Origin: Solirubrobacteraceae bacterium
GTDB taxonomy: Bacteria; Actinomycetota; Thermoleophilia; Solirubrobacterales; Solirubrobacteraceae
Direction of reading: 5' to 3'
Length of the DNA: 40,704 nucleotides
NCBI GenBank assembly: GCA_017882375.1
Contig: JADGPP010000027.1
Location: 1 to 40,704 of the forward strand
Positions 1 through 40,704 of the stretch are shown piece by piece. A program made the translations under genes and the position numbers. The notes below the pieces were generated by a model. The model ran no database searches. It saw only the letters and a program-made list of their open reading frames with translations, and had not been told where the DNA came from. Each line of letters opens with the position of its first letter. Within the stretch, counting starts at the first letter, position 1.

Positions 1-1
1 C

Positions 2-187
2 GTCGCGCACAAGACGGCGCCCTGCGGCACGCTGATCACCTTCACCTATGCCGGACGCAGCCTGACCGTGCCGGTGATCGACCGCGGCCCCTACATAGCG
101 GGTCGGGAGTGGGATCTGACGGGCGCGACGGCCGCCGCTCTGGGCTTTCCCGGGCTGGGGCCGATCCAGTGGTCGGTCGCCGGCTGA
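2..187 (+). CDS. RlpA-like double-psi beta-barrel protein, C-terminal end (5' partial)
   Basis: Only the last 61 residues are present; the gene begins before the window. The visible part reads as the C-terminal half of a double-psi beta-barrel domain of the RlpA/expansin type. It has the PCGT stretch, a PVIDRGPY segment carrying the conserved aspartate, and a DLTGATAAALGF segment before a stop at 185-187. Family members act on or bind peptidoglycan outside the membrane; RlpA of some bacteria is a lytic transglycosylase of denuded glycan strands. Which activity this protein has cannot be judged without its N-terminus. The domain ends at the stop, so it is C-terminal in the protein, a common arrangement in secreted actinobacterial homologues. 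Confidence 0.8.
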   Translation, partial: VAHKTAPCGTLITFTYAGRSLTVPVIDRGPYIAGREWDLTGATAAALGFPGLGPIQWSVAG

Positions 188-309
188 GCGACTCGCCAGC
201 GGAATCGCTGTCGCCTGACCGGGCGACGAGCTGCCCTGCCGGCGACGTGGGGAAGTACGGACGCATTCGGCGGGAGGACTCCGATACCGCGTTGCGCCTG
301 GCCCGGTAG

Positions 310-334
310 GTTCGGCTTAGAGGTAACGCCGAAC
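310..334. repeat. 7-bp inverted repeat upstream of the first WS/DGAT gene
   Basis: GTTCGGC (310-316) and GCCGAAC (328-334) are perfect inverted arms around an 11-nt loop. They lie just before the purine-rich ribosome-binding region (336-346) of the gene starting at 349. The repeat could be an operator or a 5'-UTR hairpin; nothing in the sequence separates these options. Confidence 0.45.
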
Positions 335-348
335 AGGGAGCAGGAGTC

Positions 349-1773
349 ATGGGTGAGCGGCTGAGCATGCTGGACACGATGTTCCTCGAGCTCGAGCAGG
401 TCGATGAGTCCGCGCATATGCACATCGGCGCGGGGCTGATCTTCGATCCGCTCCCCGGAGGCGGAACGCCGGACGTCGACGAGTTCCGCGACTACATTCG
501 CGAGCGGGTTGCGATTCTGCCGCGCTTTGTCCAGCAACTCTCTGGCACGCATGCCGGCCCGCTGACCTGGCTGACGTGGGAGCCGGCAGAGTCGTTTGAC
601 CCCGACGCCCATATGCATCACGTGACGCTGCCGCCGCCGGGCGGCGAGGTCGAGCTGCTGGACTGGTTGGGGGACTTTTGGTCTCACCGCCTGGATCGTC
701 ACCGGCCACTGTGGGAGATGGCGCTGATCGACGGGCTCGAGCGGGGGCGATGGGCGTTGGCGACCAAGACGCATCACTGCTTGGTGGACGGCGTCGGCTC
801 GCTCGACATCGCGCACGTCCTGCTCGACGCCTCTGCGAAGTCCTTGCCGCCGCATTCGCCGCCGCCGCCCAGCGATGAGCAGGCCAGCGAGCACGGCGGT
901 GGCCGCATGTGGCTTTCGCCCGGCTTGGTCTTGCGCGGAGCGCGCGCCGGCGTCGGGGCGGCTCTGCACCCGCGCGAATCGCTCGATCGCGCGCGCGCAG
1001 CGGCTGAGCTGATCGTGCGCGAGGAGGTGATCGGAGCTCCGCAGTCGAGCCTGAACGGGCCGATGAGCGCGACGCGCCACTTTGCCACCGTGCGGTTTGA
1101 CTTGGCCGACATCAAGGCGACGAAGAAGCGTCTTGGTGGCACGGTCAATGACGTCGTGCTCGCGGTCTGCGCGGGCGGACTGCGCCACCTGCTGCTCTCT
1201 CGCGGGGATGCGCTGCCGGAGCGAGATCTGCGGGCGCAGGTCCCCGTGAACATCCGCGCGGAGGACCGCGAGCACGCGCTGGGCAACGAGCTGACGTCGT
1301 TGTTCGTCGAGCTGCCGGTGACCGAGACGGACCCGATCGAGCGCTACCGTCGCGTCGTCGAGCGCGCGGAGCAGCTGAAGGTCGGCTCGCAACGCGCCGG
1401 CGGCAAGGCGATCGTCGACCTGGCCGACATGGGCCCGCCGCTCGCCGGCGCACTGCTCGCGCGCTCGATGTTCGGTGGCACACGCATGTTCAACCTGACG
1501 ATCACCAACGTCCCCGGGCCCGGGCAGCGGTTGTACGCACTGGGCGCCCCGCTGGTCGAGATTCTTCCGCTCGTACCGCTGTTCGCCGGACACACGATCG
1601 GAATTGCGGTCGTCTCCTACGCCGGCCAGATGGTCTTCGGGCTCAACGCCGATCGCACCGCGGCGCCCGACGTGGCGGTGCTCGCGCAGGGCATCGAGCG
1701 CTCGTTCTCAGAGCTGCAAGCGCCGAAGACCAAGCGACCGCGGCACCGGCCGGCGGCCCGAGCCGGGTCCTAG
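349..1773 (+). CDS. wax ester synthase/diacylglycerol acyltransferase (WS/DGAT), copy 1
   Basis: A 474-residue bifunctional acyltransferase of the WS/DGAT family. These enzymes transfer acyl groups from acyl-CoA to diacylglycerol or fatty alcohols at the membrane or lipid-body surface, making storage lipid. The catalytic HHxxxDG motif is intact (HHCLVDG, residues 142-148). It is preceded by the family PLW motif (120-122) and followed by the C-terminal NDVVLA block. Length is normal for the family. The ATG at 349 has a GGAGCAGGAG ribosome-binding region just upstream, and its N-terminus (MGERLSMLDTMFLELE) aligns with that of the second copy at 2831. A short basic tail ends the protein. It converges on the GrpB-family gene with a 7-bp gap. 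Substrate preference cannot be read from sequence. Confidence 0.93.
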   Translation: MGERLSMLDTMFLELEQVDESAHMHIGAGLIFDPLPGGGTPDVDEFRDYIRERVAILPRFVQQLSGTHAGPLTWLTWEPAESFDPDAHMHHVTLPPPGGEVELLDWLGDFWSHRLDRHRPLWEMALIDGLERGRWALATKTHHCLVDGVGSLDIAHVLLDASAKSLPPHSPPPPSDEQASEHGGGRMWLSPGLVLRGARAGVGAALHPRESLDRARAAAELIVREEVIGAPQSSLNGPMSATRHFATVRFDLADIKATKKRLGGTVNDVVLAVCAGGLRHLLLSRGDALPERDLRAQVPVNIRAEDREHALGNELTSLFVELPVTETDPIERYRRVVERAEQLKVGSQRAGGKAIVDLADMGPPLAGALLARSMFGGTRMFNLTITNVPGPGQRLYALGAPLVEILPLVPLFAGHTIGIAVVSYAGQMVFGLNADRTAAPDVAVLAQGIERSFSELQAPKTKRPRHRPAARAGS

Positions 1774-1780
1774 ACGCGAG

Positions 1781-2344
1781 TCAGCGCTCTTGCGAGACGG
1801 GCCGGCGTATCGCGTCTTTGATGAAGCCGCCCTTGGCCTCGGTGTATCGCAGTCGGTCCGCTTGGAAGTGGTCGGCGAGCGCCCGCTTCAACGCGGCATA
1901 TTCGGCCGCGAGCTCGGGATCGCATCGCAGGCGATCGCGAAAGCGAAGGCAGTTGTCCAAACCCTCGCGCTGATCGACCAGGTGCAGGTGGTGGGTGCGA
2001 TGCGAGAGTGTCGGGTAGCAGAGGAAGCGACGATGATTCAGGCCCGTGTTGAACCGTGCGGGCAGGTGGTAGCCGCCCCGCGCCACCAACTCGCTGGCGT
2101 GCGCGTCGAGATCGTCGACGAGCGCGATCATGTCGATTACCGGCTTGGCGGCGAGCCCGCGGACGGCGGTGGAGCCGATGTGATGAGTGCGCACGCCAGG
2201 CACCAGCGAAGCCAGCCGTTCACGCTCTGACAGGTAGCAGGCACGCCAGGATTGGTCGTATTCGACGACGTTGATCGGTCCGTCCCCAGAGCCTGCGGGG
2301 ACGGGAGCAGCTTCACACTGCTGATCTCTCAGCATCCGGCTCAT
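1781..2344 (-). CDS. GrpB family (UPF0157) nucleotidyltransferase-fold protein
   Basis: About 187 residues, matching the GrpB/UPF0157 family. Recognisable blocks are VVEYDQSWRACYLSERERL near the N-terminus, HHIGSTAVRGLAAKPVIDM (the nucleotidyltransferase-like GS motif followed by an acidic residue), and the histidine-rich HHLHLVDQ strand. The family has a polymerase-beta-type nucleotidyltransferase fold. Its biochemical role is unclear, and occasional annotation as dephospho-CoA kinase comes from fusions. The reading frame stays open upstream to 2464. I chose the ATG at 2344 because the extra N-terminal residues look non-native and a GGAGGAGGAG run lies about 12 nt before this ATG. A second ATG at 2335 is possible. 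It is convergent with the WS/DGAT gene and does not look functionally linked to it. Confidence 0.85.
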   Translation of the reverse strand: MSRMLRDQQCEAAPVPAGSGDGPINVVEYDQSWRACYLSERERLASLVPGVRTHHIGSTAVRGLAAKPVIDMIALVDDLDAHASELVARGGYHLPARFNTGLNHRRFLCYPTLSHRTHHLHLVDQREGLDNCLRFRDRLRCDPELAAEYAALKRALADHFQADRLRYTEAKGGFIKDAIRRPVSQER

Positions 2345-2426
2345 CAGACCTACAGTCTCCTCCTCCGACGCGGCGGCTGGGTCTGGGCAACGCCGCGCGC
2401 TCGGTGTGGGCAGGTGCGTGACCCCG

Positions 2427-2636
2427 CTAGCGCTTGCAGCGCGCCGCGAGGACCCCACTCCCACTGTTGCTGTCCACGATCTTCAGGTATGAGGTCATCG
2501 GTTCGCTGATGCCCCAGCCGGCCGACCCGCCGGGGACGAGGTAGGACGCGCTCGGATCGTGCGTCTGCTGCGCATGTCTGCTCCGTTCTGGTTGGGTGCC
2601 TGACCAGCAAGCTAGAGGCGTCCCGGCAAGCCCCAC
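2427..2636 (-). pseudogene. possible remnant or small ORF, unknown
   Basis: A 69-codon frame whose last 43 residues (from SASYLVPGG to AARCKR) read like the C-terminal end of a secreted beta-rich protein: Ser, Gly and Thr rich, alternating hydrophobic residues, one terminal Cys. The N-terminal third looks like random high-GC translation and there is no convincing ribosome-binding site or signal peptide. It may be the decayed 3' end of a lost gene, or chance. No family recognised. Confidence 0.25.
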
Positions 2637-2779
2637 GCCAGCGTCGGGTTAAGCATTGGCCAAGTCGGTTTCGGGCTCGCGACGACGAGGCTCTTGACGA
2701 TGTTCAGAGGACGGCGTGCTCGGTAGTTCGTGCGAGACGACGACGGCTTTCTTCGCTGTACGAGCGGTGCAGACGGATC

Positions 2780-2785
2780 TAGCCT
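2780..2785 (+). promoter_or_regulatory. -10-like TAGCCT before second WS/DGAT
   Basis: TAGCCT lies 6 nt before an ATG at 2792 that is in frame with the gene. If used, transcription would begin about at that ATG. The transcript would be either leaderless from 2792 or have a leader of about 40 nt carrying the GGGGGG ribosome-binding run before the preferred ATG at 2831. Confidence 0.45.
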
Positions 2786-2830
2786 CCCATCATGAGGGCG
2801 GAAATCGCCAGCTCGCTGGGGGGTGTGGCC

Positions 2831-4381
2831 ATGAGTGAGCATCTGAGCCCCCTGGACGCCACGTTCCTCGAGCTCGAAGAGGCCGACGAGAGCGCGCACA
2901 TGCACATCGGGGGGGTCATGGTCTTCGATCCTCTGCCCGGCGGTGGGCCGCCCGCGCGCGAGCAGTTGTGCGAGCACCTTGGCGCTCGCCTGGCGCAGCT
3001 GCCGCGATACCAGCAGCGGCTGTCTGAGCCGCACACCGGCGGGCTGTCTTGGCCGGAGTGGGAGGATGACCCGCAGTTCGAGCTTGGCAGGCACATCGGG
3101 CGTACAGCACTCCCCGCCCCCGGGGGCTATGAGGAGCTTCAGGAGTGGGCGTCGGGGTTCTTCTCCCAGCGCCTGGATCGTCATCGTCCCCTGTGGGAGA
3201 TGGCGCTGGTCGAGGGACTCGCCGACGGTCGCTGGGCGCTCGCGCACAAGACGCACCACTGCATGGTCGACGGCGTCGGCTCGGTCGACGTCGGCTATCT
3301 GCTGCTCGACACCACGCCGCAGACGCCAGCGGCTGCTCGGTCCTCCGTGGACCGGGCCAGCGGCGCGGGGACGCCTGCCCCGTCGGATGCCGGCCACGCG
3401 CGATCGGCCGCCGAGCCGGCCGTCCACGGCCCGCTGGCCTCGCTGGCGCGCGCAACAGCGGGACTGCTGCCGGTTGACACGTTCGTGCGTGCAACGCGGA
3501 TGGGAGTGCACGGGGCGCTCCATCCACTCGATGCGCTGCGCGACGCCCGCTCGGCGGTCGAGCTGATCGTGCGCGAGGAGGTCAGAGCGGCTCCGCCGAC
3601 GAGCCTCAACGTGCCGATAGGCACCCGGCGCCGCTTCGATGTCGTGCGCTTTCCGCTGGCGGATCTGAAGGCGATCAAGGGCTCGCTCGGCGGCACGATC
3701 AACGACGTCGCGCTCGCCGCCACCGCCAGCGGCCTGCGGGCGCTGCTTCAGTCCCGCGGCGAGCTCTTGCCTGAGGGCGGGCTGCGCGCGATGGTTCCGA
3801 TGAACGTGCGCGTTGCCGGCGAGCAGCTCGCACTGGGCAACCGGGTCTCGTCGCTGTTCATGGAACTGCCGGTTGCCGAGGCCGACCCGGTGAAGCGCTA
3901 CGGCGAAACGGTCGCCCGCTCGGCGTCTTTGAAGTCCAGTGGACGACAGGCAGCGGGTACGGCTGCGGTCATCGAGCTCGCCGGGCTGGCCCCGCCGGTG
4001 CTCCACGTCGTGGTCGCACAGGCCCTCTACGCGACGCGCCTGTTCAACTTGACGATCACCAACGTGCCGGGTCCGCAGCAGACGCTGTACGCCTTCGGGG
4101 CGCCGCTGCGCGAGATCCATCCGCTGGTGCCGCTCGCCGCCGAGCACGCGGTCGGCGTCGCCGTGTTGAGCTATGACGGCGAGGTCGCCTTCGGCGTGGT
4201 CGCCGACCGCGACGCCGTGCCCGACCTCGAGGTCCTGCTGAGCGCCCTGCGCGACTCGGTCAAGAAGCTGCTGGCGGCGTCGCGCGCTGAGCAGCCCGCG
4301 CCCAAGAAGCGCGCTCGCAAAGGCGCCCGCGGTACGTCCGGCGCTCGCTCGCCCCGCGCCCCGCCCCGGCGCCGGGGCTGA
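2831..4381 (+). CDS. wax ester synthase/diacylglycerol acyltransferase (WS/DGAT), copy 2
   Basis: A 516-residue paralogue of the gene at 349, with the same predicted acyl-CoA:diacylglycerol/fatty alcohol acyltransferase role. The active-site motif is HHCMVDG (residues 142-148), preceded by PLW at 120-122; both fall at the same positions as in copy 1. It differs in two ways. It has a longer Ala/Pro/Ser-rich linker after the catalytic motif (roughly residues 160-215). It also has a C-terminal tail of about 40 residues rich in Lys, Arg, Ala and Pro. The ATG at 2831 was chosen because it aligns with the start of copy 1 and has a G-rich ribosome-binding run 7 nt upstream; an in-frame ATG at 2792 would add 13 residues. 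It is convergent with the PAP2 gene. Confidence 0.92.
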   Translation: MSEHLSPLDATFLELEEADESAHMHIGGVMVFDPLPGGGPPAREQLCEHLGARLAQLPRYQQRLSEPHTGGLSWPEWEDDPQFELGRHIGRTALPAPGGYEELQEWASGFFSQRLDRHRPLWEMALVEGLADGRWALAHKTHHCMVDGVGSVDVGYLLLDTTPQTPAAARSSVDRASGAGTPAPSDAGHARSAAEPAVHGPLASLARATAGLLPVDTFVRATRMGVHGALHPLDALRDARSAVELIVREEVRAAPPTSLNVPIGTRRRFDVVRFPLADLKAIKGSLGGTINDVALAATASGLRALLQSRGELLPEGGLRAMVPMNVRVAGEQLALGNRVSSLFMELPVAEADPVKRYGETVARSASLKSSGRQAAGTAAVIELAGLAPPVLHVVVAQALYATRLFNLTITNVPGPQQTLYAFGAPLREIHPLVPLAAEHAVGVAVLSYDGEVAFGVVADRDAVPDLEVLLSALRDSVKKLLAASRAEQPAPKKRARKGARGTSGARSPRAPPRRRG

Positions 4382-4430
4382 AGCGTGAAGACCGGCGGGA
4401 GGGAGTCGACCGCGATCGGCCGGCTGTCGC

Positions 4431-5240
4431 TCAGGCCGCTGTCGTCCGGCCGACCGCGCGTGACTCCCATCCTAGGCGCCCGCGGATCGCACTGCGGCTC
4501 AGCGCGAAGAACACCGCTGCGGTGACCGCGGCCCCGGCGACGGCGTCGGCGAGGAAGTGATTCCCGGTCGCCATCACGGCGAATGTCGTGACGAATGGGT
4601 ACGCGACGGCGATTGCGCGCAGCGAGCGCCGCCGGGTCATGTGCCAGATGGCGATCGAGCACCAAGTCGCCCACGCGATGTGCAGCGACGGCAGCGAGCA
4701 CAGCTGATTGGAGTCCAGCGCCGTGGCGCCGAATTGCCAGACGGGCAGGTGGTTGGCGCGCGCGACCAGGTCGACGTAGCCCCCCGACAGCATCCGTGCA
4801 GGCGCGACGGGGAAGCTCCAGAAGGCGGCGAGCGCGATCAGGTTGACGATCACCAGCGTCCAGCGCATCACGCCGAGCAGATCCGCGCGCCGCCACCACA
4901 GCAACGCGAACACTGCGAGCGTCACGACGATGTGCACGTTTTCATACCAGAACACGACGATCTGGCTGAGCGCGTTGTGGCGCGCCAGCCACGTGTCCAG
5001 CGCGTGCTCGGGGTTCAGCTGCAGCGAACGCTCGAGTTCGAGCACGCCCTCGCCGTTTTGCTCGGCCAGCGCCTGGCGAACGGGCGCGAGGTTGTTGATC
5101 GCGTCGAACAGCCAGCACAGCCACGCGACGATCAGCAGGTCGAGCAGCAGCCAGAGCTGCTGGCGGCGATCGCGCAGACGATGCGCGAGCGCGGCCTGCG
5201 CTGCGGGCCGCCGGCCCGCTGGTTGACTTGCAGCGGCCAC
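4431..5240 (-). CDS. PAP2 / AUR1-like membrane phosphatase
   Basis: An integral membrane protein of the PAP2 superfamily, closest in style to the AUR1-type (inositol phosphorylceramide synthase-like) branch. With a GTG start at 5240 it has 269 residues and about six hydrophobic segments. The phosphatase signature is present: CSLPSLH (181-187) and GNHFLAD (226-232), where the two histidines and the aspartate form the acid phosphatase/transferase site, probably facing outward. The likely substrate is a lipid phosphate or prenyl phosphate. The frame remains open to a GTG at 5345, but the extra N-terminus is not hydrophobic and would overlap the short plus-strand frame at 5299. It sits next to two lipid acyltransferase genes, which fits phosphatidate or lipid metabolism, though operon linkage is excluded by strand. 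Confidence 0.82.
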   Translation of the reverse strand: MAAASQPAGRRPAAQAALAHRLRDRRQQLWLLLDLLIVAWLCWLFDAINNLAPVRQALAEQNGEGVLELERSLQLNPEHALDTWLARHNALSQIVVFWYENVHIVVTLAVFALLWWRRADLLGVMRWTLVIVNLIALAAFWSFPVAPARMLSGGYVDLVARANHLPVWQFGATALDSNQLCSLPSLHIAWATWCSIAIWHMTRRRSLRAIAVAYPFVTTFAVMATGNHFLADAVAGAAVTAAVFFALSRSAIRGRLGWESRAVGRTTAA

Positions 5241-5284
5241 GCTTGCGATTAAGCCACAACGCTCGAGCTGGTGCGGCGACTCGC

Positions 5285-5290
5285 TAGCCT
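5285..5290 (+). promoter_or_regulatory. -10-like TAGCCT before 27-residue ORF
   Basis: TAGCCT is 8 nt before the ATG at 5299, the same geometry as in front of thrS, argG and other genes of this window. It is the main argument that the tiny frame is, or once was, expressed. Confidence 0.4.
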
Positions 5291-5298
5291 GCCGCGAG

Positions 5299-5382
5299 AT
5301 GGCCGACACGAGCACGATCGCCTCGCTGGCCACGGCCGGTGGCACGCTCGTGCTGGCGGTCGCGACGTTTTTCGCCTTCTAG
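5299..5382 (+). CDS. 27-residue hydrophobic peptide or N-terminal gene fragment
   Basis: The frame MADTSTIASLATAGGTLVLA... ends with VATFFAF and a TAG at 5380-5382. It resembles the N-terminal transmembrane segment (ATAGGTLVLAVATF type) found in longer actinobacterial membrane proteins, in which a charged cytoplasmic stretch follows. Here the stop comes at the end of the helix and the downstream DNA shows no continuation in this frame. It is therefore either a truncated gene or a real single-helix microprotein. A -10-like TAGCCT 8 nt before the ATG supports expression. It is too short for homology to be decisive. Confidence 0.4.
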   Translation: MADTSTIASLATAGGTLVLAVATFFAF

Positions 5383-5416
5383 GTCTCGCTGCGCCTGCAC
5401 GCGCGCGCAGGCGCCG

Positions 5417-6436
5417 TCAGGGAGAGAACGGCAGCGCTACCGTGGTCGCCTGCCAGGCCGCGCGATCGCCGCTTGCGTCATAGGCGCCTTCCTCGTCGAG
5501 CAGAAAGCCCCAGCCCCACCAGATCCCGGCGCCGTTGACGCGGCTGCCGGCGCCGAGCGCATCCGCGAGAGCCCCCGTCGCCGTTTCGATGTTCTCGACG
5601 GCGGGGAGGTGCCAGGGATTGGCCGAGTAGGAGGGGAGGATCGGCACGATCCGGCTCGCCGGCGAGGCGTTGGCGGAGTAGTAGGCGAGGCTGTTCTGCA
5701 TCCACGCCTGATAGGCCGCGACGGTCGTGCTTTCGCTGTCGTAGTAGAGCGGATCGAGCTGCGTGACAAGTTGCGAGACGCGGTTGAGATAGGCCGGCGA
5801 CCACCGCGATGTCGACGCCGGAGCCGCCACCGAAAGTCGCCCGTGAAAGCCGACGCGCGCGAACATCGCGTCGAGTTCCTCCAGCAGCGAGATGAAGCCG
5901 GGCGACGTCGGGTAGGGCTCGAGGTCGAGCTGCACGCCGGACAGGCCAAGGCCCAGTGACGATTCGATCCCGGCGAGGATGTTCGCGCGAGTCGGAGGAT
6001 CGTCGAGGTTCAGCCCGTTCTTCTTCGTCGCCACCTTGCCGTTGTACACGGCGGTGAGCGACAGGCTGGAAGCGTGCTCGGCGTCATACGCCGCCGCCCG
6101 ATCCGACCAGCGAACGAGCATCTCACGGTTGTGCTTGGGCACCTTCAGCACGCCGAGCCGTTTGAACTTGGGCATCGCAAAGACCAGCTGGCCGATGCCG
6201 TAGGAGTCGACTTCTGCGAGATAGCCGTCGACCTGCGACGCCGGGCGCACGGAGTGAATGAGCCCGTAGGGCATGTAGATCAGCGAGTCCTGCTGGTTGG
6301 CGGTCGCGCCCGCCGGCGAGGTCACGGCGAAGGTCGCGGCGAGCAGCATCAGCGTCGTCAGCCAGAGCCGCATCGCCACGCTCGCGCGGAGGGCTCGATC
6401 TCCCCGCGTCCAGACCCTCCCCGGCATCGACGGCAT
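5417..6436 (-). CDS. secreted GH18-like TIM-barrel protein
   Basis: A 339-residue exported protein. A signal peptide is visible (MRLWLTTLMLLAATFAVTS, about residues 22-40, cleavage near AGATA). The mature part resembles a glycoside hydrolase family 18-like barrel: alternating strands and helices, and a GVQLDLEP segment (167-174) whose D171-x-E173 pair corresponds to the DxxDxDxE catalytic strand, with the first aspartates missing. Related spore-coat and cell-wall GH18-like proteins bind or cleave N-acetylglucosamine polymers. With only part of the motif preserved, activity is uncertain. The ATG at 6436 gives a long n-region; the ATG at 6373 (MRLWL) would give a more usual signal peptide. Neither has a clear ribosome-binding site. 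It lies downstream of the GGDEF-EAL gene on the same strand. Confidence 0.7.
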   Translation of the reverse strand: MPSMPGRVWTRGDRALRASVAMRLWLTTLMLLAATFAVTSPAGATANQQDSLIYMPYGLIHSVRPASQVDGYLAEVDSYGIGQLVFAMPKFKRLGVLKVPKHNREMLVRWSDRAAAYDAEHASSLSLTAVYNGKVATKKNGLNLDDPPTRANILAGIESSLGLGLSGVQLDLEPYPTSPGFISLLEELDAMFARVGFHGRLSVAAPASTSRWSPAYLNRVSQLVTQLDPLYYDSESTTVAAYQAWMQNSLAYYSANASPASRIVPILPSYSANPWHLPAVENIETATGALADALGAGSRVNGAGIWWGWGFLLDEEGAYDASGDRAAWQATTVALPFSP

Positions 6437-6500
6437 GCGCCGACTGTACCGGGACGCATCGTTCGCGCCAAGCCTCTGTGAGCTGAGCGGACGCGCCGGG

Positions 6501-8939
6501 CTAGTGCATCGCCGGCAGCGAGTGAGCGGCCGAATCGTCTGCCGTGTGCGCGCCGTCGATCAGGAAGCGCTCGAGCGCGTCGGGCGCGAGGGGGCGGGCG
6601 AACAGGAATCCCTGGGCGAGGTCGCATCCCTCCAGTTGCAGTTCGCGGACCTGGGTGTGCGCTTCGACGCCCTCGGCGAGCGTCTGCAGGCCGAGCGCTC
6701 TACCGAGCTGGATCAGCGTGTGCGTGAGCGCATGCGCCTCGCGCGAGCGCCCCAGGCCCGTGATGAACGTGTGGTCGATCTTCAGCGAGTCGACCGGGAA
6801 CCGGCGCAGGTAGGCCAGCGAGCTGTAGCCGGTGCCGAAGTCGTCGACTGCGATCCGCACGCCCAGCGCCTTGAGCTCGCCGAGCAGCCTTGCAGTGCTG
6901 TCCGGCTTGCGCATCAGCACCGTCTCGGTGATCTCGAGCGTCAGCTCGCCGGCGCCGAGCCCGCTGTCGCGCAGGCATTCGCGCACCTCGCCGACGAACT
7001 CCGGTCGCTCGAGCTGGCGGGCGGAGACGTTGACGGCGATTGTCAGGCGGTGACCCTTGGCGTGCCACGCGGCACCCTGCGCGCACGCCTGGCGCAGCAC
7101 CCAGCGACCGATCGGGACGATCATGCCGTTCTCCTCGGCGATCGGGATGAACGCGTCGGGCAAGATCACGCCGTCTCTCGGATGGCGCCAGCGCAGCAGC
7201 GCCTCGACGCCCACGACCCGGTTGCTCTCCAGGTCGAGCATCGGCTGGTAGACGAGGAAGAGCTCGTCGTTCTGCAGCGCGCCGGCCAGATCGAGCTCGA
7301 GGTGCATGCGGTCGTCGGCCGCGGTCTGCATCCCCGAGTCGAACATCGCGTAGCCGTTCTTGCCCATGGCCTTGGCCTTGTACAGCGCAAGATCGGCGTC
7401 CTGCAGCAGATCCTCGGCCGTCGCGGGCAGCCCGGTCGCGATGCCGATGCTCGCCGTGACGGTCGCCGGCCCGCGGGCCGGCTCGGGCAGCTCGATCGGC
7501 TGGCGCAGCACGTCGAGAATCCGCTCGGCGACCAGTTCGGGCGAGGCGTTTGTGCCGGTCGAGTCGATCAGCATCACGAACTCGTCGCCACCGAGGCGCC
7601 CGACGGTGTCGTTGTCGCGCAGGATCGTCTTCAGCCGCGCGCCCACCTGGCGCAGGACCTCATCTCCCGCGAGGTGTCCGAAGCGGTCGTTGACCTGCTT
7701 GAAGCCGTCGACGTCCACGAACAGCGCGGTGACCGCGACGTCCAGCCGCCGCGCCCGGGCGAGGGTCTGCTCCGCTCGGTCGAGCACAAGGGCGCGGTTG
7801 GGCAGATCGGTCAGCGGGTCGTGCAGCGCGCGGTAGGCGAGCTCGCCGGTCTTTTCCCCGACCAGGCTCCAGGCGCGCTGGCGCGAGGTTGACAGCACCC
7901 GATAGACAAGGAACACCAGCAGCGTGATCAGCAGGCCGAGGATCAACGCGAGCGCGCCCTGTCTGTCGGCGGCCAGTGGGTGGTCGGCCGTTCCCGTGGT
8001 CGCCAGCAGCCAGCCTTCGCCCAGCTCGCGCCGCTGGAAGTAGCCGGAGGCGCTGACCCGCAGCGGCACGCCCGCGCGGCCGACCAGTGCCAGCGAGCTT
8101 CCGCGGTTTCGGTGGTACAGCGCAAGCGTCAGCGAGCGATGTCCGGCGAGCAGCGAGCGGACCAGGGCGTTGCTGTCGAAGGAGAGGGCGACCGCACCGG
8201 TGAACGCCGCCTGACGCTCCAGACGCGTCGTGATCGGGGCGCCGCGTCTGTACACGGCTTGGCCGACGGCGATCAGCGAGAAGCCGGGAACCGGGGTGAC
8301 GATCGTCGAGCCCCCGGCGGCCTCCGCGCGAAACAGCGCCGCGAACGGCGATCGGCCGATCCCCGGGAGCGTGGGTGCGCAGTAGTCGAGCAGTGGCGGA
8401 TACAGGCTGGATGCCGAGGATGGGCCGACGATCGCGCGCGCCAGGCAATAGACCGGGCGCTTGCCGGCGGGGACGATGTGAAATCCGCCCACGAGCAGCT
8501 TGCGAAATGCGGGGTCGGCTCCGGCTTGACGGCGAAAGGCCGGCAGGCCAGCGGCGGAGACCGGCTGTATCAAGGCAGCGACCGCCGCGGGCGCGGTCGT
8601 GACGCCGCGCTGCAGCTGTCGGTACCACTCTTGAAAACGCGAATCGCCCGCGCTGGGCTCCATCGTCGCGATCGCTCGCAGAGCGCGGATCAGACCGACG
8701 TCCGCGTTCAGTTTCGCGTCGAGCGTACGGCTGAGATCCGTCGCTGTCGAGGCGAACGCGTTGCGGTTGGCGTCGCGAGCGTTCGCGCGCCAACGATCGG
8801 CGACGAGCGCGGAGGCGGCCAGACCGACGATCACGATGAGCGCGCCGATTGCGGTCGTTCGAGCTTGGGCAGAGAGCCTGCGCCCCCGCACTCGGGGAAA
8901 GCGCAAACGAGGATGCGGCCGCAGTCGCGGGCTGTGCAT
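6501..8939 (-). CDS. membrane GGDEF-EAL cyclic-di-GMP synthase/phosphodiesterase with extracytoplasmic sensor
   Basis: An 812-residue two-domain cyclic-di-GMP enzyme. A transmembrane helix (29-47) precedes an extracytoplasmic sensor of about 280 residues, CHASE-like in its first part, then a second helix (329-347). The GGDEF domain follows with an intact LGGDEF site (450-454) and an RxxD inhibitory site (RDND) exactly five residues before it. The EAL domain has EALLRW (579-581), and DDFGTGYSSL, LKID and AEGVE further on. Both catalytic halves therefore look competent: diguanylate cyclase with product inhibition, and phosphodiesterase. The ATG at 8939 was chosen over an upstream start at 9050 because a sigma-28-like promoter lies just before it (8964-8991). 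That promoter is shared with two regulator genes of the window. Confidence 0.92.
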   Translation of the reverse strand: MHSPRLRPHPRLRFPRVRGRRLSAQARTTAIGALIVIVGLAASALVADRWRANARDANRNAFASTATDLSRTLDAKLNADVGLIRALRAIATMEPSAGDSRFQEWYRQLQRGVTTAPAAVAALIQPVSAAGLPAFRRQAGADPAFRKLLVGGFHIVPAGKRPVYCLARAIVGPSSASSLYPPLLDYCAPTLPGIGRSPFAALFRAEAAGGSTIVTPVPGFSLIAVGQAVYRRGAPITTRLERQAAFTGAVALSFDSNALVRSLLAGHRSLTLALYHRNRGSSLALVGRAGVPLRVSASGYFQRRELGEGWLLATTGTADHPLAADRQGALALILGLLITLLVFLVYRVLSTSRQRAWSLVGEKTGELAYRALHDPLTDLPNRALVLDRAEQTLARARRLDVAVTALFVDVDGFKQVNDRFGHLAGDEVLRQVGARLKTILRDNDTVGRLGGDEFVMLIDSTGTNASPELVAERILDVLRQPIELPEPARGPATVTASIGIATGLPATAEDLLQDADLALYKAKAMGKNGYAMFDSGMQTAADDRMHLELDLAGALQNDELFLVYQPMLDLESNRVVGVEALLRWRHPRDGVILPDAFIPIAEENGMIVPIGRWVLRQACAQGAAWHAKGHRLTIAVNVSARQLERPEFVGEVRECLRDSGLGAGELTLEITETVLMRKPDSTARLLGELKALGVRIAVDDFGTGYSSLAYLRRFPVDSLKIDHTFITGLGRSREAHALTHTLIQLGRALGLQTLAEGVEAHTQVRELQLEGCDLAQGFLFARPLAPDALERFLIDGAHTADDSAAHSLPAMH

Positions 8940-8963
8940 CAGCGGACCAGCTTCATGCAAATG

Positions 8964-8991
8964 CCATCGCCAGCTCCCGGGCGGGCCTTGA
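8964..8991 (-). promoter_or_regulatory. sigma-28-like promoter of the GGDEF-EAL gene
   Basis: Read on the minus strand: TCAA (8991-8988), 16 nt, then GGCGATGG (8971-8964), about 25 nt before the ATG. It differs by one base in the GCCGAT core from the elements at 9803 and 38686. The FliA/SigD/WhiG consensus is TAAA-N14-16-GCCGATAA. Confidence 0.5.
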
Positions 8992-9063
8992 GCAGGCGCG
9001 AGAAGCTTGGCCAAACGCCGTCTCGGCGACCGTCGGGCGGGCATCCACACCGGCAGGCTTGCC

Positions 9064-9163
9064 GGGCTGACTCGCTCAACGACTGCCGGTGAGGCCGGCG
9101 ATGGTTTCGACCGAGCCGACTTGCTCAGCGACCGCCGGTCAGGCCGGCGCTCGCTTCGACCGG
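9064..9163. repeat. 49-bp imperfect tandem repeat at the end of the metalloprotease gene
   Basis: Two copies with a period of 49 (about 9064-9112 and 9113-9161) share blocks such as GCTCA, GCCGGT and AGGCCGGC, with TTCGACC at 9106 and 9155. The right copy covers the last codons and stop of the metalloprotease gene. On the minus strand the left copy encodes a near-identical ending (VETIAGLTGSR-stop against VEASAGLTGGR-stop) in another frame. Each copy also contains an inverted repeat (GCCGG-5-CCGGC) that could form a small hairpin after the gene. Confidence 0.65.
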
Positions 9164-9718
9164 CAAGCGAGCCTCACGGCAGATCGGCGGAACGCTGGCT
9201 TCGTCGGTGAACACCGGGGCCATCACGCTGCCGGGTGTGAGTGAGTGCTGGTGACCGAGCAGGTGGCCCATCTCGTGAACCACGGTCAGGCAGAACATGT
9301 TCCAATCGCCGGCCTGTTCGGCCTGTGTCGGCCATTGCCAGCGGGCGAGCGAGATCGCGCACTGCGTGTAGCTGCTCGCCGGGGCCTGCAGGTTGTTTGG
9401 CCCGAGCGAGGATTCGAAGGTGACCCAGCCGTCGGTCGTGGCGTCCATCCCGGCGGCGAGCGGTTGATCGGCCTGCACCGAGACCTGCCCGCCGCAGGGC
9501 ACCGTGCCCCAATAGCGCTCGGCGAGCGTTGTGGCGAGCCTGGCCGGGTCGCGGGAGGCGAGCTTCTCCATCGCCGCGCGTCTAGCGCGAACGTGACCTG
9601 CCTTCGCCGCGGTGCCGTTGCGCTGGGGGGTGCGCCCTGCCTGAGCCTCGGCCGCCGCGGGGAGCAGCAGCATCGCTGAGAGCCAGGCGCTGAGCAGAAG
9701 ACGAGCCACCTCTCGCAT
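9125..9718 (-). CDS. secreted matrixin-like zinc metalloprotease
   Basis: A 197-residue exported protein with an N-terminal signal peptide (MREVARLLLSAWLSAMLLLP, cleavage near AAAEAQA). The metzincin zinc motif HExxHxxGxxH is complete: HEMGHLLGHQH, residues 148-158. A Met-turn candidate follows (SVMAP, M166). Four cysteines in the mature part could form disulfides. Small bacterial proteins of this kind are annotated as matrixin or M10-like peptidases and act outside the cell; the substrate is unknown. The frame stays open to a TTG at 9772, but the signal peptide places the start at the ATG at 9718. The C-terminal residues lie in a tandem repeat. Neighbouring exported and cyclic-di-GMP genes suggest a surface role. 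Confidence 0.82.
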   Translation of the reverse strand: MREVARLLLSAWLSAMLLLPAAAEAQAGRTPQRNGTAAKAGHVRARRAAMEKLASRDPARLATTLAERYWGTVPCGGQVSVQADQPLAAGMDATTDGWVTFESSLGPNNLQAPASSYTQCAISLARWQWPTQAEQAGDWNMFCLTVVHEMGHLLGHQHSLTPGSVMAPVFTDEASVPPICREARLPVEASAGLTGGR

Positions 9719-9802
9719 GCTCGGTCGATGCGCGGCGTGATTCGTCCTCCCGAACGGGGGATCTTCGGGCAATTGAGGGGGGAGTTGGGGGGGAGGCGGA
9801 AC

Positions 9803-9830
9803 TCACCCATTGGCTTCGCGCTGCCGATGG
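9803..9830 (+). promoter_or_regulatory. sigma-28-like promoter of the LuxR-type regulator gene
   Basis: TCAC (9803-9806), 16 nt, then GCCGATGG (9823-9830). Transcription would start about at the ATG at 9837, giving a leaderless mRNA; this argues against the upstream TTG at 9810. The spacer is also nearly the same as at 38690-38705 (TTGGC, then TGCGCT or CGCGCT). Confidence 0.6.
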
Positions 9831-9836
9831 GAGGCT

Positions 9837-10565
9837 ATGCGCCCGCTCGCTCCCGGCTCACCCGCGCCAACAACGCCCATCACCATCGTCGTCGGGCGCT
9901 TTGACGACCTGTTCGCCAGGGGCCTGCGCGAGCTTCTCAGCGGAGATCACAGCCTTGCGGTCGTGGCCGAGGACATCGAGCAGAGGCGGATCTCGGTGGT
10001 CCTGCGTGCGCATCGTCCCGACGTCGCGATTCTCGACGTTCGCGCTCTCGTCAAGCTCGCCGAGGTGCGCGAGCTCAGCGTCGCCTATCCCGCGACTCGC
10101 CTGGTCCTGCTGGCCGACGAGCTCTCGAGCGTCGAGTGTGCGCAACTGCTCGCGTTCGGTGCGAGCGCCTGCCTGGGACGGGACACGCAGGCGCGCGACG
10201 TGCTCAACGCGATACACCTGGCCTCGCGAGGACTCAAGGTGGTTCCTCGCTCCCCGAGCTCGGATGGCGGATCGATCGCCGGCGGGCAGTTGCTGACACG
10301 GCGCGAGGCCGAAGTGCTCCCGCTGCTGCAGCAGGGCGCCACCAACTCGCAGATCGCCCGCGAGCTGCAGGTGGGCGTGGAGACGGTCCGTACGCATGCG
10401 CGCAACATCTACCGCAAGCTCGGTGTCTCCTCTCGCAACCAGCTCGCCGCTCCGCGTGTCCTGGATCGTCAGGATCCGCCGAGCCCGGAGACTCGCAAGC
10501 CACGGCGTCGAGCAGCCGGTCGCACGCCGCGCCCGCGACGCGGCCACGACGCACGCCACCGCTGA
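9837..10565 (+). CDS. NarL/LuxR-type regulator with degenerate receiver domain
   Basis: A 242-residue protein with a receiver-like N-terminal domain (about 15-135), a LuxR/NarL helix-turn-helix (152-205; LTRREAEVLPLLQQG ... VETVRTHARNIYRKLGV) and an Arg/Pro-rich tail. The receiver keeps the phospho-acceptor aspartate (AILDV, D67). It lacks the usual acidic pair near the N-terminus (R21-F22 stand where D-D is expected), and the conserved lysine is arginine (GASACLGRD, R115). It is therefore probably not controlled by ordinary phosphorylation. No histidine kinase gene is adjacent. The ATG at 9837 is preferred because a sigma-28-like promoter ends 6 nt before it. The stop overlaps the first base of a 22-bp tandem repeat. 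Confidence 0.85.
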   Translation: MRPLAPGSPAPTTPITIVVGRFDDLFARGLRELLSGDHSLAVVAEDIEQRRISVVLRAHRPDVAILDVRALVKLAEVRELSVAYPATRLVLLADELSSVECAQLLAFGASACLGRDTQARDVLNAIHLASRGLKVVPRSPSSDGGSIAGGQLLTRREAEVLPLLQQGATNSQIARELQVGVETVRTHARNIYRKLGVSSRNQLAAPRVLDRQDPPSPETRKPRRRAAGRTPRPRRGHDARHR

Positions 10566-10606
10566 GGCGCGAATTCAGGTGAACTGAGGCGCGAATTCCG
10601 GTGAAT
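10563..10606. repeat. 22-bp tandem direct repeat after the LuxR-type gene
   Basis: Two copies of TGAGGCGCGAATTC-(A/C)-GGTGAA- plus one variable base (10563-10584 and 10585-10606), differing at two positions. The TGA of the first copy is the stop codon of the regulator. Each copy contains GAATTC. It could be paired binding sites upstream of the DUF3494 gene, or a simple slippage duplication. Confidence 0.7.
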
Positions 10607-10715
10607 TCTGCGCTAGACGTTCGATTGAGCTGCGGGCTTGCGGCTAACGCTGGGGCGGCAAACGGTCGGGTTACATAACGGGTCGACCAGGCCGGGGAGC
10701 CATTCCCTTCCTATC

Positions 10716-10732
10716 GCGGCGCCCAGCGCCGC
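10716..10732 (+). promoter_or_regulatory. 5'-UTR hairpin before the DUF3494 gene
   Basis: GCGGCG (10716-10721) and CGCCGC (10727-10732) enclose a 5-nt loop directly before the GAGGAG ribosome-binding site (10736-10741). It could modulate translation initiation. No known riboswitch pattern recognised. Confidence 0.35.
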
Positions 10733-10747
10733 AGTGAGGAGACGCCA

Positions 10748-11842
10748 ATGACTACAGGCGTCCCACCGAAGCACGAGTCGCTCACGGGCGACTCCCTCGC
10801 AGTAAGCCGGCGTCCTCGCTTGCGGGCAGACGCCAGGACGTTGCGAATCGCCCTTCTGGCGTTTGCGGGCCTGCTCTCGAGCATGCTGCTCGCCACCAGC
10901 GCAACGGCAGCACCCGCGACCGTCGGCCTGGGAACGGCCGCCAGCTTCTCGGTGCTGGGCGGCTCGACGATCACGAACACCGGGCCGACGACGATGTTCG
11001 GCGACCTCGGGCTCGCTCCCGGCTCATCGGTGACAGGCGCTCCGCACGTGCTCGGCCAGACGCACGTGAGCGACGCGGTCGCGATCGAAGCCAAGAATGC
11101 CCTGACCACCGGTTACAACGATGCGGCCGGGCGCCCGAGCGAAGGCTCGGCCGGGACCGACCTCGCCGGGCAGACGTTCACCGCCGGCGTTCGCACCGCC
11201 AGCAGCTCGCTGCTGCTCTCCTCGGGAAGCGTGATCCTCGACGCCCAGGGCGACCCGAACGCGGTGTTCATCTTCCAGATCGGCTCGACGCTGATCACCG
11301 GCTCGAACACGACCGTCCAGCTGATCAACGGCGCGCAGGCGTGCAACGTCTTCTGGCAGGTCGGATCGTCGGCGACGCTGGGCACCGGCACGCGCTTCGT
11401 CGGCACGGTCATGGCCGCGGAAACGATCACCGCGAACACGGCCGCGACGATCCACGGCAGGCTGCTTGCGCAGACCGCCGCGGTGAACCTGGACACGAAC
11501 ACGATCACGCAGTCCAACTGCGCGATCGGTGCCACGGAAACGGCGACACCGGAAGAAACGGCCGCGCTGGAAGGGACGGCGACCGGCGGAGGGTCGACAA
11601 CCGGCACAACGACCACGACAGCCGTCACACCGACCACAGCCGTACCGGTCACCACGTCTGCAGTGACCCCCGCGCCCGCATCGAAATCGACGGTGAACAG
11701 CAGGCGCGCGGCCGCCCGCCGGGCCGCCATTCGGCGCGCTCGTCGCGCCGCTGCGCGCCGCCGTGCTCGCAGGGGCGCATCGATCCGACGCACGCAGGCG
11801 CGGCCGGTCCGCCCAAACGTGCGGGGCTCGTTCACGGGATGA
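10748..11842 (+). CDS. DUF3494 ice-binding-like surface protein with Thr-rich linker and Arg/Ala tail
   Basis: A 364-residue exported protein. After a signal segment (hydrophobic stretch about 33-50, cleavage near TSATAAPA) comes a full DUF3494 beta-solenoid domain of the ice-binding protein type, about 56-255. Typical blocks are FSVLGGSTITNTG, GDLGLAPG, FIFQIGSTLITGSN, NVFWQVGSSATLGTGTRFVGTVMA and IHGRLLAQTAAVNLDTNTI. A Thr/Ala/Pro linker of about 60 residues (260-315) follows, then a C-terminal tail of about 50 residues that is very rich in Arg and Ala. There is no LPXTG sortase signal or transmembrane anchor; the tail may bind anionic wall polymers, DNA or lipid (inference). Family members bind ice or act as adhesins. 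A ribosome-binding site GAGGAG lies 6 nt before the ATG. Confidence 0.85.
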   Translation: MTTGVPPKHESLTGDSLAVSRRPRLRADARTLRIALLAFAGLLSSMLLATSATAAPATVGLGTAASFSVLGGSTITNTGPTTMFGDLGLAPGSSVTGAPHVLGQTHVSDAVAIEAKNALTTGYNDAAGRPSEGSAGTDLAGQTFTAGVRTASSSLLLSSGSVILDAQGDPNAVFIFQIGSTLITGSNTTVQLINGAQACNVFWQVGSSATLGTGTRFVGTVMAAETITANTAATIHGRLLAQTAAVNLDTNTITQSNCAIGATETATPEETAALEGTATGGGSTTGTTTTTAVTPTTAVPVTTSAVTPAPASKSTVNSRRAAARRAAIRRARRAAARRRARRGASIRRTQARPVRPNVRGSFTG

Positions 11843-11903
11843 GCGCTATCGCTCGGGGTCCGGGCGACGCCTGCGTCGCCCGGACGTCCGTGCCGCCACG
11901 ACG

Positions 11904-12689
11904 ATGACCATCGACACATCAGCCAACTTCGAGGCCGGTCCGTCCGGCCTGCCAGGAGGCTCTCGAGCGCTCGCGGCATCGCTGCTCGCGGCGAGCGTGC
12001 TTTGCCTGCTCGGCATCGCCGCCTGGCCTGCGCCAGGGGCTTGGGCCTCGGGCCACGCCCGCGTTCGCGCGACCGAGGAAGGGGCGGTCCTGCTCACCGG
12101 GCATCGCGTGTATAGCCGGCCCCAGGCCGGCTCGCGGGTGCTGCTCACGGTGCCCGCTCTGCGACCGATGACCGGCGAGCGGACCACGCTGCCGGTGATC
12201 AGGCGCGCCACCGGCGCCGGTGGGCGGAGCTGGCTTCGGGTGATGCTGCCCGGACGCCCCAACGGGTCGAGCGGCTGGATCTCCCGGAAGGGCACCCGCC
12301 CGCTTGTCACCGGCTGGCATCTCGTCGTCAATCTCGGCGCGCGCCGAGTGACCGTCTACCGGCACGGTCGCGTGCTGCGACGGTTTCGCACGGTCGTGGG
12401 AGCGCCCTCGACGCCGACGCCGACCGGCAGCTTCTTCGTCGAGGAGACGTTGCAGACGCCCGCAGGCGAGCCCGGCGGTCCGTTCGCCCTGGCGCTCAGC
12501 GCGCGTTCAGACGTACTGCAGGAATTCGAAGGCGGTCCTGGCCAGATCGCGATGCATGGGCGCGACAACCTCGGAGGAACGCTCGGGGCCGCCGAATCGC
12601 ATGGCTGCATGCGGCTCGCCACTGCGAGCATCGACTGGCTGGTCAAACGGATCGGCCCGGGCGTTCCAGTGACGATCTACCCGAGCTGA
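11904..12689 (+). CDS. L,D-transpeptidase (YkuD domain) with N-terminal SH3-like region
   Basis: A 261-residue exported enzyme. A hydrophobic signal or anchor segment (about 22-49) is followed by an SH3-like region (62-130, ending GSSGWISRKG) and the YkuD catalytic domain (138-259). The catalytic motif is intact: MHG at 217-219 and SHGCMRL at 232-238 with nucleophile C235. Such enzymes form 3-3 cross-links in peptidoglycan or attach proteins to it, and they resist most beta-lactams except carbapenems. The frame is open further upstream into the DUF3494 gene, but the ATG at 11904 immediately precedes the exported N-terminus. It lies 61 bp after the DUF3494 gene on the same strand, so co-transcription is plausible and both products are extracellular. 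It is convergent with the sulfatase gene. Confidence 0.93.
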   Translation: MTIDTSANFEAGPSGLPGGSRALAASLLAASVLCLLGIAAWPAPGAWASGHARVRATEEGAVLLTGHRVYSRPQAGSRVLLTVPALRPMTGERTTLPVIRRATGAGGRSWLRVMLPGRPNGSSGWISRKGTRPLVTGWHLVVNLGARRVTVYRHGRVLRRFRTVVGAPSTPTPTGSFFVEETLQTPAGEPGGPFALALSARSDVLQEFEGGPGQIAMHGRDNLGGTLGAAESHGCMRLATASIDWLVKRIGPGVPVTIYPS

Positions 12690-12690
12690 G

Positions 12691-12711
12691 CCGCCGACGC
12701 TCGCACGGCGG
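12691..12711. terminator. hairpin between convergent L,D-transpeptidase and sulfatase genes
   Basis: CCGCCG (12691-12696) pairs with CGGCGG (12706-12711). It lies in a 37-bp convergent gap and could serve both strands. No T-run follows, so it is a weak terminator candidate. Confidence 0.35.
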
Positions 12712-12726
12712 ACGCCGCCCGGGCGC

Positions 12727-14031
12727 TCATTTGACACGGGTCGGCGGGTCGGTTGCCGAGAGCTGGCCGGGAAGATTGATCTCCACCCCGGGCGGCGGAT
12801 CGACGTGTCCGGCGAGCAACGGGTCGTCGGTGGCGTTCATCCACGACTGCATCCGTCCTTGAAGATCCGCCAACACATCGGCGTAGCCGGGATCATCAAA
12901 GAGGTTGTTTGCCTCGTTGGGGTCGAACAGCAGGTCATAGAGCTGCTCTTTGGCGATCTCGCGATCGGCCCAGCCGTTGCGCAGGAGCAGGTCCTTGCTC
13001 GGCCCGTCGTCGGTGTTGGGCAGAACCGGCGTGCGCCGGTCGCCCCATCGGCGGATGTACTTGTGACGCGTCGTGCGCACGGCGCGCTGGGGCTCATAGG
13101 CGGCGTGCCAGGTCGAGCCGGCGAAGATCTCCTGGCGCGCCTGGGCGACCTCGCCGCGCAGCAGCGCCATCAGCGAGACGCCCTGCAGGAACGGCGGACG
13201 CGCGATCCCGAGGTAGTCGCAGATCGTCGGGTAGATGTCGATGTGCGAGACCAGTCCGTCGTGCACGCGGCCACCGCCGAAGGGCTCGGGACCGCTGAGG
13301 ATCAGCATCACGCCGAGACCACGGTCGTACAGGGTCGCCTTCGCGCCCGGAAACGGCATCCCGTGATCGGTCGTGAAGATCACCAGCGTCTCGTCGGTCA
13401 GGCCCGCGCCGTCGAGCGCGTTGAGCACCACTCCCACTCCGTGGTCCAGCGAGCGCGCGCTGGCCTTGAAGGCGGCGACGTCCGCACGCACCTCGGGCGC
13501 GTCGGGGAGGTTGTTGGGCGGCTTTGAGTACTGCACGTCGCGCAGCGAGCCGGGGCCGAGAAATTCACGGTGGGTCTCAAAGAAGCCGACCGACATGAAC
13601 AGCGGCCGCTCGCGCGGGCGGCTGAGCACCTCCATCGCCAGCGGCGCCACCGACTCGACATGGGTCGTCGGCACCTTGATCACCTCGTCGTAGCCGATCG
13701 CCTCGGGCTCCTTGGAGATGTGCTGCTCGCCGATCAGCACCGACGTGTACCCGACGTCGCGCAGGGTATGCACGATGTGATGACCGTAGTCACGCAGCGA
13801 CCAGCCGCGATGGGCCAGGCCGAGCATTCCGTTGGACTGGCCGTACTGGCCGGTGAGCAGGCACGCGCGGCTGGCCGAGCACGTCGGCGCCGCGCAGAAG
13901 GCCTCGCGAAACAGCACGCCGCGGTCGGCGAGCGCCTGGACGTTGGGCATCGGCACCGGCTCGCCGTAGGGCTGGATGTAGCGCCCCGTGTCGTGTGAGT
14001 GCAGATAGAGGATGTTCGGCCTGGTCGTCAT
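12727..14031 (-). CDS. type I sulfatase (heparan N-sulfatase-like)
   Basis: A 434-residue arylsulfatase-superfamily hydrolase. The N-terminal metal site NILYLHSHDTG and the formylglycine motif CSASR (residues 51-55, C51 in ACLLTG context) are present, as is the distal FTTDHGMPF metal/active-site block. The motif is of the C-x-A-x-R form accepted by formylglycine-generating enzyme, so the cysteine is expected to be converted; that enzyme is not in the window. The HSHDTGRYIQPYG start resembles the sulfoglucosamine sulfohydrolase-like subfamily, but the substrate is unknown. No signal peptide is visible, so the enzyme looks cytoplasmic. The ATG at 14031 is used; a TTG two codons upstream is possible. 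It is divergent from a Stf0 sulfotransferase with 58 bp between starts. Confidence 0.92.
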   Translation of the reverse strand: MTTRPNILYLHSHDTGRYIQPYGEPVPMPNVQALADRGVLFREAFCAAPTCSASRACLLTGQYGQSNGMLGLAHRGWSLRDYGHHIVHTLRDVGYTSVLIGEQHISKEPEAIGYDEVIKVPTTHVESVAPLAMEVLSRPRERPLFMSVGFFETHREFLGPGSLRDVQYSKPPNNLPDAPEVRADVAAFKASARSLDHGVGVVLNALDGAGLTDETLVIFTTDHGMPFPGAKATLYDRGLGVMLILSGPEPFGGGRVHDGLVSHIDIYPTICDYLGIARPPFLQGVSLMALLRGEVAQARQEIFAGSTWHAAYEPQRAVRTTRHKYIRRWGDRRTPVLPNTDDGPSKDLLLRNGWADREIAKEQLYDLLFDPNEANNLFDDPGYADVLADLQGRMQSWMNATDDPLLAGHVDPPPGVEINLPGQLSATDPPTRVK

Positions 14032-14036
14032 GTCCA

Positions 14037-14042
14037 ATTGTA
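14037..14042 (-). promoter_or_regulatory. -10-like TACAAT of the sulfatase gene
   Basis: On the minus strand TACAAT lies 5 nt before the ATG at 14031, suggesting a leaderless transcript. This divergent gap is AT-rich compared with its surroundings. Confidence 0.5.
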
Positions 14043-14046
14043 AATT

Positions 14047-14072
14047 CTCACTTATATGACTGGTTGAGTGAG
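14047..14072. promoter_or_regulatory. inverted repeat in the sulfatase/sulfotransferase divergent promoter
   Basis: CTCACT (14047-14052) and AGTGAG (14067-14072) are perfect inverted arms 14 bp apart, centred between the two -10-like boxes. The position suits a regulator acting on both genes. No regulator gene is adjacent. Confidence 0.5.
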
Positions 14073-14078
14073 TAACCT
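14073..14078 (+). promoter_or_regulatory. -10-like TAACCT of the sulfotransferase gene
   Basis: TAACCT is 11 nt before the ATG at 14090 and directly abuts the AGTGAG arm of the inverted repeat. No ribosome-binding site is visible, which fits a very short leader. Confidence 0.45.
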
Positions 14079-14089
14079 TCGCCTGCGCG

Positions 14090-14944
14090 ATGAAGCCGAT
14101 GCTCTCCTACCTCGTCTGCGCCACGCCGCGAAGCGGCAGCACACTACTCTGCCACGAGCTCGACCAGACCGGCTTGGCAGGGCACCCGCAGGAGTACTTC
14201 GAGGCGCTGCGGCGCTCTGGCGTCCCGCGCCGCCCGCACGAGTACTTCGACCCCGCCAGGCACCCGAACATCGTCGAGCGGCTCGCCTTCCGCGAGATGC
14301 TCGAGGGGGCGCCCAAGCCCAACCCGCTGTGGCGTCCAGACACCTACGACCAGTACCTGGCGTGGGCACTGCAGGAGGGGACGACGCCCAACGGTGTGTT
14401 CGGCGCGAAGCTCATGTGGGGCTACCTCGGCGACTTCGCCGAGCTCCTGCGCGGGATCGACGGGATGGCCGGCAGGCCGCTGGGGGAGCTGCTCGCGCGC
14501 GCCTTTCCCGGCCTGCGCTACGTGCAGATCACGCGCCGCGACAAGGTCCGCCAGGCGGTCTCGCTGTGGAAGGCCGTGCAGACGCAGGCGTGGCAGCACG
14601 AAGCCGGCACCGACGCCGATGCGGGCGCCGGGCGCATGCCCGATCCAGTCTTCTCCTTCCGCGCGATCAACTACCTGATGCGCCAGCTCACCGCGCACGA
14701 CGCCTCGTGGGACGCCTTCTTCCTCGGCCTCGGCTACGAGCCGCTGAAGATCACCTACGAGGAGCTCGCCGAGAGCACCGACGCGGTGGTGCGCAGCGTG
14801 CTCGATCATCTCGGGATCGTTGCGCCCTCAGACCTGCAGACCGGCGCGCCGCGCCTCTCGGTGCAGGCCGACGAGATCTCCGAGCTGTGGGTCGCACGCG
14901 TGCTCGAGCACCTCGAGGCGCTCGAGGCTCCCGAGCCCGTTTGA
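14090..14944 (+). CDS. Stf0-family sulfotransferase
   Basis: A 284-residue sulfotransferase of the Stf0 family, which uses 3'-phosphoadenosine 5'-phosphosulfate (PAPS) as donor. The 5'-phosphosulfate loop is clear at the N-terminus (ATPRSGSTLLC, residues 11-21), followed by the family GHPQEYF block and the ITRRDKVRQAVSLWKA segment that holds the 3'-phosphate-binding Arg/Ser. Mycobacterial Stf0 sulfates trehalose at O-2 for sulfolipid synthesis; that the acceptor here is trehalose or another sugar is inference. Length is normal. A second ATG at 14099 is possible. It is divergent from a sulfatase, so attachment and removal of sulfate may be jointly controlled. The SRPBCC gene follows 13 bp downstream. 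Confidence 0.9.
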   Translation: MKPMLSYLVCATPRSGSTLLCHELDQTGLAGHPQEYFEALRRSGVPRRPHEYFDPARHPNIVERLAFREMLEGAPKPNPLWRPDTYDQYLAWALQEGTTPNGVFGAKLMWGYLGDFAELLRGIDGMAGRPLGELLARAFPGLRYVQITRRDKVRQAVSLWKAVQTQAWQHEAGTDADAGAGRMPDPVFSFRAINYLMRQLTAHDASWDAFFLGLGYEPLKITYEELAESTDAVVRSVLDHLGIVAPSDLQTGAPRLSVQADEISELWVARVLEHLEALEAPEPV

Positions 14945-14945
14945 G

Positions 14946-14951
14946 TAGGCT
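14946..14951 (+). promoter_or_regulatory. -10-like TAGGCT of the SRPBCC gene
   Basis: TAGGCT lies exactly 6 nt before the ATG at 14958, so the transcript would start at or next to the start codon. Confidence 0.45.
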
Positions 14952-14957
14952 GGCGCC

Positions 14958-15386
14958 ATGCGAGCGCATCACGTGCACATCGAGCACGACTTCGCCAAGC
15001 CGCCGGAGCGGATCTTCGCCTACCTGGCAGAGCACGAGAACCTGGCCGAGGTGTTCGGCGCGAAGGTCACGCGCCTGCGCGACGGCGAGGCCGGCGAGCG
15101 CAACGGCGTCGGCTCTGCGCGCAAGCTGCAGATCGGCCCGCTGCCGCCGTTTGAGGAGACCGTCACGGAGTTCGTCGTGCCGCAGCGCATCGTCTATCGC
15201 ATCACCAAGGGGAGCCCGCTGCGCGGTCATCTCGGCACGATGACCTTTGCGCCCACGCCGGGCGGGACGCGCTTCGTCTACGACATCCGCATCGCATCGC
15301 CGATCCCCGGCCTGGCGCCGATCGTCTGTGCATCGCTGACGCGCTCGATCTCGCGCTCGCTGGCCGGGGTCGAGCGCGACGCCTGA
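14958..15386 (+). CDS. SRPBCC (START-like) family protein
   Basis: A 142-residue protein with the polyketide cyclase/dehydrase (SRPBCC) fold pattern. It opens with HVHIEHDFAKPPERIFAYLAEHENLAEVFGAKV, where an N-terminal strand is followed by helices that close a hydrophobic cavity. Paired strands come next (PPFEETVTEFVVPQRIVYRI; GTMTFAPTPGGTRFVYDIRI), then a C-terminal helix. Such proteins bind small hydrophobic ligands. The particular ligand cannot be inferred. It follows the sulfotransferase by 13 bp but also has its own -10-like box. No ribosome-binding site is evident. Confidence 0.8.
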   Translation: MRAHHVHIEHDFAKPPERIFAYLAEHENLAEVFGAKVTRLRDGEAGERNGVGSARKLQIGPLPPFEETVTEFVVPQRIVYRITKGSPLRGHLGTMTFAPTPGGTRFVYDIRIASPIPGLAPIVCASLTRSISRSLAGVERDA

Positions 15387-15415
15387 GGCGCCGCGAACGC
15401 CAAGCTACCGCGTCC

Positions 15416-15421
15416 TATGCT
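15416..15421 (+). promoter_or_regulatory. -10-like TATGCT of the SRAP gene
   Basis: TATGCT lies 8 nt before the ATG at 15430, with no ribosome-binding site between. This fits a leaderless or near-leaderless mRNA. Confidence 0.45.
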
Positions 15422-15429
15422 CGAGACCG

Positions 15430-16122
15430 ATGTGCGGGCGCTACACCAACACGGCCGGGGTGCAGGAACTCAACGAACGCTTCAAGGTCCCGTTTCCCGG
15501 AGAGCAGGGCACGCACCGCTACAACATCGCGCCGACCGAAGAGGTGCTCGCGATCGTCTCGCCCAAGGGCGAGCCCGAGGCGCGCCTGCTGCGCTGGGGG
15601 CTGATCCCACCGTGGGCGAGCGACCGCAAAGGCGCCTACAAGATGATCAACGCAAAGCTCGAGACGGTCACCAGCAGACCGGCCTTTCGCGCGCTGATAC
15701 CGAAGGGCTCGCGGCGCGCGCTGCAGGTCGCCGACGGGTACTACGAGTGGCTGAAGCCCGAGCGCCGCGACGCGCCCCGCCAGCCATTCCTGTTCCGCGT
15801 GGACGGGGGCGTGCCGTTCGCCTTCGCGGCGCTGTGGACGCCGGCCAAGGTTGACGGGCAGTGGCTGCACAGCATCGCGCTGTTGACGTGTGACTCCGCG
15901 CCCAACCGCGTCGCCGCGGCGATCCACGACCGCATGCCGGTGGTGCTCGCCGACCGCGCCGCACAGCAGGCCTGGCTCGACGACCGCCTCGACGCCGACG
16001 AAGCGCTCGCGCTTTGCGGCGCATTGGCGGAGTCGCGCCTGTCCGCCTCGCCGGCCAATCCGGCCGTCAACAAGCCCGACCCCGACGCCGAGGGACCTGA
16101 GCTGCTGCGCGCGCCGGTCTGA
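15430..16122 (+). CDS. SRAP domain protein (YedK/HMCES family)
   Basis: A 230-residue SOS-response-associated peptidase-fold protein. YedK/HMCES proteins form a covalent thiazolidine link through Cys2 with abasic sites in single-stranded DNA, shielding them during replication. All key residues are visible: Cys2 (MCGRYT), N74 (INAKLETV), E106 (DGYYEW) and H166 (IHDRMPV). The N-terminus must be exactly MCGR for Cys2 to be exposed after methionine removal, so the ATG at 15430 is certain. Length is typical. It is convergent with the IclR-like gene. No LexA-type operator is recognised upstream. Confidence 0.95.
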   Translation: MCGRYTNTAGVQELNERFKVPFPGEQGTHRYNIAPTEEVLAIVSPKGEPEARLLRWGLIPPWASDRKGAYKMINAKLETVTSRPAFRALIPKGSRRALQVADGYYEWLKPERRDAPRQPFLFRVDGGVPFAFAALWTPAKVDGQWLHSIALLTCDSAPNRVAAAIHDRMPVVLADRAAQQAWLDDRLDADEALALCGALAESRLSASPANPAVNKPDPDAEGPELLRAPV

Positions 16123-16171
16123 GCGAATTGGTCGCCCGCGGCGCCTGACCGGCCACCTTCGCCGCATCGAG

Positions 16172-16597
16172 CTACACGGCCGGCAGACGGTACTTGCGCG
16201 TCTTTGGGCAGCGCTCCAGCAGCCCGAGTTCGACGAGCGTCAGCGCGTAGCGGTGGGCCGTGCTGGGGCTCATGCCGAGATCGTTTGCCAACTCCACGAT
16301 CCCGCGCTCGGCGCCGTCGGGGCCGAAGCCGGCCAGCAGCGAGAAGCCGCGCAGCAGTGAGCGCGACAGCCGAGGATCGTCGGCGTCGCCGGACAGGAAG
16401 TCGCCGCGCACGCCTGTCTGGCCCGCGCTCGCCGTGTCGTGCGGCTGGCCGTTGCCGTTGTCGCGCGTTCGCGCGAGCGAGTTGGCGACCAGTGCGGCGA
16501 TGCTCGGCGCGTGGCCGTGCGATGCGGCGCGGACGACGGAATCGACCTGCGTCGGTGATAAGGCGATCGTGATCGGGGCCGGCTCGCGGTCGGGCAT
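16172..16597 (-). CDS. small IclR-type winged-helix regulator
   Basis: A 141-residue DNA-binding protein made of an N-terminal segment (MPDREPAPITIALSPTQVDSVVRAAS) and a C-terminal IclR-like winged helix (about 75-141; SRSLLRGFSLLAGF ... IVELANDLGMSPSTAHRYALTLVELGLLER ... YRL). It lacks the large effector-binding domain of normal IclR proteins (about 250 residues), so sensing must lie in the short N-terminal part or elsewhere. The frame is open to an ATG at 16633, but that codon is part of a perfect 20-bp palindrome likely to be an operator, so the ATG at 16597 is preferred. It is divergent from the DsbA-fold gene. Confidence 0.8.
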   Translation of the reverse strand: MPDREPAPITIALSPTQVDSVVRAASHGHAPSIAALVANSLARTRDNGNGQPHDTASAGQTGVRGDFLSGDADDPRLSRSLLRGFSLLAGFGPDGAERGIVELANDLGMSPSTAHRYALTLVELGLLERCPKTRKYRLPAV

Positions 16598-16613
16598 GCG
16601 GTTATGTTCGCAT

Positions 16614-16633
16614 ATGCAGACGATCGTCTGCAT
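16614..16633. promoter_or_regulatory. perfect 20-bp palindrome, probable operator
   Basis: ATGCAGACGATCGTCTGCAT is fully self-complementary. It lies 16 bp upstream of the preferred start of the IclR-like gene and 70 bp upstream of the divergent DsbA-fold gene. The position suits autoregulation, with possible control of both genes. Confidence 0.6.
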
Positions 16634-16680
16634 GAGTGTTTCTCAATAGGCAGCCCGCCGATTGCTGGCCGGAGATCCGG

Positions 16681-16692
16681 TTGCACGTGCAA
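16681..16692. promoter_or_regulatory. 12-bp palindrome upstream of the DsbA-fold gene
   Basis: TTGCACGTGCAA is perfectly self-complementary and ends 11 bp before the ATG at 16704, so a bound protein would cover the promoter region. It differs from the 20-bp palindrome at 16614, suggesting a second regulator. Confidence 0.4.
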
Positions 16693-16703
16693 TCATTGTC
16701 TCG

Positions 16704-17576
16704 ATGGGTCAGATCTCGATCACGCACTTCAGCGATCCCGGCTGTCCGTGGGCCTACTCGGCCAGCCCCGCGCTGGCCGTCCTGCGCTGGCGCTACGGCG
16801 CACAGCTTGACTGGCGGATGGTCACGATCGGACTCTCCGAGGATCCCCAGCGCTACGTCGAGCGGGGCTATACGCCGACGCGCATGACAGTCGGCAACCT
16901 CGGCTTTCGTCGCTACGGCATGCCGTTCGGCGCCGAGCCGCGCGCGCGTGTGGCCGCGACGGCGCGCGCCTGTCGCGCGATCGTCGCCACCGGCCTGCTC
17001 GACCCCGGGCGCGAGCACGACGCCCTGCGCGCGCTGCAGTTCGGCTGGTTTACGACCACGCTCGTGCTCGACGAGGACGCCGACATCGCGACTGCGCTGG
17101 AGCGCGCCGGGGGATTGGACGTTGCGGCGATTGTCGCGGCGATCGACGACGAGCGCACGATCGAGCGGTATGAGGCCGACAAGGCGCTTACGCGCACGGC
17201 CGCCGGCAGCCCGACCGACTTCCAGGGCAAGGCGCGCCAGACCGATGGCCCGGTTCGCTACTCGGCTCCGTCGCTGGTCTTCGAGAGCGACGGCCGGCGT
17301 CTGGAGGCGGGCGGCTTTCAGGGCATCGAGGCATACGACGTGCTGATCGCCAACCTCGACCCGACGCTCGCGCGCGAGGCCCCGCCGGAGAGCCCGCTTC
17401 AGGCACTCGAGCGCTTCCCCGGTGGGCTCGTCACCCAGGAGGTCGCGGCGATCATGACGCACAACAACCAGCTGCCCGATCGCCCAGCCGCCGAGCGGGC
17501 GCTGGTCGAGCTCGTCGGGTCGGGCGTGGCCACGCGCACGTCGCTCGGCGACGACGCCCTCTGGCAGCTGGCCTGA
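16704..17576 (+). CDS. DsbA-fold (thioredoxin-like) protein with CPWA active-site variant
   Basis: A 290-residue cytoplasmic protein of the DsbA/FrnE/HCCA-isomerase class. The N-terminus ITHFSDPGCPWAYSASPAL carries the active-site loop, but the motif is C14-P-W-A, with only one cysteine instead of CxxC. A simple disulfide-exchange cycle is therefore unlikely; a mono-thiol, glutathione- or mycothiol-dependent role is possible (inference). The helical insertion and the SAPSLVF strand before the final thioredoxin segment fit the fold. The last 50 residues (VTQEVAAIMTHNNQLP ... LVELVGSGVATRTSLGDDALWQL) resemble a small winged-helix-like extension. The ATG at 16704 is used because the fold starts there. 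Confidence 0.75.
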   Translation: MGQISITHFSDPGCPWAYSASPALAVLRWRYGAQLDWRMVTIGLSEDPQRYVERGYTPTRMTVGNLGFRRYGMPFGAEPRARVAATARACRAIVATGLLDPGREHDALRALQFGWFTTTLVLDEDADIATALERAGGLDVAAIVAAIDDERTIERYEADKALTRTAAGSPTDFQGKARQTDGPVRYSAPSLVFESDGRRLEAGGFQGIEAYDVLIANLDPTLAREAPPESPLQALERFPGGLVTQEVAAIMTHNNQLPDRPAAERALVELVGSGVATRTSLGDDALWQLA

Positions 17577-17643
17577 GCTGCGCGCGCACGTCGCGCGTTG
17601 CGCTTGCGCCGTGCGCCGCCCGCGTCACGGCGCGCCGGGCGGA

Positions 17644-17649
17644 TAGCCT
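17644..17649 (+). promoter_or_regulatory. -10-like TAGCCT of thrS
   Basis: TAGCCT is 11 nt before the thrS ATG at 17661. The gap after the previous gene is only 84 nt, which leaves no room for a T-box leader. Confidence 0.45.
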
Positions 17650-17660
17650 GCAGCGCTGAG

Positions 17661-19652
17661 ATGACGCTCACGGTGACACTCCCCGATGGCAACGCGCTGG
17701 AGCTTCAGGACGGCGCGACCGGCGCCGACGCGGCCGCGTCGATCGGTCCCGGGCTCGCGCGCGCGGCGCTTGCCGTCGAGGTCAGCCACCCGGAGGCGGG
17801 CGAAGCGCCCGAGCTGCGCGATCTGTCGCGCCCACTGCCCGACGGTGCGTCGCTGGCGATCGTCACCAAGAAGGACGGTGAGAAGGCGCTGGAGCTGATC
17901 CGCCACGACGCCGCCCATCTGCTCGCCGAGGCCGTGCTCGAGCTCTACGGCGGCGTGAAGATATCGATCGGCCCGCCGATCGCCGATGGCTTCTACTACG
18001 ACTTCGAGTTCCCCGAAGGGGTGACGATCTCCGAGGCCGACTTCCCACGGATCGAAGCGCGCATGCGCGAGCACGCCAAGGCCGCAGAGCCCTTCCAGCG
18101 GCGCGACGTCTCTCCCGCCGAGGCACGCGAGCGCTTCGCCGCCGAGGCGCAGGACTACAAGGTCGAGCTGATCGACGACCTGGTCAAGAACGCGCCCGCC
18201 GATCGACCGCTGCAGAGCGTCTCGCTGTACAGCAACGGCCCGTTCACCGATCTCTGTCGCGGTCCGCACGCGCCGAGCACGAAGTCGGTCGCTGCGTTGA
18301 AGCTGCAGTCGGTCGCCGGCGCCTACTGGCGCGGGGACTCCGACCGCACGATGCTCACGCGCATCTACGGCACGGCGTTCTTCTCCCAGGACGAACTGCA
18401 GCAGCACCTGGCGCGAATCGAGCTGGCCAAGGCGCGCGACCACCGCAAGCTGGGGCGCGAGCTCGGGCTGTTCATGTTCTCCGAGCTGTCACCCGGAAGC
18501 CCGTTCTGGAAGCCGGCCGGGATGGCGATCTGGAACTCGCTGACCGAGCTGTGGCGCAAGGAGAACCTCGCGCGCGGATATCGCGAGGTGAAAACGCCGA
18601 TTCTCTACGACGTCGAGCTGTGGAGGCAGTCCGGGCACTGGGACAAGTACAAGGACAACATGTACTTCACCGACGTCGAGGATCGCCCGATGGGCCTGAA
18701 GCCGATGAACTGCCCGGCGCACATCCAGATCTACAACGACGAGCGCCACTCCTATCGCGACCTGCCGGTGCGCTACTCAGAGGCGGGCCTGGTGCACCGC
18801 CACGAGGCCAGCGGCGTGCTCCACGGGCTGCTGCGGGTTCGCCACATCACCCAGGACGACGCGCACATCTTCTGCACCGACGAGCAGGTCGAGTCAGAGG
18901 TCGTGCAGTGCCTGCGCTTCGGCTTTGACCTGTACCGGCTGTTCGGCTTGCAGCCGCGCCTGGAGCTCTCGACAAGGCCCGAGCAGCGCATCGGCAGCGA
19001 CGAGATGTGGGACCGTGCCGAGGCGGCGCTGGCCGGCGCGCTGGCGTCCGAGGGCCTGGAGTACGAGCTGAACCCGGGCGACGGAGCCTTCTACGGGCCG
19101 AAGATCGACCTGCACATGACCGATTCGCTCGGTCGCTCGTGGCAGTTGGGAACAGTTCAGCTGGACTACTCGATGCCCGAGCGCTTCGATCTGCTCTACA
19201 CCGGCGCCGACAACACCGAGCACCGGCCGGTGATGATCCACCGCGCGCTGCTCGGCTCCTTCGAGCGCTTCATCGGCATCATGCTCGAGCACTACGGCGG
19301 CGAGCTGCCGCTGTGGCTCACCCCGGTTCAGGCGATCGTTCTGCCGGTCTCCGATCGCTTCAACGACTACGCGGCGGCAGTGCGCGACGAGCTGCGCGAC
19401 GACGGCGTGCGCGTCGAGCTCGACGACCGCAACGAGTCGGTCGGGCGAAAGATCCGCGAGGCCGAGCTGCGCAAGGTGCCGTACATGCTCGTCGTGGGCG
19501 AGCGCGAGCAGAGCGAGGGCGCGATCTCCGTGCGCGAGCACCGTGGCGGAGATGCCGGCTGCACGACGGTGAGAGAGTTCTGCGAGCGCCTACACGGACA
19601 GCTATACTCTCCCGCGTTGAAGCCCCGCAAAACATCAGAGCGCGACGCCTAG
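17661..19652 (+). CDS. thrS: threonyl-tRNA synthetase
   Basis: A 663-residue class II aminoacyl-tRNA synthetase that charges tRNA(Thr). In order: a TGS domain (about 1-70); the SAD editing domain beginning with HDAAH (82-86) and containing the distal Cys/His region (SLYSNGPFTDLCRGPH); the catalytic core with the zinc-site block MGLKPMNCPAH; class II motif 2 (RYSEAGLVHRHEASGVLHGLLRVR) and motif 3 (HRALLGSFERFIGIMLEHYGG); and the C-terminal anticodon-binding domain (WLTPVQAIVLPVSDRFNDYA). Because the editing domain is complete, hydrolysis of Ser-tRNA(Thr) is expected. It is followed 33 bp later by infC, a widely conserved order. Confidence 0.98.
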   Translation: MTLTVTLPDGNALELQDGATGADAAASIGPGLARAALAVEVSHPEAGEAPELRDLSRPLPDGASLAIVTKKDGEKALELIRHDAAHLLAEAVLELYGGVKISIGPPIADGFYYDFEFPEGVTISEADFPRIEARMREHAKAAEPFQRRDVSPAEARERFAAEAQDYKVELIDDLVKNAPADRPLQSVSLYSNGPFTDLCRGPHAPSTKSVAALKLQSVAGAYWRGDSDRTMLTRIYGTAFFSQDELQQHLARIELAKARDHRKLGRELGLFMFSELSPGSPFWKPAGMAIWNSLTELWRKENLARGYREVKTPILYDVELWRQSGHWDKYKDNMYFTDVEDRPMGLKPMNCPAHIQIYNDERHSYRDLPVRYSEAGLVHRHEASGVLHGLLRVRHITQDDAHIFCTDEQVESEVVQCLRFGFDLYRLFGLQPRLELSTRPEQRIGSDEMWDRAEAALAGALASEGLEYELNPGDGAFYGPKIDLHMTDSLGRSWQLGTVQLDYSMPERFDLLYTGADNTEHRPVMIHRALLGSFERFIGIMLEHYGGELPLWLTPVQAIVLPVSDRFNDYAAAVRDELRDDGVRVELDDRNESVGRKIREAELRKVPYMLVVGEREQSEGAISVREHRGGDAGCTTVREFCERLHGQLYSPALKPRKTSERDA

Positions 19653-19685
19653 CAGCCGCTTGACGCGCGTTCACACGGATAGATA

Positions 19686-20513
19686 GTGCCGGTTCCCCGC
19701 AGGTTCGACCGGCGCCCGCCCGAGCGGGACACGACGAGGATCAACGAGCGCATACGCGTTCCGGAGGTTCGGCTGATCGACGACGAGGGCAACCAGGTCG
19801 GCGTGCTCAAGACGCCCGACGCGCTCGTCTTCGCCCAGGAACGCGACCTCGACCTCGTCGAGGTCGCCCCGGAGGCGCGCCCGCCGGTGTGCCGCGTGCT
19901 CGACTACTCCAAGTACAAGTACGAGCAGGCGCAGAAGGTCAAGCAGGCGCGCAAGCACCAGCAGCAGATCACCGTGCGTGAGATCAAGTTCCGCCCGAAG
20001 ATCGCCGAGCACGACTACGACACCAAGAAGCATCACGTCGAGCGCTTCCTGCGCCACAAGGACAAGGTCAAGGTGACGATCATGTTCCGCGGGCGCGAGG
20101 TGACGCACCCCGAGCGCGGCACGGCGATTCTCGATCGCCTCGCCGAGGAGCTCGCCGAGCTCGGCGTCGTCGAGCAGCGCCCGATTCAGGAAGGGCGCAA
20201 CATGACGATGATGATGGCGCCGTCCAAAGCCGTCCTGTCCGGCAAAGCCGACGCCGGCGAGGCCGCGGACGAGGTGTTCCCCGCGGGCGAGGCCGGCGAC
20301 GTTGCCGCGACCGCGCTGGCGTCTCCGCTCGACGAGGAGGCGGTGCAGGCGGTCGAGACTGCCGAGGCTCGCGCGGCCTCAGGCGGCGGTGCTGTCGCCC
20401 CCGCCGATACGGGTCCTGGCGACGACGATGCCTCGGTGAGCGCCGAGCAGCCGCCCGGCGAGCAGGCCTCTGGCGATACCGCGGATGCCTCCGCGGACAC
20501 CGCCGTGTCATAA
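19686..20513 (+). CDS. infC: translation initiation factor IF-3 with acidic C-terminal extension
   Basis: A 275-residue IF-3. The N-domain ([22 protein letters not shown]), the linker helix and the C-domain ([28 protein letters not shown] ... [12 protein letters not shown] ... [13 protein letters not shown]) are complete by residue 181. IF-3 binds the 30S subunit, prevents early 50S joining and checks initiator tRNA and start codon. Residues 182-275 are an extra tail rich in Ala, Glu, Asp and Gly, with no recognised domain and probably disordered. The start is GTG; IF-3 genes often use rare start codons for autoregulation. rpmI follows after 16 nt. Confidence 0.97.
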
Positions 20514-20514
20514 T
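20509..20514 (+). promoter_or_regulatory. -10-like CATAAT spanning the infC stop
   Basis: CATAAT contains the infC TAA stop and ends 15 nt before the rpmI ATG. It could provide an internal promoter for rpmI-rplT independent of infC. No good -35 is evident. Confidence 0.3.
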
Positions 20515-20529
20515 CGTTCGCTCGCGATC

Positions 20530-20730
20530 ATGCCCAAGATGAAGACCCACTCCGGCGCGAAGAAGCGCTTCAAAGTCACCGGCACCGGCAAGGTGCGCGG
20601 CCGGCACCCCTTCACGAGCCACATCCTCGAGAAGAAGTCGCCGAAAAAGAAGCGCGCTCTCGGTGGGCCGAAGATCATGAGCGACCACGACACGCCGCGC
20701 ATCAAGCGGATGCTGGGGGTGGGCAAGTGA
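20530..20730 (+). CDS. rpmI: 50S ribosomal protein L35
   Basis: A 66-residue, highly basic protein with the full L35 pattern ([22 protein letters not shown], then [12 protein letters not shown] and a C-terminal IKRMLG). It is part of the large ribosomal subunit. The ATG at 20530 gives the exact family N-terminus. It lies between infC and rplT in the usual infC-rpmI-rplT operon, and its stop overlaps the GTG start of rplT by 4 nt (GTGA), indicating translational coupling. Confidence 0.98.
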
Positions 20731-21086
20731 CCAGGGTCAAGCGCTCCGTTCACGCGCGCAAGAAGCGCCGCGCGACGCTCGAGCTGACGAAGGGCTTCCG
20801 CGGCGAGGCGCACTCGAACTACAAGCGCGCCAAGGAGGCGTTGATGAAGGCGGACGCCTACGCCTACCGCGACAGGCGCAACCGCAAGCGTGACTTCCGC
20901 CGGCTGTGGATCACGCGCATCAACGCAGCCGCCCGCGTCAACGGCATGAGCTACTCGCAGATGATGCACGGCCTGAAACTGGCCGGTGTGGAGCTCGACC
21001 GCAAGGTGCTCGCGGACATCGCCGTCCGCGACGCCGACACCTTCCGACGTTTTGCCGAGGTCGCCCGCGAGGCGTCGGCTGCCTGA
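20727..21086 (+). CDS. rplT: 50S ribosomal protein L20
   Basis: A 119-residue L20, needed for early assembly of the large subunit and binding 23S rRNA. It has the typical start [25 protein letters not shown], the long basic helix, and the globular part [25 protein letters not shown]. It starts with GTG inside the rpmI stop. In other bacteria L20 represses its own operon by binding leader mRNA; no such structure was recognised here. It is followed by a strong intrinsic terminator. Confidence 0.98.
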
Positions 21087-21114
21087 CCCGGCAATCGACA
21101 TCGAAGCCTCCCGG

Positions 21115-21147
21115 GCGCCGTTCTGAAAACAGGACGGCGCTTTTTTT
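21115..21147 (+). terminator. strong rho-independent terminator of the infC operon
   Basis: An 11-bp stem (GCGCCGTTCTG with CAGGACGGCGC, one T-G pair) closes an AAAA loop and is followed directly by seven T (21141-21147). It is the clearest intrinsic terminator in the window. Confidence 0.93.
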
Positions 21148-21182
21148 ATGTCTGAAGCAGCGCCCGCAGCCCGACGAATTCG

Positions 21183-21938
21183 ATGACACACATCACTTCA
21201 CCGCAAAATCCTCGCCTGAAGGCCGTCAAGCGCCTGGCGACCCGGCGCGAGCGCGAGCGCGCGGGACGCTTCGCGGCCGAGGGCGAGGACCTCGTGCTCG
21301 CCGCCGCACAGGCCGGGCGGGCGCTGGTGGAGGGCTATCGCGTGGCCGGCTCGCAGATCGGCGGCGCGGCGTTTCACGACGTCGAGCCGGCGGCGCTGGC
21401 GGCCGCGTCGACGCTCGGCTCGGGCACGCGCGCGATCGGCGTCTACGAGCAGCGCTGGGGCGCTCCCGCAGGTCCGCTGTGCGTCTACCTGCACGGCGTC
21501 GGCGACCCGGGCAACGTGGGCACGATCGTCCGCTCCGCGCAGGCCTTCGGCGCCTCGTGCGTGGCGCTCGGGCCGGGCTGCGCGGACCCGCACTCGCCGA
21601 AGGCCGTGCGCGCGAGCATGGGCGCGATCTTCTCGGTGACGCTCGCGCGCGTCGACGATGTCGGCGAGCTCCCAGGCGAGCGTGTCGCGCTCGTCGCCGA
21701 CGCGCCGCAGGCGCTGCGCGGCGCCGGCGGCGACGGCGCGGCCGGCCCGCTCACGCTGCTGGTCGGCGCCGAGCGCGACGGTCTGCCGGCGCAGATCGTC
21801 GCGGCGTGTGCGCGCAGCGCGCGCATCCCGATCGCCTCGGAGTCGCTGAACGCCGCGATGGCGGCGACGGTGGCGCTGTATGAGGTGACGCGTGGCGGCG
21901 ACCGCGCCCCCTCCTCATCTAGGGTCCGGGCGTCATGA
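21183..21938 (+). CDS. SpoU/TrmH-family RNA 2'-O-methyltransferase
   Basis: A 251-residue SPOUT-class enzyme using S-adenosylmethionine to methylate ribose 2'-OH in rRNA or tRNA. The N-terminal substrate-binding part opens with THITSPQNPRLKAVKRLATRRERERAGRFAAEGEDLV. All three SPOUT motifs follow: LHGVGDPGNVGTIVRSAQAFGA, LTLLVGAERDGLP and IPIASESLNAAMAATVALYE. It resembles the 23S rRNA methyltransferases that precede pheST in many Gram-positives; the exact target is unknown. Its start is only 35 bp after the terminator, so it has little space for a promoter. The stop overlaps the pheS start (ATGA). Confidence 0.93.
   Translation: MTHITSPQNPRLKAVKRLATRRERERAGRFAAEGEDLVLAAAQAGRALVEGYRVAGSQIGGAAFHDVEPAALAAASTLGSGTRAIGVYEQRWGAPAGPLCVYLHGVGDPGNVGTIVRSAQAFGASCVALGPGCADPHSPKAVRASMGAIFSVTLARVDDVGELPGERVALVADAPQALRGAGGDGAAGPLTLLVGAERDGLPAQIVAACARSARIPIASESLNAAMAATVALYEVTRGGDRAPSSSRVRAS
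21920..21925 (+). promoter_or_regulatory. -10-like TAGGGT before pheS
   Basis: TAGGGT lies 9 nt before the pheS ATG, inside the 3' end of the methyltransferase gene. It may be an internal promoter allowing pheST expression without its upstream partner. Confidence 0.35.
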
Positions 21939-23062
21939 TCGAGCGCATCGCAGAGCTGCGGGGCCAGGCCGAGGCGGAGATCGCCGCGGCGGGCTCGGCC
22001 GAGGCGCTACAGGAGCTGCGCGTGCGCTACCTCGGGCGCAAGGCCGAGCTGCCGCAGATGCTGCGCGGCGTCGCCCGGCTGGCGCCCGAGCTGCGCGGCG
22101 CGGTGGGCAAGGCCGCAAACCAGGCGCGCCAGGCGCTCGACGCGCTGATCGAGCAGCGCAGCTCACAGCTCGGCGGCGAGGAGCTGCATGAGCGCCTGCG
22201 CGCCGACCGCGTCGACGTGACGCTGCCCGGAGCGCCGGCGCAGCCGGTCGGCCGCCTGCACCTGCTGACGACGATGCGCCGCGAGCTGGAAGACATCTTC
22301 CTCGGCCTCGGATTCACCGTGATGGAGGGGCCGGAGATCGAGAGCGTCCACTACAACTTCGACGCGCTCAACCACAGCCCGACGCACCCCGCGCGGGCGC
22401 GCACGGACACCTTCTACATCGCCCGCCCGGACCTGTTGGCGCCGTCCGAGCCGCGCCCGGGCCAGCCGCCCTCGCCGCTGGCCGCCGAGGAGCTCGTGCT
22501 GCGCACGCACACCTCGCCGATGCAGGTGCGCGCGATGGAGGCCCACCCGCCGCCGCTGTACGTCGTGATTCCCGGCCGCGTCTACCGCCCCGACTCCGAC
22601 GCGACGCACACGCCGCAGTTTCACCAGATCGAGGGCCTGGCCGTTGACGAGGACATCACGCTGGCCGATCTGAAGGGAACGCTGTTGATGTTCGCGCGCG
22701 CGGTCTTCGGCGATCGCCGCGACGTGCGCCTGCGCCCGCACTTCTTTCCCTTCACCGAGCCCAGCGTCGAGGTCGACGTGTCGTGCTTTCACTGCGCGGG
22801 CAGCGGCTTCCTGCGCGACGGTGCGCGATGCCCCCTCTGCAAGGGCGAGGGGTGGTTGGAGGTGCTCGGCGCCGGCGAGGTCGATCCGAACGTCTATTCC
22901 CACGTGCCGACAAGTGAGGCCAACGCGCCCGGCTATGACCCGGAGAAGGTCCAGGGCTTTGCCTGGGGCATGGGCGTCGAGCGCATCGCGATGCTCAAGC
23001 ACGGCGTGCCCGACCTGCGCCTGTACTACGAAAACGATCTCAGGTTCCTGGAGCAGTTCTGA
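21935..23062 (+). CDS. pheS: phenylalanyl-tRNA synthetase alpha subunit
   Basis: A 375-residue catalytic subunit of the alpha2-beta2 PheRS. An N-terminal coiled-coil (about 1-85) precedes the class II core: motif 1 region (FTVMEGPEIESVHYNFDALN), motif 2 (VVIPGRVYRPDSDATHTPQFHQIEGLAVD) and motif 3 (GFAWGMGVERIAMLKHG). A four-cysteine insertion (SCFHCAGSGF ... RCPLCKGEGW) looks like a zinc ribbon; similar insertions are known in PheS of several Gram-positives. It overlaps the methyltransferase by 4 nt and pheT by 1 nt (TGATG), so translation is coupled. Confidence 0.97.
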   Translation: MIERIAELRGQAEAEIAAAGSAEALQELRVRYLGRKAELPQMLRGVARLAPELRGAVGKAANQARQALDALIEQRSSQLGGEELHERLRADRVDVTLPGAPAQPVGRLHLLTTMRRELEDIFLGLGFTVMEGPEIESVHYNFDALNHSPTHPARARTDTFYIARPDLLAPSEPRPGQPPSPLAAEELVLRTHTSPMQVRAMEAHPPPLYVVIPGRVYRPDSDATHTPQFHQIEGLAVDEDITLADLKGTLLMFARAVFGDRRDVRLRPHFFPFTEPSVEVDVSCFHCAGSGFLRDGARCPLCKGEGWLEVLGAGEVDPNVYSHVPTSEANAPGYDPEKVQGFAWGMGVERIAMLKHGVPDLRLYYENDLRFLEQF

Positions 23063-25515
23063 TGCGCGTCCCGCTGACATGGCTGCGCGAATACTGCGAC
23101 CCGCCGCTGGACGTGCGGGCGATCGAGCAGCGCCTGACGCTGACCGGGACGAAGGTCGAGGCGATTCACCGTCACGGCGTGCCGGATGTGGAGGGATTCG
23201 TCGTCGGCCACGTGCTCGATGTGCAGCCGCACCCCGACGCCGACCGCCTGCGCGTGTGCACCGTGGACCTCGGCGCAGCGCAGGGGGAGGGGCCCGCGAC
23301 GATCGTCTGCGGCGCGCCGAACGTCGCGACCGGCCAGACCGTCGCCGTGGCGCAGCCCGGAGCGGTGATGCCCGACGGGACCAAGCTCGAGCGCGCGAAG
23401 CTGCGCGGGGTCGTCTCCGAAGGGATGATCCTCGCCGAGAACGAGCTGGAGATCGGCACGGGTGGAGAGGGCATCCTCGTGCTCGACGAGCTGACGCTTG
23501 ACGCGGGACCACGCCGTTGCGGCGCGGTGCCCCGGCCGGGCACCCCGCTGGCCGACGTGCTGCCGATCGCCACCGACGTGCTCGAGCTGGAGATCACGCC
23601 CAACCGCCCGGACTGCCTCGGCGTGTACGGCGTCGCGCGCGAGCTGCACGCGGCCACCGGCGCGACCCTCGCGCCCGAGCCGTGGCTTGCCGACCCGGGC
23701 TCGGCGGGATCGGTCGACGGCGCGCAGGTCGTCGTCGAGTGTCCCGATCTGTGCCCGCGCTTCACCGCGCGTGTCTTTGAGAACGTCTCGATCGGGCCGT
23801 CGCCGCCGTGGCTGAAGGCGCGGCTGATGGCGGCGGGGCAACGACCGATCAACAACGTTGTCGACATCACCAACTACGCGATGCTGCTGACCGGACAGCC
23901 GCTGCACGCGTTCGACCTCGACCGCGTCGCCGGCGCGAAGCTGACGGTGCGTCGCGCGCGCGACGGCGAGCAGCTGCAGACGCTCGACGGGCAGGCGCGC
24001 GAGCTCGACTCCGAGATGGTCGTGATCGACGACGCCGACGGGCCGACGTCGATCGCCGGCCTGATGGGCGGCGCGCGCTCGGAGGTCGCGCCGGACACCA
24101 CGCGCGTTCTGCTCGAGGTGGCGACGTGGGACGGACCGGGCATCCATCGTGCCTCGTGGCGCCTTGGCCTGCGCAGCGAGGCCTCGTCGCGCTTTGAGAA
24201 GGGGCTGCAACCCGAGCAGTGCATGCACGCGCAGGCCGTCGCCACGCGCCTGATGATCGACTGCTGCGGCGCGCAGCCGGCGGCGGGGACGATCGACGTT
24301 GCCTGGGAGCCCGCTGCGCCGCAGGTGCTGCGCCTGCGCGAGGCGCGCGTGCGGGCGATCCTTGGCGTGCCCGTGGCGATGCAGCGACAGACCGAGATCC
24401 TGCGCGCGCTGGACTTCGCCGGCGAGCCCGCGCCCGACGGTCTGGACGTGACGGTTCCGCCGCTGCGCCGCGACGACGTCACGCGCGAGGTCGACCTGAT
24501 CGAGGAGGTCGCGCGCATCGACGGCGTCGATCGGCTGCCGGCGACGCTGCCTGCACGGCGCGGGGCGGCCGGCATGCTCACCCATGCCCAGCGGGTGCGC
24601 CGCGCGGCTGAGGATGCGATGGCCGCGCGCGGCCTGCACGAGATCGTCGGCTGGAGCTTCGCCGAGCCGGGATTGCTCGACCGCCTGCTGCTGGCGGGCG
24701 ATCACGCGATGCGCAACGTCGTGCGCCTGGAGAATCCGCTCTCCGACACGCAGTCGATCATGCGCCCGACGCTGCTCGGCTCGCTGCTGGACGCCGCGCA
24801 GCACAACGTCGCGCGCAACGGCCCGGACATCGCGATCTTCGAGTCCGGCACTGTCTATCGAGCAACCGGCGCCCACGACGAGCGCGCGGCCGACGAACAC
24901 CACGGCCTCGGCGTGCTGGTCAGTGGCTCACTGGCACCGCGCTCCTGGCGCGCGGCCCCGGCGCAGGCCGACTTCTTCGCGGTCAAGGCGCTGCTGACGG
25001 CGCTGCTGGACCAGCTGCACGTCGACTGGTCGGTGCAGCCGCGCACGTGGCCGTTTCTGCATCCGGGCCGCAGCGCCGTGGTGCTCGCGGGCGAGCAGAC
25101 GCTGGGCTTCGTCGGCGAGCTTCACCCGCTCGTGGCCGGCGCGTGGGACCTGCAGCGCACGGCCGCCTTTGCGATCGACGTCGGCAAGCTGGCGGCGGTC
25201 GCCCCGGAGGCGATTCCCTTCGTGGCGTTCCCCGCGGTGCCGTCGTTGCGCCAGGACCTCGCGGTGATCCTGCCCGACGCCGTCCCGGCCGCCCAGGTGA
25301 TCGCGAGCGCGCGCGGGGCCGGCGGCGAGACGCTGCAGGACGTCAGCGTGTTCGACGTCTACGCCGGCGAGCAGGTCGGCGAGGGCCGGCGCTCGCTCGC
25401 GCTCGCCCTGTCGTTTCGCTCGGCTGATCGCACGCTCACCGACGAGGACGTCGCGCCGGCGCGCGAGCGCATCGTCGCCGCGCTCGGCGAGCTGGGGGGC
25501 GAGCTGCGTGGCTGA
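23062..25515 (+). CDS. pheT: phenylalanyl-tRNA synthetase beta subunit
   Basis: An 817-residue beta subunit responsible for tRNA(Phe) binding and editing of Tyr-tRNA(Phe). In order: an N-terminal segment (RVPLTWLREYCDPPLDV), the EMAP-like tRNA-binding OB domain (VVGHVLDVQPHPDADRLRVCTVDLG), the B3/B4 editing region, the B5 domain, the catalytic-like core and the C-terminal ferredoxin-fold anticodon-binding domain (VPSLRQDLAVILPDAVPAAQV ... EGRRSLALALSFRSADRTLTDEDV). Length is normal. The 3' end overlaps argC by 8 nt, so the arginine genes may be co-transcribed with pheST. Confidence 0.97.
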   Translation: MRVPLTWLREYCDPPLDVRAIEQRLTLTGTKVEAIHRHGVPDVEGFVVGHVLDVQPHPDADRLRVCTVDLGAAQGEGPATIVCGAPNVATGQTVAVAQPGAVMPDGTKLERAKLRGVVSEGMILAENELEIGTGGEGILVLDELTLDAGPRRCGAVPRPGTPLADVLPIATDVLELEITPNRPDCLGVYGVARELHAATGATLAPEPWLADPGSAGSVDGAQVVVECPDLCPRFTARVFENVSIGPSPPWLKARLMAAGQRPINNVVDITNYAMLLTGQPLHAFDLDRVAGAKLTVRRARDGEQLQTLDGQARELDSEMVVIDDADGPTSIAGLMGGARSEVAPDTTRVLLEVATWDGPGIHRASWRLGLRSEASSRFEKGLQPEQCMHAQAVATRLMIDCCGAQPAAGTIDVAWEPAAPQVLRLREARVRAILGVPVAMQRQTEILRALDFAGEPAPDGLDVTVPPLRRDDVTREVDLIEEVARIDGVDRLPATLPARRGAAGMLTHAQRVRRAAEDAMAARGLHEIVGWSFAEPGLLDRLLLAGDHAMRNVVRLENPLSDTQSIMRPTLLGSLLDAAQHNVARNGPDIAIFESGTVYRATGAHDERAADEHHGLGVLVSGSLAPRSWRAAPAQADFFAVKALLTALLDQLHVDWSVQPRTWPFLHPGRSAVVLAGEQTLGFVGELHPLVAGAWDLQRTAAFAIDVGKLAAVAPEAIPFVAFPAVPSLRQDLAVILPDAVPAAQVIASARGAGGETLQDVSVFDVYAGEQVGEGRRSLALALSFRSADRTLTDEDVAPARERIVAALGELGGELRG

Positions 25516-26587
25516 GCCGGCCCCGACCCGCTCGGCGCTGGGCGCAGTCGCGGTGCAGTCGTTTGCGCCGGGCTCGCCACGCGTGATCGTCGCCGGGGCG
25601 ACCGGCTTTGCCGGTGCGCTCGCCGCGCACCTGCTGTGGCGCCACCCGCGCTTTGAGCTCGCCGCGGTCACCGGGCGCTCGGAGGTCGGGCGCCGCCTGG
25701 ACGACCTCTACCCGCGATACCGCGTCCCGATGACGATCGAGCAGCTCGACCTGGAGGCCTTCGGTCGGCTCGATGCGGCGATCGTCGCCTACCCGCACGC
25801 GGCGGCCGCGCCGACGGTCGCCGACCTGCGCGAGCGCGGGGCGCGCGTGGTCGACCTCAGCGCCGACCTCCGGCTGTCCTCGCCGGCGACCTACGAGCAG
25901 TGGTACGGCAAGCACCCGCGCCCGGACCTGCTCGCCGAGGCCGTGTACGGGTTGACCGAGCTGCACCGCGATCGGATCGCCGGCGCGGGCATCGTCGCCA
26001 ACCCGGGCTGCTATCCGACGGCCTCGCTGCTCGGCCTGGCGCCGCTGGCGCGCGCCGGCCTGATCGCCGACGTGGTGATCGACGCCAAGCAGGGCATCTC
26101 GGGTGCCGGGCGCGCCTTCGACGACACGACGCATCTGTCGATGGCCGGCGAGAACATCCTCCCGTACAAGGTCGCCGAACACCGCCATACGCCGGAGATC
26201 GAGGAGCAGCTCGCGCCGCTGCGCGCCGCCGGCGGCGCGATCGACCAGGTCGCGGTGCTCTTCCAGGCGCATCTCGTGCCGCTCGACCAGGGCGAGCTGG
26301 CCGACTGCTATGTGACGACGACGCGCGCGGTCGATGACGCCGAGCTGGGCGAGCTGTTCGCGGCGGCCTACGCGAACGAGCCGTTCGTCGAGGTCGTGAG
26401 CGCGCCGCCGGGGACGCGCGAGGTGCTCCAGACGAACTTCTGTCGCGTGTTCGCCAAGGCCGATCCGCACAGCGGCAAGGTGGTCGTGCTGTCGGCGATC
26501 GACAACCTGTGGAAGGGCACCTCCTCACAGGCCGTGCAGAACCTCAACGTGATGTTCGGACTGGCCGAGACCGAAGGCCTCACATGA
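25508..26587 (+). CDS. argC: N-acetyl-gamma-glutamyl-phosphate reductase
   Basis: A 359-residue enzyme of arginine synthesis, reducing N-acetylglutamyl phosphate to the semialdehyde with NADPH. The nucleotide loop (VIVAGATGFAGALAAHLL) begins near residue 26. The catalytic cysteine is C168 in NPGCYPTA, and the HTPEIEEQL helix carries the conserved histidine region. The first 24 residues before the Rossmann strand are an extra N-terminal stretch; the GTG at 25508 overlaps pheT. The stop overlaps argJ by 4 nt (ATGA). First gene of an argC-J-B-D run. Confidence 0.96.
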   Translation: MAEPAPTRSALGAVAVQSFAPGSPRVIVAGATGFAGALAAHLLWRHPRFELAAVTGRSEVGRRLDDLYPRYRVPMTIEQLDLEAFGRLDAAIVAYPHAAAAPTVADLRERGARVVDLSADLRLSSPATYEQWYGKHPRPDLLAEAVYGLTELHRDRIAGAGIVANPGCYPTASLLGLAPLARAGLIADVVIDAKQGISGAGRAFDDTTHLSMAGENILPYKVAEHRHTPEIEEQLAPLRAAGGAIDQVAVLFQAHLVPLDQGELADCYVTTTRAVDDAELGELFAAAYANEPFVEVVSAPPGTREVLQTNFCRVFAKADPHSGKVVVLSAIDNLWKGTSSQAVQNLNVMFGLAETEGLT

Positions 26588-27873
26588 GCGATCCCTCGCC
26601 GCTCGCTGCAGGCACCTCCACCGGCCCGCCGCAGCCGTTCTTTCACTCGCGCTGGGTACCGGCGCCCGCGCACGTGCGCGACCTCGGCCCGGACGCCGGA
26701 CTGCCGCGGGGCTTTCGCGCGGCCGGGGTCGTCTGCGGGATCAAGCCGAGCGGCAACCGCGACCTCGGCGTGCTCGTGTGCGACGCGGACAAGCCGGTCA
26801 GCGCCGCGCGCTTCACGGCCAGCGGCACCCCGGCCGCTCCGGTGCTGGTAACCCAGCGGCGCTGCCGCCTGAGCGAGTTGCGTGCGGTGCTGGCGAACTC
26901 CGGCTGCGCCAACGCGGCGACGGGCGGGCGCGGCCTCGACGATGCCGCCAAGACGCAGGGCGCGGCGGCGATTGCCCTCGCTGTCGATCCGGCCGAGGTG
27001 GCGCTCGCATCGACGGGCGCGATCAGCCATCACCTGCCGGTCGCCCCGATCCTCAAAGGCATCCTCGCGGCGGGTCCGCTGCTCAGCCCGGCCGGCGACG
27101 CGACCTTCCAGCAGGCGATCCAGACGACCGACCTGACGGAGAAGCGCGCGAGCCTGGAGGTGGCACTGCCGTCGGGAACGGTTCGCCTGACGGCGCAGTG
27201 CAAGGGCGCGGGGATGATCTCGCCGAACTTCGCGACGATGCTGTGCTTCGTGCAGACCGACGCCGAGCTGGCGCCCGAGACAGCCGAGCTGCTGCTGAGC
27301 GTGTGCGTGCAGCGCTCGTTTGACCGCGCGTCGGTCGACGGGCAGCTGTCGACCAACGACACGGCGATCCTGATGTGCTCGGGGGCCAGCGGCGTGCGCG
27401 TGGAGCCGGCGAGCGAGGACGAGCTGCGCCTCGGCGAGGCGCTCGATGCACTGCTGCGCCAGCTGGCGATCATGATGGTCGCCGACGGCGAGGGCGCCGA
27501 GCGCATCGCGCGCGTCGTCGTGCGCGGCGGCCATCCGGCGGGCGCGGAGGCGGTCGCGCGCGCGGTCGCCAACTCGCCGCTGGTGAAAACGGCGCTGCAC
27601 GGCGGCGATCCCAACTGGGGGCGCATCGTGCAGGCCGTCGGCGCCGCGTTGCCGGGAACGGCGCCGCTCGCCGTCGACGTGGCTATCGAGGGGATGAACG
27701 TCTGCGCGGCCGGTGCGGCGATCGGCTACGACCAACAGGCGCTTGAGGCGGCCGTGCAGGGCTCCGAGCTCGAGTACGAGATCGGCCTGCCGGGGCAAGG
27801 GGCCGAGACCGAGGTCTTCTTCTCCGACCTCGGGCATGAGTACATCAGGATCAACGCCGACTACACGACATGA
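26584..27873 (+). CDS. argJ: ornithine acetyltransferase / N-acetylglutamate synthase (ArgJ)
   Basis: A 429-residue ArgJ that recycles the acetyl group from N-acetylornithine to glutamate; some homologues also use acetyl-CoA. The self-cleavage site is intact: KGAGMISPNFATML, with cleavage expected before T218, which becomes the beta-chain N-terminal nucleophile. The oxyanion-hole region is STGAIS, and the C-terminus has the GGDPNWGRI block. Whether it is mono- or bifunctional cannot be read from sequence. The N-terminus carries about 25 Ser/Pro/Gly-rich residues before the domain. The ATG at 26584 overlaps argC. Confidence 0.96.
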   Translation: MSDPSPLAAGTSTGPPQPFFHSRWVPAPAHVRDLGPDAGLPRGFRAAGVVCGIKPSGNRDLGVLVCDADKPVSAARFTASGTPAAPVLVTQRRCRLSELRAVLANSGCANAATGGRGLDDAAKTQGAAAIALAVDPAEVALASTGAISHHLPVAPILKGILAAGPLLSPAGDATFQQAIQTTDLTEKRASLEVALPSGTVRLTAQCKGAGMISPNFATMLCFVQTDAELAPETAELLLSVCVQRSFDRASVDGQLSTNDTAILMCSGASGVRVEPASEDELRLGEALDALLRQLAIMMVADGEGAERIARVVVRGGHPAGAEAVARAVANSPLVKTALHGGDPNWGRIVQAVGAALPGTAPLAVDVAIEGMNVCAAGAAIGYDQQALEAAVQGSELEYEIGLPGQGAETEVFFSDLGHEYIRINADYTT

Positions 27874-27886
27874 ACGGAGCCCGCTG

Positions 27887-28731
27887 ATGCGCGACGTAGG
27901 CACGCTGCTGGAGGCGCTCCCGTACATCAGGGAGTTTCACGGCAAGACAGTGGTGATCAAGTACGGCGGCGCGGCGATGGAGGACGCGGCGCTGCGTGAG
28001 GAGTTCGCGCGCGACGTCGTGCTGCTGAAGTACGTGGGCCTGAACCCGATCGTCGTGCACGGCGGCGGGCCGGAGATCAGCGCCTACATGGAACGACTGG
28101 GGCTGCCGATCGAGTTCGTGGGCGGCCTGCGCGTGTCCAACGAGGACACGGTCGAGGTCGCGAAGATGGTCTTGATGGGAAAGATTAATAAGGAGATCGT
28201 GTTGCGCCTGAATCGACACGGGCAGCCGGCAGTCGGCCTGTGCGGCGATGATGGCTCGCTGTTTCGTGTCGCCCGTCGCTCCGCGCCGGGCGGGGAGGAC
28301 ATCGGCTTGGTCGGGCGCATCGAGCGCGTGAACATCGGCGTGATCGAGCACGTGGCCAGCGACTACATCCCGGTGATCGCGTCGGTCGGCGCCGATCGCG
28401 AGGGGCTCTCCTACAACGTCAACGCCGACGAGGCCGCCGGCGCCGTCGCCGGCGCGATGGGCGCCTACAAGGTGATCTTCCTGACCGACGTCCCGGGCTG
28501 GCTGGACGACCCGAGCGATGCGCAGAGCCTGATCCGCACGGCCACGGCCGAGCGGGTGCGCGACGCCCTGCCCCAGCTCGCCGGCGGGATGCGCCCGAAG
28601 CTGGGTGCGTGCGTGGACGCGATCAACGCCGGCGTCAGCGCCGCGCACATCCTCGACGGGCGTGTGGCGCACTCGCTGCTGCTGGAGCTGTTCACCGACG
28701 CGGGAATCGGCACCAAGATCGAGGCCGCTCC

Positions 28732-28735
<4 letters not shown>
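27887..28735 (+). CDS. argB: acetylglutamate kinase
   Basis: A 282-residue amino-acid kinase phosphorylating N-acetylglutamate, usually the arginine-feedback step. Visible blocks are VVIKYGGAAM (phosphate loop with catalytic Lys), VVHGGGPEIS, the substrate segment GGLRVSNEDTVEVAKMVLMGKINKEIV, and the ATP-site region NVNADEAAGAVAGAMGAYKVIFLTDVPG. The N-terminal helix (LLEALPYIREFHGKT) is the type linked to hexameric, arginine-sensitive enzymes. The ATG at 27887 has an ACGGAG ribosome-binding site. It overlaps argD by 4 nt. Confidence 0.97.
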
Positions 28736-29889
<1,154 letters not shown>

Positions 29890-30048
29890 GTCCTGCGGCG
29901 CTCCTTCGCCTGCGCGCGCTGGATGCTGCACACCGCCGACGCGCAGGCGCTGTATCCAAGGCTCGGCTTCGTCGAAGGCCAGCCGCCCTACCCGCTGATG
30001 GAACGCCCTCCCGTCCGCGGCACGGCGCCGGCGTCGAGCCGCCAGTAG
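29890..30048 (+). pseudogene. 3' remnant of a GNAT acetyltransferase gene
   Basis: Directly after the argD stop and in the same frame, 52 codons read RRSFACARWMLHTADAQALY, then PRLGFVEG and PLMERPP before a TAG at 30046-30048. This matches the C-terminus of a GNAT-family N-acetyltransferase of the type ending in a ...T-DAHGLYxRFGF...MER pattern. The acetyl-CoA-binding core is missing and no start codon or ribosome-binding site is present. It is therefore probably a truncated leftover, perhaps of an intact gene once lying between argD and argG. The TAG is also the start of the -10-like TAGCCT of argG. Confidence 0.6.
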
Positions 30049-30051
30049 CCT
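30046..30051 (+). promoter_or_regulatory. -10-like TAGCCT of argG
   Basis: TAGCCT lies 9 nt before the GTG at 30061 and contains the stop of the GNAT remnant. No ribosome-binding site lies between, which fits a leaderless mRNA separate from argCJBD. Confidence 0.45.
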
Positions 30052-30060
30052 TCCCCGCCC

Positions 30061-31320
30061 GTGAGCCCCAGCCCGATCTCAGCGACACCCACCGCCTCCT
30101 ACGAGGCCGACCCGGCGTCGGTCAGGCGCGTGCTGCTGCTGTATTCCGGCGGCCTGGACACGAGCGTGATGCTCAAGTGGATCCAGGACGAGTACGGCGC
30201 AGAGGTCGTCTGCCTGACGGTCAACCTCGGTCAGCCGGGGGAGGACTACGAGGTGATCGAGGGCAAGGCGCTGCGCCTGGGCGCGCTGGAGTGTCACGTG
30301 GTCGACGCGCGCGAGCAGTTCGCGCACGAGTACGTGGCGCCGGCGATCAAGGCCAACGCGCTGTACGGCGGCGGCTACCCGCTGTTCACCGCGCTCGGGC
30401 GGCCGCTGATCGCCAAGCTCGCCGTCGAGCACGCGCGCGCCTGCGGTTGCGACACGATCGCCCACGGCTGCACGGGCAAGGGCAACGACCAGGTGCGCAT
30501 CGAGGCGACGATCGCCACACTGGCGCCGGAGCTGAAGGTGATCGCGCCGGTGCGCTCGTGGCAGATGGGCCGCGAGGAGGAGATCGCCTACGCCCGCGAG
30601 CACGGCATCCCGGTCAAGGGCGGTACCGAGGCGGCGCCGTACTCGATCGACGACAACCTGTGGGGGCGCTCCTCGGAGGGTCGCTGGATCGAGGACCTCG
30701 ACCACGCGCCCGAGGACGACGTCTTCCAGCTCGTCACGCGCCCCGAGCTGGCGCCCGACGAGCCCGAGACGCTCACGGTCCAGTTCGAGCGCGGCGTGCC
30801 CGTGGCGCTCAACGGCGAGCGCCTGGAGCTCGTGCAGCTGCTGGAACGTACCGCGGCGATCGCCGCGCGCCACGGCGTGGGCATCGTCGATCACATCGAG
30901 GACCGCATCGTCGGGCTGAAGGTGCGCGACATCTACGAGGTGCCGGCGGCGGCGGTCCTGCTGCCCGCCCACGACGAGCTCGAGCGCCTGGTGTGCACGA
31001 TCCACCAGAACCAGTTCAAGCCCCAGCTCGACCACCAATGGGCCTATCTGGTCTATGCGGGCCTGTGGTGGGAGCCGCTTCGCGGCGATCTCGACGCCTA
31101 CGTGGAGCAGGTCAACGAGCGCGTCACCGGGGCGATCGGGATCAAGCTGTACAAGGGTCACGCGCGCGTGGTCACGCGCTCCTCGCCCAACGCCGTCTAC
31201 GACGCGAGCCTGGCCTCCTTCTCGCAGTCCGGCGGCCTGTTCTCGCAGAGCGCCTCGCCGGGCTTCATCGAGCTGTGGTCTTTGCAGTCGCGCATGGCCT
31301 GGCGCCTGCGCAACGAGTAG
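30061..31320 (+). CDS. argG: argininosuccinate synthase
   Basis: A 419-residue enzyme joining citrulline and aspartate with ATP. The PP-loop (LLLYSGGLDTSVMLKWI) starts near residue 24, after an extra Ser/Pro/Thr-rich N-terminal stretch. The conserved ALGRPLIAKL, AHGCTGKGNDQVR and YSIDDNLWGRSSEG blocks are all present. The C-terminal helix is normal. It starts with GTG. argH, the next step, is not in the window. Confidence 0.97.
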   Translation: MSPSPISATPTASYEADPASVRRVLLLYSGGLDTSVMLKWIQDEYGAEVVCLTVNLGQPGEDYEVIEGKALRLGALECHVVDAREQFAHEYVAPAIKANALYGGGYPLFTALGRPLIAKLAVEHARACGCDTIAHGCTGKGNDQVRIEATIATLAPELKVIAPVRSWQMGREEEIAYAREHGIPVKGGTEAAPYSIDDNLWGRSSEGRWIEDLDHAPEDDVFQLVTRPELAPDEPETLTVQFERGVPVALNGERLELVQLLERTAAIAARHGVGIVDHIEDRIVGLKVRDIYEVPAAAVLLPAHDELERLVCTIHQNQFKPQLDHQWAYLVYAGLWWEPLRGDLDAYVEQVNERVTGAIGIKLYKGHARVVTRSSPNAVYDASLASFSQSGGLFSQSASPGFIELWSLQSRMAWRLRNE

Positions 31321-31372
31321 CGCCCGGCGGCTATCGGGGCGTGCCGGCCGGTTTGCCGCGCTCGGCGCCGGG

Positions 31373-31378
31373 TAGCAT
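31373..31378 (+). promoter_or_regulatory. -10-like TAGCAT before the small membrane protein
   Basis: TAGCAT is 7 nt before the GTG at 31386, a distance that would put the transcript start at the start codon. Confidence 0.45.
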
Positions 31379-31385
31379 TGTGCAG

Positions 31386-31595
31386 GTGAACGGAAACGGC
31401 TACAAGCTGCTCGGCTTCGTGGTTTGGCGCGGGGCGAGATGGTACGTGCGTCGCAAGCTGCCCTCCGCCCGCGCGACCGCCGCCGGCGCACTCGGCGCGC
31501 TCGCGCTGCTCGCTGTGGTCGCGCTCATCGCGCGTCGTGCCAGAGCTGACCCGGGCATGATCGCCATGGCGCGAGCCGTCCGGCTCTCGGCGTAG
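31386..31595 (+). CDS. small single-pass membrane protein, unknown function
   Basis: A 69-residue protein starting with GTG. A basic amphipathic N-terminal part (NGNGYKLLGFVVWRGARWYVRRKL) is followed by one hydrophobic helix (about residues 32-49, AGALGALALLAVVALIA) and a short basic end. No domain is recognised. The aromatic and basic N-terminus suggests a peripheral membrane-binding helix on the inner face. It has its own -10-like box, and its TAG stop is part of the -10-like box of the coiled-coil gene. The two may work together at the membrane (inference). Confidence 0.65.
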   Translation: MNGNGYKLLGFVVWRGARWYVRRKLPSARATAAGALGALALLAVVALIARRARADPGMIAMARAVRLSA

Positions 31596-31598
31596 CTT
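31593..31598 (+). promoter_or_regulatory. -10-like TAGCTT before the coiled-coil gene
   Basis: TAGCTT, 9 nt before the GTG at 31608, includes the stop codon of the previous gene. Confidence 0.4.
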
Positions 31599-31607
31599 GC
31601 GGTCATC

Positions 31608-32759
31608 GTGGTCGCCGAAGGAAACGAGACGCCGGGCGGCGAGTCCGGAGGGGGCGGGGAGGGTCGCGGGCGCCGCAGCGAGGGCGATCTGCTGGCCGAA
31701 CGTCGGGCGCGCCGTACCGCGGAATCGGGCGAGCACGCGCTGATGCTTCGCGCGGAGGCCGCGGAGGCGACGGTGCGGACGTTGGAGACCCATGTGGCAA
31801 GCCTGCAGCAGCGTCTGGGCGACGCCGAGCAGGAGGGCCGGCGAATATCGGATCTGCTCGGGGCCGAGCGCGTGCCGCGACCGGGCGGGCGATCGGACTT
31901 CGTGCAGCCACCGCCGCCGTCGCGCGACGCGACGCTGGAGCGCGAGTTGCAGCGCGCCTCCCAGCGCGAGTATGCCGAGCAGCGCCTGCGCGTGGAGGCC
32001 GAAGACCGCGGCGCCGAGGTGCAACGCGAGTCGCGGGCGGAGATCGAGCGCCTGCGCCGCCGCCTGGGTGCGAGCGAGCGTGAGGCCGAGGCGCTGGGCG
32101 CGCGCCTGGAGGTCGTCGAGCGCGAGCTGGCCGAGGCCGAGCAGGCGGCGGCGACCGAGCGCGCGGCGCTGCTGCGCGCCGAGCGCGCCCTGCGAGCGCG
32201 CGTCGGCGAGTTGGAGGGCGCGGCGCTGCAGATGCACGGAGCGCTGGAGGCCGAGCGCACCGCTCGCCGGCGCGCCGAGTACCTGCTCGACGCGCTGCGC
32301 GAGGCCCAGCGCGGCGCGCTGGGACTGCTCGGCGGTCTCGCCGACACGATCGCGCGCCTGCGCGAGGCCTCGATCGCCGCCGCGCCCCCGTCACCGTCGC
32401 CTCCATCTCCGCAGCCACGACCGACTCCTGTGCCGCGACCGGCCGCCGAGGAGCGTTCGCTCGTTCGCTCGCCCGCAGCGCACCCGCTCGCACCGGCGCA
32501 GCGCCTGCGCGAAGCCCGCCCCGCCGACGGCGGCGAGCTCAGCCGGGCGACCGGCGAGGACGCGCGCAGCGCAGAGATGGCCGAGGCGCTGGCGTCGGCC
32601 GTGCAGCGGCTGCGCGCGCGCGTCGAGGAGCAGGCCACGACATCCGCCGCACCCGTCGCGACGAGGCCCGTGCACAAGCACAGCATGTCGCTGATCACCC
32701 GCACGCGGCTGGCCCTGCGTCGGCGCCGCGAACGTCGCAAAGAGCGAAGCGAACGCTGA
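31608..32759 (+). CDS. coiled-coil protein, unknown function
   Basis: A 383-residue protein with no enzymatic motif. The first 30 residues are Gly/Glu-rich. Two long heptad-rich stretches (about 25-85 and 105-255) are dense in Glu, Arg, Ala and Leu and surely form coiled coils. A Pro/Ser-rich linker (about 258-290) follows, then a helical part and a very basic C-terminus (LALRRRRERRKERSER). No transmembrane segment is present. Such architecture suits a cytoskeletal, nucleoid-associated or cell-division scaffold of the DivIVA type, but I see no DivIVA N-terminal signature. Translation probably starts at GTG 31608. It lies between a small membrane protein and dnaE. Confidence 0.7.
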   Translation: MVAEGNETPGGESGGGGEGRGRRSEGDLLAERRARRTAESGEHALMLRAEAAEATVRTLETHVASLQQRLGDAEQEGRRISDLLGAERVPRPGGRSDFVQPPPPSRDATLERELQRASQREYAEQRLRVEAEDRGAEVQRESRAEIERLRRRLGASEREAEALGARLEVVERELAEAEQAAATERAALLRAERALRARVGELEGAALQMHGALEAERTARRRAEYLLDALREAQRGALGLLGGLADTIARLREASIAAAPPSPSPPSPQPRPTPVPRPAAEERSLVRSPAAHPLAPAQRLREARPADGGELSRATGEDARSAEMAEALASAVQRLRARVEEQATTSAAPVATRPVHKHSMSLITRTRLALRRRRERRKERSER

Positions 32760-32799
32760 TCGCAACCCCGCGATCCGCCGACGCGATCCATACGATCCA

Positions 32800-35700
32800 G
32801 TGACGTTGACCGAGCCCGCCTGCGCCCACCTGCACGTTCACTCCGAGTACTCGCTGCTCGACGGTGCATGCAAGATCGACGCACTGGCCAAGCGCGCCGC
32901 GGAGTTCGGCCAGCCGGCTCTGGGGCTGACCGATCATGGCGTGATGAACGGCGCCGTCGAGCTGCACCAGGCGTGCGCCAGGCACGGCGTCAAGCCGATC
33001 GTCGGCTGTGAGATCTACCTCGTCGAGGACCACACCGCGCGTGGTCCGGGCAAGACCGAGCGCAACCACCTGACGCTGCTGGCGGCCGACGACGCCGGCT
33101 ACCGCAACCTCGTCAAGCTCTCCTCGGCGGGCTTCCTCGACGGCCTGCATCGCGGCAAGCCGTCGGTCGACATGGGCCTCGTCGAGCGCTACTCCGAGGG
33201 TGTCATCGCGCTCACGGGCTGCTTGGCCTCGCGCTTCTGCCAGCGCCTGCTCGACGATCGCATGGACGACGCGCGCGCCCACGCCGACGACCTGCGCAAC
33301 GTGTTCGGGCCCGACAGCGTGTACTTCGAGCTGCAGAAGAACGGCCTGGCGCCGCAGGAGAAGTGCAACGAGGGAATCGTCAAGATCGCCCGCGAAGTCG
33401 GCGGAAGCCTCGTCGGCACCGGCGACGTGCACTATCTGCGCCGCGAGGACTACGACCATCACACGGCACTGCTGTGCGTGCAGACCAAGAGCACGATCGC
33501 GGCGCCGAAGCTGACCTTCGACACCAACGAGTTCTACCTGCGCGACAGCGGCGAAATGATCGCGGCGTTCGCGGAGTGGCCGGAGGCGATCGCCAGCACG
33601 CTGGAGATCGCCGAGCGCTGCACGGTCGAGCTGGAGTTGGGCAAGCAGCTGATCCCCAGCTTCCAGACGCCCGACGAGAGCAGCGAGAGCGAGTACCTGC
33701 GAGCGCGTGTGCAGGACGGCATGCGCCTTCGCTACGGCGACCCGGCCCCCGCGGAGGCGGTCCAGCGCATGGAGATGGAGCTCGCGGTGATCGACCGGAT
33801 GGGCTTCAACGCCTACTTCCTGATCGTCTGGGACTTCGTCAAGTACGCCAAGGAGAACGGGATCGCGGTCGGCCCGGGACGCGGCTCGGCGGCGGGCTCG
33901 ATCGTCGCCTACTGCCTGGCGATCACCGATGTCGACCCGCTGCGCTACGGCCTGCTGTTCGAGCGTTTTCTGAACCCCGAGCGCGTATCGATGCCGGACA
34001 TCGACATCGACTTCTCCGTGCGCGGGCGCGAGCGGGTGATGCGCTACGTGACCGAGAAGTACGGGCGCGAGTCCGTGGCGCAGATCGTCACCTTCGGCAA
34101 GATGTTCCCGCGCGCGGCGACGCGCGACGCGGCGCGCGTGCTCGGCTTCGACTACGGGATGGGCGACCGGCTGGCGAAGCTGATCCCCGATCCGATCATG
34201 GGGCGCTCGCCCTCCTTCGCAGACTGCTTGAAGTCGGGGCAGCCGCTGCGCAAGGCGTGCGACGAGGACGCAAACGCCAAGCAGATCGTCGACGTCGCCC
34301 AGGGCTTGGAGGGAATCGTGCGCAACTCCTCGATCCACGCCGCGGCGGTCGTGATCGCCGATCGCCCGCTGACCGACATCGTGCCGCTGCAGCTCGCCGA
34401 CGCGGGCACCGACGAGAACGGCGACAAGGTGTTCCGCACGGTCACGCAGTTCTCGATGAAGCCAATCGAGGCGATCGGCATCTTGAAGATGGACTTTCTC
34501 GGGCTGCGCAACCTGGACGTGATCGAGGACGCGCTGGACATCATCGAGCGCTCCAGCGGGGGCGCCGACGGCGAAGCCGTTGCTCGCCCTGACATGACGA
34601 CGCTTCCGCTGGACGACGCGCGGACGTATGAGATGCTCGCCTGCGGCGACTCCACGGGCGTGTTCCAGTTCGAGTCCGAGGGCATGCGCGAGGCGCTGAA
34701 GAAGGTCCGTCCCGACGAGTTCAACGACCTCGTCGCGCTCGTCGCGCTGTACCGCCCGGGAGCGATGGACCAGATCCCCGTGTATGCCAAGGGCAAGCGC
34801 AACCCGCAGGCGATCTCCTATCCCGACGAGCGCCTGCGGGCGATCCTCGAATCTTCCAAGGGAGTGATCCTCTACCAGGAGCAGGCGATGCAGATCTCCA
34901 AGGAGCTCGCCGGCTTCTCGGGCGCCAAGGCCGACGATCTGCGCAAGGCGATCGGCAAGAAGAACCGTGAAGCGATGGCGGCGCTCAAGCCGGAGTTCGT
35001 CGAGGGCTGCCGCGCCTCGGGCACCGCCTCGGAGGTGATCGACCTGCTGTGGCAGACCAACGAGAAGTCGGCCGACTACTCGTTCAACAAGAGTCACGCG
35101 GCCTGCTACGCGCTGATCGCCTACCGCACGGCCTGGCTGAAGGCGAACTACCCCGCCGAGTACATGGCTGCGCTGATCTCCTCGGTGATGTCGACCAAGG
35201 ACAAGGTGCCTTTCTTCGTCGCTCGCTGCGAGGAGATGGGCATCGAGATCCTGCCGCCCGACGTGAACCTCTCAGACCACGAGTTCACGGTCGTGCAGGG
35301 CAACATCCGCTTCGGCCTGGACGCGGTCAAGGGCGTCGGCTACCAGGCCGTCGAGGCGATCAAGCGCGCGCGTGAGGAGGGCGGGGAGTTCAAGTCGCTG
35401 TGGGACTTCTGCGAGCGCGTCGACAACCGCACGGTGAACAAGAAGGCGATCGAGGCGCTGATCAAGTGCGGCGCGCTCGGCTCCACGGGCGCCAGCCGCA
35501 AGGGCATGCTGGCGGTGCTCGAGCAGGCGCAGGCTTCCGGTCAGAAGGCACAGCAGGATGCATTGATCGGCCAGGGCTCGATCTTCGACCTCGCCGAGCC
35601 GGGCGCCGCGCCGGCGACCGACACGACGGCCGTCCCCGGCGCCGGGCTCGCGCCCCCGGTCCATCAGCCGATCCCCTCCGAAGAGTATGAGCAGGCCGAG

Positions 35701-36387
35701 CTGCTGGCCGTGGAGAAGGAGGCGATAGGCCTGTTCATCTCCGCGCATCCGCTCAAGCCGCTGCGCGAGGCACTGCGCGCGAAGGTCGACTGCCCGCTGG
35801 CGGCGCTGGCCGACCGCCGCGACAAGGACTGGGTGACGGTCGGTGGGATCATCGTCGAGGCCAAGCGCATCCGCACGCGCAACGGCGACCCGATGATGTT
35901 CGCGACGCTGGACGACCTCGCGGGCAGCGTCGAGATGCTCGTCTTCGGCAAGGCACTGGCCGAGTACGAGTCGGCGCTGGGCGTCGACGAGGTCGTGCTC
36001 GTCAAGGGCCGCGTCGACCACAAGGAAGCCGGCAAGACGTGCCTGATCGTGCAGAGCGTCGAACGCTTCGCGCCGACGCCCGAGGAGATCGAGCAGGCGC
36101 ACGCCAGATCTGGCGCCGTGGCCCAGCGCCAGAAGGTAGCCGCCGCGCTGTCGGAGACCGTGCACCTGCGCCTGCACGCCAACGCGCTGTGCGCGAGCCT
36201 GATCGAAGATCTCAAGCACGCGATCGAGGACTTCCCCGGCTCGGCGGAGGTGGTGCTCGACGTCGTCACGAGCGCGGGGATGCGCCGCGTGAAGCTGGGC
36301 GAGGGCTTCCGCGTGCAGCACACGCCGACGCTGCGCGCCGAGCTCGAACACGCGCTGGCGCCGCTGCCCTCCCTGGCCACGGCCTAG
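32800..36387 (+). CDS. dnaE: DNA polymerase III alpha subunit (DnaE)
   Basis: The 1195-residue replicative polymerase. The N-terminal PHP domain keeps the metal-binding motifs HLHVHSEYSLLDG, GLTDHG, GCEIY and GTGDVHYL, so PHP-dependent proofreading as in mycobacterial DnaE1 is likely. The polymerase core has VGPGRGSAAGSIVAYCL and the catalytic aspartates in MPDIDIDFSVRGRERV, then a further conserved block (STGVFQFESEGMREAL). C-terminal parts include the helix-hairpin-helix region (FGLDAVKGVGYQAVEAI) and the OB fold (WVTVGGIIVEAKRIRTRNGDPMMFATLDD). Translation begins at GTG 32800, or perhaps the TTG two codons later; a -10-like TACGAT lies at 32791-32796. It is convergent with nfo, 14 bp apart. 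Confidence 0.97.
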   Translation: MTLTEPACAHLHVHSEYSLLDGACKIDALAKRAAEFGQPALGLTDHGVMNGAVELHQACARHGVKPIVGCEIYLVEDHTARGPGKTERNHLTLLAADDAGYRNLVKLSSAGFLDGLHRGKPSVDMGLVERYSEGVIALTGCLASRFCQRLLDDRMDDARAHADDLRNVFGPDSVYFELQKNGLAPQEKCNEGIVKIAREVGGSLVGTGDVHYLRREDYDHHTALLCVQTKSTIAAPKLTFDTNEFYLRDSGEMIAAFAEWPEAIASTLEIAERCTVELELGKQLIPSFQTPDESSESEYLRARVQDGMRLRYGDPAPAEAVQRMEMELAVIDRMGFNAYFLIVWDFVKYAKENGIAVGPGRGSAAGSIVAYCLAITDVDPLRYGLLFERFLNPERVSMPDIDIDFSVRGRERVMRYVTEKYGRESVAQIVTFGKMFPRAATRDAARVLGFDYGMGDRLAKLIPDPIMGRSPSFADCLKSGQPLRKACDEDANAKQIVDVAQGLEGIVRNSSIHAAAVVIADRPLTDIVPLQLADAGTDENGDKVFRTVTQFSMKPIEAIGILKMDFLGLRNLDVIEDALDIIERSSGGADGEAVARPDMTTLPLDDARTYEMLACGDSTGVFQFESEGMREALKKVRPDEFNDLVALVALYRPGAMDQIPVYAKGKRNPQAISYPDERLRAILESSKGVILYQEQAMQISKELAGFSGAKADDLRKAIGKKNREAMAALKPEFVEGCRASGTASEVIDLLWQTNEKSADYSFNKSHAACYALIAYRTAWLKANYPAEYMAALISSVMSTKDKVPFFVARCEEMGIEILPPDVNLSDHEFTVVQGNIRFGLDAVKGVGYQAVEAIKRAREEGGEFKSLWDFCERVDNRTVNKKAIEALIKCGALGSTGASRKGMLAVLEQAQASGQKAQQDALIGQGSIFDLAEPGAAPATDTTAVPGAGLAPPVHQPIPSEEYEQAELLAVEKEAIGLFISAHPLKPLREALRAKVDCPLAALADRRDKDWVTVGGIIVEAKRIRTRNGDPMMFATLDDLAGSVEMLVFGKALAEYESALGVDEVVLVKGRVDHKEAGKTCLIVQSVERFAPTPEEIEQAHARSGAVAQRQKVAAALSETVHLRLHANALCASLIEDLKHAIEDFPGSAEVVLDVVTSAGMRRVKLGEGFRVQHTPTLRAELEHALAPLPSLATA

Positions 36388-36401
36388 CGCCCCGCCTGGC
36401 C

Positions 36402-37262
36402 TCAGCCGCGCGCGGCGATGCCTTTGTCGCGCAGGCGCATCGCCAGTGCGATTTCCTTGCGCGATGGGCCTTCGCGGTTCTCGCCGGGGGTCTCCAGGAT
36501 GCACGGCAGCTTCTGCAGCGAGGGAGCCGAGAGGAAGGCCGCGCAGCCCTTGCGACCGAGCTCGCCGGCGCCGATGTTGGCGTGGCGGTCGCGGTTTGAG
36601 CCGAGTGGGGTCTGTGAGTCGTTGAGGTGCAGCGAGCGAACGGTGCCGCGCCCGAGCTTGCGCGAGCACTCGCGCAGCACCGAGCCCATCTCGTCCGGTG
36701 TGCGTATGTCATAGCCGGAGGCGAGCAGGTGGCAGGAGTCCAGACACACGCCGAGGCGCCTGCCGGCGTCGGCGGCGTCGAGCAGCTGAGCGAGCTCGTC
36801 GAAGGAGCGCCCGAGCGTCCCGCCGGCCCCGGCGGTGTTCTCCAGGTGAAGCTCGCAGCCCTCGCTGTCGTCGAGCGCCTGTGCGATCGTCTCGCCTGCG
36901 CGCGCGATCGCCTCGCCGACGTGGCCTTTCTTGGCCGAGCCCGGGTGCAGGACGACGCCGGCGGCGCCGATCGCCTGCCCGACGCGCAGCGAGTGTGTCA
37001 GCGAGGCCAGCGATTTGGCGCGGATGTCCTTGTCGTCCGAGGCGCAGTTGAGCAGGTAGACGGCGTGGATCAGCACCGCTTCGATCGGGCTGTCGGCCAT
37101 CGCCTCGCGGAAGGCGGCGATGTCCTCGTCGCCGTAGGCCGTCGGTTTCCACATGCGCGGCGACTGGTTGAAGATCTGGATCGCCTGGCAGCCGCGCTGC
37201 ACTCCACGCTCGATCGCCTTCGGCAGGCCGCCCGAGGGCGAGACGTGAGCTCCGATTAGCAT
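36402..37262 (-). CDS. nfo: endonuclease IV (apurinic/apyrimidinic endonuclease)
   Basis: A 286-residue TIM-barrel AP endonuclease that cuts 5' of abasic sites in base excision repair. The N-terminus LIGAHVSPSGGLPKAIERGVQRGCQAIQIFNQSPRMW is typical. Metal ligands appear in order: AHV; LIHAVYLLN; LHPGS; LHLENTAG; CLDSCHLLASGYD; LHLNDSQTPLGSNRDRHANIGAG; and CILETPG. The ATG at 37262 leaves only 11 bp to the divergent gltX start. With SRAP and DnaE it is one of three DNA-damage or replication genes of the window, but they are not linked in operons. Confidence 0.96.
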   Translation of the reverse strand: MLIGAHVSPSGGLPKAIERGVQRGCQAIQIFNQSPRMWKPTAYGDEDIAAFREAMADSPIEAVLIHAVYLLNCASDDKDIRAKSLASLTHSLRVGQAIGAAGVVLHPGSAKKGHVGEAIARAGETIAQALDDSEGCELHLENTAGAGGTLGRSFDELAQLLDAADAGRRLGVCLDSCHLLASGYDIRTPDEMGSVLRECSRKLGRGTVRSLHLNDSQTPLGSNRDRHANIGAGELGRKGCAAFLSAPSLQKLPCILETPGENREGPSRKEIALAMRLRDKGIAARG

Positions 37263-37276
37263 GCGAGCGGATTATG
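37257..37276. promoter_or_regulatory. overlapping divergent start/-10 region of nfo and gltX
   Basis: TAGCAT (37257-37262, plus strand) is 11 nt before the gltX ATG and contains the complement of the nfo start codon. CATAAT on the minus strand (37276-37271) is 8 nt before the nfo ATG and contains the complement of the gltX start codon. Transcription in the two directions would compete for the same 20 bp. Confidence 0.5.
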
Positions 37277-38647
37277 AGGGTTCGCTTCGCACCATCGCCC
37301 ACCGGGGCGCTGCACATCGGCGGCGCGCGCACGGCGCTGTTCAACTGGCTGCTCGCGCGTCACTTCGACGGCACGATGGTGCTGCGCATCGAGGACACCG
37401 ATCGCGAGCGCTCGACGCCGGAGAACGTGCAGCAGATCCTCGACTCGCTGCGCTGGCTGGAGCTCGACTGGGACGAGGGGCCGATCATGCAGACCGATCG
37501 CAGCGAGCGCCACGGCGAGGCGCTGCAGGCGCTGCTCGACGCCGATCTGGCCTACCGCTCCAACGCGACGGCCGACGACGTCAAGGCCTACAAGCAGCGC
37601 CACGGCGCCGAGCGCGGCTTTCGCGGCGAGGGCGAGCAGGGCGGCGCGGTGCGCTTGCGCGTGCCCGACGGCGCGACGGTCGTGCACGACGCGGTCCGCG
37701 GCGACACGCGCTTTGAGCACGTGCACATGGACGATCCGGTGATCGCCCGCGCGGACGGCTCGGTCCTGTACAACTTCGCCGTCGCGATCGACGACCTCGA
37801 CGCGCAGATCACGCACGTCGTGCGCGGCGAGGATCACCTGTCGAACACGCCCAAGCAGCTGCTCGTGCTGGAGGCGGCGAAAGCGGTCGGATTCGGCGAC
37901 GGGGCGCCGCTGCCGCAGTACGCGCACCTGCCGCTGCTGCACGGCCCCGACGGCAAGAAGCTCTCAAAGCGCCACGGCGCAGCCTCGGTCGGCGAGCTGC
38001 GCGACGCCGGCTACCTGCCGGCGGCCGTGCGCAACTATCTGGCGCTGCTCGGCTGGGGGGCCGGGGACGATCAGACCGTGCTGTCGACGCCGGAGCTGGT
38101 CGAGCGCTTCACGCTGGACAGCGTCAGTCGTAATCCGGCGCGTTTTGACGAGGTGAAGCTGAAATGGCTCAACGGCGTGTACATCCGGGCGCTGGGAGTC
38201 AAGGATCTCGTCGAGCGGGTGGGCGAGTACCTCGATGCCAATGGCCATGCGGGATTCCGGGGTGACCCGCGCTTCGCCCGCGCCGTGGAGATCAGCCAGG
38301 AGAAGATTCACACGCTCGCCGACTTCTGGGCGCTCAGCGGTCCGCTGCTCGCCGGCCCGGTCGACGACGCCAAGGCGCGCGAGCGCTGGCTGGGGCCGCA
38401 GGGCGTGGCGGTGCTCGCCCAGGAGCGCGCGGCGCTGGCGCAGGCCGCGAGCTTTGACGAGGCGGCCGTCGCGCAGACGCTGGAAGCACTCGTGAGCAGC
38501 CTCTCGGTCAAGCCGCGCGAGGTCTACCAGCCGCTGCGCGTGGCGACCACCGGCACGACGGTCTCGCCGGGCATCTTCGAGAGCGTCGCGCTGCTGGGGC
38601 GCGAGGAGACGCTACGGCGCGTCGACGCCGCCCTGTCGCGCCGCTGA
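37274..38647 (+). CDS. gltX: glutamyl-tRNA synthetase
   Basis: A 457-residue class I synthetase charging tRNA(Glu), and possibly tRNA(Gln). The HIGH-type motif is FAPSPTGALHIGGARTALFNWLLA at the N-terminus and the KMSKS-type loop is KKLSKRHGAASV. The C-terminal helical anticodon-binding part is complete (LADFWALSGPLLAGP ... VKPREVYQPLRVATTGTTVSPGIFESVALLGREETLRRV). The last block matches discriminating or non-discriminating GluRS equally, so Gln mischarging cannot be judged. Translation must start at ATG 37274, since the motif begins immediately after. The stop codon lies in a perfect hairpin. Confidence 0.97.
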   Translation: MRVRFAPSPTGALHIGGARTALFNWLLARHFDGTMVLRIEDTDRERSTPENVQQILDSLRWLELDWDEGPIMQTDRSERHGEALQALLDADLAYRSNATADDVKAYKQRHGAERGFRGEGEQGGAVRLRVPDGATVVHDAVRGDTRFEHVHMDDPVIARADGSVLYNFAVAIDDLDAQITHVVRGEDHLSNTPKQLLVLEAAKAVGFGDGAPLPQYAHLPLLHGPDGKKLSKRHGAASVGELRDAGYLPAAVRNYLALLGWGAGDDQTVLSTPELVERFTLDSVSRNPARFDEVKLKWLNGVYIRALGVKDLVERVGEYLDANGHAGFRGDPRFARAVEISQEKIHTLADFWALSGPLLAGPVDDAKARERWLGPQGVAVLAQERAALAQAASFDEAAVAQTLEALVSSLSVKPREVYQPLRVATTGTTVSPGIFESVALLGREETLRRVDAALSRR

Positions 38648-38664
38648 TCGCGCTCGATCAGCGG
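38641..38664 (+). terminator. perfect hairpin over the gltX stop
   Basis: CCGCTGATCG (38641-38650) pairs perfectly with CGATCAGCGG (38655-38664) around a CGCT loop. The gltX TGA (38645-38647) is in the left arm. No T-run follows. A second small hairpin, CCCTG-CGT-CAGGG (38672-38684), lies just before the next promoter. Likely a U-less terminator. Confidence 0.55.
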
Positions 38665-38685
38665 CGAACTTCCCTGCGTCAGGGC

Positions 38686-38713
38686 TCAACCGTTGGCTCT
38701 GCGCTGCCGATAG
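38686..38713 (+). promoter_or_regulatory. sigma-28-like promoter of the HDOD-LuxR gene
   Basis: TCAA (38686-38689), 16 nt, then GCCGATAG (38706-38713), the closest match in the window to the FliA/SigD/WhiG consensus. The start of transcription would be near 38720, giving a leader of about 20 nt before the ATG at 38740. The element at 9803 matches it over nearly the whole length, spacer included. Confidence 0.62.
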
Positions 38714-38739
38714 GGAAACAACGAGAGCGGCCGACATGG

Positions 38740-39939
38740 ATGGTCGATCTGAACGCTCCACCCGCACGTATGCAAGCAACCGCTGCCAAGTCAAAGACCA
38801 AGACCGCCGCAAAGCCGAAGTCGAAAGCCAGGAAGGCCAGTCCCGCCAGGAAGGCAAGCGCTTCCGAGCAGGCCCGCCGCCCGGCCTCGTCGGCTCCGGC
38901 TCCCGCTTCCGGTGAGCGCCACCAGAACGAGGGTCACGGCCGGCGTCTGACGATCGCCTTCGAGGCGCTGGAGGCGTTTCCGGCCCTGGCCGAGTCTCGC
39001 GACCGGCTGCTGACGGTCGTGGCCAGAGACCACGTCGCGACGGCGGACGTCGTCACGGCGGTGGAGTCCGACGTCGCGCTGATCACCGCCGTGCTGCGCC
39101 TGGCCAACCAGGTTCAGGGGCGGCGTGGACGCGTCGACACGGTGGTCGCAGCCGTTGAGCTGCTGACCCCGCAGACCGTGCAGGCGCTGGCCACGCGCCT
39201 GCGCACGTTCGACTTCTTCGAGCGCTCGAGCGTGTGGGAGGCGGCTCCCGAGCGCTTTCGCCTGCACGCGCTCTCCACGCAACACGCGGCGGATCGCATC
39301 GCCGCCGAGGTCGGCTACGAGTACCGCGACCGCCTGACGGTGACGAGCCTGCTGCACGACATCGGCAAGCTGGTGCTGTTGCACGCCTATCCCGGCTATC
39401 CCGCGCAGGTCCACCGCGGCGCGCGCACGCCGGAGGACCGCCTCCACCAGGAGCGGCGTGAGCTAGGCGTCGATCACGCACTCGTCGGCGGCGTGCTCGC
39501 CCGGCGCTGGGGGCTGCCCGCGACGATCGCCTCGACGATCGAGCGCCACCACAACCCCGACGTCGACGGCGAAGCCGCCTGCGTTCGCCTGGCTGACATG
39601 CTCGCCCACTACGAGCAGGGAGCGCCGGTCTCGCCGGCGGAAATGCTGCGCACCGCAAGGGCCGTCGGCCTGGGCCCGGATGAGCTGCGACGCGTGATGT
39701 ACGAACTTCCCAGCGCCCCCACGCAGCGCCGGCGCCACGTCGATCCCTGCCCGCTCTCCGGACGCGAGCTCGGCGTGCTGCAGCGCTTGGCCGAGGGCAA
39801 GGTGTACAAGCAGATCGCCCACGAGCTGACCTTGTCGACGAGCACGGTGCGCACGCACCTGCACAACATCTACGGCAAGCTCGGCGCGGTCGATCGTGCA
39901 CAGGCGGTCTTGATCGCCACAGAGCGCGGCTGGCTCTAG
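38740..39939 (+). CDS. HDOD domain protein fused to a LuxR-type helix-turn-helix
   Basis: A 399-residue signalling protein. Residues 12-50 are a Lys/Ala/Ser-rich, histone-like tract. An HDOD domain spans about 70-290, with an HD pair (LLHDIGK, H206-D207), a further IERHHNP block and the helical HDOD core (VTAVESDVALITAVLRLANQ). A LuxR/NarL helix-turn-helix follows (337-395; LSGRELGVLQRLAEGKVYKQIAHELTLSTSTVRTHLHNIYGKLG). HDOD proteins often act in motility, cyclic-di-GMP or stress signalling, and most lack hydrolase activity. No receiver domain is present. The basic N-terminal tract may add non-specific DNA binding (inference). An in-frame ATG at 38770 is an alternative start. A sigma-28-like promoter precedes it. 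Confidence 0.87.
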   Translation: MVDLNAPPARMQATAAKSKTKTAAKPKSKARKASPARKASASEQARRPASSAPAPASGERHQNEGHGRRLTIAFEALEAFPALAESRDRLLTVVARDHVATADVVTAVESDVALITAVLRLANQVQGRRGRVDTVVAAVELLTPQTVQALATRLRTFDFFERSSVWEAAPERFRLHALSTQHAADRIAAEVGYEYRDRLTVTSLLHDIGKLVLLHAYPGYPAQVHRGARTPEDRLHQERRELGVDHALVGGVLARRWGLPATIASTIERHHNPDVDGEAACVRLADMLAHYEQGAPVSPAEMLRTARAVGLGPDELRRVMYELPSAPTQRRRHVDPCPLSGRELGVLQRLAEGKVYKQIAHELTLSTSTVRTHLHNIYGKLGAVDRAQAVLIATERGWL

Positions 39940-39983
39940 CTCGCTCTGGCATCGCCCGGCGCCCGTCACGCGGGCGCGTTGCG

Positions 39984-39989
39984 TAGCAT
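39984..39989 (+). promoter_or_regulatory. -10-like TAGCAT of the Rrf2 gene
   Basis: TAGCAT lies 18 nt before the ATG at 40008, implying a leader of about 11 nt. No ribosome-binding site is evident. Confidence 0.4.
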
Positions 39990-40007
39990 CGCGCGTGTGA
40001 GCGCCCG

Positions 40008-40400
40008 ATGATCTCGATCACCAGCAAGTCTCCATACGCGGTGCTCGCACTGGCCGAGCTGGGACGCAGCTCCGGCTCTGAGCCGGTGCCGATCGGCGAG
40101 CTGGCGCGCAAGCGCGGTGTGCCGGTTCAGTTTCTCGAGCAGCTGTTCGCGGTTCTGCGCCGCGCGGGCGTGATCAGCTCACAGCGTGGCGTCAAGGGCG
40201 GCTACCGCTTCGCGCGCGAGCCGGCGAGCGTGAGCGTGTTGGAGATCGTCGAGCTGCTCGATGGCCCGCTCGGCCGCGATGCCCAGGGTCCGTTCGCCGA
40301 CGCGGCTGCGGCGGCGCGCAAGGTGCTGGCGGAGACGACGATCGCCGACGTGATTGATCGCGAGGCCCGTGAGGCCGGCGCGAGCATGTACCACATCTAG
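40008..40400 (+). CDS. Rrf2-family transcriptional regulator without cysteines
   Basis: A 130-residue winged-helix regulator of the Rrf2 family. The pattern is MISITSKSPYAVLALAELG (helix 1), PIGELARKRGVPVQFLEQLFAVLRRAGVISSQRGVKGGYRFAREP (helix-turn-helix and wing), VSVLEIVELLDGP, a dimerisation helix and a MYHI end. There is no cysteine at all, so it cannot hold an iron-sulfur cluster like IscR or NsrR. It resembles the CymR branch, which senses cysteine supply through a partner enzyme and usually sits before cysteine or sulfur-transfer genes. Those would lie downstream, beyond the window. A hairpin follows the stop. Confidence 0.9.
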   Translation: MISITSKSPYAVLALAELGRSSGSEPVPIGELARKRGVPVQFLEQLFAVLRRAGVISSQRGVKGGYRFAREPASVSVLEIVELLDGPLGRDAQGPFADAAAAARKVLAETTIADVIDREAREAGASMYHI

Positions 40401-40406
40401 AAAGGG

Positions 40407-40442
40407 CCGCTCTGGCAGGGAGCTTTTGGCTTGCCAGAGCGG
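40407..40442 (+). terminator. hairpin after the Rrf2 gene
   Basis: CCGCTCTGGCA (40407-40417) pairs perfectly over 11 bp with TGCCAGAGCGG (40432-40442), enclosing a 14-nt loop. Only TT follows, so termination is plausible but not canonical. Confidence 0.6.
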
Positions 40443-40620
40443 TTCCGCTGCTGTGGGCTCCAGTACATTTCGCTGGAATCCGGCCCCGATGAGCACCGTC
40501 TAGAAGACGGGACTGTCTGTTCGACCCCTGCGACCCTGCTCCCACACCGGGCAAGGATCCGCCCGCGACCGACCTTGACCCCTCAGACATTGACTACGGA
40601 ATCAAATCGAACGGACGATC

Positions 40621-40671
40621 CCGTCGCTCAACGCTGAAAGGGCCAGCCTTGGCGTGCGCCCTGAGCGACGG
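40621..40671. repeat. 10-bp inverted repeat near the window end
   Basis: CCGTCGCTCA (40621-40630) and TGAGCGACGG (40662-40671) are perfect inverted arms 31 bp apart. It may be the base of a longer stem-loop or a pair of binding sites. Confidence 0.55.
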
Positions 40672-40704
40672 AACCTCCACCTACTCCCCTCGACACGGCA
40701 CTGG

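What the first reader, a model, noticed from the sequence alone, without database searches (positions are those of the whole stretch)
37257..37276. nfo and gltX: each start codon lies inside the other's -10-like box
Seen: divergent ATGs with only 11 bp between them. TAGCAT for gltX covers the nfo start codon, and CATAAT for nfo covers the gltX start codon. Both start codons are fixed by family N-termini. Inference: transcripts are leaderless or nearly so, polymerases compete for the same 20 bp, and a point mutation in one start codon would damage the other promoter. It would couple AP-site repair to tRNA charging.
Basis: partly seen in the sequence, partly recalled or inferred. Interest (0 to 1): 0.6.

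Follow-up and report, generated by a model that had tools for sequence, protein, structure and literature searches.

The report
Start codons inside opposing gene promoters
Two neighbouring, oppositely directed genes (a DNA-repair enzyme and a tRNA-charging enzyme) are so close in these soil bacteria that the start codon of one very probably forms part of the promoter of the other, and comparison of about 120 related junctions shows that this has fixed a rare codon choice in the repair gene.

Summary
In detail: divergent nfo and gltX ATGs lie 11 bp apart, TAGCAT (37257-37262) covers the nfo start and CATAAT (37276-37271, minus strand) covers the gltX start. The gltX half is strongly supported. 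TAGCAT requires the rare Leu codon CTA (1.4% of Leu codons) as nfo codon 2. In 119 Solirubrobacterales junctions an NTA codon 2 and a separate TANNNT in the spacer never occur together (59 vs 50, 0 both, 10 neither). This held in 23 freshly fetched junctions and in 7 of 7 informative independent tree pairs. All 59 overlapped nfo genes start with ATG; GTG starts occur only without the overlap. The nfo half is genus-level: 16 of 20 congeners have TANNNT or CATAAT 6-10 bp before nfo, but 0 of 44 short-spacer relatives outside the genus do. In more distant Thermoleophilia the two genes share one symmetric TANNNTA (18 of 19 coupled loci, 5 of 29 uncoupled), the textbook bidirectional-promoter layout. 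TANNNT is concentrated 6-11 bp before start codons genome-wide, so near-leaderless mRNAs are likely. No transcript data exist, and coupling of DNA repair to tRNA charging is unsupported. A new variant of a known kind.

The parts
36402..37262 (-). nfo, deoxyribonuclease IV (endonuclease IV), 286 aa
   Evidence: TIGR00587 E=1.2e-74; ORF
37257..37259 (-). nfo codon 2, CTA (Leu), a rare codon; supplies TAG of the gltX -10 box
   Evidence: sequence; CTA 1.36% of Leu codons; CTA/GTA kept in 42 of 52 junctions with spacer of 17 bp or less
37260..37262 (-). nfo start codon ATG; supplies CAT (including the final T) of the gltX -10 box
   Evidence: ATG in 59 of 59 overlapping junctions, 14 GTG among 60 without overlap
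37257..37262 (+). proposed gltX -10 element TAGCAT (TANNNT), ends 11 bp before the gltX ATG
37263..37273 (.). 11-bp spacer GCGAGCGGATT; its interior is not conserved
37271..37276 (-). proposed nfo -10 element CATAAT, ends 8 bp before the nfo ATG and covers the gltX start codon
   Evidence: 16 of 20 congeners have TANNNT or CATAAT at gap 6-10, shuffles mean 0.42, max 3; not seen in 44 short-spacer relatives outside the genus
37269..37269 (+). predicted gltX transcription start (inference, +/-1-2), leader about 5 nt
   Evidence: inference: about 7 bp after the hexamer; not measured
37264..37264 (-). predicted nfo transcription start (inference, +/-1-2), leader about 2 nt
   Evidence: inference: about 7 bp after the hexamer; not measured
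37274..38647 (+). gltX, glutamate--tRNA ligase, 457 aa; its ATG is positions 37274-37276
   Evidence: TIGR00464 E=1.9e-123; ORF

Best explanation
The junction is a compressed bidirectional promoter of two (near-)leaderless genes. RNA polymerase reads TAGCAT, made of nfo codons 2 and 1 on the complementary strand, as the -10 box of gltX, and starts a few bases before the gltX ATG. In the opposite orientation it reads CATAAT, which contains the complement of the gltX ATG, as the -10 box of nfo, and starts about 2 bases before the nfo ATG. Both melted regions fall on the same 10-14 bp, so only one polymerase can occupy the site at a time. Selection for the gltX promoter fixes ATG (not GTG) as the nfo start and a CTA/GTA codon 2. 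The likely history is spacer contraction in Solirubrobacterales from an arrangement like that of the wider class, where both genes share one symmetric TANNNTA midway between two start codons. Shown by comparison: the gltX box and its footprint in nfo. Shown only at genus level: the nfo box. Inferred: start sites, leaderless translation, mutual exclusion.
For: gltX box: in 119 order-level junctions, overlap without spacer hexamer 59, both 0, spacer hexamer without overlap 50, neither 10; the fresh set alone gives 6 overlap, 15 spacer, 0 both, 2 neither; 7 of 7 informative independent tree pairs in the predicted direction, p=0.016. Where the spacer is longer, the same TAGCAT, or TAGnnT, sits inside it and nfo codon 2 is usually CTG. 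Val GTA (TACCAT) in L072, L165, L172 and L272 keeps the TA although the residue changes. In several order members outside the family TAGCAT lies exactly 6 bp before an in-frame GTG/ATG of gltX. Genome-wide TANNNT peaks 6-11 bp before starts. nfo box: 16 of 20 congeners, with different sequences (TAGGAT, TAAGAT, TAGAAT, TAATCT, TATGAT, CATAAT), and all 9 with gltX close by carry it. Five congeners whose gltX has been displaced keep CATAAT, and in three of them codon 2 is CTG. Class-level: symmetric TANNNTA in 18 of 19 coupled loci, 5 of 29 uncoupled (tallied by hand).
Against: No transcription start data exist for this organism. CATAAT lacks T1 of TANNNT, and its AT-rich class is rare before starts (2 of 245). 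The nfo box is absent in all 44 short-spacer relatives outside the genus, 14 of which have Shine-Dalgarno-like words instead. The gap of 11 bp for gltX is at the edge of the genomic distribution. Five overlap cases have gltX more than 20 bp away, so some overlaps may be relics. Part of the mutual exclusion is forced by lack of room in short spacers. CATAAT retention in displaced congeners may partly reflect recent insertions.
Confidence: 0.62

Rival explanations
1. Only the gltX half is real: TAGCAT is the gltX -10 box, while nfo is transcribed from a promoter inside gltX or by other means, and CATAAT over the gltX ATG is coincidence.
For: The nfo-side box is absent in 44 of 44 short-spacer relatives outside the genus, so nfo can be expressed without it. 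CATAAT lacks T1. SD-like words precede nfo in 14 of 44.
Against: 16 of 20 congeners carry a -10-like box at gap 6-10 against 0.42 expected, with varied sequence. Five displaced congeners keep CATAAT without a gltX start to constrain it. 42 of 49 class-level nfo genes have such a box.
Confidence: 0.27
2. The hexamers are by-products of tight gene packing and of start-codon and AT-rich 5'-codon preference, with no promoter function; transcription starts lie deeper in the opposite genes.
For: CAT is fixed by coding in both hexamers, AT-rich early codons are common in high-GC genomes (general knowledge), and the two-hexamer sigma-70 scan finds nothing.
Against: CTA is 1.36% of Leu codons and an NTA codon 2 occurs in 2 of 245 ORFs, yet CTA/GTA is kept in 42 of 52 short-spacer junctions and replaced where TANNNT sits in the spacer. 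GTA replaces CTA with change of residue in four loci.
Confidence: 0.06
3. A regulatory switch: competition of the two polymerases couples nfo and gltX expression for a purpose.
For: The divergent pair is kept across much of Thermoleophilia, and the geometry forbids simultaneous occupancy.
Against: Basal competition was negligible at tested E. coli bidirectional promoters (PMC12825309). Relatives have separated the genes by insertions from tens of bp to over 2 kb.
Confidence: 0.05

Closest known systems
Bidirectional promoters with symmetric -10 elements (Warman, Middlemiss, Grainger and colleagues)
   Same: Divergent transcripts from one short DNA segment, and polymerases that cannot bind both ways at once. 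In class-level relatives TANNNTA with 5 bp on each side gives start codons 18 bp apart, the commonest spacing reported (PMC10268837, PMC12825309).
   Different: In the window the two -10 boxes are not shared: they lie 8 bp apart, each over the other gene's start codon, with predicted starts about 5 bp apart.
Leaderless genes of Actinobacteria with TANNNT about 12 bp upstream (Zheng 2011 PMC3160421; Cortes 2013 PMC3898074)
   Same: The same -10 consensus without a -35 box and the same position relative to start codons genome-wide.
   Different: Here the box is formed by the coding sequence of the divergent neighbour, and the window's gaps are 11 and 8 bp rather than the mode of 6.
Closely juxtaposed divergent promoters in M. 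tuberculosis (e.g. prpD/Rv1129c, both leaderless, PMC3898074)
   Same: Two adjacent divergent leaderless genes.
   Different: No mutual embedding of start codons in -10 boxes is described there in the passages read.

Membership tests
Bidirectional promoter (Grainger definition) | Divergent transcription starts 7-25 bp apart on opposite strands | not testable with these tools
   No 5'-end data; predicted about 5 bp (from hexamers) or 12 bp (if starts equal the start codons) in the window
Bidirectional promoter (Grainger definition) | Shared or reciprocally overlapping -10 element | tested here: not met
   Window hexamers 37257-37262 and 37271-37276 do not overlap; met in 18 of 19 coupled class-level relatives
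Actinobacterial leaderless gene | TANNNT with its first T about 12 bp before the start codon | tested here: inconclusive
   gltX: TAGCAT with first T 17 bp upstream; nfo: CATAAT 14 bp upstream, not TANNNT; genome-wide TANNNT peak at gap 6-11
Actinobacterial leaderless gene | No Shine-Dalgarno sequence upstream | tested here: met
   No GGAG/GAGG/AGGA-like word in GCGAGCGGATT or in its complement
Actinobacterial leaderless gene | mRNA 5' end at the start codon | not testable with these tools
   No transcript data; no start-site study of Thermoleophilia was found
Promoter-coding overlap under selection | Hexamer conserved beyond codon need in relatives that keep the gene order | tested here: met
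   gltX box. nfo box: met only within the genus

The most novel reading that the evidence does not exclude
A reciprocal lock: each gene's start codon is a required part of the other's -10 box, so start-codon identity (ATG, never GTG) and codon 2 of a repair gene are dictated by the promoter of a tRNA synthetase gene and vice versa. It arose by collapse of an ancestral symmetric, 18-bp-spaced promoter of two leaderless genes.
Probability: 0.5. Interest if true: 0.65.

Novelty: new variant of a known kind. Interest (0 to 1): 0.52.

Why it matters
It gives a clean comparative case of a promoter constraining the start codon and synonymous codon choice of a neighbouring gene, with natural controls in which the genes drifted apart and the codon is the common one. 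It also gives a series of layouts (shared symmetric box versus mutually embedded boxes) for how bidirectional promoters of leaderless genes evolve, in a bacterial class for which no start-site maps were found. It adds no evidence that DNA repair and tRNA charging are co-regulated.

Tried and rejected
Sigma-70 two-hexamer scan: no site; not informative for TANNNT promoters. Genome-wide search for the symmetric layout CAY-N5-TANNNTA-N5-RTG against the same pattern with AT for TA: no excess, and the control is imperfect because TA is avoided in coding DNA. The idea that all 20 bp are conserved was rejected: the spacer interior varies freely. The idea that nfo's box is conserved across the order was rejected: 0 of 44. 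Repair-tRNA coupling was rejected as unsupported. No paper describing reciprocal start-codon/-10 embedding was found, but the library holds only open-licence papers.

Full report
What is there. The window lies in a Solirubrobacterales genome (class Thermoleophilia, Actinobacteria; nearest named relatives). nfo (minus strand, ATG 37262-37260) and gltX (plus strand, ATG 37274-37276) are divergent with 11 bp between them. Family matches fix both N-termini. TAGCAT at 37257-37262 is the reverse complement of nfo codons 1-2 (ATG CTA). CATAAT on the minus strand at 37276-37271 is the reverse complement of ATT plus the gltX ATG.

Is the -10 idea reasonable in this genome? In 348 kb of it, TANNNT occurs 6-10 bp before the first start codon of 50 of 245 ORFs and in 1-4 of 245 at control distances; the peak is at 6 bp (9%) and 9 bp (5.7%), with internal start codons near zero. 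This matches the published actinobacterial picture: TANNNT, no -35 motif, and about 20-26% leaderless genes (PMC3160421, PMC3898074). ORF starts here were called crudely (first start codon), so the true fraction may be higher.

The gltX box. TAGCAT needs CTA as nfo codon 2. CTA is 1.36% of Leu codons, and an NTA codon 2 occurs in 2 of 245 ORFs. I collected junctions from relatives. In those of the order with a spacer of 17 bp or less, codon 2 is CTA or GTA in 42 of 52. Where the spacer is longer, codon 2 is usually CTG or CTC and a TANNNT, most often TAGCAT or TAGATT, stands in the spacer before gltX. The two states exclude one another: 59 overlap only, 50 spacer hexamer only, 0 both, 10 neither. 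I formed this rule on the first sets and then tested it on 23 newly fetched junctions: 6, 15, 0 and 2. On a tree of gltX plus the nfo N-terminus, 7 of 7 informative independent pairs go the predicted way (p=0.016). Part of the exclusion is trivial, because very short spacers have no room for a second hexamer. The retention of a rare codon is not trivial, nor are the four loci that keep TA with a different residue (Val GTA). The nfo start is ATG in all 59 overlap cases, while GTG occurs in 14 of 60 others, as expected if the last T of the hexamer is needed; the tree-based test of this point alone lacks power. In several order members outside the window's family, TAGCAT lies exactly 6 bp before an in-frame GTG or ATG of gltX, the modal leaderless distance.

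The nfo box. Of 20 congeners (window included), 16 have TANNNT or CATAAT 6-10 bp before the nfo start (shuffles: mean 0.42, maximum 3). The sequences differ (TAGGAT, TAAGAT, TAGAAT, TAATCT, TATGAT, CATAAT), which suggests selection on the pattern rather than shared ancestry alone. All nine congeners with a close gltX start carry it, overlapping that start. Outside the genus, 0 of 44 short-spacer relatives have it, so this half is lineage-specific; how nfo is expressed there is unexplained (SD-like words in 14 of 44).

Natural separations. In five congeners gltX has been displaced by inserted DNA (L006, L014, L015, L017, L018). All keep CATAAT before nfo, and in three of them nfo codon 2 is CTG. 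L015 (displaced, CTG) and L016 (close, CTA) are sisters with 99/99 support. In L009, L011, L019 and L025, TAGCAT stands in the spacer near gltX and nfo codon 2 is CTG or TTG. Recency of some insertions weakens the CATAAT argument.

The wider class. In coupled loci of other Thermoleophilia orders the two genes share a symmetric TANNNTA: 18 of 19 coupled, 5 of 29 uncoupled (my tally from the table, with gltX starts chosen among in-frame candidates). The cleanest cases (L094, L112, L232, L222, L201, L202) are start codon, 5 bp, 7-mer, 5 bp, start codon: start codons 18 bp apart, which is the commonest spacing of divergent starts at bidirectional promoters (PMC10268837). When gltX is elsewhere, nfo usually keeps its own TANNNT and gltX has another at its new place.

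Mechanism. Best reading: one polymerase at a time binds this segment in either orientation, starting near-leaderless gltX or nfo messages. The gltX box is well supported (about 0.85 on its own), the nfo box moderately (about 0.65). Start sites, leaderless translation and exclusion are inferred. Functional coupling is not supported: basal competition is negligible at tested E. coli examples (PMC12825309) and the pair is repeatedly broken.

Novelty. Bidirectional promoters and leaderless TANNNT genes are both known. The embedding of start codons in each other's -10 boxes, with a codon footprint, is a new variant; I found no description of it.

Noticed in passing
L014 and L274 (one congener genome); L008, L015, L017, L018: The nfo/gltX junction looks like a repeated insertion site in the genus. 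In L014/L274 a 17-bp repeat GCGGATTATGAGGGTTC flanks both sides and the inserted DNA encodes an AAA_25-type ATPase piece. The L008 insert ends in a tyrosine-recombinase-like fragment (HECRCTFASLIIAAG, by eye; no Pfam hit).
   Followed up: partly
L085-L112, L201-L232 (other Thermoleophilia orders): A symmetric TANNNTA shared by nfo and gltX midway between two start codons, and its loss when the genes separate.
   Followed up: yes
L033, L052, L064, L068, L069 (Conexibacter-like, 9-bp spacer): nfo has GGAG 6-9 bases before its start and no upstream -10 box at the leaderless distance, so its message would need a leader starting inside gltX.
   Followed up: partly
L141, L144, L151, L166: No in-frame gltX start codon lies between the genes; the nearest in-frame candidates overlap or lie inside the nfo start region (e.g. 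a shared CATG in L141).
   Followed up: no
window 38740-39939: A 399-aa protein joins an HD-type domain (HDIG match) to a C-terminal LuxR-type DNA-binding domain, just downstream of gltX.
   Followed up: no
L105, L109: The symmetric box is kept though gltX is elsewhere or not recognisable; a GTG stands at leaderless distance on the vacated side, perhaps a different gene using the same promoter.
   Followed up: no
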